This document shows, in pieces, positions 1 to 64,000 of a DNA stretch of 64,000 nucleotides. Location of the stretch: assembly GCF_001005305.1 (NCBI RefSeq), contig NZ_LBMH01000004.1, positions 62,001 to 126,000 on the forward strand, written 5' to 3'. The notes beneath the pieces were generated by a model that was not told the origin of the DNA, made no database searches, and saw only the letters and a list, made by a program, of their open reading frames with translations. How positions within the stretch are numbered: position 1 is the first letter of the stretch; each line of letters starts with the position of its first letter. The DNA is from Kordia zhangzhouensis. GTDB taxonomy: Bacteria > Bacteroidota > Bacteroidia > Flavobacteriales > Flavobacteriaceae. The position numbers were made by a program, and so were the translations under genes.

Positions 1-1061
1 GGATATTTTTTATCATAATTCACTAAAAGAGAAACCACATAGCTGTAACTTAAAATTCCTTTTGATTGATTATTTGCCTTTAAAAACTGATCAAACGTAT
101 ATTTAAACAAAGGTTTCAACGGATTTTTATGTGCATTCCAAAAGGCACGCACTTCATCATAATTTTTTTGAATTCCTAAATTAAGTGTTTTTTGTAAACG
201 CTCATATTCTTTAGAATCTCTGTTGTGCACTTCTTTTAAACAATGCCAAACCATAAAGTTATATGCTCCGTATTGAAAATAAATATCTTCATTATATAAA
301 GCAGCCATGCACCCAATAAAATTGGCTTCATTTTCAGCAGAATATCCTATTTGATGCGCCTGTTCATGACAAGCTGTAACGGGAAATTTATACACAGGAA
401 TTTTTCTATTAATCTGTGCTTCATTTGTAAAAGGATTTAAATATCCGCTAAATCCCATTATGGTTAAAAAACGACTATACAAAGAGGTTTTTAAACTTGG
501 ATGTGTAAATGTAAATTGAGGTTGTTGCTCACTTAAATTGGTATATCCTGCTTGGGTTTTGGTAAAAATTTCACTCGTTTTATAAGGAATTTCAACCTTA
601 GTTGTGTCATTTTGAGTAATTTGAAGTTGTACAGTATTGGCTTTAGCAATGACTTTTTCTGTAAAGCTAACCAGTTCTTCGGTTGTATATTTTCTATCTA
701 ACTCTAACGATTTGTATAAAGGCAAACGATAATAATTCATGCCCCATAATAAATGAAAAGCAAAATATACAATAGTGATGACAATGTATGTATCCAGCGC
801 TATTCGTTTCCACTCTTTGCGGAACAAGCGATAATTTTTATAGATATACCGAATAATCAAAATTCCAGCAATGGTATAAAAAATGTCGCCAATCGAAAAA
901 GGAATCCAACCAAAAACAATCCGAAATGTTTTTGAAATGTAGGGATAAATTCCATTACTATAATATGTTTCTATAAATTCGGGATAGTAAGACAATATCT
1001 TTATCAAAATAAATTGAACAGGGAAAGATAAAGCAATTAGTAGTTTCGTCCTCTTGGTCAT
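1..1061 (-). CDS. DUF3810 family membrane metallopeptidase-like protein (3' end cut by the window)
   Basis: The minus-strand frame is open from an ATG at 1059-1061 to the window edge, so about 353 residues are visible and the C-terminus is missing. The N-terminus (MTKRTKLLIALSFPVQF) is hydrophobic, and two further membrane segments follow within the first 110 residues. A zinc-protease motif, HEQAHQ, lies in the sequence VTACHEQAHQIGYS, with a downstream acidic stretch (SAENEANF) that could supply the third ligand. This arrangement is that of the DUF3810 family of Bacteroidetes, whose substrate is unknown. It is transcribed away from pepD. The family call is good; the peptidase activity is inferred from the motif only. 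Confidence 0.85.
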   Translation of the reverse strand, partial: MTKRTKLLIALSFPVQFILIKILSYYPEFIETYYSNGIYPYISKTFRIVFGWIPFSIGDIFYTIAGILIIRYIYKNYRLFRKEWKRIALDTYIVITIVYFAFHLLWGMNYYRLPLYKSLELDRKYTTEELVSFTEKVIAKANTVQLQITQNDTTKVEIPYKTSEIFTKTQAGYTNLSEQQPQFTFTHPSLKTSLYSRFLTIMGFSGYLNPFTNEAQINRKIPVYKFPVTACHEQAHQIGYSAENEANFIGCMAALYNEDIYFQYGAYNFMVWHCLKEVHNRDSKEYERLQKTLNLGIQKNYDEVRAFWNAHKNPLKPLFKYTFDQFLKANNQSKGILSYSYVVSLLVNYDKKY

Positions 1062-1215
1062 AAAGCAATACATTTGTTCATCATTCGGGTAAATGATACG
1101 TAGCTAATATAAAAAAAACTATGTCACAATGTAGATTGAACGTGATATTTTTGACATAAAGATGCCTATTGAAAAACCTCTCTCTAGTAAAATAGGCAAT
1201 TTGGAATCAAACATT

Positions 1216-1223
1216 TACCTTTG
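1216..1223 (+). promoter_or_regulatory. -7 element of the pepD promoter
   Basis: TACCTTTG matches the Bacteroidetes -7 consensus TAnnTTTG and lies 33 bases before the pepD ATG. I see no convincing -33 TTTG at the usual spacing; the nearest TTTG, at 1200-1203, is too close. Confidence 0.5.
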
Positions 1224-1256
1224 TGACTCTAAAAACACAATCATAAATACTAAAGA

Positions 1257-2720
1257 ATGAGTCAAGACATACGAACGCTAGAACCTACAAAGCTTTGGAA
1301 TAATTTTGCTAATCTGAATGCAGTGCCTAGACCTTCAAAAAAAGAAGAGCGTGTTATCGCTTTTATGAAAAATTTTGGAGAAAATCTTGGGTTAGAAACT
1401 GTTGTTGATGAAATTGGAAATGTAATCATTAAAAAGCCAGCCACAGCAGGAATGGAAAATCGCAAACCAATTGTGATGCAATCACACTTGGATATGGTAC
1501 ATCAAAAAAATGCAGATACTGAATTCGATTTTGACAAGCAAGGAATCGATATGTTTGTGGATGGAGATTGGGTAAAAGCAAAAGGAACAACATTAGGAGC
1601 AGATAACGGACTTGGTGTTGCTACAATCATGGCGATTTTAGAAAGTGATGACATTCCTCATCCTGCGCTAGAAGCATTATTTACGATAGATGAAGAAACA
1701 GGCATGACAGGAGCAATGGGCTTAAAAGGAGGACTACTTTCAGGAGAGATTTTGTTGAATTTAGATACGGAAGAGGATGATGAAATTGGAATCGGTTGTG
1801 CTGGAGGAATAGATGTAACAGCTACACGTTCGTACCTTGTAGAAGATTTGCCAGAAAGTGTAATTGCATATTCTATAAAAATCAGTGGATTACAAGGAGG
1901 ACATAGTGGTATGGATATTCATAAAGGATTTGGAAATGCCAATGTACTCATGAATCGTTTGTTATTTGATGGTTTTGAAAATTTTGGATTGCGAATTGCA
2001 GAAATTGATGGAGGAAGTCTCCGAAATGCAATTCCAAGAGAAAGTATAGCTACAGTAGTGGTAGATAAAGTGCATCAAGAAGCTTTTGAATTTGAAACGC
2101 AAACATTGATTGATGCTATAAAGAAAGAGTATGTTTCCATTGAAGAAGAATTGGAAATAAAAGTAGAGGAAACTACAATGCCAAAAGGAGTAATGGAATT
2201 AGGGGTTCAAGAAGGAATTACACGTTCGTTATACGCCGCTCATAATGGAGTATATCGCATGAGTCCAGATATTGAAGAGTTGGTAGAAACATCTAACAAT
2301 ATTGCACGAGTACGTATCAAAGATGGTCAAATAAAAGTAGGTTGTTTAACTCGTTCTTCAATAGAAACAGGAAAAATGGATTTAGCTACTAAATTAAGAG
2401 CAGCATTCGAACTTTCGGGCTGTGAAGTAGAGTTTTCTGGTTCGTATCCTGGTTGGGCTCCAAACATGAATGCTTCAATTTTACCAGTAATGGTAAATTT
2501 ATATAAGGAATTAAATAATGGAGAAGAACCTCATGTAGCAGCTTGTCATGCAGGCTTAGAATGTGGTATTTTAGGAACTAATTATCCAGATATGGAAATG
2601 ATTAGCTTTGGGCCAAATATTCGAGGAGCACACTCACCAGATGAACGTGCTAGTATTTCTTCTACCCAAAAATATTGGAAATACGTGCTGGAAATTTTAA
2701 AGAACATTCCAAAGAAATAA
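1257..2720 (+). CDS. pepD: aminoacyl-histidine dipeptidase (M20 family, PepD)
   Basis: Cytosolic zinc dipeptidase of family M20 that cleaves Xaa-His and other dipeptides. The 487 residues match the usual PepD length. The metal-site motifs are visible in order: SHLDM (His77, Asp79), GADNGLG (Asp116) and DEETG (Glu146-Glu147, where the catalytic and metal-binding glutamates lie), followed by the lid/dimerisation region and a C-terminal CHAGLECG block that carries a further ligand. The ATG start follows a -7 box by 33 bases. It stands alone as a transcription unit, diverging from the DUF3810 gene and converging on the first precursor-peptide gene, with a shared terminator at 2729-2753. Confidence 0.95.
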   Translation: MSQDIRTLEPTKLWNNFANLNAVPRPSKKEERVIAFMKNFGENLGLETVVDEIGNVIIKKPATAGMENRKPIVMQSHLDMVHQKNADTEFDFDKQGIDMFVDGDWVKAKGTTLGADNGLGVATIMAILESDDIPHPALEALFTIDEETGMTGAMGLKGGLLSGEILLNLDTEEDDEIGIGCAGGIDVTATRSYLVEDLPESVIAYSIKISGLQGGHSGMDIHKGFGNANVLMNRLLFDGFENFGLRIAEIDGGSLRNAIPRESIATVVVDKVHQEAFEFETQTLIDAIKKEYVSIEEELEIKVEETTMPKGVMELGVQEGITRSLYAAHNGVYRMSPDIEELVETSNNIARVRIKDGQIKVGCLTRSSIETGKMDLATKLRAAFELSGCEVEFSGSYPGWAPNMNASILPVMVNLYKELNNGEEPHVAACHAGLECGILGTNYPDMEMISFGPNIRGAHSPDERASISSTQKYWKYVLEILKNIPKK

Positions 2721-2728
2721 TAAAACTA

Positions 2729-2753
2729 AAAAGCTCCCTTTTTGGGAGCTTTT
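2729..2753. terminator. bidirectional rho-independent terminator
   Basis: AAAAGCTCCC, loop TTTTT, GGGAGCTTTT, with a T run after it on the plus strand and an A run before it. It can end both pepD (plus) and the precursor peptide gene whose stop lies at 2758 (minus). Confidence 0.85.
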
Positions 2754-2757
2754 TTTA

Positions 2758-2982
2758 TTAACAGTTTAGCCAACTTCCGCCGCAGTCACCACAATTAGAA
2801 TATGATAAATTTGTAGTGTCTGGTTGTTGAGGAGGGATTGGGTCACAGCCTTGCTGACTGATACAACCTTTATCCATTGTCACCATTGTGAGTGTAGTTG
2901 GTGCGCCTCCATGTACTAATTTAGCTTCTAAAGCAGAAATTGTTTGTTTTTTTAAACCTAACGTTTTACGTTGTTTTTTCAT
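2758..2982 (-). CDS. GG-leader RiPP precursor peptide, class I lanthipeptide-like (copy 1)
   Basis: A 74-residue peptide. Residues 1-26 form a basic, helical leader (MKKQRKTLGLKKQTISALEA, then KLVHGG) ending in a double-glycine site at 25-26, as in leaders cut by C39 peptidase ABC transporters. The 48-residue core is rich in Thr/Ser near its start (APTTLTMVTM) and has five Cys, the last residue being Cys. This fits the Bacteroidetes class I lanthipeptide-like precursor families, where LanB-type enzymes would dehydrate Ser/Thr and Cys would close rings. Two relatives follow at 3168-3359 and 3465-3695 with the same leader plan. No modification or export gene is in the window, so the chemical class is inferred from leader and core alone. 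Confidence 0.8.
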   Translation of the reverse strand: MKKQRKTLGLKKQTISALEAKLVHGGAPTTLTMVTMDKGCISQQGCDPIPPQQPDTTNLSYSNCGDCGGSWLNC

Positions 2983-3007
2983 GAGATATGTATTTTTTGT
3001 TTCATTG

Positions 3008-3074
3008 CAAAGATGAAGCAGTCAATGAAACCTTAAAACAGGAAAAGAAATAAGAAAGTAACCGTGTTTTTCCT
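3008..3074 (-). promoter_or_regulatory. promoter and upstream box of precursor copy 1
   Basis: On the minus strand the -7 element is CATCTTTG (3008-3015). After an 18-base spacer comes TTTTA as the -33 element (3034-3038), and 24 bases further up the box AGGAAAAACACG (3063-3074). The two sister genes have the same three parts at nearly identical spacing. Confidence 0.7.
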
Positions 3075-3125
3075 TAAGAAATTTTACAAAGCATATTCAC
3101 CAGAATCTATTTAAAGAAAATTTAT

Positions 3126-3162
3126 AAAAAAAAGGCTGTCCAATATGTTGGACAGCTTTTTT
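3126..3162. terminator. bidirectional hairpin terminator between precursor copies 1 and 2
   Basis: GCTGTCCAA (3135-3143), loop TATG, TTGGACAGC (3148-3156), flanked by an A run on the left and a T run on the right. On the minus strand it lies just after the stop of precursor copy 2 (3168), so each precursor gene seems to be a separate transcript. Confidence 0.8.
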
Positions 3163-3167
3163 AATTT

Positions 3168-3359
3168 TTAACAACTTCTTAGTGTTAGTTTGATAGGTTC
3201 TTGTGGTTTGCAATCCAGATCTTTTTTGGATAAAATACACATGTTGAAAGGTTTCGTCCAACAATAAGCTGAATCTGCTCCACCTTTTACTCCGTTTTCG
3301 TTTTCAAACTTTACTAAATTGATTTTGTTCAAGTTTAATTTTTTGATTTGTTTTTTCAT
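3168..3359 (-). CDS. GG-leader RiPP precursor peptide (copy 2)
   Basis: A 63-residue peptide with leader MKKQIKKLNLNKINLVKFEN plus ENGVKGG, the double glycine being residues 26-27. The 36-residue core has four Cys and ends in Cys, as in the two sister peptides, but has fewer Ser/Thr. Leader features shared with the neighbours are the MKKQ start, alternating Leu/Lys pattern and GG end; the cores do not resemble each other. It has its own promoter and terminator. Lanthipeptide-like is the best guess; a disulphide-bonded or otherwise modified bacteriocin-like peptide remains possible. Confidence 0.75.
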   Translation of the reverse strand: MKKQIKKLNLNKINLVKFENENGVKGGADSAYCWTKPFNMCILSKKDLDCKPQEPIKLTLRSC

Positions 3360-3383
3360 AAAATGATATTTTTTGTTTCAATG

Positions 3384-3450
3384 CAAATATCATTCAGAGT
3401 ACAACATCTCAAAACAGGAAAAAATATGTAACTATCAGCGTGTTTTTCCT
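3384..3450 (-). promoter_or_regulatory. promoter and upstream box of precursor copy 2
   Basis: On the minus strand: -7 GATATTTG (3384-3391), 18-base spacer, -33 TTTTG (3410-3414), 24-base spacer, AGGAAAAACACG (3439-3450). The short leader region after the -7 element resembles that of copy 1 (ATGAAACAAAAAATA against TTGAAACAAAAAATA), pointing to duplication. Confidence 0.7.
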
Positions 3451-3464
3451 GAAAATAAACATAT

Positions 3465-3695
3465 TTAACAAATATATGTTGGAGGTTGAGTTGTTGGACA
3501 GCATACAGAAGCGGCTGTAATTATAGGACAATCAATAATAATTGATTCACAATTAACCTGAACAGAGATACACGTTGGACGAATGGTAACAATCGGAATT
3601 GTGAGAGTTGTTATAGCTCCACCTTGAACTTGTTTTTCTGAAAGAGAAGAAATTTTTTGTTTTCGAAGTTGTAATGAAATCTTTTGTTTTTTCAT
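3465..3695 (-). CDS. GG-leader RiPP precursor peptide (copy 3)
   Basis: A 76-residue peptide with leader MKKQKISLQLRKQKISSLSE plus KQVQGG (GG at 25-26) and a 50-residue core. The core begins AITTLTIPIVTI, close to APTTLTMVTM of copy 1, and contains six Cys including a CC pair and a terminal Cys, with many Thr, Ile and Pro. The Thr-rich core and Cys are what a class I lanthipeptide needs. First gene of the tandem set on the minus strand, with its own promoter. No LanB, LanC, C39 transporter or immunity gene is adjacent; such enzymes would have to be encoded elsewhere in the genome. Confidence 0.8.
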   Translation of the reverse strand: MKKQKISLQLRKQKISSLSEKQVQGGAITTLTIPIVTIRPTCISVQVNCESIIIDCPIITAASVCCPTTQPPTYIC

Positions 3696-3717
3696 GACAT
3701 TAAATTTTGGTTATACT

Positions 3718-3783
3718 CAAATATCAGAAGAGGTTCTGAAATAGAAAAGAGGCGAAATACGTTATTTATTCCGTGTTTTTCCT
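3718..3783 (-). promoter_or_regulatory. promoter and upstream box of precursor copy 3
   Basis: On the minus strand: -7 GATATTTG (3718-3725), 18-base spacer, TTTTC (3744-3748), 23-base spacer, AGGAAAAACACG (3772-3783). The -7 element equals that of copy 2 exactly. Confidence 0.7.
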
Positions 3784-3849
3784 GAAAAGAGATAAGGTTA
3801 AACAGTACTAACAATCATGATATAATACATTACAAAGATATTGATAAAA

Positions 3850-3877
3850 ATAAAGCCCTTTCAGAGAAGGGCTTTAT
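3850..3877 (-). terminator. terminator of the nrnA-gldI-PPIase operon
   Basis: Perfect inverted repeat ATAAAGCCCTT, loop TCAGAG, AAGGGCTTTAT, followed on the minus strand by a T-rich tract, 22 bases past the stop of the PPIase gene. Confidence 0.8.
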
Positions 3878-3899
3878 ACTTATAAGTACATGCATTATG

Positions 3900-5108
3900 T
3901 TATTCAGCAATATCTACAATTTCTAAATCGAAGATTAAGTTAGAATTTGGAGGAATTGGGCCATTAGGTCTTGAGCCATACCCTAAGAATGAAGGGATAA
4001 AAACTCTTGCTTTTTCACCAACTTCCATGCGTAATACGGCTTCTTTAAAACCAGGAACTAATTGCGCGCTTGTGTTGTACACAGAAGCGAAAGGCTTGTA
4101 TGCGCCACGATGATCAGCTACTTCATTATATATTTCTCCTTCTTGTGCAACTTCTTTGATATTAGTGTAAAAAAGTTTTCCGTTTTCCAAATAACCTGCG
4201 CAGGAAATATTTACACGATCAGTTGATTTTGGGGTAACACCAGAACCTTTTTTGGTTGTAATCATGACCATTCCTGTTGGTGATTCATAAAAATCATCTC
4301 CTAAATCTTTGTTCTTTTCTTTAAACTCTTTTGCAGAAAGTTTTGCTTGCTCTTTCTTCTCTTCCAATTGTTTGTCGATGATTGACTGGTGTCTTTCGGC
4401 TAATTTTGGCTCTAATTCTTCAAATACTTTCACAGCGTCAAATGCTTTGGCATCTTTTCCTTTACGGATGATGTTTACTTCTTGTAAAATCACATCTTCT
4501 TCAGGTTTGTTTCCCATACCAACTTTTACGTTCGAAATACTATCTTGAATATTGATTCCTTCTACCAATTGCCCAAAAACAGAGTGACAACTCACACCTC
4601 GTGGTTGTTCACAAGGTTTTATATTTCCATTTGCGTCAAAAGCATCCAAACTCGGATACGGAACTTCCGTAATAAAGAACTGACTTCCATTCGTGCCCAA
4701 TCCACCAGAATTTGCCATCGATAATACACCTGGCTTGTCATGTAGTAAGTTTACATCAAACTCACTCATAAAGCGGAAACCAGGGTTTCCACGTCCAGTT
4801 CCTGTTTGATCACCTGTTTGAATCATAAATTTGTCCATGACTCTATGGAATATAACACCATTATAATACGGTTTTCCTTTCAATGAGTCGGCTAGTTTAG
4901 GGTGTGTTCCTTCAGCTAGAGCGACAAAGTTAGCTACAGTAACCGGAACTTCTTTGTAAAATAGCTTGGCAAGCATCGTTCCTTTGCTAGTCTTAATTTC
5001 AGCATACAATCCATTTTCTAATTTGGAGTCTTGTGCGCTTGTGCAGGAAATAAAGGTTGTTGCAATAATAGCAACAAGCATAGTCATTTTTGTAAATAAT
5101 CCTTTCAT
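3900..5108 (-). CDS. two-domain peptidyl-prolyl isomerase lipoprotein (cyclophilin plus FKBP)
   Basis: A 402-residue exported foldase carrying two unrelated proline isomerase folds. The N-terminus (MKGLFTKMTMLVAIIATTF, then ISC) is a lipoprotein signal with Cys22. Residues about 33-215 form a cyclophilin domain with the FHRVMDKFMIQTGD and NGSQFFIT active-site blocks. A charged helical linker follows (about 230-275). Residues about 290-402 form an FKBP domain (VPGFKEAVLRM, GYGSRPNGPIPPNSNLIFDLE). It is the last gene of an operon, two bases after gldI. The expected place of action is the periplasmic side of a membrane, helping envelope proteins fold. Confidence 0.9.
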   Translation of the reverse strand: MKGLFTKMTMLVAIIATTFISCTSAQDSKLENGLYAEIKTSKGTMLAKLFYKEVPVTVANFVALAEGTHPKLADSLKGKPYYNGVIFHRVMDKFMIQTGDQTGTGRGNPGFRFMSEFDVNLLHDKPGVLSMANSGGLGTNGSQFFITEVPYPSLDAFDANGNIKPCEQPRGVSCHSVFGQLVEGINIQDSISNVKVGMGNKPEEDVILQEVNIIRKGKDAKAFDAVKVFEELEPKLAERHQSIIDKQLEEKKEQAKLSAKEFKEKNKDLGDDFYESPTGMVMITTKKGSGVTPKSTDRVNISCAGYLENGKLFYTNIKEVAQEGEIYNEVADHRGAYKPFASVYNTSAQLVPGFKEAVLRMEVGEKARVFIPSFLGYGSRPNGPIPPNSNLIFDLEIVDIAE

Positions 5109-5110
5109 GA

Positions 5111-5674
5111 TTAATTGTCTGTTTCTAAGTTTGAGTTATCTTTTTTAATATCTAATAAAGTGATTGTTGATCGAATTGGAACATTAGTTCCTATACGTTT
5201 GTTATCGCCGTGATATCCGTATGCTATGTGAGAAGGAAAAAGAAATGTAACTGTTTCCCCTTTTTTCATTAACTGTAATCCGTAGCGTAAACCAGCAATC
5301 GTTTGTTGCTTATCTACTACATATTCTTGAATGCCTAATTCTTCTTTTTCGTAAATAGAATTCCCTTCTATTTTAGAAATTGATAAAGAATAACTAAGTG
5401 TGTCACCAGGTTGTGGTATATAGTTTTCTTGCGAAGATTTTTCGTTGTAAAAGTACCAAAAACCATTCTGAGATGCTAGGTAAGTGTTTACAGAGTCATT
5501 CGAAATATAATTTTGAATCATTGCTTCTTCTTGAGCGATTAACGCTTTGTTTCGTTCAGCAGATTCTTTTAAAAAAGTACCAGAACGAACACTTACGGGT
5601 CTTCTAGCTTCTTTCTGAGCACAGGAAATAATCCCTAAGGATAACAAACTAAAAAGAGCAATTTTTCGTAACAT
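5111..5674 (-). CDS. gldI: gliding motility-associated FKBP-type peptidyl-prolyl isomerase lipoprotein GldI
   Basis: A 187-residue lipoprotein: signal MLRKIALFSLLSLGIISC with Cys18, then a charged helical spacer (SAERNKALIAQEEAMIQNYI) and an FKBP domain from about residue 85 (PGDTLSYSLSI, GLRYGLQLMKKGETVTFLFPS, AYGYHG). Length and layout match GldI of flavobacterial gliding machinery, which is thought to help fold the gliding and type IX secretion proteins. It sits between nrnA (4 bases upstream) and the two-domain PPIase (2 bases downstream), so the three are one operon. The name rests on family recall; other single-domain FKBP lipoproteins look similar. Confidence 0.82.
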   Translation of the reverse strand: MLRKIALFSLLSLGIISCAQKEARRPVSVRSGTFLKESAERNKALIAQEEAMIQNYISNDSVNTYLASQNGFWYFYNEKSSQENYIPQPGDTLSYSLSISKIEGNSIYEKEELGIQEYVVDKQQTIAGLRYGLQLMKKGETVTFLFPSHIAYGYHGDNKRIGTNVPIRSTITLLDIKKDNSNLETDN

Positions 5675-5678
5675 AAAA

Positions 5679-6692
5679 CTAATTTAATTCTTCTTTGTAA
5701 GTTTCTAAAAGTTGTTTGAATCGTGTAACCGTTTCCTCCATTGTAGCATCACTTCTTCCGCCAGCAGCATTTGTATGTCCGCCACCATCATAATGAGCAC
5801 GAGCAAATTCATTTACAGAAAAATCACCTTTAGAGCGCAATGAGATTTTTATATAAGGCTCTTGCATATTTTCAATAAAAATCACAGCAAATTTAATGCC
5901 TTTTAGTGATAATCCATAATTTACAAAACCTTCGGTATCTCCTTTTTTGAAATTGTAGAGAGAAAGTTCGTCTTTACTCAATGTAATATATACAGTACTA
6001 TATTCTTCAAGTACAGTCAAATTTTTTAAAGCACATCCTAAAAGTTGTAAGCGACTCAGGTTATTGGTGTCATATATAGCATTGTGAATCATTGCATTTT
6101 TAGCTCCTTTGTCTATTAAGTTAGCAATGATTCGGTGAGTTGTACTTGTGGTGGAAGGAAAACGAAAAGAGCCTGTGTCGGTCATAATTCCTGTATACAA
6201 ACACGAGGCAATTTCGCTATCAATTAATACTTCATCTCCTAAAAAGGCAATAAAATTATATACCATTTCGCAAGTAGAACTCATTTCGGTATCTGAGTAC
6301 ATAATTTTAGCATAAGAAGCTGGTTGTTGATGATGATCTATCATTACAAAAGTAGCTTCACTTTCGGAAACAGCAGCTTCCATGTCGCCAATTCGACTTA
6401 AATCATTAAAATCTAACGTAAAGATAACATTAGTATCTTTCAGTATTTCTGTAGCTTTTTCAGTTTCTGATTCAAACTTTATAATAGTACTTTCTCCAGG
6501 CATCCATTTTAAGAAATCAGGATAATCGTTAGGCGAAATAATTACAGCTTGATGAGCTTGCTTTTTCAAGTAATGCCAGAGAGCAAGCGTTGATCCAATA
6601 GCGTCGCCATCAGGATTTTTATGAGGAATAATAACAATATTCTTTGGTGTTTCTAGTAATTTTTGAACGCTTTCTATATCAGCTTTATTCAT
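5679..6692 (-). CDS. nrnA: DHH/DHHA1 family phosphoesterase (NrnA-like nanoRNase/pAp phosphatase)
   Basis: A 337-residue cytosolic protein. The N-terminal DHH domain shows the motifs IIPHKNPDGDAIGST (residues 21-35), a metal-binding Asp in FTLDFND, and the family signature DHH in MIDHHQQ. The C-terminal DHHA1 domain carries GGGHTNAAGG, which binds the substrate phosphate. Such proteins degrade 2-5 nucleotide RNAs and dephosphorylate 3'-phosphoadenosine 5'-phosphate. It is the first gene of the operon with gldI and the two-domain PPIase and diverges from ndk. Confidence 0.9.
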   Translation of the reverse strand: MNKADIESVQKLLETPKNIVIIPHKNPDGDAIGSTLALWHYLKKQAHQAVIISPNDYPDFLKWMPGESTIIKFESETEKATEILKDTNVIFTLDFNDLSRIGDMEAAVSESEATFVMIDHHQQPASYAKIMYSDTEMSSTCEMVYNFIAFLGDEVLIDSEIASCLYTGIMTDTGSFRFPSTTSTTHRIIANLIDKGAKNAMIHNAIYDTNNLSRLQLLGCALKNLTVLEEYSTVYITLSKDELSLYNFKKGDTEGFVNYGLSLKGIKFAVIFIENMQEPYIKISLRSKGDFSVNEFARAHYDGGGHTNAAGGRSDATMEETVTRFKQLLETYKEELN

Positions 6693-6776
6693 GAATATTA
6701 TGTTTGTTTCACACTAAAAAAGGAGCTTATTTTCAACACTTCCAATTTCATAGCCGGCTAATATAGTAAAATAGAG

Positions 6777-6806
6777 TTGTATATAAATTGTATTTGTGTA
6801 CTTTTG
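6777..6806 (+). promoter_or_regulatory. ndk promoter
   Basis: TTG at 6777-6779, a 19-base spacer, then TACTTTTG at 6799-6806, matching the Bacteroidetes -33/-7 plan. Transcription would start near 6812, downstream of the longer reading frame's first codon, which fixes the ndk start at 6869. Confidence 0.75.
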
Positions 6807-6868
6807 CACCGAAAATCGATAAGGATTTTTGTAAAATAAGAACTTATAATAAATTTATACATACCGTA

Positions 6869-7288
6869 ATGGCTGGAAAAAGAACTTTTACCATGATTAA
6901 GCCAGATGCTGTTGAAAATGGACACATCGGAGCTATTTTAGAAAAGATTACTGCTTCAGGATTTAATATTGTTGCAATGAAATTAACTCAATTGAGCAAA
7001 CGTGATGCAGAAGAATTTTATGCAATTCACAAAGAGCGTCCATTTTTTGGGGAATTGGTTGAATTTATGACAAGAGGTCCAATTGTAGCTGCAATTTTAG
7101 AAAAAGAAAATGCAGTTAGCGATTTTAGAACTTTAATTGGTGCAACGAATCCTGCGGAGGCAGCAGAAGGAACAATCAGAAATTTATATGCAACTTCTAT
7201 CGGAGAAAACGCTGTACACGGTTCTGATAGTGACGAAAACGCTGCTATTGAAGGTGCTTTCCATTTTGCAGGAAGAGAAATTTTCTAA
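6869..7288 (+). CDS. ndk: nucleoside diphosphate kinase
   Basis: Transfers the gamma phosphate of ATP to nucleoside diphosphates through a phospho-histidine. From the ATG at 6869 the product is 139 residues, the standard length, beginning [15 protein letters not shown]. The active-site histidine lies in NAVHGSDS and the nucleotide-site residues in TMIKPDA and RPFF. The open frame extends 27 codons upstream, but that part lies before the promoter (-7 at 6799-6806) and is not conserved. Single-gene transcript with a hairpin terminator after it. Confidence 0.97.
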
Positions 7289-7314
7289 GGAAAAAATACT
7301 TTATCATACAAAAG

Positions 7315-7346
7315 AAGCTTCGGTCAGTTTGATTGAAGCTTTTTTG
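7315..7346 (+). terminator. ndk terminator
   Basis: AAGCTTC (7315-7321), 13-base loop, GAAGCTT (7335-7341) followed by a T run. Confidence 0.7.
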
Positions 7347-7441
7347 TTTTTAAAGGAGTTTAGATTGAAAACTATTTGGAGTTGTTAATTTTTACTTTTA
7401 CAGTTTTTGTGTGTCACACAAATGTTAATTAGGACTCAAAA

Positions 7442-7738
7442 TTATCTTAAGACTAAATTTTTAATTAACTCTTTTCCAAGACTTTCGTTTAACATTTTGA
7501 TTATTTTTTCCTTTCCATAACTCAACTCTTCTCTGTAGGCAGCAGATGAAAGAGAAACATATAATGTATCATTTTTTAAAACCACGTTGGTAGTATACGT
7601 ATTGATTCCATTTCCCATCAGTTTTTGCCACGCATCACGAGCATCAATTTTATCCAAACCATCTTCTAAATGGTGTTCGGTAACAAAATCTTTTAAAACT
7701 TCTCCTAAGCTTCTATGTTCAGTATGTCGTTGTTTCAA
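7442..7738 (-). CDS. DUF721 domain protein (DciA-like)
   Basis: A 98-residue protein with the DUF721 layout: short basic N-terminus, WQKLMGNGINTYT block, then a beta strand pair (NDTLYVSLSSAAYREELSYG) and a C-terminal helix. DUF721 proteins resemble DciA, the loader of the replicative helicase, and lie next to recF in many bacteria, as here (6 bases after recF). The helicase-loading role is inferred from the family and has to be treated as likely rather than shown. It would be co-transcribed with recF. Confidence 0.85.
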   Translation of the reverse strand: MKQRHTEHRSLGEVLKDFVTEHHLEDGLDKIDARDAWQKLMGNGINTYTTNVVLKNDTLYVSLSSAAYREELSYGKEKIIKMLNESLGKELIKNLVLR

Positions 7739-7744
7739 AATGAA

Positions 7745-8824
7745 TTAAAGTTTAAAAATTTCATAAGATTGATGAATCTCTTTCACGATTGCTTCGGTTC
7801 TATCTACATGTGTATCACTAATAAATATTTGCCCAAAATCGTCATTATTTACCAAAGAAACAATACTAGCTACTCGTTGTTCATCTAATTTGTCGAAAAT
7901 ATCGTCTAATAATAATATAGGCGTTACTTTTGATACCTCTTTAATAAAGTCGAACTGGGCCAATTTTAATGCTGTTAAAAATGATTTTTGTTGTCCTTGA
8001 CTTCCAAACTTTTTTATAGGATGTGACGCAATTGTAAATGAAAGATCATCTTTATGTATTCCGACACTAGTATATTGAAGAACTTTGTCTTTTGCAAAGT
8101 TTTCCTCTAATAAAAATTTAAAACCATGCTCATGTAACTGCGATTTATACACAATAGTTACAACTTCTTTTTGATTCGAAATAGCATTGTAACGTTTCAT
8201 GAAGATTGGAACAAATGCCTCTAAAAATTTTTTTCGTTCGTCATAAATTTCAGAACCTATTTGTGATAACTGTTCGTTGTAAATAGACAAGGTGTCCCCA
8301 TCAAAAGTAGCATTTAAGGCAAAATATTTTAACAAAGAATTGCGCTGCGAAAGCACTTTGTTATAATTGATTAAATTTTGTAAATATTTTTTATTGGATT
8401 GTGAAATTACACTGTCCATGAATTTTCGTCGTGTATCGCTACCTTCAATAATCAAGTCACGATCTGCTGGCGAAATAATGACTAAAGGCAAAAAACCAAT
8501 ATGTTCAGAAAGCTTATCATATGCTTTTCCATTACGTTTTACTACTTTTTTTTGTCCCTTTTTTAACGAACAAATGATGCTTTCTTCACGTTCCGTCTTT
8601 TCATATAAACCTTCAATAACAAAAAAATCCTCTCCGTGCTTAATATTTTGTGTTGCCACAGGATTAAAATAACTTTTTCCGAATGACAAGTGATAAATAG
8701 CATCTAAAACATTGGTTTTTCCAACACCATTATTTCCGACGAGGCAATTTATTTTTGGGTTAAAATCGAAAGAATTCGAATCGAAATTCTTGTAATTTAT
8801 AAGTGATAATTTCTTTAGGAACAT
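7745..8824 (-). CDS. recF: DNA replication/repair protein RecF
   Basis: SMC-like ATPase of 359 residues that acts at single-strand gaps with RecO and RecR. It begins [16 protein letters not shown], then the Walker A motif GNNGVGKTN (about residues 30-38), the ABC signature region [10 protein letters not shown] and the Walker B/D-loop block [13 protein letters not shown] near the C-terminus. I chose the ATG at 8822-8824; the open frame runs 17 codons further up, but that part is not RecF-like. Followed by DUF721. Confidence 0.93.
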
Positions 8825-8907
8825 GAAAAATGAAGCGTCATTACAATAAAATTGCAAATTATTGAAAAATATCAAATAAATACGCTTTTAATTCTACTTA
8901 AAAATTT

Positions 8908-8915
8908 TATTTTTG
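8908..8915 (+). promoter_or_regulatory. -7 element of the TPR-ribH promoter
   Basis: TATTTTTG matches TAnnTTTG, 20 bases before the ATG at 8936. It lies downstream of the longest frame's start at 8852, supporting the shorter protein. The -33 element is not clear. Confidence 0.6.
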
Positions 8916-8935
8916 CGCACATTAATATTCAATAT

Positions 8936-9748
8936 ATGGCAACTTACAAGAAAAGAGGATATAAAGTTAAGACCAAAGTAGAAAAGGAAAAAGAAGTTCC
9001 TGCTGAAGAATTGGAAAGTACAACAGCAGAAGTTTTTAATACTTTAGATGAAACCGCTTCTAAAACAGAAGAATGGGTTGCTGGGAATCAAAAATATATC
9101 TTTTTCGGAATTGGAGCAATCGCAGTTGTTCTTTTAGGCTATCTATTATATAGCAAAGTATTTGCAGCTCCTAAAGAAGCAGAAGCGGCAAACGAAGTAT
9201 TTCAGGCTAATTCCTACTTCAATCAAGCTGTGAACATTAATTTAAATGAAAACATGGTTAATGGATTGGCGACTAGAGATTCATTATTTACATTGGCATT
9301 GAACGGAGGAGAAGGAAAGTTTGGTTATTTGAATATCATCTCTGAATATAAAGGAACTAGTGCAGCAAACTTAGCAAACTACAATGCAGGTATCGCATAT
9401 TTGAATTTAGGAAAATATCAATTGGCAATCAAACATTTACAAGATTTTACATCTGACGATATTATTATAGGAGCAAAAGCTAAAGGTGCTATTGGAGATG
9501 CATTTGCACAATTAAATCAGCCAGAAGAAGCATTAGAATTTTACGAGAAAGCATTCAAGCACAGTCAAAATGATGCTACGACTCCTATATATTTGTTGAA
9601 AGCAGGTATTACAGCTTTAGAGTTGAAGCAAGGTTCAAAAGCTTTGGAATATTTTAATAGAATTGAAAGTGAATACGCTAGCTTTAAAAATACAGATGAC
9701 GGAAAAATGCTAGATGCATATATCGGTAAAGCTCAAGTGTTGAAATAA
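8936..9748 (+). CDS. tetratricopeptide-repeat membrane protein
   Basis: A 270-residue protein that starts MATYKKRGYKVKTKVEKEKE, has one membrane segment at about residues 54-74 (YIFFGIGAIAVVLLGYLLYS), and then a C-terminal domain with several TPR-like helical pairs (NYNAGIAYLNLGKYQLAIKH, KGAIGDAFAQLNQPEEALEF). The plan resembles YfgM/BamD-like ancillary proteins of the envelope but I cannot name a partner. It is followed after 5 bases by ribH, an arrangement common in flavobacteria. The start was chosen by the -7 element at 8908-8915. Confidence 0.85.
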   Translation: MATYKKRGYKVKTKVEKEKEVPAEELESTTAEVFNTLDETASKTEEWVAGNQKYIFFGIGAIAVVLLGYLLYSKVFAAPKEAEAANEVFQANSYFNQAVNINLNENMVNGLATRDSLFTLALNGGEGKFGYLNIISEYKGTSAANLANYNAGIAYLNLGKYQLAIKHLQDFTSDDIIIGAKAKGAIGDAFAQLNQPEEALEFYEKAFKHSQNDATTPIYLLKAGITALELKQGSKALEYFNRIESEYASFKNTDDGKMLDAYIGKAQVLK

Positions 9749-9753
9749 TATTT

Positions 9754-10239
9754 ATGGCAACAGAGAATAAAAATTTATCTACATACGATAAGGCAACAAT
9801 CCCAAATGCGAAGAACTTTCGATTTGGGATTGTTGTTTCTGAATGGAATGAAAACATTACAGAAGGGTTGTGTCAAGGTGCAATTGCTGCACTGAAGGAA
9901 AATGGAGTACTCGATGAGAATATTATCCGTTGGAATGTTCCTGGCAGTTATGAGTTAGTGTTTGGTGCCAAACATATGCAACAAACACAAAAGGTAGATG
10001 CAATTATCGCTATAGGAAGCGTGATTCAAGGAGAAACAAAACACTTTGATTTTGTTTGTAGTGCCACAGCACAAGGAATTAAAGATTTGAATGTACAGTC
10101 TGATATTCCTGTGATTTTTTGTGTGTTAACTGATAATACGTTGCAACAAGCAATAGATAGATCAGGAGGGAAGCATGGGAACAAAGGTATAGAGGCTGCT
10201 GTAGCTGCTATTAAAATGGCTGAATTGCGAACCTTTTAA
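9754..10239 (+). CDS. ribH: 6,7-dimethyl-8-ribityllumazine synthase
   Basis: Makes the riboflavin precursor lumazine from 5-amino-6-ribitylaminouracil and dihydroxybutanone phosphate; usually a 60-subunit or pentameric shell. The 161 residues show the motifs FRFGIVVSEWN, WNVPGSYELV, and GSVIQGETKHFDFV with the catalytic His, and the C-terminal GNKGIEAAVAAIKM. Cotranscribed with the TPR gene upstream. A strong hairpin ends the unit. Confidence 0.96.
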   Translation: MATENKNLSTYDKATIPNAKNFRFGIVVSEWNENITEGLCQGAIAALKENGVLDENIIRWNVPGSYELVFGAKHMQQTQKVDAIIAIGSVIQGETKHFDFVCSATAQGIKDLNVQSDIPVIFCVLTDNTLQQAIDRSGGKHGNKGIEAAVAAIKMAELRTF

Positions 10240-10274
10240 GTAAAATTACATTGCTTACTAGTAATAAAGAAATA

Positions 10275-10310
10275 AAAACCGTTGTAGTGTTAACTGCAAC
10301 GGTTTTACTT
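10275..10310. terminator. ribH terminator (convergent with rsmD)
   Basis: Stem AAAACCGTTGTAG / CTGCAACGGTTTT (one G-T pair) around a short loop, with T-rich tail on the plus strand. Confidence 0.8.
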
Positions 10311-10351
10311 TTTAAATTGTTGTACGATTGATTATTTTTAGAATTTAGGAA

Positions 10352-10912
10352 TTATTCTTCCTCATTAGATATTTCTGGAAGTTCAAAAAAACTAAATACA
10401 GAGCCGCCATAACTTTTTGAAAAGCTAAAGTTGATGACGTGTTCAAGATTGGTTTCTTTTGCGTGTTCAAGAATTAAAAAACCATCTTCTGCTAATAAAT
10501 TACGTTCAAAAACAATCGTTACTATGCGTTCAAATTGCTCGTTAGTAAATGCATACGGTGGATCAGCAAAAATAATATCAGATTGTAGGTGTGTCCGTTC
10601 TAAAAACTTATAAACATCACTCTTTATTGCAGTAATGTTGAGGTTGAGCATTGCGGCAGTTTTTTTAATAAAACTTACACAGCCATAATCTCCATCTACG
10701 GAAGTGATAGTATCTGTGCCGCGAGAAGCAAATTCATAACTTATATTTCCAGTTCCAGCAAATAAATCTAATACGCTGATTTCATGAAAGTAAAAATGAT
10801 TATTCAAGATGTTGAATAGTGATTCTTTTGCAAGATCAGTTGTTGGTCGAACAGGCAATTTTTTTGGGGCTGTGAGCCTTCGTCCTTTATGTGTGCCAGA
10901 AATAATTCGCAT
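10352..10912 (-). CDS. rsmD: 16S rRNA (guanine966-N2)-methyltransferase RsmD family
   Basis: A 186-residue SAM-dependent methyltransferase. The N-terminus MRIISGTHKGRRL and the block RPTTDLAKESLFNIL are typical of RsmD; SAM binding is at DLFAGTGNISYE and the catalytic motif is DPPYAF. It modifies G966 of 16S rRNA during 30S assembly. It starts directly where the DUF3822 gene ends, so the two, and likely the upstream membrane protein gene, form one operon. Confidence 0.93.
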   Translation of the reverse strand: MRIISGTHKGRRLTAPKKLPVRPTTDLAKESLFNILNNHFYFHEISVLDLFAGTGNISYEFASRGTDTITSVDGDYGCVSFIKKTAAMLNLNITAIKSDVYKFLERTHLQSDIIFADPPYAFTNEQFERIVTIVFERNLLAEDGFLILEHAKETNLEHVINFSFSKSYGGSVFSFFELPEISNEEE

Positions 10913-11746
10913 TTAAAAATTGTTTAATAAGGTGAAATCACGATGACTGGCAGTTTGGTCAATGCTTTCATGAAAATGGTAAGGCGTGCTCTTTTCAAGA
11001 AAATGTACATGACGAACATAGGTATACGTAACAGAATATAAAACATCACTTTTATCAATATCGCCTAGAAAATATAGCGGAATGGAATTTGGGTTTAGTT
11101 GTAATTGTTCTAATGTGAATAACAGGTAATAAATAAAATCTTCTGAAGAAAAATATTCAAAAGAATTATAGAATACTAGTTTTTTTTGTTGAATAATTAC
11201 AATTTCAAACTGTTGTTTTTGCACATGTACATACACAATCGCTTCATCGGACTGTTGTGGTAATTGAAAGATGTTTTCAAGTAAGATAGTGGCAAAATGC
11301 TTGTATTGAAATGCGCCGTACTTTTCAAAGAAATAATTGTTAATGTTTACATAAGGAATGTACACATTTACCATGTCATTATTAGAAATTACGTCAAACG
11401 TCATATAATCGTTTGGTAAAATCTTGTTGTTGTACTTTAGATAATCAGCTAGATTTTTGTCTGAAAATAATGGTTTGGGTACAAAGCTAGAAAGCGTGTT
11501 GATATGACTTACATGTACAGCTTCAAAACGGGTGTTGAAAATAGTGTCATTAGCTTCTACCACTTCAATAATTTCTTTTTCCAACTGTAATGGATTCGTG
11601 CAATCGGCAAACTCGTAATGTTTGAGTTCGATGAGTGTGTTTTCAAGTGAATCCAATACACAAAAAGAAAGTCCATTCAGAGAAACCTGAATGGACAACT
11701 TTTGAAAATCTGAATGATTATGTTCTTTATTTTTTCTTACTTTCAT
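10913..11746 (-). CDS. DUF3822 family protein
   Basis: About 277 residues from the ATG at 11744-11746 (MKVRKNKEHNH). The sequence has the actin-like fold pattern of DUF3822, a Bacteroidetes family of unknown function almost always found beside rsmD, as here. No catalytic motif is obvious; repeated aromatic strands (IVIIQQKKLVFYNSFEYFS) are typical. The frame is open 12 codons further up, but the shorter start reduces overlap with the upstream gene to 20 bases. The function is unknown. Confidence 0.8.
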   Translation of the reverse strand: MKVRKNKEHNHSDFQKLSIQVSLNGLSFCVLDSLENTLIELKHYEFADCTNPLQLEKEIIEVVEANDTIFNTRFEAVHVSHINTLSSFVPKPLFSDKNLADYLKYNNKILPNDYMTFDVISNNDMVNVYIPYVNINNYFFEKYGAFQYKHFATILLENIFQLPQQSDEAIVYVHVQKQQFEIVIIQQKKLVFYNSFEYFSSEDFIYYLLFTLEQLQLNPNSIPLYFLGDIDKSDVLYSVTYTYVRHVHFLEKSTPYHFHESIDQTASHRDFTLLNNF

Positions 11747-12593
11747 CGATCTCGTAGCTTGTTGGCCAGTTTCCACTATCACTTACTTTTTCAAGTGATC
11801 CAACAAAAATTTCTTCACCATCCACTTCGTCAACAGAAACAATTCTTTTTTCTTGTCTTAGTAAGTCTTTATTTTGATCGTGCAATATAATTTCTTTCTT
11901 TACAGAAACCCTGAAAACAGGCGCTGTATATCCATTAACGATTACAGAGTCAACTTTCATGTTGAAAGTCTCGTTTTCGTTTTTAGCATACGGTACAAAT
12001 TTCATTTTCTTGTAACGTGTATCATTTTTGAACAATGAATCTTTCACAGGACGGAAGCTCAATGTGTCAAGAATTACTTCTTCTTTTAATTTGTCAATTT
12101 TATAAACCTTGTCATACACGGTATAACTAGTATCTCTCTTTTCAATGATTGGGAATTTAGCGGTTTCGATGAAGTTTTCTAGAGCATCGAAATTATTAGC
12201 ATATTTTCCCGTAATTGTTTTGTGAGCTAATTGCGCATCGCGGATATCTTTTAATTTTTTGATAACAGCTGTGTAACGCTTAACCTTCTCTTGCTTGAAT
12301 TCTACAGGAGCCATGATAGACGTGTAGATCTTATAGCCAAAAAATACAGATGCACATAAAAATAGGATTGAAAAGATAGGTCTAACTTTTCTAGGAACTA
12401 CTTTTTCAATTAAAAATAAAAGACCAATTGCTACGATAAGAGCAACAACTAAAATAATTGGCGTCTTTAATGTTTCGAACGAACCTTTTTCAACAACTTT
12501 AGCACTTTCTTGAGCAATGGTTAATGCTGGAAAAAGTAAGAAAGCCGTTACGAATGATAAAATTAAATTGAATTTTTGTTTTACGTGTTTCAT
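11727..12593 (-). CDS. membrane protein of unknown function
   Basis: A 288-residue protein with an N-terminal signal (MKHVKQKFNLILSFVTAFLL, cleavage near TIAQ), two membrane segments (about residues 44-62 and 70-90), and a long soluble domain. The stretch KLKDIRDAQLAHKTITGKYA resembles the helix of pseudopilin-like proteins that precedes a short linker, but I would not call it a pilin. It heads the operon with DUF3822 and rsmD, overlapping the former by 20 bases, and diverges from the helicase gene. A -7 element (TAGATTTG) precedes it. Confidence 0.8.
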   Translation of the reverse strand: MKHVKQKFNLILSFVTAFLLFPALTIAQESAKVVEKGSFETLKTPIILVVALIVAIGLLFLIEKVVPRKVRPIFSILFLCASVFFGYKIYTSIMAPVEFKQEKVKRYTAVIKKLKDIRDAQLAHKTITGKYANNFDALENFIETAKFPIIEKRDTSYTVYDKVYKIDKLKEEVILDTLSFRPVKDSLFKNDTRYKKMKFVPYAKNENETFNMKVDSVIVNGYTAPVFRVSVKKEIILHDQNKDLLRQEKRIVSVDEVDGEEIFVGSLEKVSDSGNWPTSYEIDESKKK

Positions 12594-12635
12594 CTCTATG
12601 TTAGAATAGTTTTGTTATAAGAACATCAATATACG

Positions 12636-12643
12636 CAAATCTA
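12636..12643 (-). promoter_or_regulatory. -7 element of the membrane protein-DUF3822-rsmD operon
   Basis: On the minus strand TAGATTTG, a match to TAnnTTTG, 42 bases before the ATG at 12593. On the other strand, TATTTTCG at 12737-12744 is a one-mismatch candidate for the helicase gene. Confidence 0.5.
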
Positions 12644-12775
12644 CAATTTTTTTTTAATCGTAAAAGTATTTCCCCAAAAAAAGCATGTTATAATCACAAA
12701 AAAACAAATGATATAGAATCATTCGATTTACTTTTCTATTTTCGCCTTAAAATATCACAAAACCAAAGATTCTGA

Positions 12776-14209
12776 ATGATGCAAATGGACGCTCCTACAT
12801 TCTATAAATTGTTGAAAAGTAAATTCCCACATGAAGTTACTTTAAAACAAGATGTGGTTTTGCAGAAGCTTTCCGAATTTATATATGACACAGATTCTGA
12901 TGCTTTATTTTTACTGAAAGGGTATGCCGGAACGGGGAAAACAACGACTATTGGAACTTTGGTAACACATCTCTGGCATACTAAAAAAAAATCGGTATTG
13001 CTTGCACCTACAGGACGTGCTGCAAAAGTGATAAGCAACTATTCCAAACGCGATGCACAAACTATTCACCGAAAAATATATTTTCCCAAAAAAGAAAAAG
13101 GTGGCGGCGTTCGTTTTGTATTACAGCCTAATAAACATCGTGATACACTATTTATAGTTGACGAGGCTTCAATGATTCCTGATGCGCCTAGTGACTCTAA
13201 ATTATTTGAAAATGGTTCTTTGTTGGACGATTTGATGATGTATGTGTACTCAGGACATCGATGCAAGTTAATTTTAATTGGAGATACGGCGCAATTACCA
13301 CCGGTAAAACTTGATTTGAGCCCAGCGTTAGATGAACGCACCTTAGAACTTAATTACAATAAAAATATTACCATGATTGAGCTCGACGAAGTGGTAAGGC
13401 AAGATTCAGATTCTGGAATTTTGATGAATGCTACCAACTTACGAGAGCAATTACATGAAGAGTTTTATGAGGAATATAAGTTTCAATTAGGAAACTTCCC
13501 TGACATTATACGCTTGGTTGATGGGTATGAAATACAAGAAGCAATTAGTGATTCGTATGCTGTCAACGGAAAAGAAGAAATGGCAATCATTGTTCGTTCT
13601 AATAAAAGAGCAAACATATACAATCAACAAATACGGAGTCGTATCTTGTTTAATGAGAACGAATTATCTGCTGGTGATTATTTAATGGTAGTTAAAAACA
13701 ATTATTTTTGGCTGCCCGCTACTTCTGAAGCTGGATTTATAGCAAATGGTGATATTATCGAAGTTTTAGAAATATTTGCTATTAAAGAACTATATGGGTT
13801 CAAATTCGCAGAAGTAAATGTGAGAATGGTTGACTACCCCAATCAGAAACCTTTTGAAACAGTTTTGCTAATGGACACGATTCATGCAGAAACCCCCGCA
13901 CTTTCCTATGAAGATGGAAATCGTTTGTATCAAGAGGTTATGAACGATTATATGAATGAAACTTCAAAATATCGCAAGTTTTTAAAGGTCAAAGCGAATA
14001 AATATTTCAACGCTTTACAAGTTAAATTTAGTTATGCTATCACGTGTCATAAATCTCAAGGAGGACAGTGGAAAACGGTTTTTATAGAGCAGCCTTATTT
14101 ACCCAATGGCGTCGGAAAAGAATACATGCGTTGGTTATACACGGCAATCACTCGCGCACAGGAAAAACTATACTTGATTGGTTTTTCAGATGATTTCTTC
14201 ACAGAGTAA
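12776..14209 (+). CDS. RecD-like (SF1B) DNA helicase
   Basis: A 477-residue ATPase with Walker A GYAGTGKTTT (about residues 48-57), Walker B VDEASM, motif III-like LILIGDTAQLPPV, and the C-terminal UvrD/RecD motifs ITCHKSQGGQW and YTAITRAQEKLYLIG. This is the compact RecD2-like helicase of Bacteroidetes without the long N-terminal region of true RecD2. Expected to unwind DNA 5' to 3' in repair; the exact role is not known. Three Met codons lie within the first four codons (12776, 12779, 12785), so the start is uncertain by three residues. Confidence 0.88.
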   Translation: MMQMDAPTFYKLLKSKFPHEVTLKQDVVLQKLSEFIYDTDSDALFLLKGYAGTGKTTTIGTLVTHLWHTKKKSVLLAPTGRAAKVISNYSKRDAQTIHRKIYFPKKEKGGGVRFVLQPNKHRDTLFIVDEASMIPDAPSDSKLFENGSLLDDLMMYVYSGHRCKLILIGDTAQLPPVKLDLSPALDERTLELNYNKNITMIELDEVVRQDSDSGILMNATNLREQLHEEFYEEYKFQLGNFPDIIRLVDGYEIQEAISDSYAVNGKEEMAIIVRSNKRANIYNQQIRSRILFNENELSAGDYLMVVKNNYFWLPATSEAGFIANGDIIEVLEIFAIKELYGFKFAEVNVRMVDYPNQKPFETVLLMDTIHAETPALSYEDGNRLYQEVMNDYMNETSKYRKFLKVKANKYFNALQVKFSYAITCHKSQGGQWKTVFIEQPYLPNGVGKEYMRWLYTAITRAQEKLYLIGFSDDFFTE

Positions 14210-14307
14210 ATAAACTTCCTAAATCATTCTGATTCAGTTACCTCATATTTTTTCATTACTTTTAAAAAATCAACAACCAAAAAAATAACTAATAATATCT
14301 GTATCGC

Positions 14308-15201
14308 ATGAATGATTTGTATTACAAACCTTCGGGTAAAACGAACCCTATTAGCATTTTGTATCTTTTAGTAGCTGTATGTATAGCAGTGCCAATTTTA
14401 GGCTTTATCTATTCGTATGCAATTCTCTATATTCCCATTATATATCTCAATTTTCTTTGTTTGGCAGGAATAGCCATTGGTTTGGGGTTTGTAGCAAATT
14501 TTGTGGTCGGTATGGGAAAAGTACGCAATAAAATGCTAGCACTTGTTTTTGGTCTCATTGTAGGAATTGCAGGATTGTATATAAGTTGGCTTGTATGGTT
14601 ACATTATTATGCCAATCAATCAGCATTCGTAGAAGTATCTTTTATGGATTTAATTACACAACCTCGTATTACATGGGACTTTATTTGGGAAATCAATAAA
14701 CAAGGAACATGGGGAATAGGAAGAAGTGGCGGCGCTGTTGACGGAACATTTTTAACTGTAATTTGGGTAATTGAATTGATTGCAATAATTGGTTTTCCAG
14801 TATTTTTTGCTTACTCAAAAGCAGGCGAGCCTTATCTGGAAAATGAAGATGATTGGGCAGAATCGACACCTATTGGGCCTTTTGAATTTATACAAGATAC
14901 AGGACAACTTAAACAGCAATTAGAATCTAAAAATTATTCTGGCTTACTTGCAATTCCTCCTGCTGAAAATGGCGGACAAGGAGCACATGCAATTATACAA
15001 GTATATCATGGTAAGCATAAAGGACAATCAAAAGAATTTTATGCGACTGTTAAAAATATGATTGAAAAAACAGATAAAGACGGCAAGTTAACTTTTGATG
15101 AAAAACAGATTGTCAACTTTATTCATATCAGTAAAGATACTGGACAACAATTGTTTGCAAAGATTGCAACACAACCTATTGTGAATACTATTGAAGAATA
15201 G
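14308..15201 (+). CDS. polytopic membrane protein of unknown function
   Basis: A 297-residue protein with about five membrane segments in the first 175 residues (for example SILYLLVAVCIAVPILGFIY and VIWVIELIAIIGFPVFFAYS) and a soluble C-terminal domain of about 110 residues ending near PIVNTIEE. I do not recognise a family. It lies 98 bases after the helicase without a hairpin, and 51 bases before kdsB, so it may belong to a longer unit with kdsB. No enzyme motif seen. Confidence 0.78.
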   Translation: MNDLYYKPSGKTNPISILYLLVAVCIAVPILGFIYSYAILYIPIIYLNFLCLAGIAIGLGFVANFVVGMGKVRNKMLALVFGLIVGIAGLYISWLVWLHYYANQSAFVEVSFMDLITQPRITWDFIWEINKQGTWGIGRSGGAVDGTFLTVIWVIELIAIIGFPVFFAYSKAGEPYLENEDDWAESTPIGPFEFIQDTGQLKQQLESKNYSGLLAIPPAENGGQGAHAIIQVYHGKHKGQSKEFYATVKNMIEKTDKDGKLTFDEKQIVNFIHISKDTGQQLFAKIATQPIVNTIEE

Positions 15202-15252
15202 TGCGCGATCAGTGTAAAAATTGTATTTTTGAAAATATAAAACAAAAGCCTT

Positions 15253-15981
15253 TTGAAAATAATAGCAATGATTCCGGCACGTTATGCAGCTTCCAGATTT
15301 CCTGGAAAACTCATGCAAGACCTTCACGGAAAAACGGTCATTACACGTACGTATGAAGCAACTATAGCTACAGGACTTTTTGAAGAAGTATATGTAGTAA
15401 CAGATAGTGAAATCATTCGAGAGGAAATCAGTCGTCATGGTGGAAATGTTATCATGAGTCAAAAAACACATGAATCTGGAAGTGATCGTATTGCTGAAGC
15501 TGTACAAAACGTAACGGCTGATATTGTAATCAATGTACAGGGTGATGAGCCTTTTACAGAAAAGGCAAGTCTGGAAAAAGTAATCAATGTTTTTCATGAT
15601 GATCCCAATCATGAAATTGATCTTGCGTCACTGATGGTTGAAATTCACGAGTGGGACGAAATTAGCAATCCAAATACGGTAAAAGTTATTGTAGACCAAC
15701 GGAATTTTGCACTGTACTTTTCCCGTTCGCCCATTCCATTCCCTAGAGATAAAAATGCTGGAGCCAAGTATTACAAACACAAAGGAATTTATGCATTTCG
15801 CAAACAAGCATTGTTAGATTTTACAGCTTTACCGATGCAAATGTTAGAAGCTACCGAAAAAATAGAATGTATTCGTTATTTAGAGTATGGAAAAAAAATC
15901 AAAATGGTAGAAACTTCCGTAGAAGGTGTTGAAATTGATACGCCAGAAGATCTTGAACGCGCTAAAAAAATATGGAAATAA
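15253..15981 (+). CDS. kdsB: 3-deoxy-manno-octulosonate cytidylyltransferase (CMP-Kdo or CMP-Kdo8N synthetase)
   Basis: Activates Kdo with CTP for lipid A-core assembly. The 242 residues start with a TTG codon: [19 protein letters not shown] is the nucleotide-binding start of KdsB, so the next ATG (15268) would cut off the first beta strand. Further motifs are [17 protein letters not shown] (metal-binding Asp), HKGIYAFRK and [12 protein letters not shown]. It overlaps the HAD gene by one base. A KdnB-like gene follows, so in this organism the substrate may be the 8-amino form of Kdo, as in Shewanella; that is inference. Confidence 0.93.
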
Positions 15982-16673
15982 TGGCGTACAATCATATAAA
16001 AGTCATTGCTTTTGATGCAGATGATACGCTTTGGGTAAATGAAACCTACTTTAGAGATGTTGAGCACAAATTTGCCCAATTACTCTCGGCGTATGAAACG
16101 GAGAATACAATTGATCAAGAACTCTTTAAGATGGAAATGAAAAATCTATCCATCTATGGATATGGAATCAAAGGTTTTGTTTTATCTATGATTGAAAGTG
16201 CCATCGAACTGTCTAATGGAAAAATTTCCAATCAAGTGCTTTCCGAAATTATTGGTTTAGGAAAAGATATGATTGAAAAGCCAGTAGAATTATTAGATGG
16301 GATAGAAGAAGTATTAGAAAAATTAAGTAAAAAATACAGACTCTTGGTGTTGACCAAAGGAGATTTACTGGATCAAGAACGGAAGCTAGAAAAATCAGGT
16401 CTCAGTAAGTATTTTCATCATGTTGAAGTGATGAGTGATAAAAAAGAAAAAAATTACAAAGATTTGTTAGCACATTTAGAAATTGATGTCAACGAATTTT
16501 TAATGATTGGAAATTCGCTACGTTCGGACGTATTGCCAATCATCAATATAGGAGGAAAGGCGATTCATGTACCATTTCACACAACATGGCAACACGAAAC
16601 GGTTTCTCCTCATGAAGAATCGGACGAATATGATGTCGTAAAAAACATCTCAGAAGTGTTACAATATGTGTAA
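15981..16673 (+). CDS. HAD superfamily hydrolase with C1 cap
   Basis: About 230 residues from the ATG that overlaps the kdsB stop (TAATG); a start three codons earlier at 15972 is also open. HAD motifs are clear: FDADDTLW (nucleophile Asp and acid Asp), VLTKGD, the Lys region SDKKEKNYKD, and IGNSLRSDVLP. A helical cap domain sits between motifs I and II, so it is not the capless KdsC phosphatase of Kdo synthesis; it resembles the YjjG/PynA-type nucleotidase and phosphoglycolate phosphatase group. Its place after kdsB suggests co-expression, not necessarily the same pathway. Confidence 0.88.
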   Translation: MAYNHIKVIAFDADDTLWVNETYFRDVEHKFAQLLSAYETENTIDQELFKMEMKNLSIYGYGIKGFVLSMIESAIELSNGKISNQVLSEIIGLGKDMIEKPVELLDGIEEVLEKLSKKYRLLVLTKGDLLDQERKLEKSGLSKYFHHVEVMSDKKEKNYKDLLAHLEIDVNEFLMIGNSLRSDVLPIINIGGKAIHVPFHTTWQHETVSPHEESDEYDVVKNISEVLQYV

Positions 16674-16688
16674 CGATTGCAAAAATAA

Positions 16689-16747
16689 AGTTTCAATTAA
16701 GAAAAATTGAAACAGGAAATAACCTTCTGTAAAAATGTATATTTACA
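16689..16747. promoter_or_regulatory. two inverted repeats between the HAD gene and kdnB
   Basis: GTTTCAATT (16689-16697), 6 bases, AATTGAAAC (16704-16712) is a perfect 9-base hairpin. CTGTAAA (16726-16732), 8 bases, TTTACAG (16741-16747) is a second one, ending 18 bases before the kdnB ATG. No T run follows, so they look more like operators or leader hairpins than a terminator. Confidence 0.4.
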
Positions 16748-16765
16748 GGAATAAATTAAGAAGCT

Positions 16766-17848
16766 ATGCAATATAAAAACTTTCCAATGGTTCCTAGAGT
16801 GATCTTCGGAAGAGGAAGTTTTAACCAAATACAAGAAATTCTTGCACCAAAACGTAAAGGTACCAAGGCGCCATTTATATTTTTGGTTGATGATGTTTTT
16901 GAACATAACCCTTGGTTGATTGATAGAATTCCGTTACGTTTTTTAGATCAGATTATCTTTATTTCTGCTGATGAAGAACCTAAAACATCGCAAGTAGACG
17001 CATTAGTTGATGAGTTGAAAGCACGTTTTACACAAATTCCATCAGGTATTATTGGAATTGGAGGCGGAACATTACTTGATATGGCAAAAGCAGTTGCAAT
17101 CATGTTGACCAATGAGGGAAGTGCGGCAGATTATCAAGGGTGGGATTTGGTAAGTACTGAAGCAGTATATCATGTAGGTATTCCTACAATCTCAGGAACT
17201 GGTGCAGAAGTATCACGTACAACAGTATTGACAGGTCCAGAAAAAAAATTAGGAATTAACTCAGATTTTACACCTTTTGATCAAGTAGTGTTAGATCCTG
17301 AATTAACCCGTGGCGTACCTCAAAATCAGTGGTTTTACACCGGAATGGATTGTTATATTCACTGTATTGAATCGTTAACGGGAACGTATTTAAACGCATT
17401 TAGTCAAAGTTATGGAGAAAAAGCTTTGGAACTTTGTCGCAATGTATTCCTAGAAAAAAATGTACGTGATGAAGATTCAGAAGATAAACTGATGATGGCT
17501 TCTTGGCATGGCGGTATGAGTATTGCCTATTCGCAAGTTGGTGTAGCACATGCCATGAGTTATGGACTTTCGTATTTATTAGGAACGAAGCACGGTATTG
17601 GAAACTGTATTGTGTTTAATCACTTGGAAGAATTTTATCCGCAAGGTGTTTCTGAGTTTAAGAAAATGGTTCGAAAGCATGACATTGACATTCCAACAGG
17701 TATCTGTGCAGATCTTTCAGATAGACAATTGGACAAAATGATTGATATTGCATTAATGCTTGTTCCTTTATGGGAAAATGCTTTAGGTAAGAATTGGCAA
17801 GAAATTATTACTCGTGAAAAGCTAAGAAATATGTATATGAAGATGTAA
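16766..17848 (+). CDS. kdnB: iron-containing alcohol dehydrogenase, KdnB-like (Kdo 8-oxidase)
   Basis: A 360-residue group III iron alcohol dehydrogenase. NAD-binding block IGIGGGTLLDMAKA, the conserved PTISGTGAEVSRT, and metal ligands in MDCYIHCIESL, VGVAHAMSYGL and GTKHGIGN are all visible. The start VPRVIFGRGSF and the block GIGNCIVFNHLEEFYPQG recall KdnB of Shewanella, which oxidises the C8 hydroxyl of Kdo so that KdnA can add an amino group. Position next to kdsB, as in Shewanella, supports this. KdnA itself is not in the window. If KdnB is wrong, it is a generic iron alcohol dehydrogenase acting on another sugar. Confidence 0.78.
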   Translation: MQYKNFPMVPRVIFGRGSFNQIQEILAPKRKGTKAPFIFLVDDVFEHNPWLIDRIPLRFLDQIIFISADEEPKTSQVDALVDELKARFTQIPSGIIGIGGGTLLDMAKAVAIMLTNEGSAADYQGWDLVSTEAVYHVGIPTISGTGAEVSRTTVLTGPEKKLGINSDFTPFDQVVLDPELTRGVPQNQWFYTGMDCYIHCIESLTGTYLNAFSQSYGEKALELCRNVFLEKNVRDEDSEDKLMMASWHGGMSIAYSQVGVAHAMSYGLSYLLGTKHGIGNCIVFNHLEEFYPQGVSEFKKMVRKHDIDIPTGICADLSDRQLDKMIDIALMLVPLWENALGKNWQEIITREKLRNMYMKM

Positions 17849-18288
17849 CTGGAAATGTTAAGTCTTAAATGCTACGTTTGAAGTATAAAAGCAAATGTCT
17901 TTTTCATGCGCAGTATTCAATCGTAAAATTTCTCAAATCCACAAAAAACGAATCCCAACACACAAAAAAATCTCCAAAATTGGTTCTGCCATCAGTAAAG
18001 GCGGTTCATTAATCATTCATTGCGGTTATTTAAAGGGTGCGAGTCCTTTAAGGAGTGATTATAAGCGGTTGTTTGTAGGGAAAAGTCGGTAAATAAGCGA
18101 ATATTTGGGGTTCAGAACCCATTCGAAGTGACTCCGTAACCGATTATTCTATATATGACCTATTATATCTATAATCAACCTAAAAGAATAACTATAGGAA
18201 CCGAAAAGAGTCTACATGCAACTGTAACGAAGTTATATATAACTAGGTAGAGAGGAGATACAAGTCTTAAAATATATTTAAATAACTG
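17849..18288. other. 440-base gene-free stretch with palindromes
   Basis: I see no credible gene. A 65-codon frame at 17895-18092 has no family resemblance and no promoter. Several symmetric elements are present: TTAAAGG-8-CCTTTAA (18030-18051), GGGTTC-A-GAACCC (18108-18120) and AGTTATATATAACT (18231-18244). The stretch could hold a small RNA, a dispersed repeat or simply the ends of kdnB and the barrel gene. Confidence 0.4.
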
Positions 18289-19509
18289 CTAGAATAATGT
18301 GTATCCAAAAATAACTGCAACACTATTATAGTCATAGGTTCCCCAAATAGAATTTGCTGGAAATAACTGTCGTGGAGTTTTATATCTAAATTCTACGCTA
18401 AATTTATTTGCGTACTTATAGCCAATGCCGATGGCAAAGTTTCCTTTGGGTGTAATTTTAGCTTGTAGCAATTCTCTGCGTTCTGCATACAATTCGTCTT
18501 TCATCGTAATATTGAACATATAAAATGCATTGAAAAACAATTTAGAATTATCAGATAGGAAAGAATAATAGCGAATACCAAGTGGTACTTCAATCGCTGC
18601 ATAATCAATAAAAACATTCGTAGTACGATCACCAGAGGAAGTTTGTAAATAGGTAAATTCCTGTTCAGCAGCATACGAAATATAGGTTGGTTCTACTAAG
18701 ATTCCCCATTTATTTTGATTAAAATTCAATATGAATTCCGCTTCTATACCCAATTGGAAGCCAACTTTATTTTCAAAGTCGAAGTTGTAATTTGGGATTC
18801 CTGAATTACCTATTTCTACGGATGAGAAATTGACACCAGGCTTTACAGAGAGGTGAAATTGCTGTCTGTTCACTCTTGCTTCATAATCAACAATGTCAGA
18901 CGATACACATGTATTATATTGCTTGAAAATTTTTGACAAACTATTCTTGGTGTAGGAGGTATTTTTTACTTTTTTTTGGATGTCTCCACATTTAAAAGCT
19001 TCCCACAATTGTCTCCTAAACTGATTGTTTTCCCCAATTCGCGTTTCTGTAGCCATGTATTTCTTGTATACTAATTGTGCTACTTCAGTGTTTTTTATAC
19101 GGTAAAAATATTTTCGTAAGTTGCCATCTACATACATATATAATGTGGTGTCGCCTTCTATTAGTACTTTGAGAAATAGCTCTGTAATTATCCATTTTGG
19201 CTGGTCAGAATTTCCGAGATTAGTTAAGTTCTGGTCTGATATATCAAGCTGTACAGAATGTCTTTCATATTTGGCCGCTCCATAAATCTCAAAAACCTTT
19301 ACGGTTTCAATGCTCAGTGTTTTTTTTTCGGAAGTTTCTGTGGCTTTAAATTCAAACTCAGTAGGATTATTTTTCCAATCTATATTTTTGATGAATCCTT
19401 CAATTTTAACGTCTGAAGCATCGATATAATAGCCTTTTTCAAAAGAAATTTGTGCAAAAGCAGATAAACAAAAACAATATAATAGTGAAGTAAGTACTAA
19501 TTTTTTCAT
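18289..19509 (-). CDS. outer-membrane beta-barrel protein (copy A)
   Basis: A 406-residue exported protein starting MKKLVLTSLLYCFCLSAFAQ at the ATG 19507-19509; the frame opens nine codons earlier but the signal peptide fixes the start. The N-terminal half begins with ISFEKGYYIDASDVKIEGFI, a domain also found in the protein at 52679-53884. The C-terminal half (about residues 210-406) is a porin-like barrel with alternating hydrophobic strands (KWGILVEPTYISY, FAIGIGYKYANKFSVEFRYK) and ends with an aromatic residue (GYTLF), typical for outer-membrane barrels. Function unknown. A lipoprotein gene lies just upstream. Confidence 0.82.
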   Translation of the reverse strand: MKKLVLTSLLYCFCLSAFAQISFEKGYYIDASDVKIEGFIKNIDWKNNPTEFEFKATETSEKKTLSIETVKVFEIYGAAKYERHSVQLDISDQNLTNLGNSDQPKWIITELFLKVLIEGDTTLYMYVDGNLRKYFYRIKNTEVAQLVYKKYMATETRIGENNQFRRQLWEAFKCGDIQKKVKNTSYTKNSLSKIFKQYNTCVSSDIVDYEARVNRQQFHLSVKPGVNFSSVEIGNSGIPNYNFDFENKVGFQLGIEAEFILNFNQNKWGILVEPTYISYAAEQEFTYLQTSSGDRTTNVFIDYAAIEVPLGIRYYSFLSDNSKLFFNAFYMFNITMKDELYAERRELLQAKITPKGNFAIGIGYKYANKFSVEFRYKTPRQLFPANSIWGTYDYNSVAVIFGYTLF

Positions 19510-19562
19510 ATGAATATTAAAGAGGATGTGCAGCAATAAGTGTATATTAAATGGTTAAATTT

Positions 19563-19925
19563 TTAATTATTAGGAGATGGAATTGCGTCAATTTCACTTT
19601 TATTGTCGTTTGAACTATCTATCAAAAGGATAGTACCAACAGTTATTGTAGCGGCCGTACCAGCAATCATCAGTGCAGATACTTTTTTTCTACGGATGCT
19701 TGTAATCTCGCTCTTTGGCACTTCAATATTCGTTTTATTTACCCTAAAAGTGACTATCTCCGTAGTTTGAGAAATGTATTTTCCTTCCATGTCTTTTCCT
19801 CCACGTTTCAGTTGAACAACATAATTTTTTTTTGTTTCCAGCGAATTAATGGTAGCAGTTTGGTAGGTATAACAACTTTGTAAAAAAAAGAATGTCAAAC
19901 ACAGTAAAAGTATATTATGCTTCAT
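19563..19925 (-). CDS. small lipoprotein of unknown function
   Basis: About 120 residues from the ATG at 19923-19925. The signal MKHNILLLCLTFFFLQSC has a lipobox Cys at 18. A beta-rich part follows (YVVQLKRGGKDMEGKYI, EVPKSEITSIRRKK), then one hydrophobic segment near the C-terminus (SALMIAGTAATITVGTILLI). The frame is open 28 codons further up, past the -7 element TACATTTG, so the shorter start is right. It lies 53 bases before the barrel gene on the same strand and is probably co-transcribed with it. Confidence 0.8.
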   Translation of the reverse strand: MKHNILLLCLTFFFLQSCYTYQTATINSLETKKNYVVQLKRGGKDMEGKYISQTTEIVTFRVNKTNIEVPKSEITSIRRKKVSALMIAGTAATITVGTILLIDSSNDNKSEIDAIPSPNN

Positions 19926-19945
19926 GAGTTTATTTAAATTTGTCG

Positions 19946-19953
19946 CAAATGTA
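19946..19953 (-). promoter_or_regulatory. -7 element of the lipoprotein-barrel operon
   Basis: TACATTTG on the minus strand, a full TAnnTTTG match 20 bases before the ATG at 19925. Confidence 0.6.
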
Positions 19954-20105
19954 GAGCAAATAAAATGGACAGTACTATACAAAATTGGAATTTTTAAAAC
20001 TAACTTCAAGAGAAATCTAAATAGAGAAAATAAATAATAAACCTCACTAGTTCAATTTTTGAAACTTCCGTACCTTTAGCTATTAAATCTAAAAATAATT
20101 CCCCA

Positions 20106-20663
20106 ATGCTACGTGCCATTTACAAATTTATCTATTTTAAACTTTTGGGTTGGAAACTTAAAGGAAGCTTTCCTGAAGAAATAAAAAAATGTGTCGTTGC
20201 CGTAGTGCCACATACAAGTTGGCATGACTTTTTTATTGGGTTAATGGTTCGTAGTATTTCAAAGATGAAAATCAATTATATTGCCAAGAAAGAGTTATTT
20301 AAACCGCCATTTGGATGGTATTTTCGTTGGACAGGTGGTGCGCCAATTGATCGTACGCCAGGACAAAATAAAGTACAAGCCATTGCTAAAGTATTTGAAG
20401 GTAAAGAAGAATTTCGTCTGACACTTGCTCCAGAAGGCACTCGTAAACGTGTGGATGAGTTGCGTACAGGGTTTTACTATATAGCCAAAGAAGCGAATGT
20501 CCCAATTATTTTAGTAGCCTTCGATTTTGGTAACAAACAAGTTATTATTGACCAACCTTTTTATCCAACTGACGATATGGAAGCAGACTTTGAGTACATT
20601 TACAAGTTTTATGAAGGTATTGTAGGCAAAGTCCCAGAAAATAGCTTTCAATATAGAGAATAA
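20106..20663 (+). CDS. PlsC-type lysophospholipid acyltransferase
   Basis: A 185-residue 1-acyl-glycerol-3-phosphate acyltransferase family protein. The catalytic HX4D motif is HTSWHD (His36, Asp41), and the phosphate-binding motif is APEGTRKR (about residues 120-127), preceded by GGAPIDRT. It is shorter than typical PlsC (about 240), lacking an N-terminal membrane helix of full length, as in the YihG/YiiE-like or sugar-lipid acyltransferase subgroup. The substrate is unknown; phospholipid or ornithine-lipid synthesis are both possible. It stands alone. Confidence 0.86.
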   Translation: MLRAIYKFIYFKLLGWKLKGSFPEEIKKCVVAVVPHTSWHDFFIGLMVRSISKMKINYIAKKELFKPPFGWYFRWTGGAPIDRTPGQNKVQAIAKVFEGKEEFRLTLAPEGTRKRVDELRTGFYYIAKEANVPIILVAFDFGNKQVIIDQPFYPTDDMEADFEYIYKFYEGIVGKVPENSFQYRE

Positions 20664-21071
20664 GTATTTTGAAGTTATAAGTTGAAAAGTCTCTGAGTTT
20701 ACTCTTTTCAAAAAGCTGTCATATGTAGTGTAGTTAAAATACAACACGAACAACTTTATAAATTATCCATAAATTCTTACGTAAGTATTTGATTATTAGT
20801 ATATTTTTTGTAGCTTTAAAAGTAGTTAAATAGTCCTTTTTTGGTTGATGCATCATTAGTTACAATCAAAAAACTCTTATTGTATCACTTCTTAAATCGT
20901 CACAATCGTCATAAGAAACGTGTGTTGACAGCTCACAAGTATGAACAATGGTAGAAACGAATGTTATACCATGTAATCTAAAATAAATTCCGAGCTTTAA
21001 TTGTATTCTGAAATTGCGTAGTGAGTTGAATAGCAATCTTTCTTTTACCAAGAAAAACACATAACCAACCC
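20664..21071. other. 408-base gene-free stretch
   Basis: It holds the 3' end of the PlsC unit, with a weak hairpin TTGAAAAG...CTTTTCAA near 20684-20712, and the leader of the Cys-rich lipoprotein gene. No frame of credible length is present on either strand and no full promoter consensus is seen. Short minus-strand frames here look random. Confidence 0.4.
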
Positions 21072-21620
21072 ATGAAAAAGTTTATTAAAATTCTACCAAT
21101 GATGGTCGTAGTACTTGCGTTACTCGTAAGTAGCTGTTCGGGCGACCAAGAAACCACAAGAACAACCGATGCAAACGAAAAATCTAAAGTGCCAGTAATT
21201 GGGAATGACTGGAAAGAGATTGGATATATTAAAGACGGAACTATTGTATTGACAATAGATAAAGAAAAAGCACTTGCAAGACTCAGTGCTAACATGAAAA
21301 AATACGCAGGAATCGATGAAGTGTACACCGACATGTACGTTGTTAACTTTGAAGATGATTATAACTTACTTTTCGAAGGTAAAAATTACCGATCGACCTT
21401 CTACGTAGCTGCAATTTCGTCTAAAGTTTCTTCTACTGTAGATGCGACATTGGTTGCAGGTCCAAGAATTACGTGTACAACTTCCGATTGTTCATCAGAA
21501 CCAACAGGTTGTGCAGTTAAATATGATAATGACGACACTGGTTTGCCATATTGTTCGCCATGTTCTAATGGAGGGAAATGCACAAAAACTGCCATCAGTA
21601 GCGATGTCGCGTTGTTTTAG
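21072..21620 (+). CDS. Cys-rich lipoprotein of unknown function
   Basis: A 182-residue protein with lipoprotein signal MKKFIKILPMMVVVLALLVS and lipobox Cys at about position 22 (VSSC). The middle is an alpha-beta domain without known motif. The last 45 residues hold six Cys (ITCTTSDCSS, PTGC, YCSPCSNGGKC), which may form disulphides outside the cytoplasm. It is an isolated gene closed by a strong terminator. I do not recognise the family; the Cys-rich tail is not a GG-leader core since the N-terminus is a clear lipoprotein signal. Confidence 0.8.
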   Translation: MKKFIKILPMMVVVLALLVSSCSGDQETTRTTDANEKSKVPVIGNDWKEIGYIKDGTIVLTIDKEKALARLSANMKKYAGIDEVYTDMYVVNFEDDYNLLFEGKNYRSTFYVAAISSKVSSTVDATLVAGPRITCTTSDCSSEPTGCAVKYDNDDTGLPYCSPCSNGGKCTKTAISSDVALF

Positions 21621-21644
21621 CGTTTTCATTCTATAAAAAATAAA

Positions 21645-21678
21645 AAAGCGTAGTTAAAGTTTTTCTTTACTACGCTTT
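21645..21678. terminator. bidirectional hairpin terminator
   Basis: AAAGCGTAGTTAAAG, loop TTTTT, CTTTACTACGCTTT, with one bulged T. It ends the lipoprotein gene (plus) and lies 51 bases past the stop of mutB (minus). Confidence 0.8.
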
Positions 21679-21728
21679 GTACTTTTTATGCTATAAGTTT
21701 AGTTTTTCTAATAATACACACCTAACAT

Positions 21729-23861
21729 CTACTCATCATCAATCAAAATTTCCAACAACTGAATTGCTGCTTCACTGATCTTTGTTCCAGGGCCAAAAAC
21801 AGCAACTGCTCCGGCATCAAATAAGAATTGATAATCTTGATGTGGAATTACACCACCAACAATTACCATAATATCTTCACGTCCGTATTTTTTTAATTCT
21901 TCAATGACTTGCGGAACCAGAGTTTTATGTCCTGCGGCTAAAGACGAAACTCCTAAAATATGGACATCATTCTCCATGGCTTGTTTGGCAGCTTCTGCAG
22001 GTGTTTGGAATAATGGACCAATATCTACATCAAAGCCTACATCAGCATAACCTGTTGCCACTACTTTAGCGCCACGATCATGTCCATCCTGTCCCATTTT
22101 TGCAATCATGATTCGTGGTTGGCGACCTTCCATTTCTGCAAATTTAGCAGCGAGTTCTTTGGCTTTTTGAAATGAACTATCTTCTTTGATTTCTTTACTA
22201 TACACGCCTGAAAAAGATTTAATTTGAGCTTTGTATCTTCCGTAAACTGCTTCTAATGCATCTGATATTTCACCTAGTGTTGCTCGTTTTCTGGCAGCAT
22301 CAACTGCTAATGCTAAAAGATTTTCTTTTCCAGATTTGGCAGCTTCTGTTAGTTTTTCTAATGCTTTTGAGACCTCAGCGGTATTTCTATTCTCTTTGAG
22401 CGTTTTTAATCGCACTAATTGTGCATTTCGGACAGTTTGATTATCTACTTCTAAAATATGTAAAGGATCTTCTTTTTCCAAACGATATTTATTCACACCT
22501 ACAATTACATCTTGTCCAGAGTCAATCCGAGCTTGTTTTCGTGCTGCGGCTTCTTCGATGCGCATTTTTGGAATACCAGCTTCGATTGCTTTGGTCATTC
22601 CGCCCAATTCTTCTACTTCTTCAATCAATTGCATCGCTTTTTGAGCTATTTCATCTGTTAATTTTTCTACATAATAACTTCCTGCCCAAGGATCTACCGT
22701 TTTGGTAATTTTGGTTTCTTCTTGAAGGTATATTTGTGTATTTCGAGCAATTCGTGCCGAAAAGTCTGTTGGTAGTGCAATGGCTTCATCTAAGGCATTG
22801 GTGTGTAAACTTTGCGTACCACCAAAAGCCGCTGCGGCTGCTTCGATACACGTTCTTGCGACATTGTTAAAAGGATCTTGTTCAGTTAAACTCCAACCGC
22901 TGGTTTGGCAATGTGTTCTTAACGATAAGGATTTTGAATTTTTGGGATTGAATTGCTTCACTAATTTTGCCCATAGCATACGAGCTGCGCGCATTTTGGC
23001 AATTTCCATAAAATGATTCATTCCGATTGCCCAGAAAAAAGAGAGGCGAGGCGCAAAAGTGTCAATATCCATTCCAGCAGCGAGTCCTTTGCGAATGTAT
23101 TCTAAACCGTCTGCAAGGGTGTATGCCAATTCAATATCACATGTAGCACCAGCTTCTTGCATATGATAGCCTGAAATACTAATACTGTTGAATTTTGGCA
23201 TGTGTTGCGAGGTGTATTCAAAAATATCAGAGATAATTTTCATAGATGGCGTTGGTGGATAGATATAAGTATTTCGCACCATAAATTCTTTTAGAATATC
23301 ATTTTGAATCGTTCCGGCAAGTTGAGCAGGTTGTACACCTTGCTCTTCTGCAGCCACAATATAAAAAGCCATAATAGGTAATACAGCACCATTCATAGTC
23401 ATGGAAACCGACATTTTATCTAATGGAATTTGATTAAAAAGAATTTTCATGTCTTCAACAGAATCAATAGCAACTCCTGCTTTTCCAACGTCACCTACTA
23501 CACGTTCATGATCACTATCGTAGCCACGATGTGTCGCCAAATCAAAGGCAACGGATAACCCTTTTTGACCTGCCGCTAAATTTCTTCGGTAAAAGGCATT
23601 ACTTTCCTCTGCAGTAGAAAATCCGGCGTACTGACGAATCGTCCATGGTCTGCGAACATACATGGTAGAATAGGGGCCACGTAGGTTTGGTGCAATTCCA
23701 GCAACAAAATCTAAATGATGTACATTTTTCATATCTTCTTCAGCGTATGAGGAGTGTATATCAATATCTTCTGCAGTCGTAAATGAACTTCCTTTTGGAG
23801 TATTTTCTGTGGTTTTAGCGAAAGTATCTAGAGTGATATGTTGAAGATTTTTTCGAGTCAT
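21729..23861 (-). CDS. mutB: methylmalonyl-CoA mutase, large (catalytic) subunit
   Basis: A 710-residue adenosylcobalamin enzyme that interconverts methylmalonyl-CoA and succinyl-CoA. The N-terminal TIM barrel has the substrate block [18 protein letters not shown] and [13 protein letters not shown], while the C-terminal cobalamin domain (about 580-710) has the base-off motif DGHDRGAK, then [13 protein letters not shown] and [10 protein letters not shown]. Full length for the family. It pairs with the shorter MutA encoded at 24485-25846, with a lipoprotein gene between. Last gene of the udk-divIC-mutA operon. Confidence 0.96.
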
Positions 23862-23862
23862 G

Positions 23863-24492
23863 TTATAATCTTATTTTTTGAACATAGGAATCAAAGTCGT
23901 AGCCTCTATCTGTGTTGAATGTTAGTATGAATGATTTTCCTTGTCTGTTTACCCAATAATAATATGTGTGAAAAGTAAGCAAAACACCAGAACTTGGATC
24001 AAATTCTTCAAATGAGAAAATAGCTCTAAAAAAACGGTCGTTTTCTTTTCTGATGATACCAGCTTTTTTAAATCTACTTTCTAGACCAATTAAGTTGCCA
24101 AGACTTTCATGTTCTCGATTTAATAATTTTAAAACGATTTGTGCAGTTTCTTGATTTATTGTGATGTGTGGAACTTTTTTAAAGGTAATTTCTGTGGAAA
24201 AATCTTTACTGGCAAAAAGATGCAATCCGCCACCTGTTCCGTATTTCAGATTAAGTAATTTATTGCGCTGTCTACGTCTGAGTTCTTCATTAGGAATACT
24301 ATCAATCAAGGCAGCATATTCATATGTGGTAAATCGTTCTGTATTTTCAGGAACAAACAGGTATATGTTTTCTTCTTCAATATGCATGTATTTCCCTTGA
24401 ACGTTCCGTATTGGAACGGCTTTGTCTGTACTGGCTTCTTCACATTGAATAAAGAATATACTTAGGAATAATATGTAAAAAACTCTATTCAT
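23863..24492 (-). CDS. lipoprotein of unknown function between the mutase subunits
   Basis: A 209-residue protein with a short lipoprotein signal ([17 protein letters not shown], Cys17). The rest is a soluble alpha-beta domain with a [15 protein letters not shown] strand near its C-terminus and no motif I know. It overlaps mutA by 8 bases and ends one base before the mutB start, so it is certainly co-transcribed. It should lie outside the cytoplasm, whereas the mutase is cytosolic, so a direct role in catalysis is unlikely. Confidence 0.82.
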
Positions 24493-25846
24493 TTGCGAGT
24501 CGTTCCTGTTCTAATTTTTCAGCCAATCGTTTAGGTAAAATGGGTTGTAGCAATACTTTGCGAACTTCTTTTTTGAGGAACGGATCTTTTTCCAAATCGT
24601 TCTTCATGCGATCTTCCGGATTTGGATATTTATTAGTTCCTAATAGAATTTCTTTCCCTTCATCAAATAGCGATTGCTCTTTTTGAGCACTTTCTTTTAT
24701 TTTACGTTGAATAGTGCCTGCTTTAAGTTGATGTAAAAATCCTCCATTGGCTTCTATATCTTTAAAAAGATGTAATGCTTTATCAGCTAATTGATGCGTG
24801 ATACTTTCAATAAAATATGCTCCTTCAGTTGGATTGTTTGTTTTGTCAAAATAACTTTCATCTTTTAAGATTCGCAACTGATTACGTGCAATACGGTCTC
24901 CAAATTCGTTTTCATGGTGATATAAAGTATCATACGGTAAATTATACACAAAATCAGCTCCACCAAGCACAGCACTCATACATTCGGTGGTAGTACGTAA
25001 CATATTCACATTGTAATCGTATAGTGTTTTGTTACGTTGTGAAGGTGTAGCTATAATGATACACTCTTCAGGCACTTGATACTCTTTTGCAAGTATATGC
25101 CATAGTTGACGCAATGCTCTTAATTTTGCAATTTCAAAGAAATAATGGGAACCTACCGCAACTTGAAAGATAATCTGATTGCTAAATTTTGAACCGTAAT
25201 GATTCAAATACTCATTCGCGTGGGCAAGGGCATAGGCTAATTGTTGCACCATTGTTGCACCTGCGTTTTGATACACATCTGTATGTATGGTAAGCGTGCT
25301 ATTAAAATGATTTAATGTTAAAATATTTTCCAGTATTTCATGGTCTTTCGTTAGATTGTGAAACCAATTTCCTGAGGAAGCTAAATTTCCAATTAAATCG
25401 ATACCAATTGTAATATGGGTTTGAGTTGTTTTTGTGAAATCATCAATACTAGCACAGTAAGCATCTGACAAAAAGTGCATCTCAATATGAATAGGTGTAT
25501 CTTTTACATCTATTCCTGAGAGTATTTCTGCGATAGAAATATTTTCGTTTGTGATTACAAGAAAAATACTTTCAGCTCCACGAGCAAGAACTTCTTTTAT
25601 GCGAGTATTCGTTTCTTGAGCATTGGTAACAACGATACGTTGCATAATTTTCCATTCGGAAGATTTTGTTCTTAAAGGAGTTGTAGAACCATATGTTTCT
25701 CGGTGATAAAACGGTTTAATGTCAATTCCTTCAAGAGTAGCTGATACCAACGTATTATTGTAATCGGCACCTTTTAAATCTACTTGTATTTTTTGTTTCC
25801 ATTGTGCAGCAGAAACATTGTCAAATTCTTCAAATAAGTTACTCAT
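24485..25846 (-). CDS. mutA: methylmalonyl-CoA mutase, small subunit
   Basis: A 453-residue protein related to the barrel of MutB (FEFDNVSAAQWKQKIQ start, substrate-side block PFYHRETYGSTTPL, RIARNQLRILKDESYFDK). It lacks the C-terminal cobalamin-binding domain with DxHxxG, so it is shorter than the 600-residue small subunits of actinobacteria and must be the non-catalytic partner of MutB. It overlaps the DivIC-like gene by 8 bases and the lipoprotein gene by 8 bases. Confidence 0.93.
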   Translation of the reverse strand: MSNLFEEFDNVSAAQWKQKIQVDLKGADYNNTLVSATLEGIDIKPFYHRETYGSTTPLRTKSSEWKIMQRIVVTNAQETNTRIKEVLARGAESIFLVITNENISIAEILSGIDVKDTPIHIEMHFLSDAYCASIDDFTKTTQTHITIGIDLIGNLASSGNWFHNLTKDHEILENILTLNHFNSTLTIHTDVYQNAGATMVQQLAYALAHANEYLNHYGSKFSNQIIFQVAVGSHYFFEIAKLRALRQLWHILAKEYQVPEECIIIATPSQRNKTLYDYNVNMLRTTTECMSAVLGGADFVYNLPYDTLYHHENEFGDRIARNQLRILKDESYFDKTNNPTEGAYFIESITHQLADKALHLFKDIEANGGFLHQLKAGTIQRKIKESAQKEQSLFDEGKEILLGTNKYPNPEDRMKNDLEKDPFLKKEVRKVLLQPILPKRLAEKLEQERLANE

Positions 25847-26147
25847 TGTCTTCTAAGTTTAGGCTATCAGCATACTCAATTATATAGATTTCTTCATTTT
25901 CTTTTTTCATGAAATAGCGCTCACGTGCAAATTTTTCGAGCTCATCCATACTAGAGAATTTTTTAATACTTTTTTTATCTCTGGCAATTTCACGTTGTAA
26001 ATTTGCTTTTTGTCTTTCTAATAAATCAATTTGCTTGTTGAGTTCTGCATGGGTTGAAAAGTAAGAGTTGGCATCTAAGAAAAGCATCCATATAATAAAT
26101 ATGGCAGAAATAATGATGTAAATATTCTTAAACTTTTCCAGTTTCAT
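25839..26147 (-). CDS. septum formation initiator (FtsB/DivIC family) protein
   Basis: A 102-residue bitopic membrane protein: one membrane helix at about residues 10-28 (NIYIIISAIFIIWMLFLDA), then a coiled coil (ELNKQIDLLERQKANLQREI) and the family end FARERYFMKKENEEIYII. FtsB/DivIC proteins join FtsL and FtsQ in the division complex. It lies between uridine kinase and mutA, the usual flavobacterial order, and overlaps mutA. Confidence 0.9.
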   Translation of the reverse strand: MKLEKFKNIYIIISAIFIIWMLFLDANSYFSTHAELNKQIDLLERQKANLQREIARDKKSIKKFSSMDELEKFARERYFMKKENEEIYIIEYADSLNLEDNE

Positions 26148-26198
26148 GCGAGGTTCAGTTTTGCCTTTTGTAATCTTGTCGTGTAAATGTACTAAATA

Positions 26199-26807
26199 TT
26201 AGGATAATCGCTCATTAATTATGGTGCGAACAATATCAACGGCGACTGTATTGTAACGATTGTTTGGAATAATGATGTCTGCATATTCTTTAGTAGGTTC
26301 AATGAACTGTTGATGCATAGGTTTGAGAGTAGTTTGGTATCTAGTCAGCACTTCATCAATATCACGTCCTCGCTGAGAAATATCACGCTTAATTCTTCGA
26401 ATAAGACGTTCGTCAGAATCTGCATGTACAAAAATATTGATATCAAACATTTTTCGAAGCTCAGGATTGGTCAAGATTAAAATTCCTTCTACAATCATTA
26501 CTTTTCTAGGTAAAGTGTGTATGGTGTCACCTGTACGATTGTGTTTTACAAACGAATACACAGGTTGGTCAATAGCGTTTCCTTTTTTTAATTCTTGTAA
26601 ATGTTCACAAAGCAAGTCAAAATCGATTGATCTGGGGTGATCAAAATTAATTTTAGTACGCTGTTCGTAACTTAAATGAGAAGTATCGTTGTAATAAGAA
26701 TCTTGAGAAATAATTCCTACTTCATTTTCAGGAAGTTGCTTGATAATTTCGTTGACAACGGTTGTTTTTCCACTTCCAGTTCCTCCGCCAATACCAATAA
26801 TGAGCAT
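26199..26807 (-). CDS. udk: uridine kinase
   Basis: A 202-residue P-loop kinase that phosphorylates uridine and cytidine in pyrimidine salvage. Walker A GGGTGSGKTTV (residues 6-16), the substrate block SQDSYYND, NFDHPRSIDFDLL, the lid RRIKRDISQRGRD and IIIPNNRYN are all in place, and the length is standard. First gene of the operon with divIC-like, mutA, lipoprotein and mutB. It diverges from tRNA-Pro. Confidence 0.95.
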   Translation of the reverse strand: MLIIGIGGGTGSGKTTVVNEIIKQLPENEVGIISQDSYYNDTSHLSYEQRTKINFDHPRSIDFDLLCEHLQELKKGNAIDQPVYSFVKHNRTGDTIHTLPRKVMIVEGILILTNPELRKMFDINIFVHADSDERLIRRIKRDISQRGRDIDEVLTRYQTTLKPMHQQFIEPTKEYADIIIPNNRYNTVAVDIVRTIINERLS

Positions 26808-26887
26808 ATAAATAATGTTTTTTAGTCTACCACAAAATTACGTAAATTATTGCTGGAAATTATTTTTAAAAAATAAATTGTTTTTGC

Positions 26888-26917
26888 TTTTGAGTTTCAA
26901 GAAAAGCATTATATTTG
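26888..26917 (+). promoter_or_regulatory. tRNA-Pro promoter
   Basis: TTTTG (26888-26892), 17-base spacer, TATATTTG (26910-26917); the tRNA 5' end is 12 bases further on. Confidence 0.7.
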
Positions 26918-26929
26918 CAATCCACTTTT

Positions 26930-27004
26930 CGGGGTGTAGCGTAGCCCGGTTATCGCGCCGCGTTTGGGACGCGGAGGTCGCAGGTTCGAATCCTGCCACC
27001 CCGA
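26930..27004 (+). tRNA. tRNA-Pro, anticodon TGG
   Basis: Acceptor stem CGGGGTG / CACCCCG with discriminator A, D arm with GTAGCCCGGTTATCGC, anticodon stem CGCGT / ACGCG around loop TTTGGGA (anticodon TGG), T arm GCAGGTTCGAATCCTGC. CCA is not encoded. A promoter precedes it and a perfect palindromic terminator begins two bases after it. Confidence 0.96.
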
Positions 27005-27005
27005 C

Positions 27006-27037
27006 AAAAAAGGTCTTGCAATTGCAAGACCTTTTTT
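27006..27037. terminator. perfect 32-base palindromic terminator shared by tRNA-Pro and the ankyrin gene
   Basis: AAAAAAGGTCTTGCAA followed directly by its reverse complement TTGCAAGACCTTTTTT. The stop codon of the ankyrin gene (TTA at 27037-27039) touches the right arm, so both convergent genes end here. Confidence 0.9.
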
Positions 27038-28539
27038 TATAGGTCTTCTTTTTGTAAGATAAATTTAACGGTAAGTTTGCCAAACCATGTCGGTTTTTTG
27101 CCACTAGGATATGTTTCGTCAAACATCACAAGTTCTAATTGGTTATTTTGAATGTGTATTTTATAGAATTGGTGACCATTTTCAAAACCAGGAACTTTTG
27201 CAATATCAGCTGTTGTTACCAGTGTATTTTCTATTATTTGATAATTTCCACTATTAAAAACAATAGTTTGAAATGCTTTGGTAATTTCTTTTTCGGAAGG
27301 ATTCGATAATTCCTCAAAAGAGATACGTTGTAACATTTGCGGATTGTACATCAGCGCATAATTTGTGTTAGAAAAGATAAAACGCCCATAGTCTTTTTCC
27401 TTTCGAATGTAGGTAGTGTCCGCATAGATGTATTGAATTTCTTGTACTTTCCAAGAACCTAGTAAGATATTTTGCTTTTTTTGGTCATTTTTTATGAATC
27501 GAATAATATCTTGTAAATCATATAGTTTTGCAACATCGTATGCACTGTAAGTATTATTAAGAGCTTTATAGCGGTAATCGGCATTATTTTGTAATAGCCA
27601 TTTTGCAAAATCTGTATTTTGATACCATAATGCCCAGTGTAAAGCTGAAGCTTGATTTATAATATCTTTAGTGTCTATCATAGCACCATTTTTTAGCAAT
27701 AGCATTCCAATAGCAACCTCACCATTCACAGCAGCTCCCATAAGAGGAGTGAGTTGATACGTTTTGTCACATATATTTGCATTAGCTCCGTTGGCAATCA
27801 ACATAGCTACAATAGCAACATGGCCAAATCTAGCTGCCCAAGCCAATGGTGTTTGACCAACACGATTCATGAGGTTTACATCAGCTCCATGGGCAAGTAA
27901 AAGGTTTACAAGTTCATAGTTTCCTTGTTGAACTGCCAATTGTAAACTAGGTGTTCCGAGTTGGTCTTTTGTATTTGCAGATGTTTTTTGCAATGATTTT
28001 TTGACCGATTTGTAATCGTTTTGTAAAATGGCATTAACTAGTTTTTCTTCTTTAGTTGAAAGCGAAGAGGCTATTTTTGTATGTCTAAATAGATTGGCAA
28101 CAGAATCGTGATGCCATAATCTTAAAGCAACATCTGCTGCTGTACCGTGTTTACTTTTTAGCATTACATCAGCATCGTTTTTTAGAAGAAGTCTAATAGT
28201 AGAAACTTTTCCCGAAAAGGCAGCCCAATTGAGCGCATGATCTCCGTTTTTGTCGAGGGCATTGACCTTAGCGCCTTGTTCTAAAAGTAATTCACATATT
28301 TTTATATTTCCTAATGAAGCAGCATACATTAGTGGAGTACCATGCAATCCTTTTGCTTCTGCCATGTTTGCATCTGCTCCTTTTTCTAGAAGTTGTATTG
28401 TTTTGGTAATATTATTTTTGCTAATGGCATTCAACAATGGAGTTTTACCATTTTCATCATATATATTGATTGTTTCCTGAGAAATGGAAGTATAATATGT
28501 AATTAAGCTAAGTATTAGGAAAAAGGTTTGTTTAGTCAT
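27037..28539 (-). CDS. exported ankyrin-repeat protein with C-terminal lipocalin-like domain
   Basis: About 500 residues with an N-terminal signal (MTKQTFFLILSLITYYTSIS). At least eight ankyrin repeats follow in two blocks, roughly residues 25-140 and 195-345, for example GTPLMYAASLGNIKICELLL and GQTPLAWAARFGHVAIVAML. From about residue 360 comes ILLGSWKVQEIQYIYADTTY and a beta-rich segment, which resembles a small lipocalin-like domain seen in Bacteroidetes proteins. The frame opens 12 codons earlier (28575), but the signal peptide fits the ATG at 28537-28539. Binding partner unknown; ankyrins mediate protein contacts. Confidence 0.84.
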   Translation of the reverse strand: MTKQTFFLILSLITYYTSISQETINIYDENGKTPLLNAISKNNITKTIQLLEKGADANMAEAKGLHGTPLMYAASLGNIKICELLLEQGAKVNALDKNGDHALNWAAFSGKVSTIRLLLKNDADVMLKSKHGTAADVALRLWHHDSVANLFRHTKIASSLSTKEEKLVNAILQNDYKSVKKSLQKTSANTKDQLGTPSLQLAVQQGNYELVNLLLAHGADVNLMNRVGQTPLAWAARFGHVAIVAMLIANGANANICDKTYQLTPLMGAAVNGEVAIGMLLLKNGAMIDTKDIINQASALHWALWYQNTDFAKWLLQNNADYRYKALNNTYSAYDVAKLYDLQDIIRFIKNDQKKQNILLGSWKVQEIQYIYADTTYIRKEKDYGRFIFSNTNYALMYNPQMLQRISFEELSNPSEKEITKAFQTIVFNSGNYQIIENTLVTTADIAKVPGFENGHQFYKIHIQNNQLELVMFDETYPSGKKPTWFGKLTVKFILQKEDL

Positions 28540-28677
28540 AAGTTTTAAGTTGAGAATAGTTTTCATGTAAGACAATTAGATAAGCACAATACTGGCGCAT
28601 CATGATAGTCAAATGTCAAATCATTTAATGAAAAATCTAAATATTAGAAGAAAGAATCTGTTAAGATTAATTATTGT

Positions 28678-29730
28678 TTACACTTTCTGTTCTTTTCTAA
28701 ACTTAGAAGGAGTTGTGTTTGTAAACTTAGAGAATGCTTTGTAAAACGTAACTTTATTATTAAAACCTGCTTCTTCAGCAATAGCTTCAATTTTATAGTG
28801 CTGATATGCTTCGTTTTTAAGAAGTTTTTGTGCAAAAAGAACGCGATGACGATTAACATAATCGTTGAAATTTTCCCGAATGCATTCAGAAAATGTTCTA
28901 GATATATATTGAGATTTGGTATCTAGTTTTTCGGCTAGTATATCAAGGGTAAGGTTATTTTGTAGATAACAGTTTTCTGTAGAAAACAGTTGTTCTAATT
29001 TTCTCTGAATGCTTTTCATTTCCGTTGTACTCAATGAAGAACTTTGGTATTTAGCTTTTAGTGTTTTGAAAAATTGCGGATTTCGATATAAGACAAAAGC
29101 AATTGTAAAAATGAACAAATTAGAGAAAATATAATACCATTTAAAGTCTAGCCAACTGTTTGCGAATAGTGTGAATAGAGAAATTACAATATTTGCTGAG
29201 ATGAAAATGATGCTTATGCCCGAAAGATAAAAAAATACGTCGCTAGTCAATTGTGCTTTATTTTTGCGAACTAACAACATTAAAAATAATGCATATATCA
29301 ATTGATGCGCTGCTCTAAAATAATTAGCAGGCATAATACGATATAAGAAAAATTGCGGGTTTGTGCTAAGCAATACTTTTTCATTATAAGGAGCTATGGT
29401 GTAATCAATCAACATGATATTGATGATGATAAGCGGAATGAGATGCAATACTTCTTTTTTTTGAAAGGTATATTCTGGTTGAATTGTCGCTTTATAATGA
29501 ATCCATAGTAAAGGGCCGTATAACACGCCAACCGAGTGATAATAAAAACCATAAATTTGTGGAACCATATGCGCAATTTCGGTAGTTCCATATATGAAGT
29601 ATAAAATTTCTAGTGCAAAGAGTAAAGTATAAAAAGCTAGCGAACGATTTTTTATATCATTAGCATAAAAAAACAAACCACCAGCAATACATAATGTGAA
29701 TAGTGCTTCAAAAAATAGAAATAAATACAA
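28678..29730 (-). CDS. AraC-family regulator with N-terminal membrane domain
   Basis: A 350-residue protein. Residues 1-220 hold about seven membrane helices, and the last 110 residues form an AraC-type helix-turn-helix domain (LTLDILAEKLDTKSQYISRT, then IEAIAEEAGFNNKVTFYKAF and TPSKFRKEQ). Such membrane AraC regulators are common in Bacteroidetes and sense unknown signals. The start is a TTG at 29728-29730: the preceding in-frame codon but one is a stop and there is no nearby ATG. A palindrome lies 46 bases upstream. Confidence 0.88.
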   Translation of the reverse strand: MYLFLFFEALFTLCIAGGLFFYANDIKNRSLAFYTLLFALEILYFIYGTTEIAHMVPQIYGFYYHSVGVLYGPLLWIHYKATIQPEYTFQKKEVLHLIPLIIINIMLIDYTIAPYNEKVLLSTNPQFFLYRIMPANYFRAAHQLIYALFLMLLVRKNKAQLTSDVFFYLSGISIIFISANIVISLFTLFANSWLDFKWYYIFSNLFIFTIAFVLYRNPQFFKTLKAKYQSSSLSTTEMKSIQRKLEQLFSTENCYLQNNLTLDILAEKLDTKSQYISRTFSECIRENFNDYVNRHRVLFAQKLLKNEAYQHYKIEAIAEEAGFNNKVTFYKAFSKFTNTTPSKFRKEQKV

Positions 29731-29775
29731 ATCTTATCATTTTTGGTATTTAAAAGTACAGTTTTGATTTGAAAT

Positions 29776-29789
29776 CATGCAACTGCATG
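29776..29789. promoter_or_regulatory. 14-base palindrome upstream of the AraC-type gene
   Basis: CATGCA-AC-TGCATG, perfectly symmetric, 46 bases before the TTG start. It is likely a regulator site; no protein can be assigned. Confidence 0.35.
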
Positions 29790-29884
29790 CTACAGAAAAT
29801 TGAAGGAGTAAGATATTATATCGAAAATAAAATCTTCAATTAGCAAGAAGTAAGTTGTCGTAATTGAAAATCTATATTTAAGAA

Positions 29885-30466
29885 CTAATCTAACAACGTT
29901 AATACCGTATCCACTGAAGTGATGAGTTCTTTTTCTTGCGGATCTGTTTTAGAAACTACCTTAATACCGTTAAAAAACGTATGTAACACAGAAGCTAAAT
30001 TTGTAAGATCTTTTATGGGTGAAATTTCCCCAGAGTCGACGCCAGATTGAAGAAAATCTTTAAAAGTAGCCAACATAAAAGCTTTGTTTTCTTGAATTAC
30101 CGAGAGCATTTCTTCATCATTCGGGACTAATTCTGTGGCAACATTGATTACAAAACAACCTTTGTGTTCAGAATCACAAACTGCTTCTGAGATTCCTTGT
30201 TCAAAAAGTTTTCGAAATCCTTCTTTGACACTTTTTTGTTGTTTAAAAAAAGAGGTGAGTTGTATACGATTTTTGTTTCTGTAATGCGCAAATGCTTTGT
30301 CGAATAATTCCTTCTTTCCGCCATACGTGTCGTAAATGCTTGCACGATTGATACCCAAATAGGCTACCAAATCTTGCATGGAAGTGGCGTGAAAACCATT
30401 TTTCCAAAATAAACACATCGCTTTATTCAGCGTTTCTTCTTCATTAAATTTTTTTACTCTTGGCAT
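29885..30466 (-). CDS. TetR/AcrR family transcriptional regulator
   Basis: A 193-residue repressor. The N-terminal DNA-binding domain MPRVKKFNEEETLNKAMCLF, then ATSMQDLVAYLGINRASIYDTYGGKKELFDKAFAHY is a classic TetR helix-turn-helix of the YxaF/LmrA-like group. The C-terminal ligand domain includes AVCDSEHKGCFVINVATEL, with two Cys spaced as in related regulators. It lies 58 bases downstream of an SDR gene on the same strand, has its own promoter, and twin operators lie before the SDR gene, so it probably represses the SDR and possibly itself. Confidence 0.92.
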   Translation of the reverse strand: MPRVKKFNEEETLNKAMCLFWKNGFHATSMQDLVAYLGINRASIYDTYGGKKELFDKAFAHYRNKNRIQLTSFFKQQKSVKEGFRKLFEQGISEAVCDSEHKGCFVINVATELVPNDEEMLSVIQENKAFMLATFKDFLQSGVDSGEISPIKDLTNLASVLHTFFNGIKVVSKTDPQEKELITSVDTVLTLLD

Positions 30467-30476
30467 ACTTATAAAT

Positions 30477-30510
30477 TGTAGAGATAGCAGTCACTATCTC
30501 TACAAAAATA
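30477..30510 (-). promoter_or_regulatory. TetR promoter with overlapping palindrome
   Basis: On the minus strand the -7 element TATTTTTG (30503-30510) runs into the inverted repeat TGTAGAGATAG-6-CTATCTCTACA (30477-30504), which ends 10 bases before the TetR ATG. It covers the start of transcription, so a bound protein or RNA hairpin would block expression. Confidence 0.6.
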
Positions 30511-30524
30511 CATATAATCTTTAA

Positions 30525-31280
30525 TTAGGTCAACAGCGGATTGATGTTCATTCCTCCATCCACATTGTATTCGCCACCCGTAATAAAAGATGCTTCATCA
30601 GATGCAAGAAACGCAACTAAATTTGCTACATCTTCAGGTTTTCCAAATCGTTTCAGTGGAATGCGCTCCTGCATAGCTTCCGCAAACCCTTGCAATTGTT
30701 CTTCAGGTAAACCTGTTTTGTTAAAAATAGGGGTTTCAACAGGACCTGGATTTACTGCATTTACACGAATTTTTCTTGGTGCGAGTTCTGTTGCAGCCGT
30801 ACGTGTAAACGAATTCAACGCAGCTTTTGTTGCTGCATAAATTGCCGTATTTGGCATTCCTGTATAGGCATTAATAGAAGATAAGTTGATGATTGATGCG
30901 CCCTCACTTAAAATTGGTAAAAACTTTTCAATTGTGAAAACAGCTCCTTTAAAATTGATTCCAAACTGAGAATCGTACACTTCTTCTGTAATTTGTCCGA
31001 CAGGCGCAGGCTTAAATATTCCAGCATTGACAAACAAAACATCTACATTGCCATGTAAATTTTTTACTTCTTCTACTAAACTGTCGATGGCTTCTAGCGA
31101 AGTTACATCAGCCACAATTCCTTTGACACCTAATTCAGAAGCGGCATTTTGTACACGTTCTTCAGATCGTCCAGTAATAATGACTTCAGCACCTTGTGCT
31201 TTTAATTTTTCTGCAGAAGCATATCCAATTCCGCTATTTCCACCTGTTACTACGGCTATTTTTCCTTGTAAACTACTCAT
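30525..31280 (-). CDS. short-chain dehydrogenase/reductase (classical SDR)
   Basis: A 251-residue NAD(P)-dependent oxidoreductase. Cofactor motif TGGNSGIGYASA (TGxxxGxG), NAG motif VNAGIFKP, catalytic Ser in INLSSINAY, YxxxK in YAATKAALNSF, and the C-terminal GGEYNVDGGMNIN. I chose the ATG at 31278-31280 (MSSLQGKIAVV) instead of the frame start at 31319, since the latter lies within the promoter. The substrate is unknown. It is regulated with or by the adjacent TetR gene. Confidence 0.92.
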   Translation of the reverse strand: MSSLQGKIAVVTGGNSGIGYASAEKLKAQGAEVIITGRSEERVQNAASELGVKGIVADVTSLEAIDSLVEEVKNLHGNVDVLFVNAGIFKPAPVGQITEEVYDSQFGINFKGAVFTIEKFLPILSEGASIINLSSINAYTGMPNTAIYAATKAALNSFTRTAATELAPRKIRVNAVNPGPVETPIFNKTGLPEEQLQGFAEAMQERIPLKRFGKPEDVANLVAFLASDEASFITGGEYNVDGGMNINPLLT

Positions 31281-31312
31281 AATTTTTTGGTTTTGTATAT
31301 TAATTTTATTTC

Positions 31313-31361
31313 GGAACAATCATTCCAAATACAAATATATGAATATTAGAACGGTCATTCC
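31313..31361 (-). promoter_or_regulatory. SDR promoter flanked by two TetR-type operators
   Basis: Two 14-base copies read GGAACAATCATTCC (31313-31326) and AGAACGGTCATTCC (31348-31361). Between them, on the minus strand, is the -7 element TATATTTG (31332-31339). The GAACGGTCATTC core is typical of TetR-family sites, so both would be occupied to close the promoter. Confidence 0.7.
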
Positions 31362-31608
31362 AAATAAAAGTATAATAATTATGATTGTTATTGATAATTA
31401 GTTGGTTAGGGGTGGTTGGGTTTGTGTTGTATGACAAATTTTACAAACAATTTTTATTGCAAGTTGAAGTATCGATTGATTTTCCTTATCTCCAAATACA
31501 AATGTAGCGCTACGTAGAAACCCTTGATTTTGTGTTGAGAGTTCATCTTACTTTTAAATACGCTTTTTAAATTGTAAGTTTGATATGAACTGACCAAAAT
31601 AAAACCAT
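31362..31608. other. gene-free stretch before the three-gene cassette
   Basis: It carries the upstream region of the SDR promoter and the leader of the cassette. TTACTTTTA at 31548-31556 is a one-mismatch -7 candidate, 58 bases before the ATG at 31609, and GTAGCGCTAC at 31505-31514 is a perfect palindrome. No small gene is apparent. Confidence 0.4.
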
Positions 31609-32406
31609 ATGTCTACCTCTAATCCTACGCCGACTTCATCACCGTCGGCTTCATCGGCCACTACGGCTTCAGAAACAGCAAATGTACCTCCTAAGGGAAT
31701 CTCCAAAGGTATCTCGGATACAACAATGATTCAACTTAAAGAAGATTTGGAGACCATGTTGTTATATGCGATTAATCACGGAAAAATAATTAATACAGAA
31801 CTGAATCCGTTGATAGAAAGTAATAATTTAGACGATCTCATCAATGCGCATAATATTTTGTCAAAGAATGTGGCTCCAGCTACTCCAAAATCAATCCGAT
31901 ATTTAAAGCTTCTATGCAAAGACGATGACAAGAAATCGATTTTTCAGCGATTACCGATTATTCGAAATTTAGTGATTTTAGCAGTCCTATTTTTGATTAT
32001 TTTTATTGGAACCTCTTTGTCAAGTGAGGTAAATACACAATCTTTATCGGAAGGAGTTTTGAGTAATAGTGGATTATCGTTGTTGCTCAATATTTCATTT
32101 TTATGCTCTATTTCTGGTTTGGGTGTTGTTTTTTACTTGCTTAAAAGTGTAAGTGAGGGAGTGCAGCAAGCAACTTTAAAACCAGAGCAATCTATATACT
32201 ATGTAGCACTGATTGTATTAGGATTAATTTCTGGTTTAATTCTTTCAGAAATTGTATCATCGTATGATCAAGGTAAAGATCTAAGTATTTTCAATAATGC
32301 TGTGTTAGCTCTCATTGGAGGATTTTCTTCAGATGCTATTTTTAGCATTTTACAAGGCATTATCAACAAAATTAAATCTATTTTTTCTGTAAACAGTCCA
32401 AATTAA
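31609..32406 (+). CDS. membrane protein of an unrecognised three-gene cassette
   Basis: A 265-residue protein. The first 35 residues are a low-complexity Ser/Thr/Pro/Ala tract (MSTSNPTPTSSPSASSATTA), then a predicted helical domain of about 85 residues, and three membrane segments (about 124-140, 158-180 and 198-216), ending with a short tail containing FSVNSPN. I do not recognise the family. It is the first gene of a cassette with a lipoprotein (11 bases on) and a small soluble protein (12 bases on), closed by a terminator at 33309-33335. Confidence 0.78.
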   Translation: MSTSNPTPTSSPSASSATTASETANVPPKGISKGISDTTMIQLKEDLETMLLYAINHGKIINTELNPLIESNNLDDLINAHNILSKNVAPATPKSIRYLKLLCKDDDKKSIFQRLPIIRNLVILAVLFLIIFIGTSLSSEVNTQSLSEGVLSNSGLSLLLNISFLCSISGLGVVFYLLKSVSEGVQQATLKPEQSIYYVALIVLGLISGLILSEIVSSYDQGKDLSIFNNAVLALIGGFSSDAIFSILQGIINKIKSIFSVNSPN

Positions 32407-32417
32407 TTTAAAGAAAT

Positions 32418-33017
32418 ATGAAATTAATCGTTAAAAGTTTTATTGTCATAATCATTGGCATAATCATTAGTTCATGTGCTTCCATTCCTGCTTCAACAGC
32501 AACTTTGTCTGAGGAAGTAATTTCAGAAGCAGCTGAGATGCACAAATTAAACATAGCATTAATCAATCAACTATTTGATGAGCGAAAAGATAAAGTGAAT
32601 GATTTTATCAACAATCAATACATTCCGACATTTGTGAAGAATTTTGAAGCTAAAATTCCACCAAATGTAGATGTGAAAGCAGAACTTCCTAACATTTTAA
32701 AAAGTGTAATGCCTGTTATCAGTAGAAAACGAGATTCTCTACACACATTGCTTGACAATCAACGCAATCAAATCTTAACTTCATTAAATGATAGCTATTC
32801 AAATTATCAACGAGCTAGTGGTACTTTACAAAACTTGATTACTTCGGCAGTTAAACTAAAACAATCGGAAGCCAATACCTTGGCACAAATTGAAAGTTTG
32901 ACCAAAACAAATCTGAATGTTAACAAAATAGAAAATCATTTGGATAGTTTATTAATCAAAACAGGAAACGGTTTTGATAAATTATTAAATGTAGCTTCAG
33001 AACTTAAAGGAAACTAA
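32418..33017 (+). CDS. coiled-coil lipoprotein of the three-gene cassette
   Basis: A 199-residue lipoprotein: MKLIVKSFIVIIIGIIISSC has the lipobox Cys at 20. Nearly all of the rest is predicted helix with heptad-like Leu/Ile spacing (RDSLHTLLDNQRNQILTSL, KIENHLDSLLIKTGNGFDKL), so it may form a coiled coil on the outer side of a membrane. No family recognised. Same operon as the membrane protein before it and the small protein after it. Confidence 0.78.
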   Translation: MKLIVKSFIVIIIGIIISSCASIPASTATLSEEVISEAAEMHKLNIALINQLFDERKDKVNDFINNQYIPTFVKNFEAKIPPNVDVKAELPNILKSVMPVISRKRDSLHTLLDNQRNQILTSLNDSYSNYQRASGTLQNLITSAVKLKQSEANTLAQIESLTKTNLNVNKIENHLDSLLIKTGNGFDKLLNVASELKGN

Positions 33018-33029
33018 AAATATAAACTT

Positions 33030-33296
33030 ATGAGTATAAATTGGGACGATTTAGCCAACCAAGCGGCTTCGCAAACGGATGCAGAATTTCAAACCACAAT
33101 TGCAAGTCTCACACGAATGAGCATCACAGAAATTGATCAATTCATCAAAGAGAGTCAAATTACTAATGCTAATGCAATCAAGGTTTTAAAAGAAATTAAT
33201 GATGCTGCTGCATCAAATACAGCCAAAGCAGATGCCATAGCTAATATAGACAATGGAGTAAACTTTTTAGTGAGTTTGGCACATAGAATTGTATAA
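33030..33296 (+). CDS. small soluble helical protein of the three-gene cassette
   Basis: An 88-residue protein without signal or membrane segment (MSINWDDLANQAASQTDAEF), Ala/Asn/Ile rich and predicted all-helical, ending in a hydrophobic stretch (NFLVSLAHRIV). No family recognised. Because it is cytosolic while its partners are in the membrane and anchored as a lipoprotein, a three-compartment assembly is possible; this is inference. Confidence 0.72.
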   Translation: MSINWDDLANQAASQTDAEFQTTIASLTRMSITEIDQFIKESQITNANAIKVLKEINDAAASNTAKADAIANIDNGVNFLVSLAHRIV

Positions 33297-33308
33297 CCAG
33301 ATTTTGAT

Positions 33309-33335
33309 AAAGTAATAACATATTTATTACTTTTT
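33309..33335 (+). terminator. terminator of the three-gene cassette
   Basis: AAGTAATAA (33310-33318), loop CATAT, TTATTACTT (33324-33332), then T run; 13 bases past the last stop. Confidence 0.7.
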
Positions 33336-33416
33336 AGCTTTTGTGTATGATAAATAAATCAAACAGTTGTATCATTTTTGTTGATAAAATATGTGTAAGG
33401 AATTCATAGAAAAAGC

Positions 33417-33424
33417 TACTTTTG
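33417..33424 (+). promoter_or_regulatory. -7 element of the trxB promoter
   Basis: TACTTTTG, a full TAnnTTTG match, 26 bases before the trxB ATG; the -33 element is not clear. Confidence 0.6.
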
Positions 33425-33450
33425 TTATAGAATTTTAGAAAAAAAAAGAT

Positions 33451-34422
33451 ATGTCAGATACAAATACAACACTTGATTGTTTAATTATAGGAAGTGGTCC
33501 CGCAGGATATACAGCAGCTATTTATGCAGCAAGAGCAGATATGAATCCAGTAATGTACACTGGAATGGAGCCAGGCGGACAATTAACGACAACGACAGAA
33601 GTTGATAACTTTCCAGGTTATCCAAACGGAACTGACGGAACAGCTATGATGGAAGATTTGAAAAATCAGGCAACACGTTTTGGAACAGAAGTACGTTTTG
33701 GGATAGCAACTCGTGTGGATTTTTCAAAAGAAGTAGGAGGCATACACAAAGTATATGTAAATGATGGAGCAGAAGAGAAAGAAATCTCTGCAAAAACAGT
33801 AATCATTTCAACAGGAGCTTCGGCAAAGTACCTTGGGTTAGAAAGTGAAGAACGCCTAAAAGGAGGAGGAGTTTCAGCATGTGCTACTTGTGATGGTTTT
33901 TTCTACAAAGGGCAAGATGTAATTGTTGTAGGAGGTGGTGATACGGCTGCCGAAGAAGCAACGTATTTGGCTAAACTATGTAGAAAAGTGACAATGCTAG
34001 TTCGTCGTGACGAAATGCGAGCAAGTAAAGCAATGCAACACCGTGTAAACAATACCGAAAATCTAGAAGTATTGTATCATACCGAACTAGACGAAGTATT
34101 AGGTAATATGGTAGTTGAAGGTGTTCGTGTGGTAAACAATCAAACACAAGAAAAGCATGAAATTCCTGTTACAGGAGTTTTTATTGCCATTGGACACAAA
34201 CCAAATACAGATATGTTTAAAGGAATTTTAAACATGGACGAGACAGGATATTTGATAACCGCTGCAAAATCAACAAAAACAAATATTCCAGGGGTTTTCG
34301 CTGCAGGAGATGTACAAGATAAAGAATACCGTCAAGCAATTACAGCTGCCGGAACAGGATGTATGGCTGCATTGGATGCAGAACGATATTTAGCTTCTGT
34401 AGAAGATATGATTGAAGCCTAA
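33451..34422 (+). CDS. trxB: thioredoxin-disulfide reductase
   Basis: A 323-residue low-molecular-weight flavoenzyme that reduces thioredoxin with NADPH. FAD motif IIGSGPAGYTAAIYAARA, redox motif CATCDG (residues about 145-150), NADPH motif VVGGGDTAAEEA, and the C-terminal FAD block GVFAAGDVQDKEYRQA. Single-gene unit with its own promoter and a strong terminator. Confidence 0.97.
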   Translation: MSDTNTTLDCLIIGSGPAGYTAAIYAARADMNPVMYTGMEPGGQLTTTTEVDNFPGYPNGTDGTAMMEDLKNQATRFGTEVRFGIATRVDFSKEVGGIHKVYVNDGAEEKEISAKTVIISTGASAKYLGLESEERLKGGGVSACATCDGFFYKGQDVIVVGGGDTAAEEATYLAKLCRKVTMLVRRDEMRASKAMQHRVNNTENLEVLYHTELDEVLGNMVVEGVRVVNNQTQEKHEIPVTGVFIAIGHKPNTDMFKGILNMDETGYLITAAKSTKTNIPGVFAAGDVQDKEYRQAITAAGTGCMAALDAERYLASVEDMIEA

Positions 34423-34481
34423 AGTAATAGGACGATTTTTAAATTATCAAGTGTAAACGTTCATTCTAAATACTAAAACAT

Positions 34482-34517
34482 AAAAAAACGCACAAGATTT
34501 CAACTTGTGCGTTTTTT
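34482..34517. terminator. bidirectional terminator between trxB and DUF2807 gene
   Basis: A run, CGCACAAG, loop ATTTCAA, CTTGTGCG, T run. Ends trxB on plus and the envelope operon on minus. Confidence 0.88.
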
Positions 34518-34546
34518 GTTTATATCGAATAAATTTAATGACTAAT

Positions 34547-35269
34547 TTATTTTTTATGAACGCTTCCAGAAACAGATTTATTTTTGGAAACGCTATTAGG
34601 ATTACCATAATAGCTAATGTCTCCACCACTTGAACTATTAGCAACCAATTTCTCAGAAACAGTTACGGTAACATCTGCACCACTACTAGCAGACGCGTCA
34701 CAACTTTTTACTTCAAGGTCTTTTGCAGCAATATCACTTCCGCTACTAGCTTTGGCAACGAGTGATTGAGCTGTTCCTGAAATTTTAATATCTGCACCGC
34801 TAGATGACGAACAAAATACATTTTCTGCCTCTACTTCAATTTTTACATCGGCACCACTTGTACTTTTTACTTCAAGATCGTCCGAAACGATAGTTGATGT
34901 TGAAAATACATCAGCACCACTAGTACCTATAATCTTCTCAATAGAAGGCATACGTACATGTACTTTTTTTGACTTGCAACGACCTATATTTTTTTCGGTG
35001 TGAATTCGTAAAATTCCATTATCAATATCAGTTGCAATTAATGAAATAACATTTTCATCTGCTTCAACCTCAATAGAAGGGCTCGAGGCTTGTGTAATAT
35101 ATACGTCTAATCCTTCTGAAGCTTTGATTGTAGTAAATGGCTCGTCTGCTTCACGTTCTTCTGTAACAACATTTCTATTGCCTGCAATTCCATTGTTAAA
35201 GTTAAAATCGCAAGAAGTAAGTAAAATGCTTAAAATGGCAATGGCGATAATTCGTGCTAAAGTAATCAT
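34547..35269 (-). CDS. DUF2807 (head GIN) domain lipoprotein
   Basis: A 240-residue exported protein from the ATG at 35267-35269: signal MITLARIIAIAILSILLTSC with lipobox Cys20, then a right-handed beta-helix-like domain of repeated SGAD/SGSD strands (SKSCDASASSGADVTVTVSE, SSSGADIKISG), the DUF2807 hallmark. Such proteins often end PadR-PspC operons in Bacteroidetes and may sense or buffer envelope stress. The frame opens 32 codons further up without a signal-like start, so the ATG chosen is better. Confidence 0.88.
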   Translation of the reverse strand: MITLARIIAIAILSILLTSCDFNFNNGIAGNRNVVTEEREADEPFTTIKASEGLDVYITQASSPSIEVEADENVISLIATDIDNGILRIHTEKNIGRCKSKKVHVRMPSIEKIIGTSGADVFSTSTIVSDDLEVKSTSGADVKIEVEAENVFCSSSSGADIKISGTAQSLVAKASSGSDIAAKDLEVKSCDASASSGADVTVTVSEKLVANSSSGGDISYYGNPNSVSKNKSVSGSVHKK

Positions 35270-35364
35270 AGTAGTTAGTGTTTTAATTATTGATTGATGA
35301 TGTTTTTTTGATGTAAATTCTTGTAAGAAGAACTCAAATTCGATTTCTTTTACTTTACAACCCA

Positions 35365-35399
35365 ACTACTAAAACCGTACAAGAAACAATTTTAGTAGT
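35365..35399. other. perfect inverted repeat between the PspC and DUF2807 genes
   Basis: ACTACTAAAA (35365-35374), 15 bases, TTTTAGTAGT (35390-35399). It lies in the 173-base gap inside the operon and may be a processing or attenuation hairpin; without a T run it is not a typical terminator. Confidence 0.4.
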
Positions 35400-35442
35400 G
35401 CTTGATTGGATTGTAAAATGGTTCATTTTTGATTGATGATTT

Positions 35443-37167
35443 TTACTGATCTGTTTGAGTAGTTACACTGTCACGTTGAACATTTACTCGTACATTTTTG
35501 TCATTGTTTTTAATGTTGATATCTACTTTGTCAGAATTAATTGTAATTTCTTTTTTGTCTTTTTTCAATTGCTTGATTGCTGAATTATCGCAGTCCAAAC
35601 ATTTAAGGTCATCGTCAATGACTTGGTAATAATGTTCTTCTTCACCTGTCCCTAAAATATCTCCAGAACCTATAGAATTACTGTGGAAATTTTTCGTGTT
35701 CTCATCTGCATAAATTATAGCACCTTCAGGTAAGTATAAGATAACTTCTATTTCTTGTTGATTGAACTTATCATCAGGATTTACAAAAAAGAAACTATCT
35801 AATTTCAGTGTATTATTTTCAAATGCAAAGTTGTAATTAATAGCTTGTGCACGTTCTCTAGCAGCATTGTAAGTAACACCGCTCGCAGATTGATTGATAC
35901 GAATTCGCGCGTTATTACTATCTGTAGGTTTTACAATTAAGCGTACTGCACTAGAAAATAACACTACATCTCCATTATCTAAATATTCAACTTCGTATCC
36001 ATAATTTCTATAATAATTATATCCATACTCTTCATTTTTTACCATTTTTACTTTGATAGTGTCATTCGCAACAATAGGCAATTCTGTTTTGGTTGATACA
36101 GAAGCTTCTATATTTTTGTGTAAAGCAGCACTAGAGGCAATAAATGCTATTCCTATACAAGAGCCTATCCATAGTACAGACAAAACAATTTTAGCTGTTA
36201 ATCCAATAGATTTTGAATTTTTCACTAAGATTCTTATGCCTAAAATAAACAACACTACAGCAGGAATTCCAAATGCACATAATAGTAACAGTCCTAAAAC
36301 CCATCTAGGTGTTGAATGAATAATTCCTAAATCTTCATAGATTAAAAATTCTTCACCAGTAAAAACATTTAGGTCTAAAAAACTAAGGTTAATAGCCCCC
36401 ATAATTACACTAATTAGGATTGCACCTGCAGTAATAATAAAGATTACTCCAAAAAACTTTGCGAAAATCTTTAAAAACACCATGATGAGGTTTCCTAAAG
36501 AGTCAAAGAAGGATGATGCACCACTTTTCGCTTTTTGTCCTACTTGCTGAAAGTCTACATCATTAATTCGTTCTTGAACATCGTCCAGTCCTTCCTTGAT
36601 TTTTTGTTCAATGTTGGAGATGTTCGCTGGCTTTCCCGCCATTGCTAGTTTTTCACTTGTAGTATTAGCTTTCGGAATTATGATCCAAAGTATAATATAT
36701 ACTAAAATAGGAGAGCCCACTAACGCAAACAAAAAGATCAAAGCAATGATACGTATCCACAAAGCGTCAATTCCAAAATACTGTGCAAACCCAGCACAAA
36801 CACCTCCTATAAATTTGTTATCATAATCTCTATATAATTTACGATGGGTACTAGAGGTAGTTCTGGTATATGCACTTCTTGGAGCATCTTCAAAAATTTC
36901 GTCATCGACCAAGTAATCTTCAGGTTGTCCCATAATGTCAATAACCTCCTGAACTTCTTTCATACTAATTACTTGTCGCTCGCTTTTTAAGCGTTCTGAA
37001 AAAAGTTCAGCAACTCTTGCTTCAATATCCGCAAGAATTTCATCTCTTCCTTGCGAGTCCGTAAAAGAGCGTTTAATAGCATTCAAATAGCGCTGTAAAC
37101 TGTTATATGCATCTTCATCAATATGAAAAAACATATTTGCTAAATTTATATTGATAGTCTTATTCAT
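35443..37167 (-). CDS. PspC-domain membrane protein
   Basis: A 574-residue protein. Residues 1-95 form an N-terminal cytosolic region rich in charged helix (LQRYLNAIKRSFTDSQGRDE, EVQEVIDIMGQPEDY), a PspC domain follows at about 105-170 (RKLYRDYDNKFIGGVCAGFA, with helix LWIRIIALIFLFALVGSPIL), then three or four further membrane helices (about 235-345), and a beta-rich C-terminal half resembling DUF2807-type strands. It is co-transcribed with PadR (8-base overlap). The family is linked to phage-shock type envelope stress; the exact job is unknown. Confidence 0.9.
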   Translation of the reverse strand: MNKTININLANMFFHIDEDAYNSLQRYLNAIKRSFTDSQGRDEILADIEARVAELFSERLKSERQVISMKEVQEVIDIMGQPEDYLVDDEIFEDAPRSAYTRTTSSTHRKLYRDYDNKFIGGVCAGFAQYFGIDALWIRIIALIFLFALVGSPILVYIILWIIIPKANTTSEKLAMAGKPANISNIEQKIKEGLDDVQERINDVDFQQVGQKAKSGASSFFDSLGNLIMVFLKIFAKFFGVIFIITAGAILISVIMGAINLSFLDLNVFTGEEFLIYEDLGIIHSTPRWVLGLLLLCAFGIPAVVLFILGIRILVKNSKSIGLTAKIVLSVLWIGSCIGIAFIASSAALHKNIEASVSTKTELPIVANDTIKVKMVKNEEYGYNYYRNYGYEVEYLDNGDVVLFSSAVRLIVKPTDSNNARIRINQSASGVTYNAARERAQAINYNFAFENNTLKLDSFFFVNPDDKFNQQEIEVILYLPEGAIIYADENTKNFHSNSIGSGDILGTGEEEHYYQVIDDDLKCLDCDNSAIKQLKKDKKEITINSDKVDINIKNNDKNVRVNVQRDSVTTQTDQ

Positions 37168-37504
37168 TGGTCGTGCTTTTTTGGCGTGTTACGAGTGATA
37201 CGGCATTTTGTAAATTGTTCCAAGTAGTGTTAAGTTCTTTGAGGAATAATTGTCCTGTTTCTGTGAGTCCATAATATTTTCTTGGAGGTCCAGAAGTAGA
37301 TTCTTCCCAACGATAACTTAATAATCCTGCATTTTTCAATCTTGTCAAAAGAGGATAAATAGTTCCTTCTACGACAAGCATTTTTGCGTCTTTTAGGGTG
37401 TCAAGTATTTCGGCTACATAGGCATCTTTATCCTTTAAGATAGACAAGATGCAATATTCCAACACACCTTTACGCATTTGAGCTTTTGTGTTTTCGATCT
37501 TCAT
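37160..37504 (-). CDS. PadR-family transcriptional regulator
   Basis: A 114-residue winged-helix protein (RKGVLEYCILSILKDKDAYV, TLKDAKMLVVEGTIYPLLTR, SGPPRKYYGLTETGQLFL). PadR proteins are dimeric repressors, often of a neighbouring membrane-protein operon. It overlaps the PspC gene by 8 bases. A near-perfect palindrome over the promoter of the operon, before the DUF4870 gene, is its probable operator. Confidence 0.93.
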   Translation of the reverse strand: MKIENTKAQMRKGVLEYCILSILKDKDAYVAEILDTLKDAKMLVVEGTIYPLLTRLKNAGLLSYRWEESTSGPPRKYYGLTETGQLFLKELNTTWNNLQNAVSLVTRQKSTTNE

Positions 37505-37540
37505 GTTTTCATGTGTCTTTTAATGATACTGTTCGTTTTT

Positions 37541-37594
37541 TGATTGATGATTGGTTTGATGATTGATGATGATGATTGATGATGATGATTGATA
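37541..37594. repeat. TGATTGATGAT short-repeat tract in the operon leader
   Basis: Imperfect tandem copies of GATTGATGAT/GATGATTGAT fill 54 bases between the DUF4870 stop and the PadR start. Single copies recur at 35290-35302 and 35430-35441 in the same operon, always in gaps. It is too short and irregular for a CRISPR array. Confidence 0.7.
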
Positions 37595-38059
37595 TTATTT
37601 GATGAAACGAATCGTTAACGGATAGCGATACTTTTCACCTTCATTCGCTTTCATTGCTGCCACAATGGTATACGTAATATTTATTGCAAAAAATAAGAGT
37701 TGTACAATGCATACTATAATGCTTACCAAGGTAAGATTATAAAAACTGAATCCGTCATTCCAATGAATTGAAATGCTGTTAAAATGTATTGTATCCCATA
37801 CATGATGATTTTTTAACCCAAAGAATACAAAAAAAGGAACCGTTAGTATCATTGCTGCAAATTTGTAGCAAAATAAGCTTAACTGAAAATTTAAAACCTC
37901 TTTCCCGTGAAGATCAATGAACTCAGTTTCCTTTTTATAGACATTCCATAAAATGAAAGGAACTATAAAATTTCCAAACGGGATAAAGTAACTACTAAAT
38001 GCTGAAGCATGTAAAACAGTGGCTACATTTTTATGGTGTTTTGTTATGATTGATTCCAT
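37595..38059 (-). CDS. DUF4870 family membrane protein
   Basis: A 154-residue protein with about four membrane segments. The N-terminal part (VATVLHASAFSSYFIPFGNF, then IVPFILWNVYKKETEFIDLH) and the end (ITYTIVAAMKANEGEKYRYP) match DUF4870 (YxaH/Tic20-like) proteins. Function unknown, though the family is often stress induced. First gene of the operon with PadR, PspC and DUF2807; a PadR operator overlaps its promoter. Confidence 0.88.
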   Translation of the reverse strand: MESIITKHHKNVATVLHASAFSSYFIPFGNFIVPFILWNVYKKETEFIDLHGKEVLNFQLSLFCYKFAAMILTVPFFVFFGLKNHHVWDTIHFNSISIHWNDGFSFYNLTLVSIIVCIVQLLFFAINITYTIVAAMKANEGEKYRYPLTIRFIK

Positions 38060-38078
38060 TACCTATTATTTTCTTATG

Positions 38079-38122
38079 CAAATATATATCTAAAAAAAGG
38101 TATTATGCAAAACATAGTACCT
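38079..38122 (-). promoter_or_regulatory. promoter of the DUF4870-PadR-PspC-DUF2807 operon with PadR operator
   Basis: On the minus strand the -7 element is TATATTTG (38079-38086). The -33 TTTTG (38108-38112) is the centre of the palindrome AGGTACTATG-TTTTG-CATAATACCT (38098-38122, one mismatch between arms). A PadR dimer there would block polymerase binding. Confidence 0.75.
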
Positions 38123-38327
38123 AAATTTAACATATTATTAACATTTGTAATTTTTTATAGTTTACTTATAAAACTTTATGTATATATCTGAAAATTAATA
38201 TTTTAAGTTTGTAAAGCAAGTCTTTTGTAGATGCTTAAGAGAAAGAAAAGCAAAATTTAACTTTGTATATGAATTTTTTAATTTTTTGTATTTTGGCTAC
38301 ATAAATGAAATGTGATTGTATAGAATT

Positions 38328-38795
38328 ATGGCAAAAAAATTAACTCCTTCCAAAATAAATACCTTTTTATTGTTCAAACTTCCTTCTGCTTTTTTTTCGG
38401 GTGTGCGACTTAAAGAAATTACTAGAGAAACTGCTACGGTTACCGTTAAACATCGTTGGATTAATCAAAACCCTTTTAAATCGTTGTATTGGGCTACACA
38501 AGGAATGGCTTCTGAATTGGCAACGGGCGTATTGGTTATTCAGGAAATTGAAGCGTCTGGTCAAAAAATATCCATGCTCGTGCGTTCGCAAAAAGGAACA
38601 TTTACCAAAAAAGCTACGGGGAAAATACGCTTTGTTTGTAATGACGGACTAAAGGTAAAAGAAGCGATTGATAAAGCGATTGCAACTGAGGAAGGACAAA
38701 GCTTGATGGTATATGCGGAAGGTTTTGACGAAACAGGAGAAAGTGTCTCTCATTTTGAATATGAATGGGGAATTAAGCTAAAAAAGAAATCATAG
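38328..38795 (+). CDS. DUF4442 family hotdog-fold protein
   Basis: About 155 residues from the ATG at 38328 (MAKKLTPSKINTFLLFKLPS). The block SLYWATQGMASELATGVLVI is the conserved helix of DUF4442, a thioesterase-like hotdog family, usually of unknown substrate. A TTG four codons earlier (38316) is less likely as start. Before it, GTATTTTG near 38287-38294 is a one-base-short -7 match. It is followed 57 bases on by the AIM24-like gene. Confidence 0.85.
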   Translation: MAKKLTPSKINTFLLFKLPSAFFSGVRLKEITRETATVTVKHRWINQNPFKSLYWATQGMASELATGVLVIQEIEASGQKISMLVRSQKGTFTKKATGKIRFVCNDGLKVKEAIDKAIATEEGQSLMVYAEGFDETGESVSHFEYEWGIKLKKKS

Positions 38796-38852
38796 TGTAA
38801 CAAATAAGAGCAACAGGACTCTAATAGGCTACAATCAAAAAACTAAAATAAT

Positions 38853-39644
38853 ATGACAGCACACGAAATTGATTACGAAATCTTCGGAGAAGAAATGCAA
38901 TACGTAGAAATTGAACTAGATCCGCAAGAAGCTGTAGTCGCAGAAGCAGGAAGTTTCATGATGATGGATGATGGTATAACGATGAATACCATTTTTGGAG
39001 ATGGTTCCAATCAAGAAAAAGGAATTTTAGGAAAGCTTTTCTCGGCAGGAAAACGAATTCTTACTGGGGAAAGTTTATTTATGACTTCTTTTTTAAACAA
39101 TGCTTCATTTGGTGTTCGTAAAATCAGTTTTGCATCTCCATATCCAGGAAAGATTATTCCAATTGATTTGACTGAGTTTCGAGGAAAATTTATTTGTCAA
39201 AAAGATGCTTTTCTTTGCGCAGCGAAAGGCGTAACTGTAGGAATTGAGTTTTCCAAAAAACTAGGCCGTGGTCTATTTGGAGGAGAAGGGTTCATTATGC
39301 AAAAACTAGAAGGAGACGGAATGGCATTTGTCCATGCAGGCGGAACAATGGCACGTAAACAATTAGCTCCTGGAGAAATACTTCGAGTTGATACAGGTTG
39401 TATAGTAGGTTTTACACAAGATGTTGACTATGATATAGAATTTGTAGGAGGAATAAAAAATACGCTCTTTGGAGGAGAAGGTATGTTTTTTGCCACGCTT
39501 AAAGGACCAGGAGTTGTGTATATCCAATCTTTACCGTTTAGCCGTTTAGCAGGACGTGTATTGGCTTCTGTGCCAAGAGGAAAAGGAGAAGGTAGTGTGT
39601 TAGGAAGTATTGGTGATCTTTTGGATGGAGATAATAGCTTCTAA
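38853..39644 (+). CDS. TIGR00266/AIM24 family protein
   Basis: A 263-residue protein with the beta-rich tandem fold of the AIM24 family: [13 protein letters not shown] near the start, repeated GGEG turns ([38 protein letters not shown]) and the end [13 protein letters not shown]. Widespread in bacteria; related to the yeast mitochondrial biogenesis protein Aim24 by name and fold, but bacterial function is unknown. No signal peptide. Co-directional with DUF4442. Confidence 0.9.
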
Positions 39645-39818
39645 AAGTAGAAAAGAAGAAAGAAAATCAAGAGTTATTAATCTTCTTACATTTGTTAAAG
39701 TTTCGCTATAAAAAGATAAACGTATACTTTTTTTTCTTAAATTTATAAGAACTTAAAAATTACGCTTATCGACAAAAACTACTCTTTAAAATTTTTAACC
39801 TAAAACCTTTCGTTAAAT

Positions 39819-40016
39819 ATGGCAAGAGCAATGTTTGATTACACGAAGACTATACTTAAAAAAGTTAGTTTTGATCCATCATTATTTTGTAAAGAATTAC
39901 AAAAAGCTTTGCAACGATTGCTCCCTCACGAGATAGAAGAATTGAAAATTTGGATCAGTTCGCTTGTGACAGCAAATCCACAGTTAGACCAATGTTTAAT
40001 CTATTTAAAACCATAA
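39819..40016 (+). CDS. conserved small protein of Bacteroidetes
   Basis: A 65-residue soluble helical protein (MARAMFDYTKTILKKVSFDP, then LFCKELQKALQRLLPHEIEE). I recognise this as a small hypothetical protein kept in many Bacteroidetes, with the MARAMFDYTK start and SFDPxLFCxEL block. Function unknown. It has its own leader and a terminator directly after its stop. Confidence 0.85.
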   Translation: MARAMFDYTKTILKKVSFDPSLFCKELQKALQRLLPHEIEELKIWISSLVTANPQLDQCLIYLKP

Positions 40017-40045
40017 AAAAAGCCGCGATACGTCGCGGCTTTTTT
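40015..40045. terminator. bidirectional terminator
   Basis: A run, AGCCGCGA, loop TACG, TCGCGGCT, T run. Shared by the small-protein gene and oxyR. The TACG tetraloop and GC stem make it one of the strongest in the window. Confidence 0.92.
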
Positions 40046-40052
40046 AATATTA

Positions 40053-40991
40053 CTATTTTTGTACAGGGCTAATGATTTCTACATTATGAAAAGCAATAGC
40101 GCCTCTAACGATTCCCATAATTACATTGCGCAGTGCTTCAATAATTTGCATTTTTAATTCGCTTTTATGAAAAATTAAGCTTACTTCTCTTGCGGGACTT
40201 GGTTCTTTAAAATGGCGTAAATATTTACGTTCAGATTCTTTAAGATCTAAAGTATGCAAAAAGGGGAGTAGCGTCATTCCTAAGTTTTCATTGGAAAGCT
40301 TAATCAACGTTTCAAAACTTCCACTTTCAAGTTGAAAATGATCATTCACTACTGCCTTGGGAACTTTACATAAATTAATGACTCCATCTCTAAAACAGTG
40401 TCCGTCTTCTAACAATAAAATATCATCAATATCCAAGTCGCTAGTTTCTAATTCTTTTTTTGAAAATAAACGATGATTTTCTGTAGTATATCCTACAAAG
40501 GGTTCATAATATAACACACGTTCTTTGATATGTTCATTGCCTAAAGGTGTTGCAGCAATTGCAGCATCCAAATGCCCTTCCATTAGTTTATTAATAATAG
40601 ATTCTGTATTTAATTCTTCTATTTTTAAGTTGACTTTTGGATACTTTTTAATGAATGTTTTTAAGAACATAGGAAGTAAAGTAGGCATAATGGTGGGAAT
40701 AATTCCAAGTTTAAATTCGCCTCCTATAAATCCTTTTTGTTGATCTACAATATCTTGCATTCTTCCAGATTCATTCACAATATTTCGTGCCTGATCTACT
40801 ATTTTCTTTCCAATCTCTGTTAGTTGGATTGGCTTTTTACTTCTGTCAAAAATCTGTATTTCCAATTCGTCTTCAAGCTTTTGTATTTGCATACTTAGCG
40901 TAGGTTGTGTAACGAATGATTTTTGTGCTGCTAGGGTAAAGTTTTGATGTTCGGCAACTGCCAAAACATATTGTAATTGAGTGATGGTCAT
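40053..40991 (-). CDS. oxyR: OxyR-type LysR regulator
   Basis: A 312-residue hydrogen-peroxide sensor. N-terminal winged helix MTITQLQYVLAVAEHQNFTL, with TQPTLSMQIQKLEDELE; C-terminal substrate-type domain with the redox pair Cys199 and Cys208 in DGHCFRDGVINLC, the same numbering as the E. coli protein. I start at the ATG 40989-40991; the frame opens 13 codons earlier. It is divergent from dps, the classical OxyR target, so it probably controls dps and itself. Confidence 0.93.
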   Translation of the reverse strand: MTITQLQYVLAVAEHQNFTLAAQKSFVTQPTLSMQIQKLEDELEIQIFDRSKKPIQLTEIGKKIVDQARNIVNESGRMQDIVDQQKGFIGGEFKLGIIPTIMPTLLPMFLKTFIKKYPKVNLKIEELNTESIINKLMEGHLDAAIAATPLGNEHIKERVLYYEPFVGYTTENHRLFSKKELETSDLDIDDILLLEDGHCFRDGVINLCKVPKAVVNDHFQLESGSFETLIKLSNENLGMTLLPFLHTLDLKESERKYLRHFKEPSPAREVSLIFHKSELKMQIIEALRNVIMGIVRGAIAFHNVEIISPVQK

Positions 40992-41006
40992 TGATATAAA
41001 TTTGAG

Positions 41007-41029
41007 TGATAAAAATATAAAAACTATCA
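41007..41029. promoter_or_regulatory. candidate OxyR site between oxyR and dps
   Basis: TGATA-13-TATCA, symmetric, 16 bases before the oxyR start and 35 bases before the dps -7 element. It loosely recalls the ATAG...CTAT half-sites of OxyR but is AT-rich and could be chance. Confidence 0.35.
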
Positions 41030-41063
41030 ATAAAACTTATATTAAAACGAATAAAATCTCACC

Positions 41064-41071
41064 TACATTTG
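41064..41071 (+). promoter_or_regulatory. -7 element of the dps promoter
   Basis: TACATTTG, a full TAnnTTTG match 23 bases before the ATG at 41095. No clear -33, as expected for a promoter needing an activator. Confidence 0.6.
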
Positions 41072-41094
41072 ACTTAATAAAAAATAGAAACAAA

Positions 41095-41568
41095 ATGGCA
41101 TTAAATATTATCGGACTCGATGTCCAAAAGACAAAAGTATTAGTAAATGATTTAAATGTGTTGCTAGCCAATTTTCAAGTATATTATCAAAACTTACGCG
41201 GAATTCACTGGAATATTAAAGGTAAAGGATTTTTTGAATTACATGCTAAGTTTGAAGAGTTGTATAATGATTCACAAATGAAGATTGACGAGATTGCAGA
41301 ACGAGTATTGACACTTGGAGGAGAACCGCTACACACTTTTGAAGATTACATGAACCACGCAAAAGTTCCTGTTGGAAAACATATTTCAAAAGATGTAAAA
41401 GCAGTTGAATTAATTGTGGCTTCAATTTCTGAACTGTTAAAACTTGAGCGATCTCTTTTAGAAAAAGCGGGCGATGCCAACGATGAAGGAACTAATGCAA
41501 TGATGAGCGATTTAATTTCTGAACAAGAAAAAACGGTTTGGATGATGAATGCATGGTTGCATAAATAA
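41095..41568 (+). CDS. dps: Dps-family DNA starvation/stationary phase protection protein
   Basis: A 157-residue ferritin-like protein that oxidises and stores iron with peroxide and protects DNA. It starts MALNIIGLDVQKTKVLVNDL; the ferroxidase ligands lie in GIHWNIKGKGFFELHAKFEE (His38, His50, Glu54) and DEIAER. The frame opens 38 codons earlier, into the oxyR promoter and before the -7 element, so the ATG at 41095 is right. Divergent from oxyR. Confidence 0.95.
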   Translation: MALNIIGLDVQKTKVLVNDLNVLLANFQVYYQNLRGIHWNIKGKGFFELHAKFEELYNDSQMKIDEIAERVLTLGGEPLHTFEDYMNHAKVPVGKHISKDVKAVELIVASISELLKLERSLLEKAGDANDEGTNAMMSDLISEQEKTVWMMNAWLHK

Positions 41569-41604
41569 TAATTGGGTAACATAACTGATGTTAGGAAAAC
41601 AAGT

Positions 41605-41645
41605 AGCGGTTTGACAATCACTTAAGATGGCAAACCGCTTTTTTT
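41605..41645 (+). terminator. dps terminator
   Basis: AGCGGTTTG (41605-41613), 17-base loop, CAAACCGCT (41631-41639), T run. Confidence 0.82.
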
Positions 41646-41673
41646 ACTGTAGGATTGATAAAAATAGTGCTGA

Positions 41674-42093
41674 TTAGAATACAATTTTTAAACTAATATC
41701 TTTATCCTTTACTGTAAACTTAGAAGGTTCAAATTGTGGCGGGCCATAGCTCATCGGATTGTTAGACATTCCGTAATCTTCTTTTGGCATTCCGCTATCT
41801 TCAAAGTCCATACGACCATTATCATTTTCATCATGTACGCAGGTAATTGCATATTCGCCAGCAGGCACGTTGGTAAAAGTAATTGCTACTTTATTATCTT
41901 TAATGGTGCTTCCCGTTGCTTGGATTGGTTTTGCTTTCATAAAAGTTTCTTCCGTATGCAAAGCAAATAACACTTTTCCTTCATTATTTTTAATATTAGC
42001 AACGGTTACCGTGATAGTTTGCCCTTCAGGAGCTGTTTGAGCAGTGGTAAAATAACTTGTGAATAGTACTGCGATTAAAAGTAAATTTTTCAT
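41674..42093 (-). CDS. DUF2141 domain secreted protein
   Basis: A 139-residue protein with a signal peptide (MKNLLLIAVLFTSYFTTAQT) and the DUF2141 fold: EGKVLFALHTEETFMK, VPAGEYAITCVHDENDNGRM and GMPKEDYGMSNN. It is a small beta-sandwich family of unknown function, usually a single secreted domain. It stands alone at the left edge of the accessory patch. Confidence 0.9.
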   Translation of the reverse strand: MKNLLLIAVLFTSYFTTAQTAPEGQTITVTVANIKNNEGKVLFALHTEETFMKAKPIQATGSTIKDNKVAITFTNVPAGEYAITCVHDENDNGRMDFEDSGMPKEDYGMSNNPMSYGPPQFEPSKFTVKDKDISLKIVF

Positions 42094-42234
42094 GTGTGTG
42101 ATTGTTTATTGATTAATGATTCATTTTTAGCAACATGTAGCAGAGCCAAAGTGTTGTTTGATGATTCAAAAGTCTATAGAAAAACACAGCTTATCCAAAA
42201 AAAGATACTCGATTGTAATTTTTGTAGGATGAAT

Positions 42235-42303
42235 TGTAAAAAGCTGTATAAACAGTGAGAAAAAGTATAGTACTACACTTCTAGCTTTTATACAGCTTTT
42301 ACA
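42235..42303 (-). terminator. long hairpin after the small GG peptide gene
   Basis: TGTAAAAAGCTGTATAAA (42235-42252) and TTTATACAGCTTTTACA (42287-42303) form a stem of about 17 pairs with one bulge around a 34-base loop, 20 bases past the stop of the 49-residue peptide gene. It may terminate or stabilise that transcript. Confidence 0.5.
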
Positions 42304-42323
42304 AAATAGATTAGTGATGGTAC

Positions 42324-42473
42324 TTAGTAAGCACATCGGATGCCACCGATACATCTTCCACCTGGACAATCACTGTCTTTCTTACAACGTCCTGTGTAGC
42401 CGCCAAGAATATTTCGCTGTGCAGATTTCTCAATAATGGTACTCCCCGAAAGGTTGGTAATACTTTTTAACAT
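42324..42473 (-). CDS. 49-residue GG-type Cys-rich peptide (bacteriocin-like)
   Basis: Frame from the ATG at 42471-42473 to TAA at 42324-42326. The N-terminal 25 residues (MLKSITNLSGSTIIEKSAQR, then NILGG) form a leader ending in a double glycine at 24-25, similar in style to small flavobacterial GG peptides. The 24-residue core has four Cys: TGRCKKDSDCPGGRCIGGIR with another Cys three residues before the end. The C-x5-C-x4-C-x5-C spacing suggests two disulphides or ring linkages. It is too short for common gene finders. No transporter is nearby; two SUKH-type genes follow upstream on the same strand. Confidence 0.7.
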   Translation of the reverse strand: MLKSITNLSGSTIIEKSAQRNILGGYTGRCKKDSDCPGGRCIGGIRCAY

Positions 42474-42594
42474 GGATATTGGTTTTTAAGGTTAATAATG
42501 TCAATAAGATAAGGCATTTTATGACCAATTCGCTACGGTAATGCCGTAGCATTGGTAGAAGCTCTTGCTGTACAAGCGGGGACAATTTTCCATG

Positions 42595-43053
42595 TTACAT
42601 AGGAATATCGTTTTTTATACGATGAATCGTTTCATTTACGAATTCTGAAAACGTATATCCGTTAGGTTTTATAAATTCCATGTCAAAAGTTTCTGCAAAA
42701 GGAATAAACACATAGACATTCGGATCTTCTACTTCTTCATCCAAGTAGATAAATAAGTAACAATCTGCCGTATTATCAAAGGCAAAGAAAGGACGTTCAG
42801 TACTTTGATTTTCGTCGGCTAGATCTTTTAGCATTCTTTTTTGCATCGCTTCAAACCCTTTTCCCCAGTCGTCAAAAGGAATATTGCTAAAATTACCTCC
42901 TAAATATAGATACTCTCTAAAAGCTTTGGGAAACCTATTTTCATAATTGTATACTGATTCTAAATGTTTTATTTCCTCAAGGTTCATTCCTTCATTAACA
43001 AAACCATATAGCTTAGGGTTTTTTACCATTTGTTGCATGTATTCTATTTCCAT
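42595..43053 (-). CDS. SMI1/KNR4 (SUKH) family protein, copy 1
   Basis: A 152-residue protein of the SUKH fold: INLE-type start MNLEEIKHLESVYNYENRFP, then AFREYLYLGGNFSN, FFAFDNTADCYLFIYLDEEV and the C-terminal helix FVNETIHRIK. SUKH proteins are commonly immunity proteins against toxins of polymorphic and contact-dependent systems. No toxin gene is beside it. It is related to the next gene (PKAFREYLYLGG against PRAFREFLHIGG). Confidence 0.85.
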   Translation of the reverse strand: MEIEYMQQMVKNPKLYGFVNEGMNLEEIKHLESVYNYENRFPKAFREYLYLGGNFSNIPFDDWGKGFEAMQKRMLKDLADENQSTERPFFAFDNTADCYLFIYLDEEVEDPNVYVFIPFAETFDMEFIKPNGYTFSEFVNETIHRIKNDIPM

Positions 43054-43125
43054 TGGATTGTGTTATTTTACTTTGCCAAATGGGTCTTGTGTGTCGTTTC
43101 TATTAAGAATAGTTTATAACTAAAT

Positions 43126-43617
43126 TTACCAAGGTTGTAAGCCTTTCAAAGCATTGTCAACGAGGTAATGTATCATTTCGTTAAATATAGTAAATGGCGT
43201 CTTCCATAAATTTTCACCTTCATCAGTATCATAAGCTTCATCAATAGATATATTCCAAGGCTGAGGATCATCGCCTTCATCTAAATATATAAAAGAAAAA
43301 ACGTTGCCTTCAAAACTATGATAGGTTAAAAAAGGTCTGTGTATTTGTATTCCCCTTCCTTGAATGCGTAATTTACCTCCTTTAGTCATTCTATCGTAGA
43401 GTCCATCAATAGGACCATTAATTCCCAAGCCATCATATTTACCACCTATATGTAAAAACTCTCTAAATGCTCTGGGAAAAGAACTTCCTTCATTTAATAT
43501 GTGTTCAAGATTTTCGATATCTTTTAAAGATAGACCTTCTGGATTCCACTTATTTGTGGGATAATTTTTTAATGTGTCTTTTACATGAAAGTATTTTTTT
43601 AAATATTGTATCTCCAC
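43126..43617 (-). CDS. SMI1/KNR4 (SUKH) family protein, copy 2
   Basis: A 163-residue SUKH protein from a GTG start at 43615-43617. Motifs match copy 1: LSLKDIENLEHILNEGSSFP, AFREFLHIGGKYDG, FLTYHSFEGNVFSFIYLDEG and IFNEMIHYLV. The two copies are 72 bases apart on the same strand and probably arose by duplication. Immunity is the likely role by family; the toxin target is unknown. Confidence 0.85.
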   Translation of the reverse strand: MEIQYLKKYFHVKDTLKNYPTNKWNPEGLSLKDIENLEHILNEGSSFPRAFREFLHIGGKYDGLGINGPIDGLYDRMTKGGKLRIQGRGIQIHRPFLTYHSFEGNVFSFIYLDEGDDPQPWNISIDEAYDTDEGENLWKTPFTIFNEMIHYLVDNALKGLQPW

Positions 43618-43828
43618 AGTTTAGTTTTTTAGACTCTTGTATAATTGATTACCTGTATTTTATATTTTCACCACCATAAATCAAGAGTTTCATCATTTTT
43701 CCTTTTGATTACACAAAACCTTTTTAAAATTAGCAGTTCCCGTTGACAAGAGTCACAAGTAAAATATTTTTTTTAGTTTCTATTATAAATTTATAGTTCA
43801 TATCAACTGAAAAACTAGGAATCGATTT

Positions 43829-44056
43829 CTAACTAATTGAATACATTAACTCTAAATCATTGCAAAGTGCTATTATTCTGCCTAAACAATCTTCTTTAAA
43901 TTTAATTTTTATCGTTCCCTCATTTTTATATTTTTCATATATATTGATTACATCTTCAGACGAAGTTATTTCACTTTCATATATACTTAGTGCTTTTAAG
44001 ACTGGCAACACACTATTTACATTTTTCTTTTTTTCTAAACTAATTGTTTTTCCCAT
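43829..44056 (-). CDS. short unknown protein of the accessory patch
   Basis: A 75-residue soluble protein (MGKTISLEKKKNVNSVLPVL) with an alternating charged pattern and no motif I know. Low GC and little codon bias make the call less certain. It lies between SUKH copy 2 and another unknown gene, all on one strand. Confidence 0.55.
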   Translation of the reverse strand: MGKTISLEKKKNVNSVLPVLKALSIYESEITSSEDVINIYEKYKNEGTIKIKFKEDCLGRIIALCNDLELMYSIS

Positions 44057-44114
44057 AAAAAGCCTAAATTGATATCTGATAGTTTCATATTTTTTCTTCT
44101 AATCTTCTCGAAAT

Positions 44115-44693
44115 CTAAGAATCAGGGAACCAAACCCACTTTTCAGGATTAATACGCATTAAAAATTTTGTTGTACTAATTTCTATTCTTGAAATAGGAG
44201 AATCTGTAACCATATAATATACTTCATCAACTGTATCAGATTTTGTAAATTCCTTTTCTTCTAGACCGTTTTCTATTGCATATTGAAGCTCACCTAAATT
44301 CTGAGGAGTTGAAAACTTTATCTCAAATTCTTTTAGGTAATAACAATTTTTTTCAAAATCATCAAATTGCCGCATGAGTATATATTCAAAATCTTTTCTT
44401 TGTAAGACATTCTTAGGAGCATATCTATCAATTTCGTCATCTATTCCTTCAGGATATTCATAATCTATTTCGAAGGAATTTTTATTTAAAAGGTTTCTAT
44501 ACCAATACTTCTGTTGCGCATATTGTTCCTTATATGTTATTGTTATAAGCTTACAAACTTCTGGGATAGAAGTTGTATTGATAAACTTTTTGAAATCATC
44601 AATCATTGGCCATAAGGCTATATACTCTTCATCCTTTGCATCAAGGATTTGTTTTACTGGATAATAAAAAAACTCTAAATCTAATTTAATCAT
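44115..44693 (-). CDS. unknown protein of the accessory patch
   Basis: A 192-residue soluble protein (MIKLDLEFFYYPVKQILDAK), rich in aromatic and acidic residues, with a C-terminal ISRIEISTTKFLMRINPEKW block. No signal or membrane segment. The overall character, acidic and aromatic, is like immunity proteins but no family can be named. Co-directional with the SUKH genes. Confidence 0.65.
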   Translation of the reverse strand: MIKLDLEFFYYPVKQILDAKDEEYIALWPMIDDFKKFINTTSIPEVCKLITITYKEQYAQQKYWYRNLLNKNSFEIDYEYPEGIDDEIDRYAPKNVLQRKDFEYILMRQFDDFEKNCYYLKEFEIKFSTPQNLGELQYAIENGLEEKEFTKSDTVDEVYYMVTDSPISRIEISTTKFLMRINPEKWVWFPDS

Positions 44694-44756
44694 TGTGAAT
44701 AAGTATCACTAAACTTTATATTACTTATTGAAGTAAATAATTTAAAGTTCCGAACA

Positions 44757-44981
44757 CTACGATTGTGAATTGTTTTTTAAATAATCTTTCCCCTTTGAAG
44801 TTATTAGCAATTGATTTTCTTCCACTAATTTTTCTTTTCTTAATTCTTTTAAAATAGCTACCCAATTTGTATCGTAATCTATTTTAGAATAATAAATTCG
44901 GTCAAATTTACTTCTTCCAAGGTTAGGATTTTGATCTAATATTTCTAATATAATTAATTTTTCTTTCCTACACCATCCCAC
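44757..44981 (-). CDS. small winged-helix-like protein overlapping the DUF58 gene end
   Basis: A 74-residue basic protein from a GTG start at 44979-44981, overlapping the DUF58 stop by 14 bases in the same direction. The pattern WVAILKELRKEKLVEENQLL followed by ITSKGKDYLKN looks like the last helix and wing of a winged-helix domain. Without an ATG, and with the overlap, it could be a translational follower of DUF58 or a remnant of a larger gene. Confidence 0.55.
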   Translation of the reverse strand: MGWCRKEKLIILEILDQNPNLGRSKFDRIYYSKIDYDTNWVAILKELRKEKLVEENQLLITSKGKDYLKNNSQS

Positions 44982-46317
44982 GTGCTTTCATTTCCAAATA
45001 TTTATTAATAGCATCAATAGTGAGGTTTTCGGGCGTGGTGAGAATAGAGTAGATGCCGTATTTTTTGAGTTCGTTGACAATCAAACGTTTTTCAAAAGAG
45101 AACTTTTCTGCAATCACTTTGTCGTATGCTTCTTGAATGGTTGTAGCTTCATTTTCAATTAAGTCGTTCAACTCCGTATTTTTAAAGAAGATTACGACTA
45201 ACAAATGATTCTTTGCAATTCCTTTTAAATACGGCAATTGACGATTCAATGCATCCATGGTTTCAAAGTTCGTATACAGTAAGATGAGGCTGCGATGCTT
45301 TAAATTTCGCTTAATGTCTGCATACAAGCGTCCGTAATCCGATTCGTAAAAATCTGTAGAGATATTATATAATGACTCTAAAATCATGCTCATTTGCGAA
45401 CTTCGTTTTTCGGCAACAACGATGTTTTCTACTTTTTTAGAAAAGGTAAACATACCTGCTTTGTCTTGCTTCTTTAAGATTACATTACTCATAACAAGTG
45501 TTGCATTGATAGCGTAATCTAATAAACTCAATTCATTGAACGGCATTTTCATCACACGTCCTTTATCGATGACCGAATATACTGGTTGCGATTTTTCATC
45601 TTGATACTGATTTACCATCAATTGATTTTGCTTGGCAGTTGCCTTCCAGTTGATTGTTCGCAAATCGTCACCTTGTACGTATTCCTTAATTTGCTCAAAT
45701 TCCATTGTATGTCCAATACGACGAATTTTTTTAATCCCATACATAGTTAAGTGGTTACTGATAGCCAATAACTCGTATTTTTTTAATTGCATAAAAGCAG
45801 GATAGGTAGGCACCATAGCTTGGTTGTCAAAATAAAAACGTCGAGAAGCCAATCCTAATACAGATTTTACAAATATGTTTAATTTTCCAAAGGTATATTC
45901 GCCACGTTCTGTAGGACGTAGCATATATTTCAGTTCTAACGAACTTGAGGCTTTCATCTTTTTTTCTATGGAAAAATCACGGACTTGAAACTGTTCAGGA
46001 ATTTCATCAATAATATCAATATAGATAGGAAATGTATAGTAGTTTTCTACTTGAATATACATTTCATTCTCATCGCCATTGGAGAATTTTTCAGGAGTTC
46101 TGCGTTTGGCATATATTCCTGTTTTTGTCATGTATAGAATAAGAATATCTAATAAGGTAACTGTACAAAAAATCAGAAAAATTAGTTTTGAAGCAAAGAA
46201 AAGTCTCGGAAATAAAAAGCTAATAATGAAACAGAAAATAACAGCCATACAACCGTAAAAGAAACGGTTTTGGAGGTATAATGATGAGAAAAAGCTTTTT
46301 AATTTTGGCACGAGCAA
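44968..46317 (-). CDS. DUF58 domain protein
   Basis: A 449-residue protein with two membrane helices near the N-terminus (FFYGCMAVIFCFIISFLFPR and the segment after it), a beta domain, and the DUF58/vWA-like part with the signature YVQGDDLRTINWKATAKQNQ. DUF58 proteins pair with MoxR ATPases. The frame opens with a TTG at 46315-46317; a GTG at 46309-46311 is an alternative start. The gene follows MoxR by 8 bases. Its 3' end touches the accessory patch. Confidence 0.9.
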   Translation of the reverse strand: MLVPKLKSFFSSLYLQNRFFYGCMAVIFCFIISFLFPRLFFASKLIFLIFCTVTLLDILILYMTKTGIYAKRRTPEKFSNGDENEMYIQVENYYTFPIYIDIIDEIPEQFQVRDFSIEKKMKASSSLELKYMLRPTERGEYTFGKLNIFVKSVLGLASRRFYFDNQAMVPTYPAFMQLKKYELLAISNHLTMYGIKKIRRIGHTMEFEQIKEYVQGDDLRTINWKATAKQNQLMVNQYQDEKSQPVYSVIDKGRVMKMPFNELSLLDYAINATLVMSNVILKKQDKAGMFTFSKKVENIVVAEKRSSQMSMILESLYNISTDFYESDYGRLYADIKRNLKHRSLILLYTNFETMDALNRQLPYLKGIAKNHLLVVIFFKNTELNDLIENEATTIQEAYDKVIAEKFSFEKRLIVNELKKYGIYSILTTPENLTIDAINKYLEMKARGMV

Positions 46318-46325
46318 GTCTTTAT

Positions 46326-47351
46326 TTATCGAGGAATTTCAATGGTTTGAATAATCTGTTGAATAATTTGTTTCGAAGTAACACCTTCCATTTCTCGTTC
46401 AGGAGTTACAATGATACGATGTTGCAACACAGGTACAGCCACAGTCTTTATATCTTCAGGAGTCACAAAATCACGTCCGTTGATAGCAGCAAATGCTTTA
46501 GATGCTTTGAGGATAGCAATAGAAGCTCTTGGAGAAGCTCCAATATATAAAAACTGATTGCTACGTGTGTTAATAATAATTTCTGCTATATACTTAAGTA
46601 AATGCGGTTCTACCACAACATCATTTACGAGAGTTTGGTATTTGGTAATTTGCTCTTTGGTTAAAAAAGAATGTACTTTATCTATTTTATTAGCTTCTTT
46701 AAGGTCATGTTCACGTACAATAATTTCAACTTCTTCTTCTAAAGAAGGATAGTCAACATTAATTTTAAAGAGAAAACGATCCAATTGCGCTTCAGGCAAA
46801 CGATAGGTTCCTTCTTGTTCTATTGGGTTTTGTGTTGCTAAAACCATAAAAGGTGCTTCCAAACTATACTTGGTACCATCCATAGTAATTTGACGCTCTT
46901 CCATTACTTCAAATAAAGCTGCTTGAGTTTTTGCCGGCGCACGATTGATTTCATCAATCAATAACATATTGGTAAATACAGGTCCTTTTTTGAATTCAAA
47001 TTCAGATTTTTTCATATCGAAGATAGACGTTCCTAAAATATCACTTGGCATTAGGTCTGGAGTAAACTGAATACGGCCAAAATCTACTGTTAGAGACTTT
47101 GCCAACAACTTTGCTGTGATTGTTTTGGCAACGCCAGGCACACCTTCTATCAATACGTGACCTTTGGCGAGTAGTGCAGTAATAAGCATATCAATCATTC
47201 CTTTTTGCCCTACAATTACTTTGGAAAGTTCTGTGCGTATTTGTTGAATTCCTTCTTGTAATTCGGTCAAGTCTATACGATTGGTAAACGATAAAGGCGT
47301 TTCTTGTTCGTTACTAGCTTGTAATTCATTGTTTTCTTCTGTAAAATCCAT
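46326..47351 (-). CDS. MoxR-family AAA ATPase
   Basis: A 341-residue AAA+ chaperone-like ATPase. Walker A GVPGVAKTITAKLLAK, Walker B LLIDEINRAPAKTQAALFE, the sensor LATQNPIEQEGTYRLPEAQL, and the C-terminal lid RASIAILKASKAFAAINGRD. MoxR ATPases work with vWA/DUF58 partners to mature or assemble envelope complexes. Central gene of a six-gene operon from SpoIIM to DUF58. Confidence 0.95.
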   Translation of the reverse strand: MDFTEENNELQASNEQETPLSFTNRIDLTELQEGIQQIRTELSKVIVGQKGMIDMLITALLAKGHVLIEGVPGVAKTITAKLLAKSLTVDFGRIQFTPDLMPSDILGTSIFDMKKSEFEFKKGPVFTNMLLIDEINRAPAKTQAALFEVMEERQITMDGTKYSLEAPFMVLATQNPIEQEGTYRLPEAQLDRFLFKINVDYPSLEEEVEIIVREHDLKEANKIDKVHSFLTKEQITKYQTLVNDVVVEPHLLKYIAEIIINTRSNQFLYIGASPRASIAILKASKAFAAINGRDFVTPEDIKTVAVPVLQHRIIVTPEREMEGVTSKQIIQQIIQTIEIPR

Positions 47352-47376
47352 ATAATGAATGTATTATATTGTGAGT

Positions 47377-48582
47377 TTATCTCTTTTTAAAATCTTCGAT
47401 GGCTTTTGTGATGTTCAATACATCATTTTCATCATAAAAAAGCTTCTTTTGAAGGATTTGTATGAGTTTGACCAATCGTTCAATTTCTTCTTTCGGTTTT
47501 CCTGTTTTTTGGGACAATCGTGTACAGAACTTTTCGTCTAGTACCTGTGTGTCCATTAAGTATTCAGTTCGTAAATGTTCTAAGAAATAGGTAATTTTCT
47601 TTTGTACGACATTCTCGTGATCTTTGGTTTCGTAAAAGAGGTTTCCAATAGTTTTGGTAAAATCGACCGTAGTATTCGGAAGAGGGTTTATTACTTTTAC
47701 GATGCGTTGTTTTCGTTTGGCATTAAAAACAATAAAAATGATTAAAAAAAGCAATGCGATGTACCATGCCCAACGTAAGGCAGGTTGTTGCAAGATGAAT
47801 CGCAACCTTGATTTACTGATGCCTTCTCCATTTTGTATTTTGTTGGGAGAGTCAAAGAAAATATCTTTTTTAGGAATGTATCCCAAAACGGCTTCTACAT
47901 ATTTATGACGGTCATCTTTGAGCAAATGAAAGTTTGTAAACACAGCTGGTTGAGTGTGTAATAGAAGTGCTCCATCTCCAAATGGAATCTTGATAAAATT
48001 TGTGCGAGTGCTATCTTTTTCAAACTTATGAAAACCTAAAGGAATGGTATATGTCGTATCAATACTTGAAAAGTAAATATTCTTTATCCCTTTAGTAGCA
48101 GTAATGTTATTATATTTTAGTGTATAGTTTGCAAACGACAAGTCAGCTTTGGTCGATTTTTCAAACTTATATTCTGTAGTAAAGTTGAGCGAGTCTTTCA
48201 AAAAATCTGGAATTTCCCGAGAGGAGATGAATACTGTATTACCTTCATATGCAAAGTCTAGCAATTCTTTTAATGAAGGTTCGTCCATATAAGAGTCAGG
48301 ATTAATGTTCAGGTATGTACCATTAATTTTGAACTTATACATGTCCCAATCATAATTTGCATTGAAAAATTCGTATGGAGTTCGGTAAATGTTTTTGATT
48401 TTTCCTTCATCAATAACATTAGCCAATTCTTTGTGAAATACTTCTAAATCAAAAGGTTTTGTTTGTCGTTCGTTATAAGTTTCACGCCAATCAATCGTAG
48501 CCGGACTTGATACTTCAAAAAACATTGCTGCAATGATAATGAAGATTAAAACTCCTAAATATATTTTTAGCGTACGATTCAT
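47377..48582 (-). CDS. DUF4350 domain membrane protein
   Basis: A 401-residue protein: membrane helix at about residues 8-24 (YLGVLIFIIIAAMFFEV), an extracytoplasmic domain with FEGNTVFISSREIPDFLKDS-like DUF4350 features, a second helix near residue 280 (WAWYIALLFLIIFIVFNAKR), and a cytoplasmic tail with helical repeats. It overlaps the next gene upstream by 4 bases (ATGA). Common in MoxR-DUF58 clusters of Bacteroidetes; function unknown. Confidence 0.85.
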   Translation of the reverse strand: MNRTLKIYLGVLIFIIIAAMFFEVSSPATIDWRETYNERQTKPFDLEVFHKELANVIDEGKIKNIYRTPYEFFNANYDWDMYKFKINGTYLNINPDSYMDEPSLKELLDFAYEGNTVFISSREIPDFLKDSLNFTTEYKFEKSTKADLSFANYTLKYNNITATKGIKNIYFSSIDTTYTIPLGFHKFEKDSTRTNFIKIPFGDGALLLHTQPAVFTNFHLLKDDRHKYVEAVLGYIPKKDIFFDSPNKIQNGEGISKSRLRFILQQPALRWAWYIALLFLIIFIVFNAKRKQRIVKVINPLPNTTVDFTKTIGNLFYETKDHENVVQKKITYFLEHLRTEYLMDTQVLDEKFCTRLSQKTGKPKEEIERLVKLIQILQKKLFYDENDVLNITKAIEDFKKR

Positions 48583-49340
48583 GCGGCCATATTTTTAAGA
48601 AGAAATGTGAACGATGAAGCAGCTTTTTCATATTGTTGCTGATCAATAGTAAACTCACCATACCAAATATAATTGTACAAGTAGGAAGTATACAGAAAAT
48701 GTTCATTTATGAACGAGTCAGTTATTTCAGAAGCATAGTCAAAATTTGTTTTATCAGGATCATACGAAATGATACCGGCGGTACTCATTTTTTTTAGCAT
48801 ATCCAAGTAGTGATAACGAATTGCATAGCGATAGTTCCCTTCATTTACAGCATCCTCAATCAATTTTTGAAAGTTGGTAACATGAATATCTGTTGCAATA
48901 TCTTCATGACGAATACCTTTTTTATCTGAACGTTTACCAAAAACCCAACGTCCTTCACCATTCATAAGTGCTTTTACAATGAAAAAAACAACGAGGATAA
49001 CAACTAATACATAGAAAATGTTAATCATATCATCTATAAAGTTGGAAGCTTCTTGACGTGAACCTAAATTAAATAAGTCTTGAACAGATTTTTCTAGCCA
49101 ATCGATAAAATTTCCCAGCCAGCCTTCTGACTTTTCTTGTTCGTATTTATAATCACTACTGGTATAGCGATCTTTAAAATTTTCATCAAATTTTTGAGGA
49201 GAAACGTTGCTGGTGTCTTCTATAACAGTTTGCTGTGATTGTGTTTTAGGCATATTAGTATTCATCCCCATCAAAAAAGAAGGAACTGTAATAGTGACTA
49301 GTAGTCCACATGCATGTATGTATCGAATAAAGCTACGCAT
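48579..49340 (-). CDS. DUF4129 domain membrane protein
   Basis: A 253-residue protein with N-terminal signal (MRSFIRYIHACGLLVTITVP), a periplasmic linker, a membrane helix at about 105-127 (MINIFYVLVVILVVFFIVKA) and the C-terminal DUF4129 block (RYAIRYHYLDMLKKMSTAGI, EFTIDQQQYEKAASSFTFLL). Part of the MoxR operon; overlaps the DUF4350 gene by 4 bases. Confidence 0.85.
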   Translation of the reverse strand: MRSFIRYIHACGLLVTITVPSFLMGMNTNMPKTQSQQTVIEDTSNVSPQKFDENFKDRYTSSDYKYEQEKSEGWLGNFIDWLEKSVQDLFNLGSRQEASNFIDDMINIFYVLVVILVVFFIVKALMNGEGRWVFGKRSDKKGIRHEDIATDIHVTNFQKLIEDAVNEGNYRYAIRYHYLDMLKKMSTAGIISYDPDKTNFDYASEITDSFINEHFLYTSYLYNYIWYGEFTIDQQQYEKAASSFTFLLKNMAA

Positions 49341-49342
49341 TC

Positions 49343-50293
49343 TTAGTCATCAGAACCTATTTGATCAATTGTACTTTGTGTATTTATATTTTCTCTTTCT
49401 TCTTTGAGACCGAAATAAATGATAGCTTGATTGATTTGTAAAACGGCAGAAACCAGATAGTTAACCAGATATGAAATGATTTGTATGGTAAAGATGAAGA
49501 TAAATGTAAAAGACCATCTATCAAGATCATAAATGTTTGTCGGTTCTTCTAAAGAAGTGACACCTAAAATCATCGAGATTACAAACTCAATCATGCCAAA
49601 AATTGATTGAAATATAATTGACATAAGCATAAAAACAGCTACAGTTCCAATAGCAGGAAAAAACTTTTGAAAGCATAAATTCAAGCTATAGCTGAAACAA
49701 TCAAATACTTTCTTATTGTTTGATAGAATGTATTCCATTAAAGCAGAATGATAAAATAAAGTAATCAACGCAACTACAAAAAGTATGAATGGGATTCCGA
49801 TGATTGTTATAGACAAGATTAATGAAATAATTCCTGCTACTATAATGGCAGGAATAGACACTACAATGGCCGCTAAAATATATTTGAAAAGCTTTCCAAT
49901 ATTGGCTTTTAATTCAGTTACTATTTCATTGACCATAAAATTTGCTCCACTATGTTTTTGATAAAGCTTAAAGTAAATAGGAATGAAAGCATAATTTAAA
50001 ATACCTACAATTAACCCTACAATTATAAAAATAATAGCATAGGTAATAATTGAGGCAGAATGTTGATTTAAATAATTTGTGAGCGCTTCAGGATTTCTGT
50101 TTAGTACGAAATCTTGCACAAAAATATCACTATATACTTGTATAAAGATAATTGACATGGCTATGAGAATCAATAAAAATACACCATTTACAATGATGTA
50201 GTTCCTAAAGAAGTGTTTTCCATGTAATCGTAAAAAGTCAAACGTATCTTTAAAATACGCACTAAAATTTCTTGCTTTATAAAGTTGAAACAT
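49343..50293 (-). CDS. polytopic membrane protein of the MoxR operon
   Basis: A 316-residue protein with about six membrane helices (IVNGVFLLILIAMSIIFIQV, SIITYAIIFIIVGLIVGILN, IIVAGIISLILSITIIGIPF and others), and little soluble sequence. Members of this kind in Bacteroidetes MoxR clusters are hypothetical. Overlaps the SpoIIM gene by 17 bases at its start, and ends two bases before the DUF4129 start. Confidence 0.82.
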   Translation of the reverse strand: MFQLYKARNFSAYFKDTFDFLRLHGKHFFRNYIIVNGVFLLILIAMSIIFIQVYSDIFVQDFVLNRNPEALTNYLNQHSASIITYAIIFIIVGLIVGILNYAFIPIYFKLYQKHSGANFMVNEIVTELKANIGKLFKYILAAIVVSIPAIIVAGIISLILSITIIGIPFILFVVALITLFYHSALMEYILSNNKKVFDCFSYSLNLCFQKFFPAIGTVAVFMLMSIIFQSIFGMIEFVISMILGVTSLEEPTNIYDLDRWSFTFIFIFTIQIISYLVNYLVSAVLQINQAIIYFGLKEERENINTQSTIDQIGSDD

Positions 50294-51254
50294 TCGCTCT
50301 TAATTTTTTGTGTATGATATGTGGGTAAATCAAATAATAATATGAAATGATACTTAATGTTACAAGTATGATTCCGACAGAAAGCCAATTAGGCATACTG
50401 TTGGAATACCTAGTTACAAAACCTTCCAAAAAGCCCGCAGCAAAGGTAAAAGGAAATGTACTGATTAATATTTTTATACCGTTTTTAAGTCCCATTTTAA
50501 AAGAAGTCATCCGTGAGTATGTTTTAGGAAACAGGATACTAGCACCGAGAAGCAATCCAGCAGCTCCTTCAATCACAATTGCAAAGATTTCCATAGCACC
50601 ATGAATCCAAATTCCTCGAACACTTTCCCATAAAACTCCTTGTTCGTGAAAAAAGTATTGAAATGAACCAAGCATAATACCATTCACCATTAAAATATAT
50701 CCTGTACCAAAACCGCCAAATACACCATATAAAAAGGATTGAATACCTACATATAAATTGTTCAGCGTAATTCCGATAAAACTTCCCCAGTTACTACCGC
50801 TTTTGTATATGGCTACAGGATCTCCATTTTCAATGTTTTCAAGAGTTGTGTTTACATAATTATCACCTAAAATAAGCCGAACAAACGAATCGTCATAAGC
50901 AGCAGAAACAGCTCCTATTGTTACAAACACGCCAAAGATTAAAAAAGCATATAATACATAGCGACGAAATTGGTACATGATTAAAGGAACTTCGGTTTTC
51001 CAAAAAGAAATAAAACGATTGCTTTTTTCTCGCTTGGTTCTGTAAATACGTTGAAAAGCTGCCGCCGCAAGTTGATTCAAATAACCAATCGTTTTACTTT
51101 TAGGGTAATACGTTTGTGCATACGCCAAATCATTCATCAATTGTATGTATAATGATGAAAGTGTATCTGGATTTTTGAATTGATTATTGTAAATGGTTTT
51201 TTCAAAGTTTAACCATTTTTCTTTATTTTGCTTGATGAATGCAACTTCTCTCAT
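50277..51254 (-). CDS. SpoIIM-family membrane protein
   Basis: About 325 residues from the ATG at 51252-51254 (MREVAFIKQNKEKWLNFEKT). A soluble N-terminal helical part is followed by five or six membrane helices including the SpoIIM-type GFGTGYILMVNGIMLGSFQY and HGAMEIFAIVIEGAAGLLLG. The frame begins seven codons earlier. First gene of the MoxR operon and divergent from the RDD gene with only 24 bases between starts. Confidence 0.9.
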   Translation of the reverse strand: MREVAFIKQNKEKWLNFEKTIYNNQFKNPDTLSSLYIQLMNDLAYAQTYYPKSKTIGYLNQLAAAAFQRIYRTKREKSNRFISFWKTEVPLIMYQFRRYVLYAFLIFGVFVTIGAVSAAYDDSFVRLILGDNYVNTTLENIENGDPVAIYKSGSNWGSFIGITLNNLYVGIQSFLYGVFGGFGTGYILMVNGIMLGSFQYFFHEQGVLWESVRGIWIHGAMEIFAIVIEGAAGLLLGASILFPKTYSRMTSFKMGLKNGIKILISTFPFTFAAGFLEGFVTRYSNSMPNWLSVGIILVTLSIISYYYLIYPHIIHKKLRANVSTL

Positions 51255-51278
51255 AAGTATGCTAAAATAAAACATTAT

Positions 51279-52019
51279 ATGTCAGAGATACAAATTAATA
51301 CTACGCAAAATGTAAATATCGATTTTACATTAGCATCAGTGGGAGAACGAATTGTAGCACACTTGATAGATATGCTTATTAAAGTTTCGTATGGAACCAT
51401 TGTTTGGTGGGTAATGTCGTCACTTTACTATGATAGTGGGTTTATGCAAGATTGGGATCAATGGTCAGTGATTTCTGTGTGGGTTTTATTACTTTTTCCA
51501 GCAATTTTTTACACCTTAATTTTAGAATCGTTGTTTGAAGGACAAACGCTTGGAAAGAAAGCATTAAAAATACGAGTTGTAAAAATTGATGGGTATCAAG
51601 CTTCATTTATTGATTACTTGATTCGGTGGTTTTTTCGTATCATTGATTTGAATATACTGAGTGGTTTTATTGCAATGATTACTGTAATTGTAAGTGAAAA
51701 AGGGCAACGTTTGGGTGATATGACTGCTGGAACTTCTGTGATTTCTTTAAAAAATAAAATACGTATCTCACATACCATTTTGGAAGAAATAGGAGATAAT
51801 TATAAACCGCAGTATCCGTCTGTAATTAAATTATCAGACAACGATATGCGCATTATCAAAGAAACTTATTTGATAGCCAAAAAAGGAAAGGATTTTGATA
51901 CACTCAACAAATTGAGAGCTAAAATTGAAGAAGTGATAGATACTAAATCTTCTGAAAAAACAACTTCTTTTATTGACATCATTATCAAAGATTACAATTT
52001 TTACACGCAAAACATGTAA
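51279..52019 (+). CDS. RDD family membrane protein
   Basis: A 246-residue protein from the ATG at 51279 (MSEIQINTTQNVNIDFTLAS). The RDD domain includes VGERIVAHLIDMLIKVSYGT (Arg, Asp, Asp positions), LFEGQTLGKKALKIRVVKID and QRLGDMTAGTSVIS, with about three membrane helices. Such proteins are often beside SpoIIM and MoxR genes, as here, in divergent orientation. The frame begins 17 codons earlier inside the SpoIIM gene. Its stop overlaps the start of the UPF0126 gene by one base. Confidence 0.9.
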   Translation: MSEIQINTTQNVNIDFTLASVGERIVAHLIDMLIKVSYGTIVWWVMSSLYYDSGFMQDWDQWSVISVWVLLLFPAIFYTLILESLFEGQTLGKKALKIRVVKIDGYQASFIDYLIRWFFRIIDLNILSGFIAMITVIVSEKGQRLGDMTAGTSVISLKNKIRISHTILEEIGDNYKPQYPSVIKLSDNDMRIIKETYLIAKKGKDFDTLNKLRAKIEEVIDTKSSEKTTSFIDIIIKDYNFYTQNM

Positions 52020-52621
52020 TGATAATTTACGTATTAGATATTATTGGAACTTTCGCATTCGCCATTTCAGGAGTTTTAGTGGCTATGCAAAAACGTATGG
52101 ATGCATTTGGTATTTTTATTATTGCATTTGTTACAGCTGTTGGAGGTGGAACATTGCGAGATGTTTTGATTGGAAAAACACCTGTTGGCTGGATGAACGA
52201 TTTGAACTATGGATACGCCATTACACTTGCCGTTATTTTTTCTATTCTTTTTAAGAAACGATTGAATAAGCTACGAAAGTCACTGTTTTTATTTGATACA
52301 ATCGGTTTGGGTGTATTTACGATTATAGGTGTTGAAATTGGAATTTCGCAGCAATTACATCCATTTATTTGTATAGCCTTAGGAACAATGAGTGCTAGTT
52401 TTGGCGGAGTAATCAGAGATATTTTATGCAATGAAATTCCAGTAATTTTTCGCAAAGAAATTTATGCAATAGCTTGTGTTTTAGGAGGTGTTACATTTTT
52501 TGTACTTCAGTATTTTAAACTTGATGAAAATGTGATTTATATTTCTACAGCATCTATGGTTATTACCATACGTTTGCTAGTAGTAAAATTTAAAATTCAG
52601 TTGCCAAAATTATATCAATAA
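52019..52621 (+). CDS. UPF0126 (TRIC-like) membrane protein
   Basis: A 200-residue protein with two copies of the UPF0126 three-helix unit: IIGTFAFAISGVLVAMQKRM with GGGTLRDVLIGKTPVGW, and TIGLGVFTIIGVEIGISQQL with GGVIRDILCNEIPVIFRKEI. Bacterial homologues form trimeric cation channels. Start overlaps the RDD stop (TAATG). Terminated by a hairpin at 52625-52654. Confidence 0.93.
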   Translation: MIIYVLDIIGTFAFAISGVLVAMQKRMDAFGIFIIAFVTAVGGGTLRDVLIGKTPVGWMNDLNYGYAITLAVIFSILFKKRLNKLRKSLFLFDTIGLGVFTIIGVEIGISQQLHPFICIALGTMSASFGGVIRDILCNEIPVIFRKEIYAIACVLGGVTFFVLQYFKLDENVIYISTASMVITIRLLVVKFKIQLPKLYQ

Positions 52622-52624
52622 AAA

Positions 52625-52654
52625 AAGGAACTTAACCCGCTTAGTAAGTTCCTT
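52625..52654. terminator. bidirectional terminator
   Basis: AAGGAACTTA, 10-base loop, TAAGTTCCTT, preceded by A run and followed by a T-rich tract. Ends the RDD-UPF0126 unit and lies near the stop of the barrel gene on minus. Confidence 0.75.
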
Positions 52655-52678
52655 CTCATCAATAATTAAGTCTGTTTT

Positions 52679-53884
52679 TTAAAAAATTGTATATCCTATT
52701 GTTATAGAAAACTGTTGCAGTTTTACACTTGATTGCGAAGCGTTTTCTAATAATTCTCTGTTAGGAATATATCTTGCCTCAATAGAATATGCATCATAAC
52801 TGTAACCAATTCCTAATGCTACGCCAGCAGACGTAGAAAAACGGTCTTTAGCAATAGTATAGTTTCCACTTCCTTTTGCATCTAATAAGAAATCCATCAC
52901 AACTGCTCCGCTTAGAAATAGTTTGGAAGTATCATTTAAAAACATATAGTGTTTAAATCCTAAAGGAACTTGAATTGCACTGTATTCTAATGTATATTTT
53001 CTGTTAATGGATAAATCATAAAATTGACTATCACCTTTGTAAGAACTATAATTTGGCGCAATAAACATTGACCATTTATTCTTGTTAAAAGGAAAAACAT
53101 ACTCCACTTCAAAACCAAAAGTAGGTGACCAAGTCACTTCAGATTCAATGCCACCTCTAAAAAAGGTAATTGCAGAAAGATCAGTAACTGCGCTACCATT
53201 GTAAACACCAGCAAAGGCTTTAAGATGAAATATTGCTTTTTTATTTTTCTTAAACTCTACGCTAGTTCCTCCTTCACAGGTATTATAATCTAAAAAGAAT
53301 GATTTCAAATCGCCTGCTTTATAATCAATACGAGACACTCTTTTCTCATTAACGTTTCCACAAGATAATTCGGTCATGAGCTGTTGTTGATATCTATTAT
53401 TGTATAAGATATCTCGATTTTCATTAGTATAAACGTTGTAGATTAATGGCTTCATTTCATTCGTTTCTTTTTTATAAAAGAAAGCTCTTTTGTCACCATC
53501 TGAAAACTCATATAAAGTAGCTTTTCCTTCTATAAGTACATTGAGAATCAGTAAAGTGTCTTTTAAGTTTGGACTTCGTTCGTAGGTTAGGTTGGCTATA
53601 GCTTTACTTGAGGCATCAAATGGAACGGTATGTGTTTCAAACTTAAAAGCATCATTAATGACAAGTGTTTTGAAACCATTTTTTCGTAATATTTTTACTT
53701 CGCCATCAGTAGAAAGTTTATATTCAAATTTTGAAGGCGTATTAATCCAGTCTTCATTTTTGATAAAACATTCAATCTTTTGGTTGCTTTGATTGATATA
53801 ATATCCTTTTTCAAAGGTAATCTGAGCGAAAATTTTAGAGGAAAATAGGAAAAAGACAAAAAGAGATAAGCAAACGTTTTTCAT
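52679..53884 (-). CDS. outer-membrane beta-barrel protein (copy B)
   Basis: A 401-residue exported protein with signal MKNVCLSLFVFFLFSSKIFA, then a domain starting QITFEKGYYINQSNQKIECF, the same as in the copy at 18289-19509 (QISFEKGYYIDASDVKIEGF). The C-terminal half is an outer-membrane barrel ending YTIF. The two copies agree in layout throughout but are clearly diverged. Function unknown. Here there is no adjacent small lipoprotein gene. Confidence 0.82.
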   Translation of the reverse strand: MKNVCLSLFVFFLFSSKIFAQITFEKGYYINQSNQKIECFIKNEDWINTPSKFEYKLSTDGEVKILRKNGFKTLVINDAFKFETHTVPFDASSKAIANLTYERSPNLKDTLLILNVLIEGKATLYEFSDGDKRAFFYKKETNEMKPLIYNVYTNENRDILYNNRYQQQLMTELSCGNVNEKRVSRIDYKAGDLKSFFLDYNTCEGGTSVEFKKNKKAIFHLKAFAGVYNGSAVTDLSAITFFRGGIESEVTWSPTFGFEVEYVFPFNKNKWSMFIAPNYSSYKGDSQFYDLSINRKYTLEYSAIQVPLGFKHYMFLNDTSKLFLSGAVVMDFLLDAKGSGNYTIAKDRFSTSAGVALGIGYSYDAYSIEARYIPNRELLENASQSSVKLQQFSITIGYTIF

Positions 53885-53979
53885 GTTTATGAGTGTTAAT
53901 TATAAAAAGCGCAAAACTAACTATATTAAATAAGATAGTAGGCTTCACACTCAAAAAAATATGGCGTATAGGGACTTAT

Positions 53980-54690
53980 TTAATCTAAGACTTCTACACG
54001 ATGAATCATAATATTCTTTTTGGGCCATTCACCTTTATCTGTTTCCTGATTGGCGATTTCATCAACGACATCCATTCCTGAAATCACTTTTCCAAAAGCA
54101 GTATATTCTTTATTCAAATGATGTGTACCTCCTTCTTTTTGCACTATAAAAAACTCATAAGGAGAAGCATATTTGTACGCTCGGTCTATATCGCCACTAG
54201 GCATTGAAATAACACCACGATCATGTTTAAACCCTTTTCTAGTATCAGGTGGAAGTAAATAATTGCCGATTTTTCTACGCTTTTTAGCAATATCCCAACC
54301 ATCTGAGTTTCCTCCTTGAATGACAAAGTCTTTTACAACTCTATGAAATTGTGTTCCTGAAAAATAATCTCGTTTTGCCAGCATAATAAAATTGGCTCTA
54401 TGATAAGGAGTTTCTTCATAAAGCTCAACATCAATATTACCAAAGTCGGTCACAATACGTACTTTTTTCTCCGGATTTTCTTTTCCGTATGCAATCATGT
54501 AATCAAGTACATTCTCGCTAGTAATTAAAATGTTTTTTTCCTTCTTTTTGGGTTTCTTTTTTGCTATTTCTTTCACAGTTTTGATTGTGTCAGTTTTTTG
54601 CACTTCTTGTGAAGAAGGTGTAGAAGTTTTAGTATCTTCACAGCCTAAAATTACACAGATCGTCCATAGTAAAAAGCAAATTTTTCTCAT
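53980..54690 (-). CDS. cyclophilin-type peptidyl-prolyl isomerase lipoprotein
   Basis: A 236-residue protein: lipoprotein signal MRKICFLLWTICVILGC (Cys17), a Lys-rich linker (EIAKKKPKKKEKN) and a cyclophilin domain (about 75-236) with QFHRVVKDFVIQGGN and FFIVQKEGGTHHLNKEYTAF, GMDVVDEIA. Compact compared with the two-domain PPIase at 3900-5108. Divergent from the Nudix gene with two bases between the start codons. Confidence 0.9.
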   Translation of the reverse strand: MRKICFLLWTICVILGCEDTKTSTPSSQEVQKTDTIKTVKEIAKKKPKKKEKNILITSENVLDYMIAYGKENPEKKVRIVTDFGNIDVELYEETPYHRANFIMLAKRDYFSGTQFHRVVKDFVIQGGNSDGWDIAKKRRKIGNYLLPPDTRKGFKHDRGVISMPSGDIDRAYKYASPYEFFIVQKEGGTHHLNKEYTAFGKVISGMDVVDEIANQETDKGEWPKKNIMIHRVEVLD

Positions 54691-54692
54691 AG

Positions 54693-55340
54693 ATGAATTT
54701 TAATCATTTTAAAAAAATCCTTCCAAAAATAGCAAAAATCCAACTTCCAGGAGTTGATTCACAGCTTAAAATGGCGCCTGCAATTCGCCAAGAAGAAATA
54801 AGGAGTATGGAAAAACAAATGAAGAATTCAAGAAAATCAGCGGTTATGGCTTTGTTTTATCCCAATGCATATTATGAAACAACACTCGTGTTGATTTTAA
54901 GAAAAACGTATAAAGGTGTGCACTCTAATCAAGTTGGATTTCCAGGTGGACAAGTAGATCCGGAAGATGAGGATTATATCGCGACAGCTTTACGAGAAAC
55001 AGAAGAAGAGGTAGGAGTGGATAGAACCGCTATAACAATTGTAAAAGAGCTAACAGCAACTTATATTCCACCAAGTAATTTTACAGTACAACCTTTTCTT
55101 GGAATTTTGGAGGATACTCCTCAATTTGTTCCACAAGCTTCTGAAGTTGAAGAAATTATTGAAGTTTCTCTAAAAGATTTATTATCAGAAGAAACTATTA
55201 TCGAAAAAGAACTTTCCACTTCATATGCTAAAAAAATTAAAGTTCCTTCGTTTTATCTCAATAAATATGTGGTTTGGGGAGCAACTGCGATGATGTTAAG
55301 TGAAGTTAAAGACGTCATTTCTGAAGCCATTTCAAATTAG
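54693..55340 (+). CDS. Nudix CoA pyrophosphatase
   Basis: A 215-residue hydrolase cleaving coenzyme A and derivatives to 4'-phosphopantetheine and 3',5'-ADP. Nudix box visible from GGQVDPEDEDYIATALRETE through EEVGV, with the CoA-family block YIPPSNFTVQPF before it and VKELTATYIPPSNF after. Length and start (MNFNHFKKILPKIAKIQLPG) fit NudL/CoAse enzymes of flavobacteria. Followed 38 bases on by the PlsC gene. Confidence 0.92.
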   Translation: MNFNHFKKILPKIAKIQLPGVDSQLKMAPAIRQEEIRSMEKQMKNSRKSAVMALFYPNAYYETTLVLILRKTYKGVHSNQVGFPGGQVDPEDEDYIATALRETEEEVGVDRTAITIVKELTATYIPPSNFTVQPFLGILEDTPQFVPQASEVEEIIEVSLKDLLSEETIIEKELSTSYAKKIKVPSFYLNKYVVWGATAMMLSEVKDVISEAISN

Positions 55341-55378
55341 TTTTCGTAAATTTGTCATTCGCTTAAAATTAAAAATAC

Positions 55379-56182
55379 ATGGGATTATTCAAGAGGAATC
55401 CTTTCGGACATATACTTTTTTTAAAAAGATGGCTTATCAGAATTGCAGGAATGTTAACACATCGACGTTATCGAGGTTTTAATGAACTTAAAATTGAAGG
55501 CTCAGAAGTATTACGTTCATTACCAGATAAAAAAGTCTTGTTCGTTTCTAACCACCAAACGTATTTTGCTGATGTAGTTGCAATGTTTCACGTATTTAAT
55601 GCGAGTTTGAAAGGACGTGAAGATTCTATTAAAAATGTAGGGTATTTGTGGAATCCTAAGCTAAACCTTTACTATGTAGCTGCAAAAGAAACCATGAAAT
55701 CAGGGTTGCTACCTAAAATTTTGGCTTATGCAGGTTCTGTTAGCATTGAACGCACATGGAGAGCTAATGGAGAAAATGTGAATCGACAGGTAAAAATGAG
55801 CGATATTTCTAATATAGGAGTTGCTCTAAACGATGGTTGGGTTATTACATTTCCTCAAGGAACTACTCGCCCTTGGAAACCAATTCGTAAAGGAACAGCT
55901 CATATCATTAAAAAGTACAAGCCTATAGTAGTACCAATTGTAATAGATGGTTTTAGACGTTCATTTGATCGTAAAGGGCTACGAATTAAAAAGAAAGGCA
56001 TTCTTCAGTCTATGGAGATTAAAGAACCATTAGCGATTGACTATGAAAATGAAAGTGTTGCTGATATTATTGAAAAAATTGAATATGCAATAGAGCAACA
56101 TCCATCATTCTTAAAGGTGATTTCTCAAGAAGAACTCGAAGCGATGGAAGAATTGAATAAAAAACGAAAGTGGGAATATTAG
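55379..56182 (+). CDS. PlsC-type acyltransferase (second copy)
   Basis: A 267-residue acyltransferase. Its motif I reads SNHQTYFADV, where His59 and Asp65 are five residues apart rather than the usual four, a variant seen in one branch of the family. Motif III is FPQGTTRPWKPIRKGTAHII. It has a basic N-terminus and no full membrane helix. Substrate unknown; phospholipid synthesis is likely. Together with the Nudix gene it may form one unit. Confidence 0.87.
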   Translation: MGLFKRNPFGHILFLKRWLIRIAGMLTHRRYRGFNELKIEGSEVLRSLPDKKVLFVSNHQTYFADVVAMFHVFNASLKGREDSIKNVGYLWNPKLNLYYVAAKETMKSGLLPKILAYAGSVSIERTWRANGENVNRQVKMSDISNIGVALNDGWVITFPQGTTRPWKPIRKGTAHIIKKYKPIVVPIVIDGFRRSFDRKGLRIKKKGILQSMEIKEPLAIDYENESVADIIEKIEYAIEQHPSFLKVISQEELEAMEELNKKRKWEY

Positions 56183-56191
56183 AAAATAGAT

Positions 56192-56224
56192 AAAAAAAAG
56201 ACTCTAATACAGAGTCTTTTTTTT
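56192..56224. terminator. bidirectional terminator
   Basis: A run, AAAGACTCT, loop AATAC, AGAGTCTTT, T run. Shared by the PlsC gene and the small exported protein on minus. Confidence 0.9.
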
Positions 56225-56230
56225 TATCTA

Positions 56231-56488
56231 TTATTTTGATAGTATATCTTCTTGTTTAACATTCGTATTTTGATTGTGAGTAGAAGTATAAATTACTTGT
56301 CCAACTTTGGTAAACATAGTATAAATCAATTGAATCAACCCACCGTTACTAGTAATATATACGGAACTATAAGATGAATTTGTGAGCACATAATCTGTTG
56401 ATTGTTTTTGAAAACGCTTCGTATCAGGGTGTGCACTTAGTGAGAGACTAATTGCAAAAAATAAAATTAAAAAAAATGCTTTTTTCAT
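56231..56488 (-). CDS. small exported protein of unknown function
   Basis: An 85-residue protein with signal peptide (MKKAFFLILFFAISLSLSAH) and a short mature part with a YITSNGGLIQLIYTMFTKVG hydrophobic stretch. No family recognised. Downstream of the sigma-factor pair on the same strand, and may be part of its regulon by position only. Confidence 0.65.
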   Translation of the reverse strand: MKKAFFLILFFAISLSLSAHPDTKRFQKQSTDYVLTNSSYSSVYITSNGGLIQLIYTMFTKVGQVIYTSTHNQNTNVKQEDILSK

Positions 56489-56516
56489 GACAATATGATT
56501 TTTTTGATGGTAAATG

Positions 56517-57143
56517 CTAAGATTTTAATTGTTTTAGCTCTTTGTAATTGCGTTGTAATTTTTTAGTTAACAACCCATATAAGAGATAGTATATTGCATA
56601 AAAAATTAAAACGATAATACATGCTAATAAAATAGTAACCAAAGCGAGCATTAAATAACTACTTAGTGTGGCTTCAGCTTTAAATTGCTCTATACCGCCT
56701 GCTCCTTGAATAAAACCAGTAGGAACTGCTACACAAACAGAAACAGCGATAGCACTTAAACTATATATAATATAATATTTAACAGTTTTTCGAGTTGTCA
56801 TGATGTTTTGCATCAATTCTTTAACTGAACTTGTCGTAGAGATTTTTTTATAATTAATAAAGAATTTGTAGATAAAGTAAAAAACAACAAGAAATGACAA
56901 GTAATAAAACCAATTGAACCACCCTGGAGTAGCAGGTTCTTCCATGGCTTCAGGTTGAAAAATAAATAATAAGGCAGCGACAATAAAACCGAAGCCTAGC
57001 TCAAATAAACTTACATAAAAAATCCATTTCACTAATGATGAAGATTTTTTATGAGTCATTTTATCAATATCTTCGAAAGATAGCTTTGGCTGTTGTGCCT
57101 CTTGCTTCTTCCAATCTTTTTTTAGTAAGTCTAATTCTTCCAT
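56517..57143 (-). CDS. membrane protein paired with an ECF sigma factor
   Basis: A 208-residue protein with a cytosolic N-terminal part (MEELDLLKKDWKKQEAQQPK) and four membrane helices (about 37-60, 75-93, 118-140, 155-190). It starts 3 bases after the sigma-factor stop. By position and topology it is likely the regulator (anti-sigma-like) of that sigma factor, though it has no recognised anti-sigma motif. Confidence 0.82.
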   Translation of the reverse strand: MEELDLLKKDWKKQEAQQPKLSFEDIDKMTHKKSSSLVKWIFYVSLFELGFGFIVAALLFIFQPEAMEEPATPGWFNWFYYLSFLVVFYFIYKFFINYKKISTTSSVKELMQNIMTTRKTVKYYIIYSLSAIAVSVCVAVPTGFIQGAGGIEQFKAEATLSSYLMLALVTILLACIIVLIFYAIYYLLYGLLTKKLQRNYKELKQLKS

Positions 57144-57146
57144 AAT

Positions 57147-57641
57147 TTATGGATTTAAAATCTTTTTCAATTTGGTTTTAATTCGGTTCATCTTCACACG
57201 AGCATTTACTTCTGTAATACCAATTGTTTCGGCTATTTCTTTATAATTTTTATCTTCTAAGTACAAAAAAATCAAGGCTTTTTCAATATCAGATAACTGC
57301 TTTATTGCTTTGTACATAATTTTCAATTGCTCTTCCTCTGTATCATCATAATCATCAGATGCTATCTTAAAGACAACAGTTTCATAATCCTGCGTTTTTA
57401 CATTTCGTTTAGACTTTCTATACAATGTAATTGCTGTATTGAGAGCTACACGATACATCCAAGTACTAAATTTTGAATCGCCTCTGAATTTAGGATATGC
57501 TTTCCATAATTGTATGGTAATTTCCTGAAAAAGGTCATTGTGCTGATCTCTATTGGATGTATAAATTCTACATACTTTATGAACGATATTCTGATGGCGT
57601 TCTAATTCGGTAACAAAATTATGTTCGAGGTTGTTGTTCAA
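57147..57641 (-). CDS. ECF-type RNA polymerase sigma factor
   Basis: A 164-residue sigma-70 family factor with regions 2 (DLFQEITIQLWKAYPKFRGD, FSTWMYRVALNTAI) and 4 (LSDIEKALIFLYLEDKNYKE, IAETIGITEVNARVKMNRIK). The frame begins with TTG at 57639-57641; no in-frame ATG or GTG lies upstream or nearby. Region 2-4 only, hence ECF. It is co-transcribed with the membrane protein that follows. Confidence 0.92.
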   Translation of the reverse strand: MNNNLEHNFVTELERHQNIVHKVCRIYTSNRDQHNDLFQEITIQLWKAYPKFRGDSKFSTWMYRVALNTAITLYRKSKRNVKTQDYETVVFKIASDDYDDTEEEQLKIMYKAIKQLSDIEKALIFLYLEDKNYKEIAETIGITEVNARVKMNRIKTKLKKILNP

Positions 57642-57720
57642 TTTTTTGATGGTTGTTTGCCTATATGTGTTTCAATACACAAATATGTTACATATTTTTC
57701 AAAAAAAAATTAGAAAGCCG

Positions 57721-57728
57721 TACTTTTG
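57721..57728 (+). promoter_or_regulatory. -7 element of the ndh promoter
   Basis: TACTTTTG, full TAnnTTTG match, 20 bases before the ATG at 57749. It rules out the upstream frame start at 57653. Confidence 0.65.
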
Positions 57729-57748
57729 TTGAGTTAAGGAACTTTTTT

Positions 57749-59032
57749 ATGAACATACCAACAACGAGTTTTCCAAGAGTTGTCATTATTGGTGGCGGAT
57801 TTGCAGGAATTTCTATAGCAAAACAATTAGGAAAACAGGAAGTGCAAGCTGTATTAATTGATCGACATAATTATCATACATTTCAACCGTTACTTTATCA
57901 AGTGTCTACAGGCGGATTAGAACCCGATTCGATTGCATATCCTATTCGTAAAATTGTAAAAGATTATCCTAATTTCTACTTCCGATTAGCCAATGTAGAA
58001 TCTATTGATGCGGAACAAAAAAATGTGCGTACTGATATTGGTGATTTGAGCTATGATTATTTGATTATAGCTACGGGCTCTGAAACCAATTTTTTTGGAA
58101 ATGACGAAATAGAAAAGAACAGTATGGTCATGAAAACGATTCCACAATCGTTAAATCTCCGTAGTTTAATTTTAGAAAATTTTGAACAAGCAATTTTAAC
58201 ATCCGATCTTGAAGAACGCAACGCACTAATGAACTTTGTGATTGTTGGAGCCGGACCTACGGGTGTGGAATTAGCTGGTGCTTTGGCAGAGATAAAAAAA
58301 GGGATTTTACCTAAAGATTACCCAGATCTTGATACACGTCAAGTTAAAATCAATTTGGTACAAGGTGCTTCACGTGTGTTGCCTGCAATGAGTGAAGAAG
58401 CTTCTGAAAAGGCTGAAGATTACTTACAAAGTCTTGGTGTTGATGTTTGGAAGAATTTGCGAGTTACAACTTACGATGGTGAATGGGCCAAAACCAATGG
58501 AAAACCAATTTTTAGAACAGCAACACTGATATGGTCTGCAGGTGTAAAAGGGGCTACCATACCAGGCGTGGATGGAAAAGAATTTACGACTAGGGGAAAT
58601 AGGATATCAGTTAACGAATTTAATCAAATTAAAGGGCTTGATGATGTGTATGCCGTAGGAGATATTGCTTGTATGCAAAGTGAAGTATATCCAGATGGGC
58701 ATCCAATGATGGCACAACCAGCAATTCAACAAGGAAAGCATTTAGGAAAGAATATCGTTCGTAAGATTAATGGAAAAGAAATGAAACCATTTCAATATTA
58801 CGACAAAGGATCAATGGCAACTATTGGTAGAAATAAAGCAGTGGTTGATTTACCTAGATTTAAGTTTCAAGGATTCTTTGCATGGTTTGTTTGGATGTTT
58901 GTCCACCTTTTCTTTTTGATAGGTTTCCGCAATCGATTGGTTGTTTTTATCAATTGGGTGTATAATTATGTGCGTTTTGATCGCGAAGCTAGATTAATTA
59001 TTAGACCATTTAAAAACACCAAAAGACGCTAG
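57749..59032 (+). CDS. ndh: type II NADH dehydrogenase
   Basis: A 427-residue non-proton-pumping NADH:quinone oxidoreductase. FAD motif VVIIGGGFAGISIAKQLG (about residues 11-28), quinone/hydrophobic block NYHTFQPLLYQVSTGGL, NADH motif FVIVGAGPTGVELAGALAEI, and the FAD end YAVGDIACM. The C-terminus is a membrane-binding tail (FFAWFVWMFVHLFFLIGFRN). It ends two bases from the convergent YhhN gene with no terminator between. Confidence 0.95.
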   Translation: MNIPTTSFPRVVIIGGGFAGISIAKQLGKQEVQAVLIDRHNYHTFQPLLYQVSTGGLEPDSIAYPIRKIVKDYPNFYFRLANVESIDAEQKNVRTDIGDLSYDYLIIATGSETNFFGNDEIEKNSMVMKTIPQSLNLRSLILENFEQAILTSDLEERNALMNFVIVGAGPTGVELAGALAEIKKGILPKDYPDLDTRQVKINLVQGASRVLPAMSEEASEKAEDYLQSLGVDVWKNLRVTTYDGEWAKTNGKPIFRTATLIWSAGVKGATIPGVDGKEFTTRGNRISVNEFNQIKGLDDVYAVGDIACMQSEVYPDGHPMMAQPAIQQGKHLGKNIVRKINGKEMKPFQYYDKGSMATIGRNKAVVDLPRFKFQGFFAWFVWMFVHLFFLIGFRNRLVVFINWVYNYVRFDREARLIIRPFKNTKRR

Positions 59033-59034
59033 GT

Positions 59035-59724
59035 TTATGAGTTCGGCACGTTTTCATTGAACGGTTTTAAATATAAAATACCAAGGATAATGCATAGTTG
59101 TGACATTCCATAAAAAAGCATAATACATATGTCTTTGTGCGGGATAGCTCGATAGAAAGCATTCAATCCAACGATTGTTTGTGTAATTGAGAATAGCAAT
59201 GCTCCAATAAGCACTAAATGGTAACTCTTTTTATTAACATTTTTATAGCGCAAAAAAGCAATCTTCGTAAAGTTTAAAACAGTAGCAATATAAATCATTA
59301 CAGGAATGAGCATGTTGTTTAAGCCATCAAACATGAAGTACATTAAAAATAATGCGATAAGAAGCGAAATAGCCAAAAAAGGAATCAATCGATCTACGTC
59401 ATATACTGTTTGTCTGTAAAAATAAAAAGAGTAAAAAAGCAATGCTATCAAAAACGATAATAAACCTCCCATGAAAGAATAAAAAGAAGTGTCTTCTAAT
59501 AAAACAATATCTCCTACGCAAAGAAAAAATAAAGCGCCCAATACTGAGGCTCTGTGTACTAATAGCATTTTCGTACTATTGAGGTAGAAAAATATACCCA
59601 ATAGAATAGTTATCAAAGGCTTGGTTAGTAAACGTAATTCATAAAATTCTTTAGCATTATTAAAGTAAATATCTAAAGACAAATTGATCAAAAAAAGAAT
59701 AATAAAGACTCTGAAAAACTTCAT
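59035..59724 (-). CDS. YhhN (lysoplasmalogenase) family membrane protein, copy 1
   Basis: A 229-residue protein with about seven membrane helices and the YhhN layout: helix pairs with FFLCVGDIVLLEDTSFYSFM, and MLIPVMIYIATVLNFTKIAF. YhhN/TMEM86 proteins cleave lysoplasmalogens in animals; activity in bacteria is less clear. It lies just upstream (58 bases) of a second copy on the same strand. Confidence 0.85.
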   Translation of the reverse strand: MKFFRVFIILFLINLSLDIYFNNAKEFYELRLLTKPLITILLGIFFYLNSTKMLLVHRASVLGALFFLCVGDIVLLEDTSFYSFMGGLLSFLIALLFYSFYFYRQTVYDVDRLIPFLAISLLIALFLMYFMFDGLNNMLIPVMIYIATVLNFTKIAFLRYKNVNKKSYHLVLIGALLFSITQTIVGLNAFYRAIPHKDICIMLFYGMSQLCIILGILYLKPFNENVPNS

Positions 59725-59777
59725 ATTAATGCTAACTCCCTAAAAAGCAATGCAATTTAGTGAAAAAAATATACACG

Positions 59778-60443
59778 TTAGCTCTTGTAACTCTTCAGTA
59801 TACCTAAAACAATTAAAAATTGTGCAATAGCATAGGTCAGCATAATACCAATATGCGAAAAAGGAAGCGGGGAATAAAATTTATTGATTGCCAAAAGACT
59901 ATCTGAAATCATGAAAAATAAAGCACCTATAAAAACAAGAAAATAACCATTATCTAAAACGTTACCTTTTCGCAAGTAGGCAGAGGTTGCCATTCCTAAA
60001 ATAATAGTCATATACACTACAACAGGAATCAACAAATTTCCTAATCCATCTTTAATAAACCAAAAAAGGCCAGAAGCGTATAGCAAAAGAAAGAGTATAA
60101 AAAGAGTACTATTTCGCTGGTTGTTTCGATCTTTTAAAAAAGTAATAATATACATTACATGTGCGAGTAAAAAGGAAACTAATCCTGCAATAAAAAAACT
60201 TTCTGATCGAGTTACTAACATCAACAACACATCACCACACAGAGAGCACAATAAAGCTAAAATAGTTGTCACTCGAATAGCAGGTTTTATGTGAGCCGCA
60301 TTGGAGATGAAAAATAAAAGTAGAGAAATAACAATTGCAGGTTTTGTTATGTAATGCCAAGTGATATATGTTTCAAAACTTCCAAAAAAGAGTTCCAAAA
60401 GAACAATAATGGTAAAAAAGAAGGTAAAAAGTTTAGTTTTCAT
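59778..60443 (-). CDS. YhhN (lysoplasmalogenase) family membrane protein, copy 2
   Basis: A 221-residue protein with the same plan as copy 1: SLCGDVLLMLVTRSESFFIA, MYIITFLKDRNNQRNSTLFI and MISDSLLAINKFYSPLPFSH. Residues 40-60 contain AAHIKPAIRVTTILALLCSL. The two copies share helix order and motifs but have diverged. It overlaps the YdjM-like gene by 4 bases. Confidence 0.85.
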   Translation of the reverse strand: MKTKLFTFFFTIIVLLELFFGSFETYITWHYITKPAIVISLLLFFISNAAHIKPAIRVTTILALLCSLCGDVLLMLVTRSESFFIAGLVSFLLAHVMYIITFLKDRNNQRNSTLFILFLLLYASGLFWFIKDGLGNLLIPVVVYMTIILGMATSAYLRKGNVLDNGYFLVFIGALFFMISDSLLAINKFYSPLPFSHIGIMLTYAIAQFLIVLGILKSYKS

Positions 60444-60988
60444 GATGGGAAGTGATTTTTTTTCGAAAAAAAGTTATTCAATAATACTATAAAAATAGCA
60501 GGAACTCCAATAAATAAAACCTCATTTTGAATGACACGCCATCCCCATTCACTAAAAAAATTGCTTGCTCCTAATGGAGAAACCAATATAGGACGCCATG
60601 GAAAAAAATAACGAGTATTGTCAAAAGGAATAAAAAAACCTACACCGCGACCACCATTAGTGCATGCGTCTAGCAAGCTATGAGAAAGAGTAGCAATCAT
60701 AAATAAAACAAAAAGAAGCATACCTGTTTTAGAAATGTAAGGAATTTTTCTGTAACAAATAGCTTTCATACTAAAAGCTAAGATGATTGCAAATAAAATA
60801 CTATGTGTAAAACCACGATGCCCCAAAGGATGCAAATACGGAAATCCAAAATAAAACATAATTACATCTGCATCTGGAATAACAGCGCAAAAAATAAGAA
60901 GTAGTGAAAGCTTTCTTGCATTCAATTTTGGGTTTCCAACTTTTCCAATGGTAAAAGCAACAAGAGCATGTCCAAAAATAGAAGCCAT
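60440..60988 (-). CDS. YdjM/YbcI-like membrane-bound metal-dependent hydrolase (DUF457)
   Basis: A 182-residue protein with about four membrane helices and the family signature of scattered His/Asp: ASIFGHALVAFTIG, FCAVIPDADVIMFYFG, PLGHRGFTHSILFA and TLSHSLLDACTNGGRGV. Called a metal-dependent hydrolase in databases; bacterial substrate unknown. Overlaps both neighbours by one to four bases, so the four genes are one unit. Confidence 0.88.
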   Translation of the reverse strand: MASIFGHALVAFTIGKVGNPKLNARKLSLLLIFCAVIPDADVIMFYFGFPYLHPLGHRGFTHSILFAIILAFSMKAICYRKIPYISKTGMLLFVLFMIATLSHSLLDACTNGGRGVGFFIPFDNTRYFFPWRPILVSPLGASNFFSEWGWRVIQNEVLFIGVPAIFIVLLNNFFSKKNHFPS

Positions 60989-61245
60989 TAGTTGGAGTTT
61001 GAATATTCGTCCAATATTGCTTTTTCATGAGAAGTTAAACTTTCAACGCCTTTGTCATTTATTTTCTCCAAAATACGATTAATACGTTCCTGCTTTTGCT
61101 TTCGTTCTGCATTAAACTTGTCATCAATAGTCTGATATCCCTGCGAAGAAGTTTTAGAAAAGGAAGATGTTTCTTTTTTTGACTTGAATATAAGATAGAT
61201 AAAAATAGCAATTACAGCTATAGAAATAAATGGCATGATGCTCAT
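60988..61245 (-). CDS. small membrane protein of unknown function
   Basis: An 85-residue protein with one membrane helix at residues 4-20 (MPFISIAVIAIFIYLIF) and a charged helical tail (KFNAERKQKQERINRILEKI, then SLTSHEKAILDEYSN). The end resembles the C-terminal signature of Bacteroidetes DUF6576-like or rhomboid-adjacent tails, but I cannot name it with confidence. First gene of the four-gene unit. Confidence 0.72.
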   Translation of the reverse strand: MSIMPFISIAVIAIFIYLIFKSKKETSSFSKTSSQGYQTIDDKFNAERKQKQERINRILEKINDKGVESLTSHEKAILDEYSNSN

Positions 61246-61426
61246 AAAAACTACTATTTACAATTGGAATGTGTGTTTCAAAAGTACAATAATTCTATTT
61301 TTTACACAATGTACTTCGAAATACAATTCATCCTAAATTTACGACAATTGAGTAGTTTCTTTTTTAGTTTTTTTTCAATTCACAAGAAATTTGTGCCATC
61401 ATCAAACAAAAAATAACTCATCAATC

Positions 61427-63580
61427 ATGAAAAAAATATTGGCACTTCTTTTTTTATTTACGAATGCGATTTTAGTAGGACAAACAACAGTGTCGGGTAC
61501 AGTTACTGACGAATCAGGCACACCTATTTTTGGTGCCAATGTATATTTGAAAGGAACTTATGATGGCGCATCTACCAATGAACAAGGAGCTTATACATTT
61601 ACTACTGACACCACTGGTACGCAGATTCTAGTGGTTTCTTTTTTATCGTTTGAAACAAAAGAGCTTGCTTTACACGTTTCACAAATGCAAGGAATAACAA
61701 TAAAACTAAGAGAAAATGTCGATGCTCTGAATGCCGTGATTTTAAGTGCAGGATCATTTGAAGCGGGAGAAAATGCCAAAGTTACCGCACTCAAACCTTT
61801 AGACATTGTAACTACGGCAAGTGCTTTAGGTGATTTTGTTGGCGCTTTGCAAACCTTACCAGGAACAAGCACAGTGGCCGAAGATGGTCGCTTATTTGTA
61901 CGTGGAGGTCGCGCTGAAGAAACTCAGATTTTTATTGATGGAATACGTGTATTTACACCTTATAGTAATACGACTAATAATATTCCTGCACGTGGACGTT
62001 ATTCCCCATTTTTATTTAAAGGAATTACGTTTTCTACAGGAGGCTATTCAGCAGAATTCGGTCAAGCTTTGTCGGGTGTATTAGAACTAAACACAATCAA
62101 TGAACCTGATCAAGAAAAAACAGACATTTCGGTGATGACAGTTGGAGGTGCATTAGGACATACTGAAAAATGGGAAAAGGGATCGGTAAGCTTTAGCACC
62201 TCATATATCAATTTAGCTCCGTATTTAGAAGTTTTTCCCGATCGTAACGAATGGATCAAACCATTTCAAGGCGGACAAGGAGAAACTGTTTTTCGACATC
62301 ATTTCACCAATGGAACACTAAAATTTTATACAGCATTTGATATCACAAACTTTGAACTAGATCAAGAAAGTATCAATTTTGACGAATTGGTTCGCTTCAA
62401 ATTAAGCAATACTAATCTATATATGAATGGTTCATACAAAGGAACTTTAGGCGAAAAATGGTCAATTGCAAGCGGATTAAGTTACACGCGTGATCGTTCT
62501 AAAATTCGTGTGATTGACGATCGAATCCAAAGCAATGAAAACTCGTTTCACTTTAAAACCAAACTAAAAAAGAATTTCAATAATCGGATCAAACTGAGTT
62601 TTGGTGCTGAATATTTTACAACTGATTTTACAGAAGATTATGAAAGTCCAACGGTTTCTCAAGTTGACTATGGGTTTAAAAGCAATTTAGTAGGGGCTTT
62701 TGCAGAAACAGACGTTTTTTTCTCTAAAAATTTTGCATTAAAAGCGGGAATTCGGTTAGACCATGCAGATCTTTTAAAAGAGACAGTCATATCACCACGA
62801 ATATCAGTTGCTTATAAAACCTCAGAAAAAGATCAAGTATCAGTTGCTTTTGGACAATTTTATCAAAATCCGAATGCAAATTACCTAAAGTTTCACACAG
62901 ATTTCAAGCCAGAAAATGCAACGCACTATATTTTGAACTATCAATATGTATATGATGGAAAAACATTTCGAGCGGAAGCCTACCACAAAACATATACTGA
63001 TTTAATTACTTTTTCAGGAGACTTTGTACAACCAAATACACATTTCGCTAATGATGGATTTGGTCATGCCACAGGATTGGATATTTTTTGGAGAGATAAT
63101 AAAAGCATTAAAAATGTAGATTATTGGGTATCTTATTCTTACTTGGATACCAAGCGAAAGTTTGAAAATTTTCCTGTAGAAGCAACACCAAATTTTGCGA
63201 CTACGCACAATTTTTCGTTAGTAACCAAACACTGGGTAGAATCATTAAAAAGTCAAATTGGGTTTAGTTATAATTTTTCTACTGGAAGAACATATACTAA
63301 CCCAAATACCAACTTGTTTTTAGGTGAAAAAACAAAAGATTATCATAGCTTAAGTATGAATTGGGCTTATTTAATTTCCCCACAAAAAATCTTGTACTTT
63401 TCGGTATCGAATGCATTAGGTTTTCGAAACGTGTTTGGCTATGAGTACGCAAATCAACCAGATGTAAATGGAACATTTCAGCGAATGGTACAACGCCCAG
63501 CAGCAGATCAATTTTTCTTTGTAGGGTTCTTTTGGACAATCAGTGATGATAAGAAAAGTAATCAATTAGATACTTTGTAA
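61427..63580 (+). CDS. TonB-dependent receptor with N-terminal carboxypeptidase-like domain
   Basis: A 717-residue outer-membrane receptor. Signal MKKILALLFLFTNAILVGQ, then a CarboxypepD_reg-like domain (about 20-100: VSGTVTDESGTPIFGANVYL), a plug (about 110-220: FVGALQTLPGTSTVAEDGRL, with VRGGRAEETQIFIDGI), and a barrel to the C-terminal Phe/Trp-rich strand (FFFVGFFWTIS). No SusD gene is beside it, so the substrate could be iron, vitamin or peptide. The frame opens 12 codons earlier at 61391; the signal peptide fixes the ATG at 61427. Confidence 0.92.
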   Translation: MKKILALLFLFTNAILVGQTTVSGTVTDESGTPIFGANVYLKGTYDGASTNEQGAYTFTTDTTGTQILVVSFLSFETKELALHVSQMQGITIKLRENVDALNAVILSAGSFEAGENAKVTALKPLDIVTTASALGDFVGALQTLPGTSTVAEDGRLFVRGGRAEETQIFIDGIRVFTPYSNTTNNIPARGRYSPFLFKGITFSTGGYSAEFGQALSGVLELNTINEPDQEKTDISVMTVGGALGHTEKWEKGSVSFSTSYINLAPYLEVFPDRNEWIKPFQGGQGETVFRHHFTNGTLKFYTAFDITNFELDQESINFDELVRFKLSNTNLYMNGSYKGTLGEKWSIASGLSYTRDRSKIRVIDDRIQSNENSFHFKTKLKKNFNNRIKLSFGAEYFTTDFTEDYESPTVSQVDYGFKSNLVGAFAETDVFFSKNFALKAGIRLDHADLLKETVISPRISVAYKTSEKDQVSVAFGQFYQNPNANYLKFHTDFKPENATHYILNYQYVYDGKTFRAEAYHKTYTDLITFSGDFVQPNTHFANDGFGHATGLDIFWRDNKSIKNVDYWVSYSYLDTKRKFENFPVEATPNFATTHNFSLVTKHWVESLKSQIGFSYNFSTGRTYTNPNTNLFLGEKTKDYHSLSMNWAYLISPQKILYFSVSNALGFRNVFGYEYANQPDVNGTFQRMVQRPAADQFFFVGFFWTISDDKKSNQLDTL

Positions 63581-63586
63581 AAAAGC

Positions 63587-64000
63587 TTACGATTGTTGAA
63601 GTAATTTTTTAATCAATACGATCTGTCCCAAATGATAATATGTATGCTCAATTATGACATCTATATTACGATAATTGCTTCCGTATTTTTTATCGACAAA
63701 ACTGCCAAAAAGAGTGGTTTCTGACATGTTTTCAACCAACAAAATAAACCGTTTGGAATCGTTTTTAAAAAGGTCTATGCGTTGCTGCCAATCTTCCTGT
63801 GAAGTGATTGGCGGCGCATCAAAACTGAATTGATCTCGAATGTTTAAATGACCGCCTTCAAAAACATCTGCAACACCAGCAATGTAATAATGTAAATGAA
63901 AAGTCAAATCAGCAATCGTATTCAAATTGTGTACTTTTTGTGTCGCATCTTTCCATATAAGAGAGGAAATTTCGTTGAGCACGTTGGTTCCTGTAACCCA
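63587..64000 (-). CDS. DinB-like superfamily protein (5' end cut by the window)
   Basis: At least 137 residues are visible. The frame stays open to the window edge (WVTGTN before the internal GTG at 63980-63982), so the start lies outside and the GTG is not the real one. DinB-type helices with metal-site His are seen in LTFHLHYYIAGVADVFEGGH and in HTYYHLGQIVLIKKLL. These four-helix proteins bind a metal; some act in thiol transfer, but this group is of unknown function. Confidence 0.86.
   Translation of the reverse strand, partial: WVTGTNVLNEISSLIWKDATQKVHNLNTIADLTFHLHYYIAGVADVFEGGHLNIRDQFSFDAPPITSQEDWQQRIDLFKNDSKRFILLVENMSETTLFGSFVDKKYGSNYRNIDVIIEHTYYHLGQIVLIKKLLQQS

Follow-up and report, generated by a model that had tools for sequence, protein, structure and literature searches.

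Three small genes of Kordia zhangzhouensis belong to a dispersed library of probable class I lanthipeptide precursors

Described lanthipeptide libraries and the peptide genes of the window

The closest described system is that of the prochlorosins (ProcA/ProcM) of marine picocyanobacteria, in which many precursors with one GG leader and variable cores are served by a promiscuous enzyme (PMC12328550, PMC10783134), with 29 precursors at discovery (PMC12328550). In the Bacteroidetes, class I LanA precursors have been described with an LxLxKx5L motif in a leader ending in GG, and with a C39 protease encoded in the cluster (Walker et al. 2020, PMC7268733); dehydration in class I depends on glutamyl-tRNA (PMC9993889). 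The TrRiPP survey reports up to 176 RiPP precursors per Bacteroidota genome, illustrates both lanthipeptide and rSAM peptides by the example of Kordia, and mentions a LanC with a nucleotidyltransferase near Kordia precursors (PMC11118758). A lanthipeptide cluster was found by antiSMASH in K. antarctica (PMC7477175), and Kordia stands out in the number of its clusters (PMC7477175, PMC10734526). These papers are cited throughout from part of their text.

The DNA analysed here (hereafter the window) is a stretch of 64,000 nucleotides from Kordia zhangzhouensis (contig NZ_LBMH01000004.1, positions 62,001 to 126,000), and the genome around it comprises 4.03 Mb in 43 contigs. Three adjacent small ORFs on the minus strand of the window encode precursor peptide 1 (2758..2982; 74 aa, leader 1-26, core of 48 aa with 5 Cys), precursor peptide 2 (3168..3359; 63 aa, leader 1-27, core of 36 aa with 4 Cys) and precursor peptide 3 (3465..3695; 76 aa, leader 1-26, core of 50 aa with 6 Cys). 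An earlier note, made from the sequence alone, had read them as three genes with one leader plan and differing cores. From the ORFs we could confirm that all three peptides start with MKKQ, have a leader ending in GG (residues 25-26, 26-27 and 25-26, respectively) and end in Cys, and that the cores differ, also in their Cys number. The Thr-rich core starts noticed in copies 1 and 3 are present as well (APTTLTMVT and AITTLTIPIVT). Regarding the Leu/Lys pattern proposed for the leaders, LxLxKx5L is exact in peptides 1 and 3 but not in peptide 2, where the last L is F. The leaders thus resemble those of the LanA precursors of Walker et al. (2020) in their GG and, for two of the three, in the motif, and the cores contain Ser/Thr together with Cys, as LanA cores do.

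The three genes are flanked by an ORF at 1257-2720, which we take to be a peptidase gene, and by another at 3900-5108, presumably a peptidyl-prolyl isomerase gene, both named from their sequence rather than by family search. A terminator-like hairpin lies between the peptidase gene and peptide 1 (2730..2757), and a hairpin with a T-run, possibly a terminator, directly follows peptide 2 (3133..3158, minus strand); both were read by eye and left unscored.

By searching Pfam with the three peptides, we found no match at E≤10, and a known non-RiPP family was rejected as their origin on that ground. In NCBIfam, peptide 3 alone had matches: two leader models for class I lanthipeptides, each below threshold. 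The model NF038153 (lant_leader_L1a), which describes the same leader type, gave 19.6 bits for peptide 3 against a cut-off of 22 and did not match peptides 1 and 2, so that none of the three reaches 22 bits. A match to a non-RiPP family, which the earlier note had named as an argument against its own proposal, was therefore not found, the curated matches being only lanthipeptide leader models below their cut-off. The same note had seen no LanB, LanC, C39 transporter or immunity gene in the window, and indeed none of the genome's matches to Lant_dehydr_N, Lant_dehydr_C, LANC_like and Peptidase_C39 falls within the window. The one set of LanB, LanC and protease/exporter is found on another contig, C12.

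One leader, many cores and a single LanB cluster

To define the leader family, leaders were selected by a regular expression on the leader only, Cys and core composition being unused in the selection, and 76 leaders of this genome, including those of the window, were aligned into a profile (A1). Peptides 1, 2 and 3 score E = 6.7e-10, 3.2e-07 and 6.3e-10 against it, all three being in its seed. When the best 150 of 211 candidates were scored, the genome contained at least 134 matches at E≤1, of which 76 are the profile's own seed, and at least 120 at E≤0.001. The shared consensus is MKKxxxKKLxLxKxxISxLxxxxxxGG. The peptides of the window are three of more than 100 such genes, a scale that the earlier note had missed. 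We analysed 127 of the 134 listed matches, leaving out 7 without a usable cut; all 127 reach a stop codon, one of them without an ATG, and their cleavage site is GG in 124 and GA in 3. When genes less than 1.5 kb apart were merged, the 127 genes formed 89 loci on 15 contigs, 66 of these loci being single genes. A looser search with NF038153 gave 84 matches in the genome, 12 of which pass the cut-off (2 of these needing neighbours in frame to do so); among 14 control genomes, loose matches occurred in 5 and matches over the cut-off in none. Two tandem precursors on contig C22 (L012:1215-1761, 634.5-635.0 kb) have cores made of CPIET/CPQTL-type repeats with 8 and 9 Cys, and one library copy, at position 188486 of contig C39, is degenerate or truncated.

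The cores share a composition rather than a sequence. A Ser or Thr stands N-terminal to a Cys in 127/127 analysed cores, whose median length is 37 residues and which contain up to 10 Cys. Their residues are Cys at 11.7%, Thr at 12.1% and Ser at 6.9%, compared with 0.6%, 6.0% and 6.1% in 32 long ORFs of the window, and with 3.3%, 5.2% and 10.5% in 80 small window ORFs (45-110 aa), which are mostly not genes. The 58 listed matches outside the A1 seed include 55 complete ORFs, with GG in 47 and none in 8, and each of the 47 GG cores contains Cys, at 11.4%. BLAST of the 127 cores against each other resolved them into 111 families, 99 of them with a single member, which together with the 89 loci and the conserved leader gives the picture of a library of scattered precursors. 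Regarding the window, the core of peptide 2 has a paralogue in the same genome (contig C39:71917, 69% identity over 36 aa), the end of the peptide 1 core resembles that of C8:47106 (72% over 18 aa), and the peptide 3 core has no relative among the 127 analysed cores.

The earlier note would have given up its proposal if the genome held no LanB-like or other RiPP enzyme and the three genes were not transcribed, and it had considered that the enzymes might act in trans on class I lanthipeptide-like precursors. A genome devoid of RiPP enzymes could be rejected, since LanB, LanC and a C39 exporter are clustered on contig C12, with a same-leader precursor inside the cluster, which supports the proposal. 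There, the only Lant_dehydr_N and Lant_dehydr_C matches of the genome adjoin each other, LanB being encoded as two proteins (LanB-N and LanB-C), with LanC before and the C39 exporter after them. Over 20 kb, the order is ECF sigma factor, TPR protein, LanC, LanB-N, LanB-C, TPR/AraC regulator and two small ORFs, followed on the opposite strand by HlyD and the C39-ABC transporter. One of the two small ORFs is a typical precursor with a library-type leader, which scores 21.1 against NF038153 (cut-off 22). Among solved structures, both LanB proteins are closest to 9g04, a thiopeptide-type bacteriocin biosynthesis protein, with NisB behind, and LanB-C matches TIGR03891, a model of thiopeptide-type bacteriocin biosynthesis proteins. 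LanC matches 8byk and, more weakly, NisC, and in alignment with 8byk it retains WCYG and CHG, presumably the zinc ligands. The match of the exporter to C39 peptide transporters, 4ry2 among them, spans the whole protein. The closest LanBs are all from Kordia (86-89%), the next being at 66%. In the LanB clusters of eight other Kordia loci (L080-L086 and L097), a resident precursor starting with MKK.KLG was seen by eye in 8/8, and the resident core carries NDPTCNTQAILSC, or nearly so, in 6/8, while the dispersed cores are variable.

Only 2 of the 134 listed matches are closer than about 12 kb to LanB, the other 132 being farther away or on other contigs, whereas the precursors of Walker et al. 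(2020), in the part of that paper cited here, are those of clusters, with which the Kordia system shares the C39 gene in the cluster (PMC7268733). With the prochlorosins, the library would share the role of one enzyme, and it shares many precursors, a conserved GG leader, variable cores and genes that are single or in tandem. However, prochlorosins depend on a class II LanM and a Nif11-type leader, in contrast to the class I split LanB and LanC and the LxLxKx5L-type leader found here in Bacteroidota, and their 29 precursors at discovery compare with at least 120 in Kordia. The open frames that contain the genome's three LANC_like matches measure 369-426 aa, less than a LanM would need. Given the absence of LanM and the different leader, the Kordia system is not a member of the prochlorosins.

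The two other LanC matches have neighbours of their own. On contig C1 (L185:3570-8480, around 105.6-110.5 kb), a class V-like set consists of a kinase-like ORF (359 aa, recognised by eye), a HopA1 family protein and a LanC, preceded by a 310-aa ORF of GPTGTQGC-type Thr/Cys repeats, a possible substrate. On contig C12 (L171:1361-3209, around 70.4-72.2 kb), a third LanC-like gene, which matches just the first half of the family, adjoins a nucleotidyltransferase gene and the library precursor C12:72241, a LanC/nucleotidyltransferase pairing of the kind that the TrRiPP survey mentions for Kordia (PMC11118758).

Leader and LanB across genomes and the fate of the window slot

Comparison with precursor families of other flavobacteria, a check put forward in the earlier note, was made in 299 genomes of the family, scoring the best 28 candidates per genome against A1 with a cut-off of E≤1e-4. 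The same leader was found in 14 of the 299 genomes, 13 of which have a LanB. A LanB match was present in 25 genomes, in one of them (G276) only as a fragment, so that the leader occurs in 13/25 LanB-bearing genomes compared with 1/274 without LanB (G190), while 12/25 LanB-bearing genomes had no A1 match at this cut-off. Fisher's test of leader against LanB gives p = 3.7e-15, a value that overstates independence because the genomes are related; also, A1 was built from the leaders of this genome and favours its near relatives. Two of the 13 genomes with both are Kordia, and in 8 of the 11 others LanB has a leader no more than 5 kb away, the exceptions being G288, G195 and G102.

In addition, one or more leader genes (E≤0.01) are present at 19 of 20 LanB loci from named records, including 8/8 from Kordia, and the single locus without a leader is an 8-kb Aminicenantes contig. 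Each of 11 Kordia genomes has exactly one LanB match and between 120 and at least 150 leader matches (E≤0.001); for four of them, the number is at least 150 among the best 150 of 311-438 candidates scored. The named Kordia loci and the Kordia genomes overlap, and these two counts are therefore not independent of each other. In another genus of the family, G288 and G077 have at least 27 and at least 12 scattered leaders (E≤1e-4), respectively, with one LanB match each. Dispersion of the leaders is not confined to Kordia.

Taking these observations together, we consider it likely that the genes of the window encode class I lanthipeptide-type precursors within a library of more than 100 dispersed precursors that one enzyme set would serve in trans. 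Several observations count against it: 12 of the 25 LanB-bearing genomes have no A1 match at E≤1e-4 and G190 has one without LanB, NF038153 passes over peptides 1 and 2, both LanB proteins are nearer to 9g04 than to NisB, and the genome has the class V-like set and a third LanC-like gene besides. Alternatively, the dispersed peptides could be Cys-rich GG-leader peptides that are cut and exported by C39 without LanB and fold by disulfides, with LanB modifying only the precursors of its own cluster. A C39 exporter requires just a GG leader, cores with up to 10 Cys would suit such folds, and the LanB clusters do hold precursors of their own. However, a single profile matches the leaders of dispersed and cluster-resident precursors, leaders at E≤1e-4 are nearly confined to LanB-bearing genomes (among the best 28 candidates each), and Thr is doubled in the cores, which disulfides alone do not explain. 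We regard this alternative as rather unlikely. It is still less probable that another RiPP enzyme set of the genome modifies the library, such as the class V-like HopA1/kinase/LanC set on contig C1: such a set does exist, but no library leader was found in the surrounding 16 kb (E 0.2 at best), the Thr/Cys-repeat ORF beside it looks like a substrate of its own, and it is with LanB that the leader occurs at 19 of the 20 named loci.

We then compared the slot occupied by the window genes, between the peptidase and peptidyl-prolyl isomerase genes, in the 10 other Kordia genomes. All of them have leader genes there, 1-3 each and 24 ORFs in total. This recurrence, and the contrast between at least 134 A1 matches in this genome and a match in just 1/274 genomes without LanB, show the leader resemblance to be more than chance. 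Orthologues, assigned by eye, of peptide 1 were recognised in 9/10 of these genomes and full-length orthologues of peptide 3 in 7/10 (one more being truncated, and several of these assignments resting mainly on the leader), while for peptide 2 no counterpart was recognised by eye at the slot in any of the 10. The two orthologue groups took in 16 of the 24 ORFs, leaving out one ORF of G303, two of G302 (one truncated), two of G307, one of G299 and two of G301 (one degenerate); also left out was G305's weak match (E 0.051), which lies outside the slot. Leader identity is 72-75% in both groups, compared with core identities of 56% (peptide 1 group) and 35% (peptide 3 group), the cores being rich in gaps. 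For leaders the pN/pS ratio is 0.32, for cores 0.54-0.62; these are rough estimates in that pS is high and uncorrected and the core alignments are uncertain. Values below 1 suggest that leader and core are both maintained as protein. Together, these comparisons suggest that the slot genes are kept as coding sequences while their cores change fast.

Upstream of the genes, we looked for shared elements. By an exact 12-mer search, AGGAAAAACACG was found upstream of all three genes, about 80 bases from the start codon: at 3063..3074 for peptide 1, 3439..3450 for peptide 2 and 3772..3783 for peptide 3, each time on the minus strand. Its presence before each of the window genes suggests local duplication. 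The genome has 6 exact copies, including these 3, and 52 copies at up to one mismatch versus 113 for the reversed control, so that a genome-wide regulon element was rejected. We see in AGGAAAAACACG a local, probably duplicated, part of a promoter.

A motif search of the precursor upstreams also yielded a palindrome, TAcGGtNNNNCCgTA, for which a matrix was trained on the upstreams of this genome and a site defined as a score of at least 13. A site lies 55-85 bases before the start in 22 of the 127 precursors (for instance C40:131919 and C43:120470). It is present in 4 of 27 upstreams from other Kordia genomes, all at 55-85 bases, compared with 13 of 2000 random pieces of the window (binomial p 2.8e-5, with relatedness ignored, the 27 being upstreams of the best-scoring leaders and some being orthologous to each other). 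A site precedes just one of the window genes, that of peptide 3; it scores 13.1 and lies at 112 bases, outside the 55-85 spacing. At the LanB cluster of this genome no site exceeds 11.2, and of 8 further LanB loci from Kordia, L086 alone has a score above 13, at a distance of about 7 kb from LanB. In a second pass, the motif search gave just T-rich patterns (gamma 0.99) without a fixed position.

That the library would consist mostly of decaying duplicates with few productive genes, as the damaged slot copies of G302 and G301, the copy at contig C39:188486 and the restriction of the positioned palindrome to 22/127 precursors might indicate, is the least probable reading, given that 127 of the 134 listed matches are open to a stop with a usable cleavage site, all but one with an ATG, and that in both orthologue groups neither leader nor core reaches a pN/pS of 1.

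Proposed processing and meaning of the library

In class I and GG-leader systems in general, the chain from leader to LanB, LanC and C39 is established. What the sequences show for the library is its genes and leader family, the composition of its cores, their conservation and the co-occurrence of leader and LanB; binding, dehydration, cyclisation and export we infer along the same lines, and any ecological role would be an inference too. The shared leader would be bound by the one split LanB, of which LanB-N would glutamylate core Thr and Ser and LanB-C would eliminate, leaving dehydro residues. LanC would then couple these to core Cys as (methyl)lanthionine rings, and the C39-peptidase ABC exporter with HlyD would cut after GG and export the product. 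With one conserved handle, a single enzyme set acting in trans could process very different cores, and cores would be gained, lost and altered quickly.

The richness of Kordia in RiPPs has already been published in the 2024 survey (PMC11118758), and abundance as such is thus not new. In the part of its text cited here, that survey makes no connection between a single LanB and a dispersed library with one leader, nor does it compare leaders and cores across species, and the Kordia genome surveys (PMC7477175, PMC10734526), in the part cited, give cluster counts with no mention of dispersed precursors. A literature search, with supplements, most subscription papers and preprints outside its scope, found no account of this library with its one leader, one LanB, dispersion, co-occurrence and turnover of cores across species. 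On balance, and with somewhat less confidence than for the reading of the window genes as members of an in-trans library, we favour the view that the Kordia library surpasses in size every other one-enzyme lanthipeptide library recognised to date, and that it is the first such library in class I. In it, one split LanB/LanC/C39 set would serve 120 to well above 150 dispersed precursors in each genome, and syntenic slots would be fixed stations at which the leader stays and the core is rewritten between species.

Combinatorial lanthipeptide biosynthesis is best known from the class II enzymes of picocyanobacteria. Its biological function in these organisms is still called unknown, according to the part of PMC10783134 cited here. 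A class I, tRNA-dependent system of such size, in a marine genus with cultured species, would be an independent case. Genome mining that starts from enzyme clusters would probably overlook most of the precursors in this genome. The Kordia library lets one ask how one dehydratase would tolerate more than 100 cores, which roles the peptides may have and how such a library evolves.
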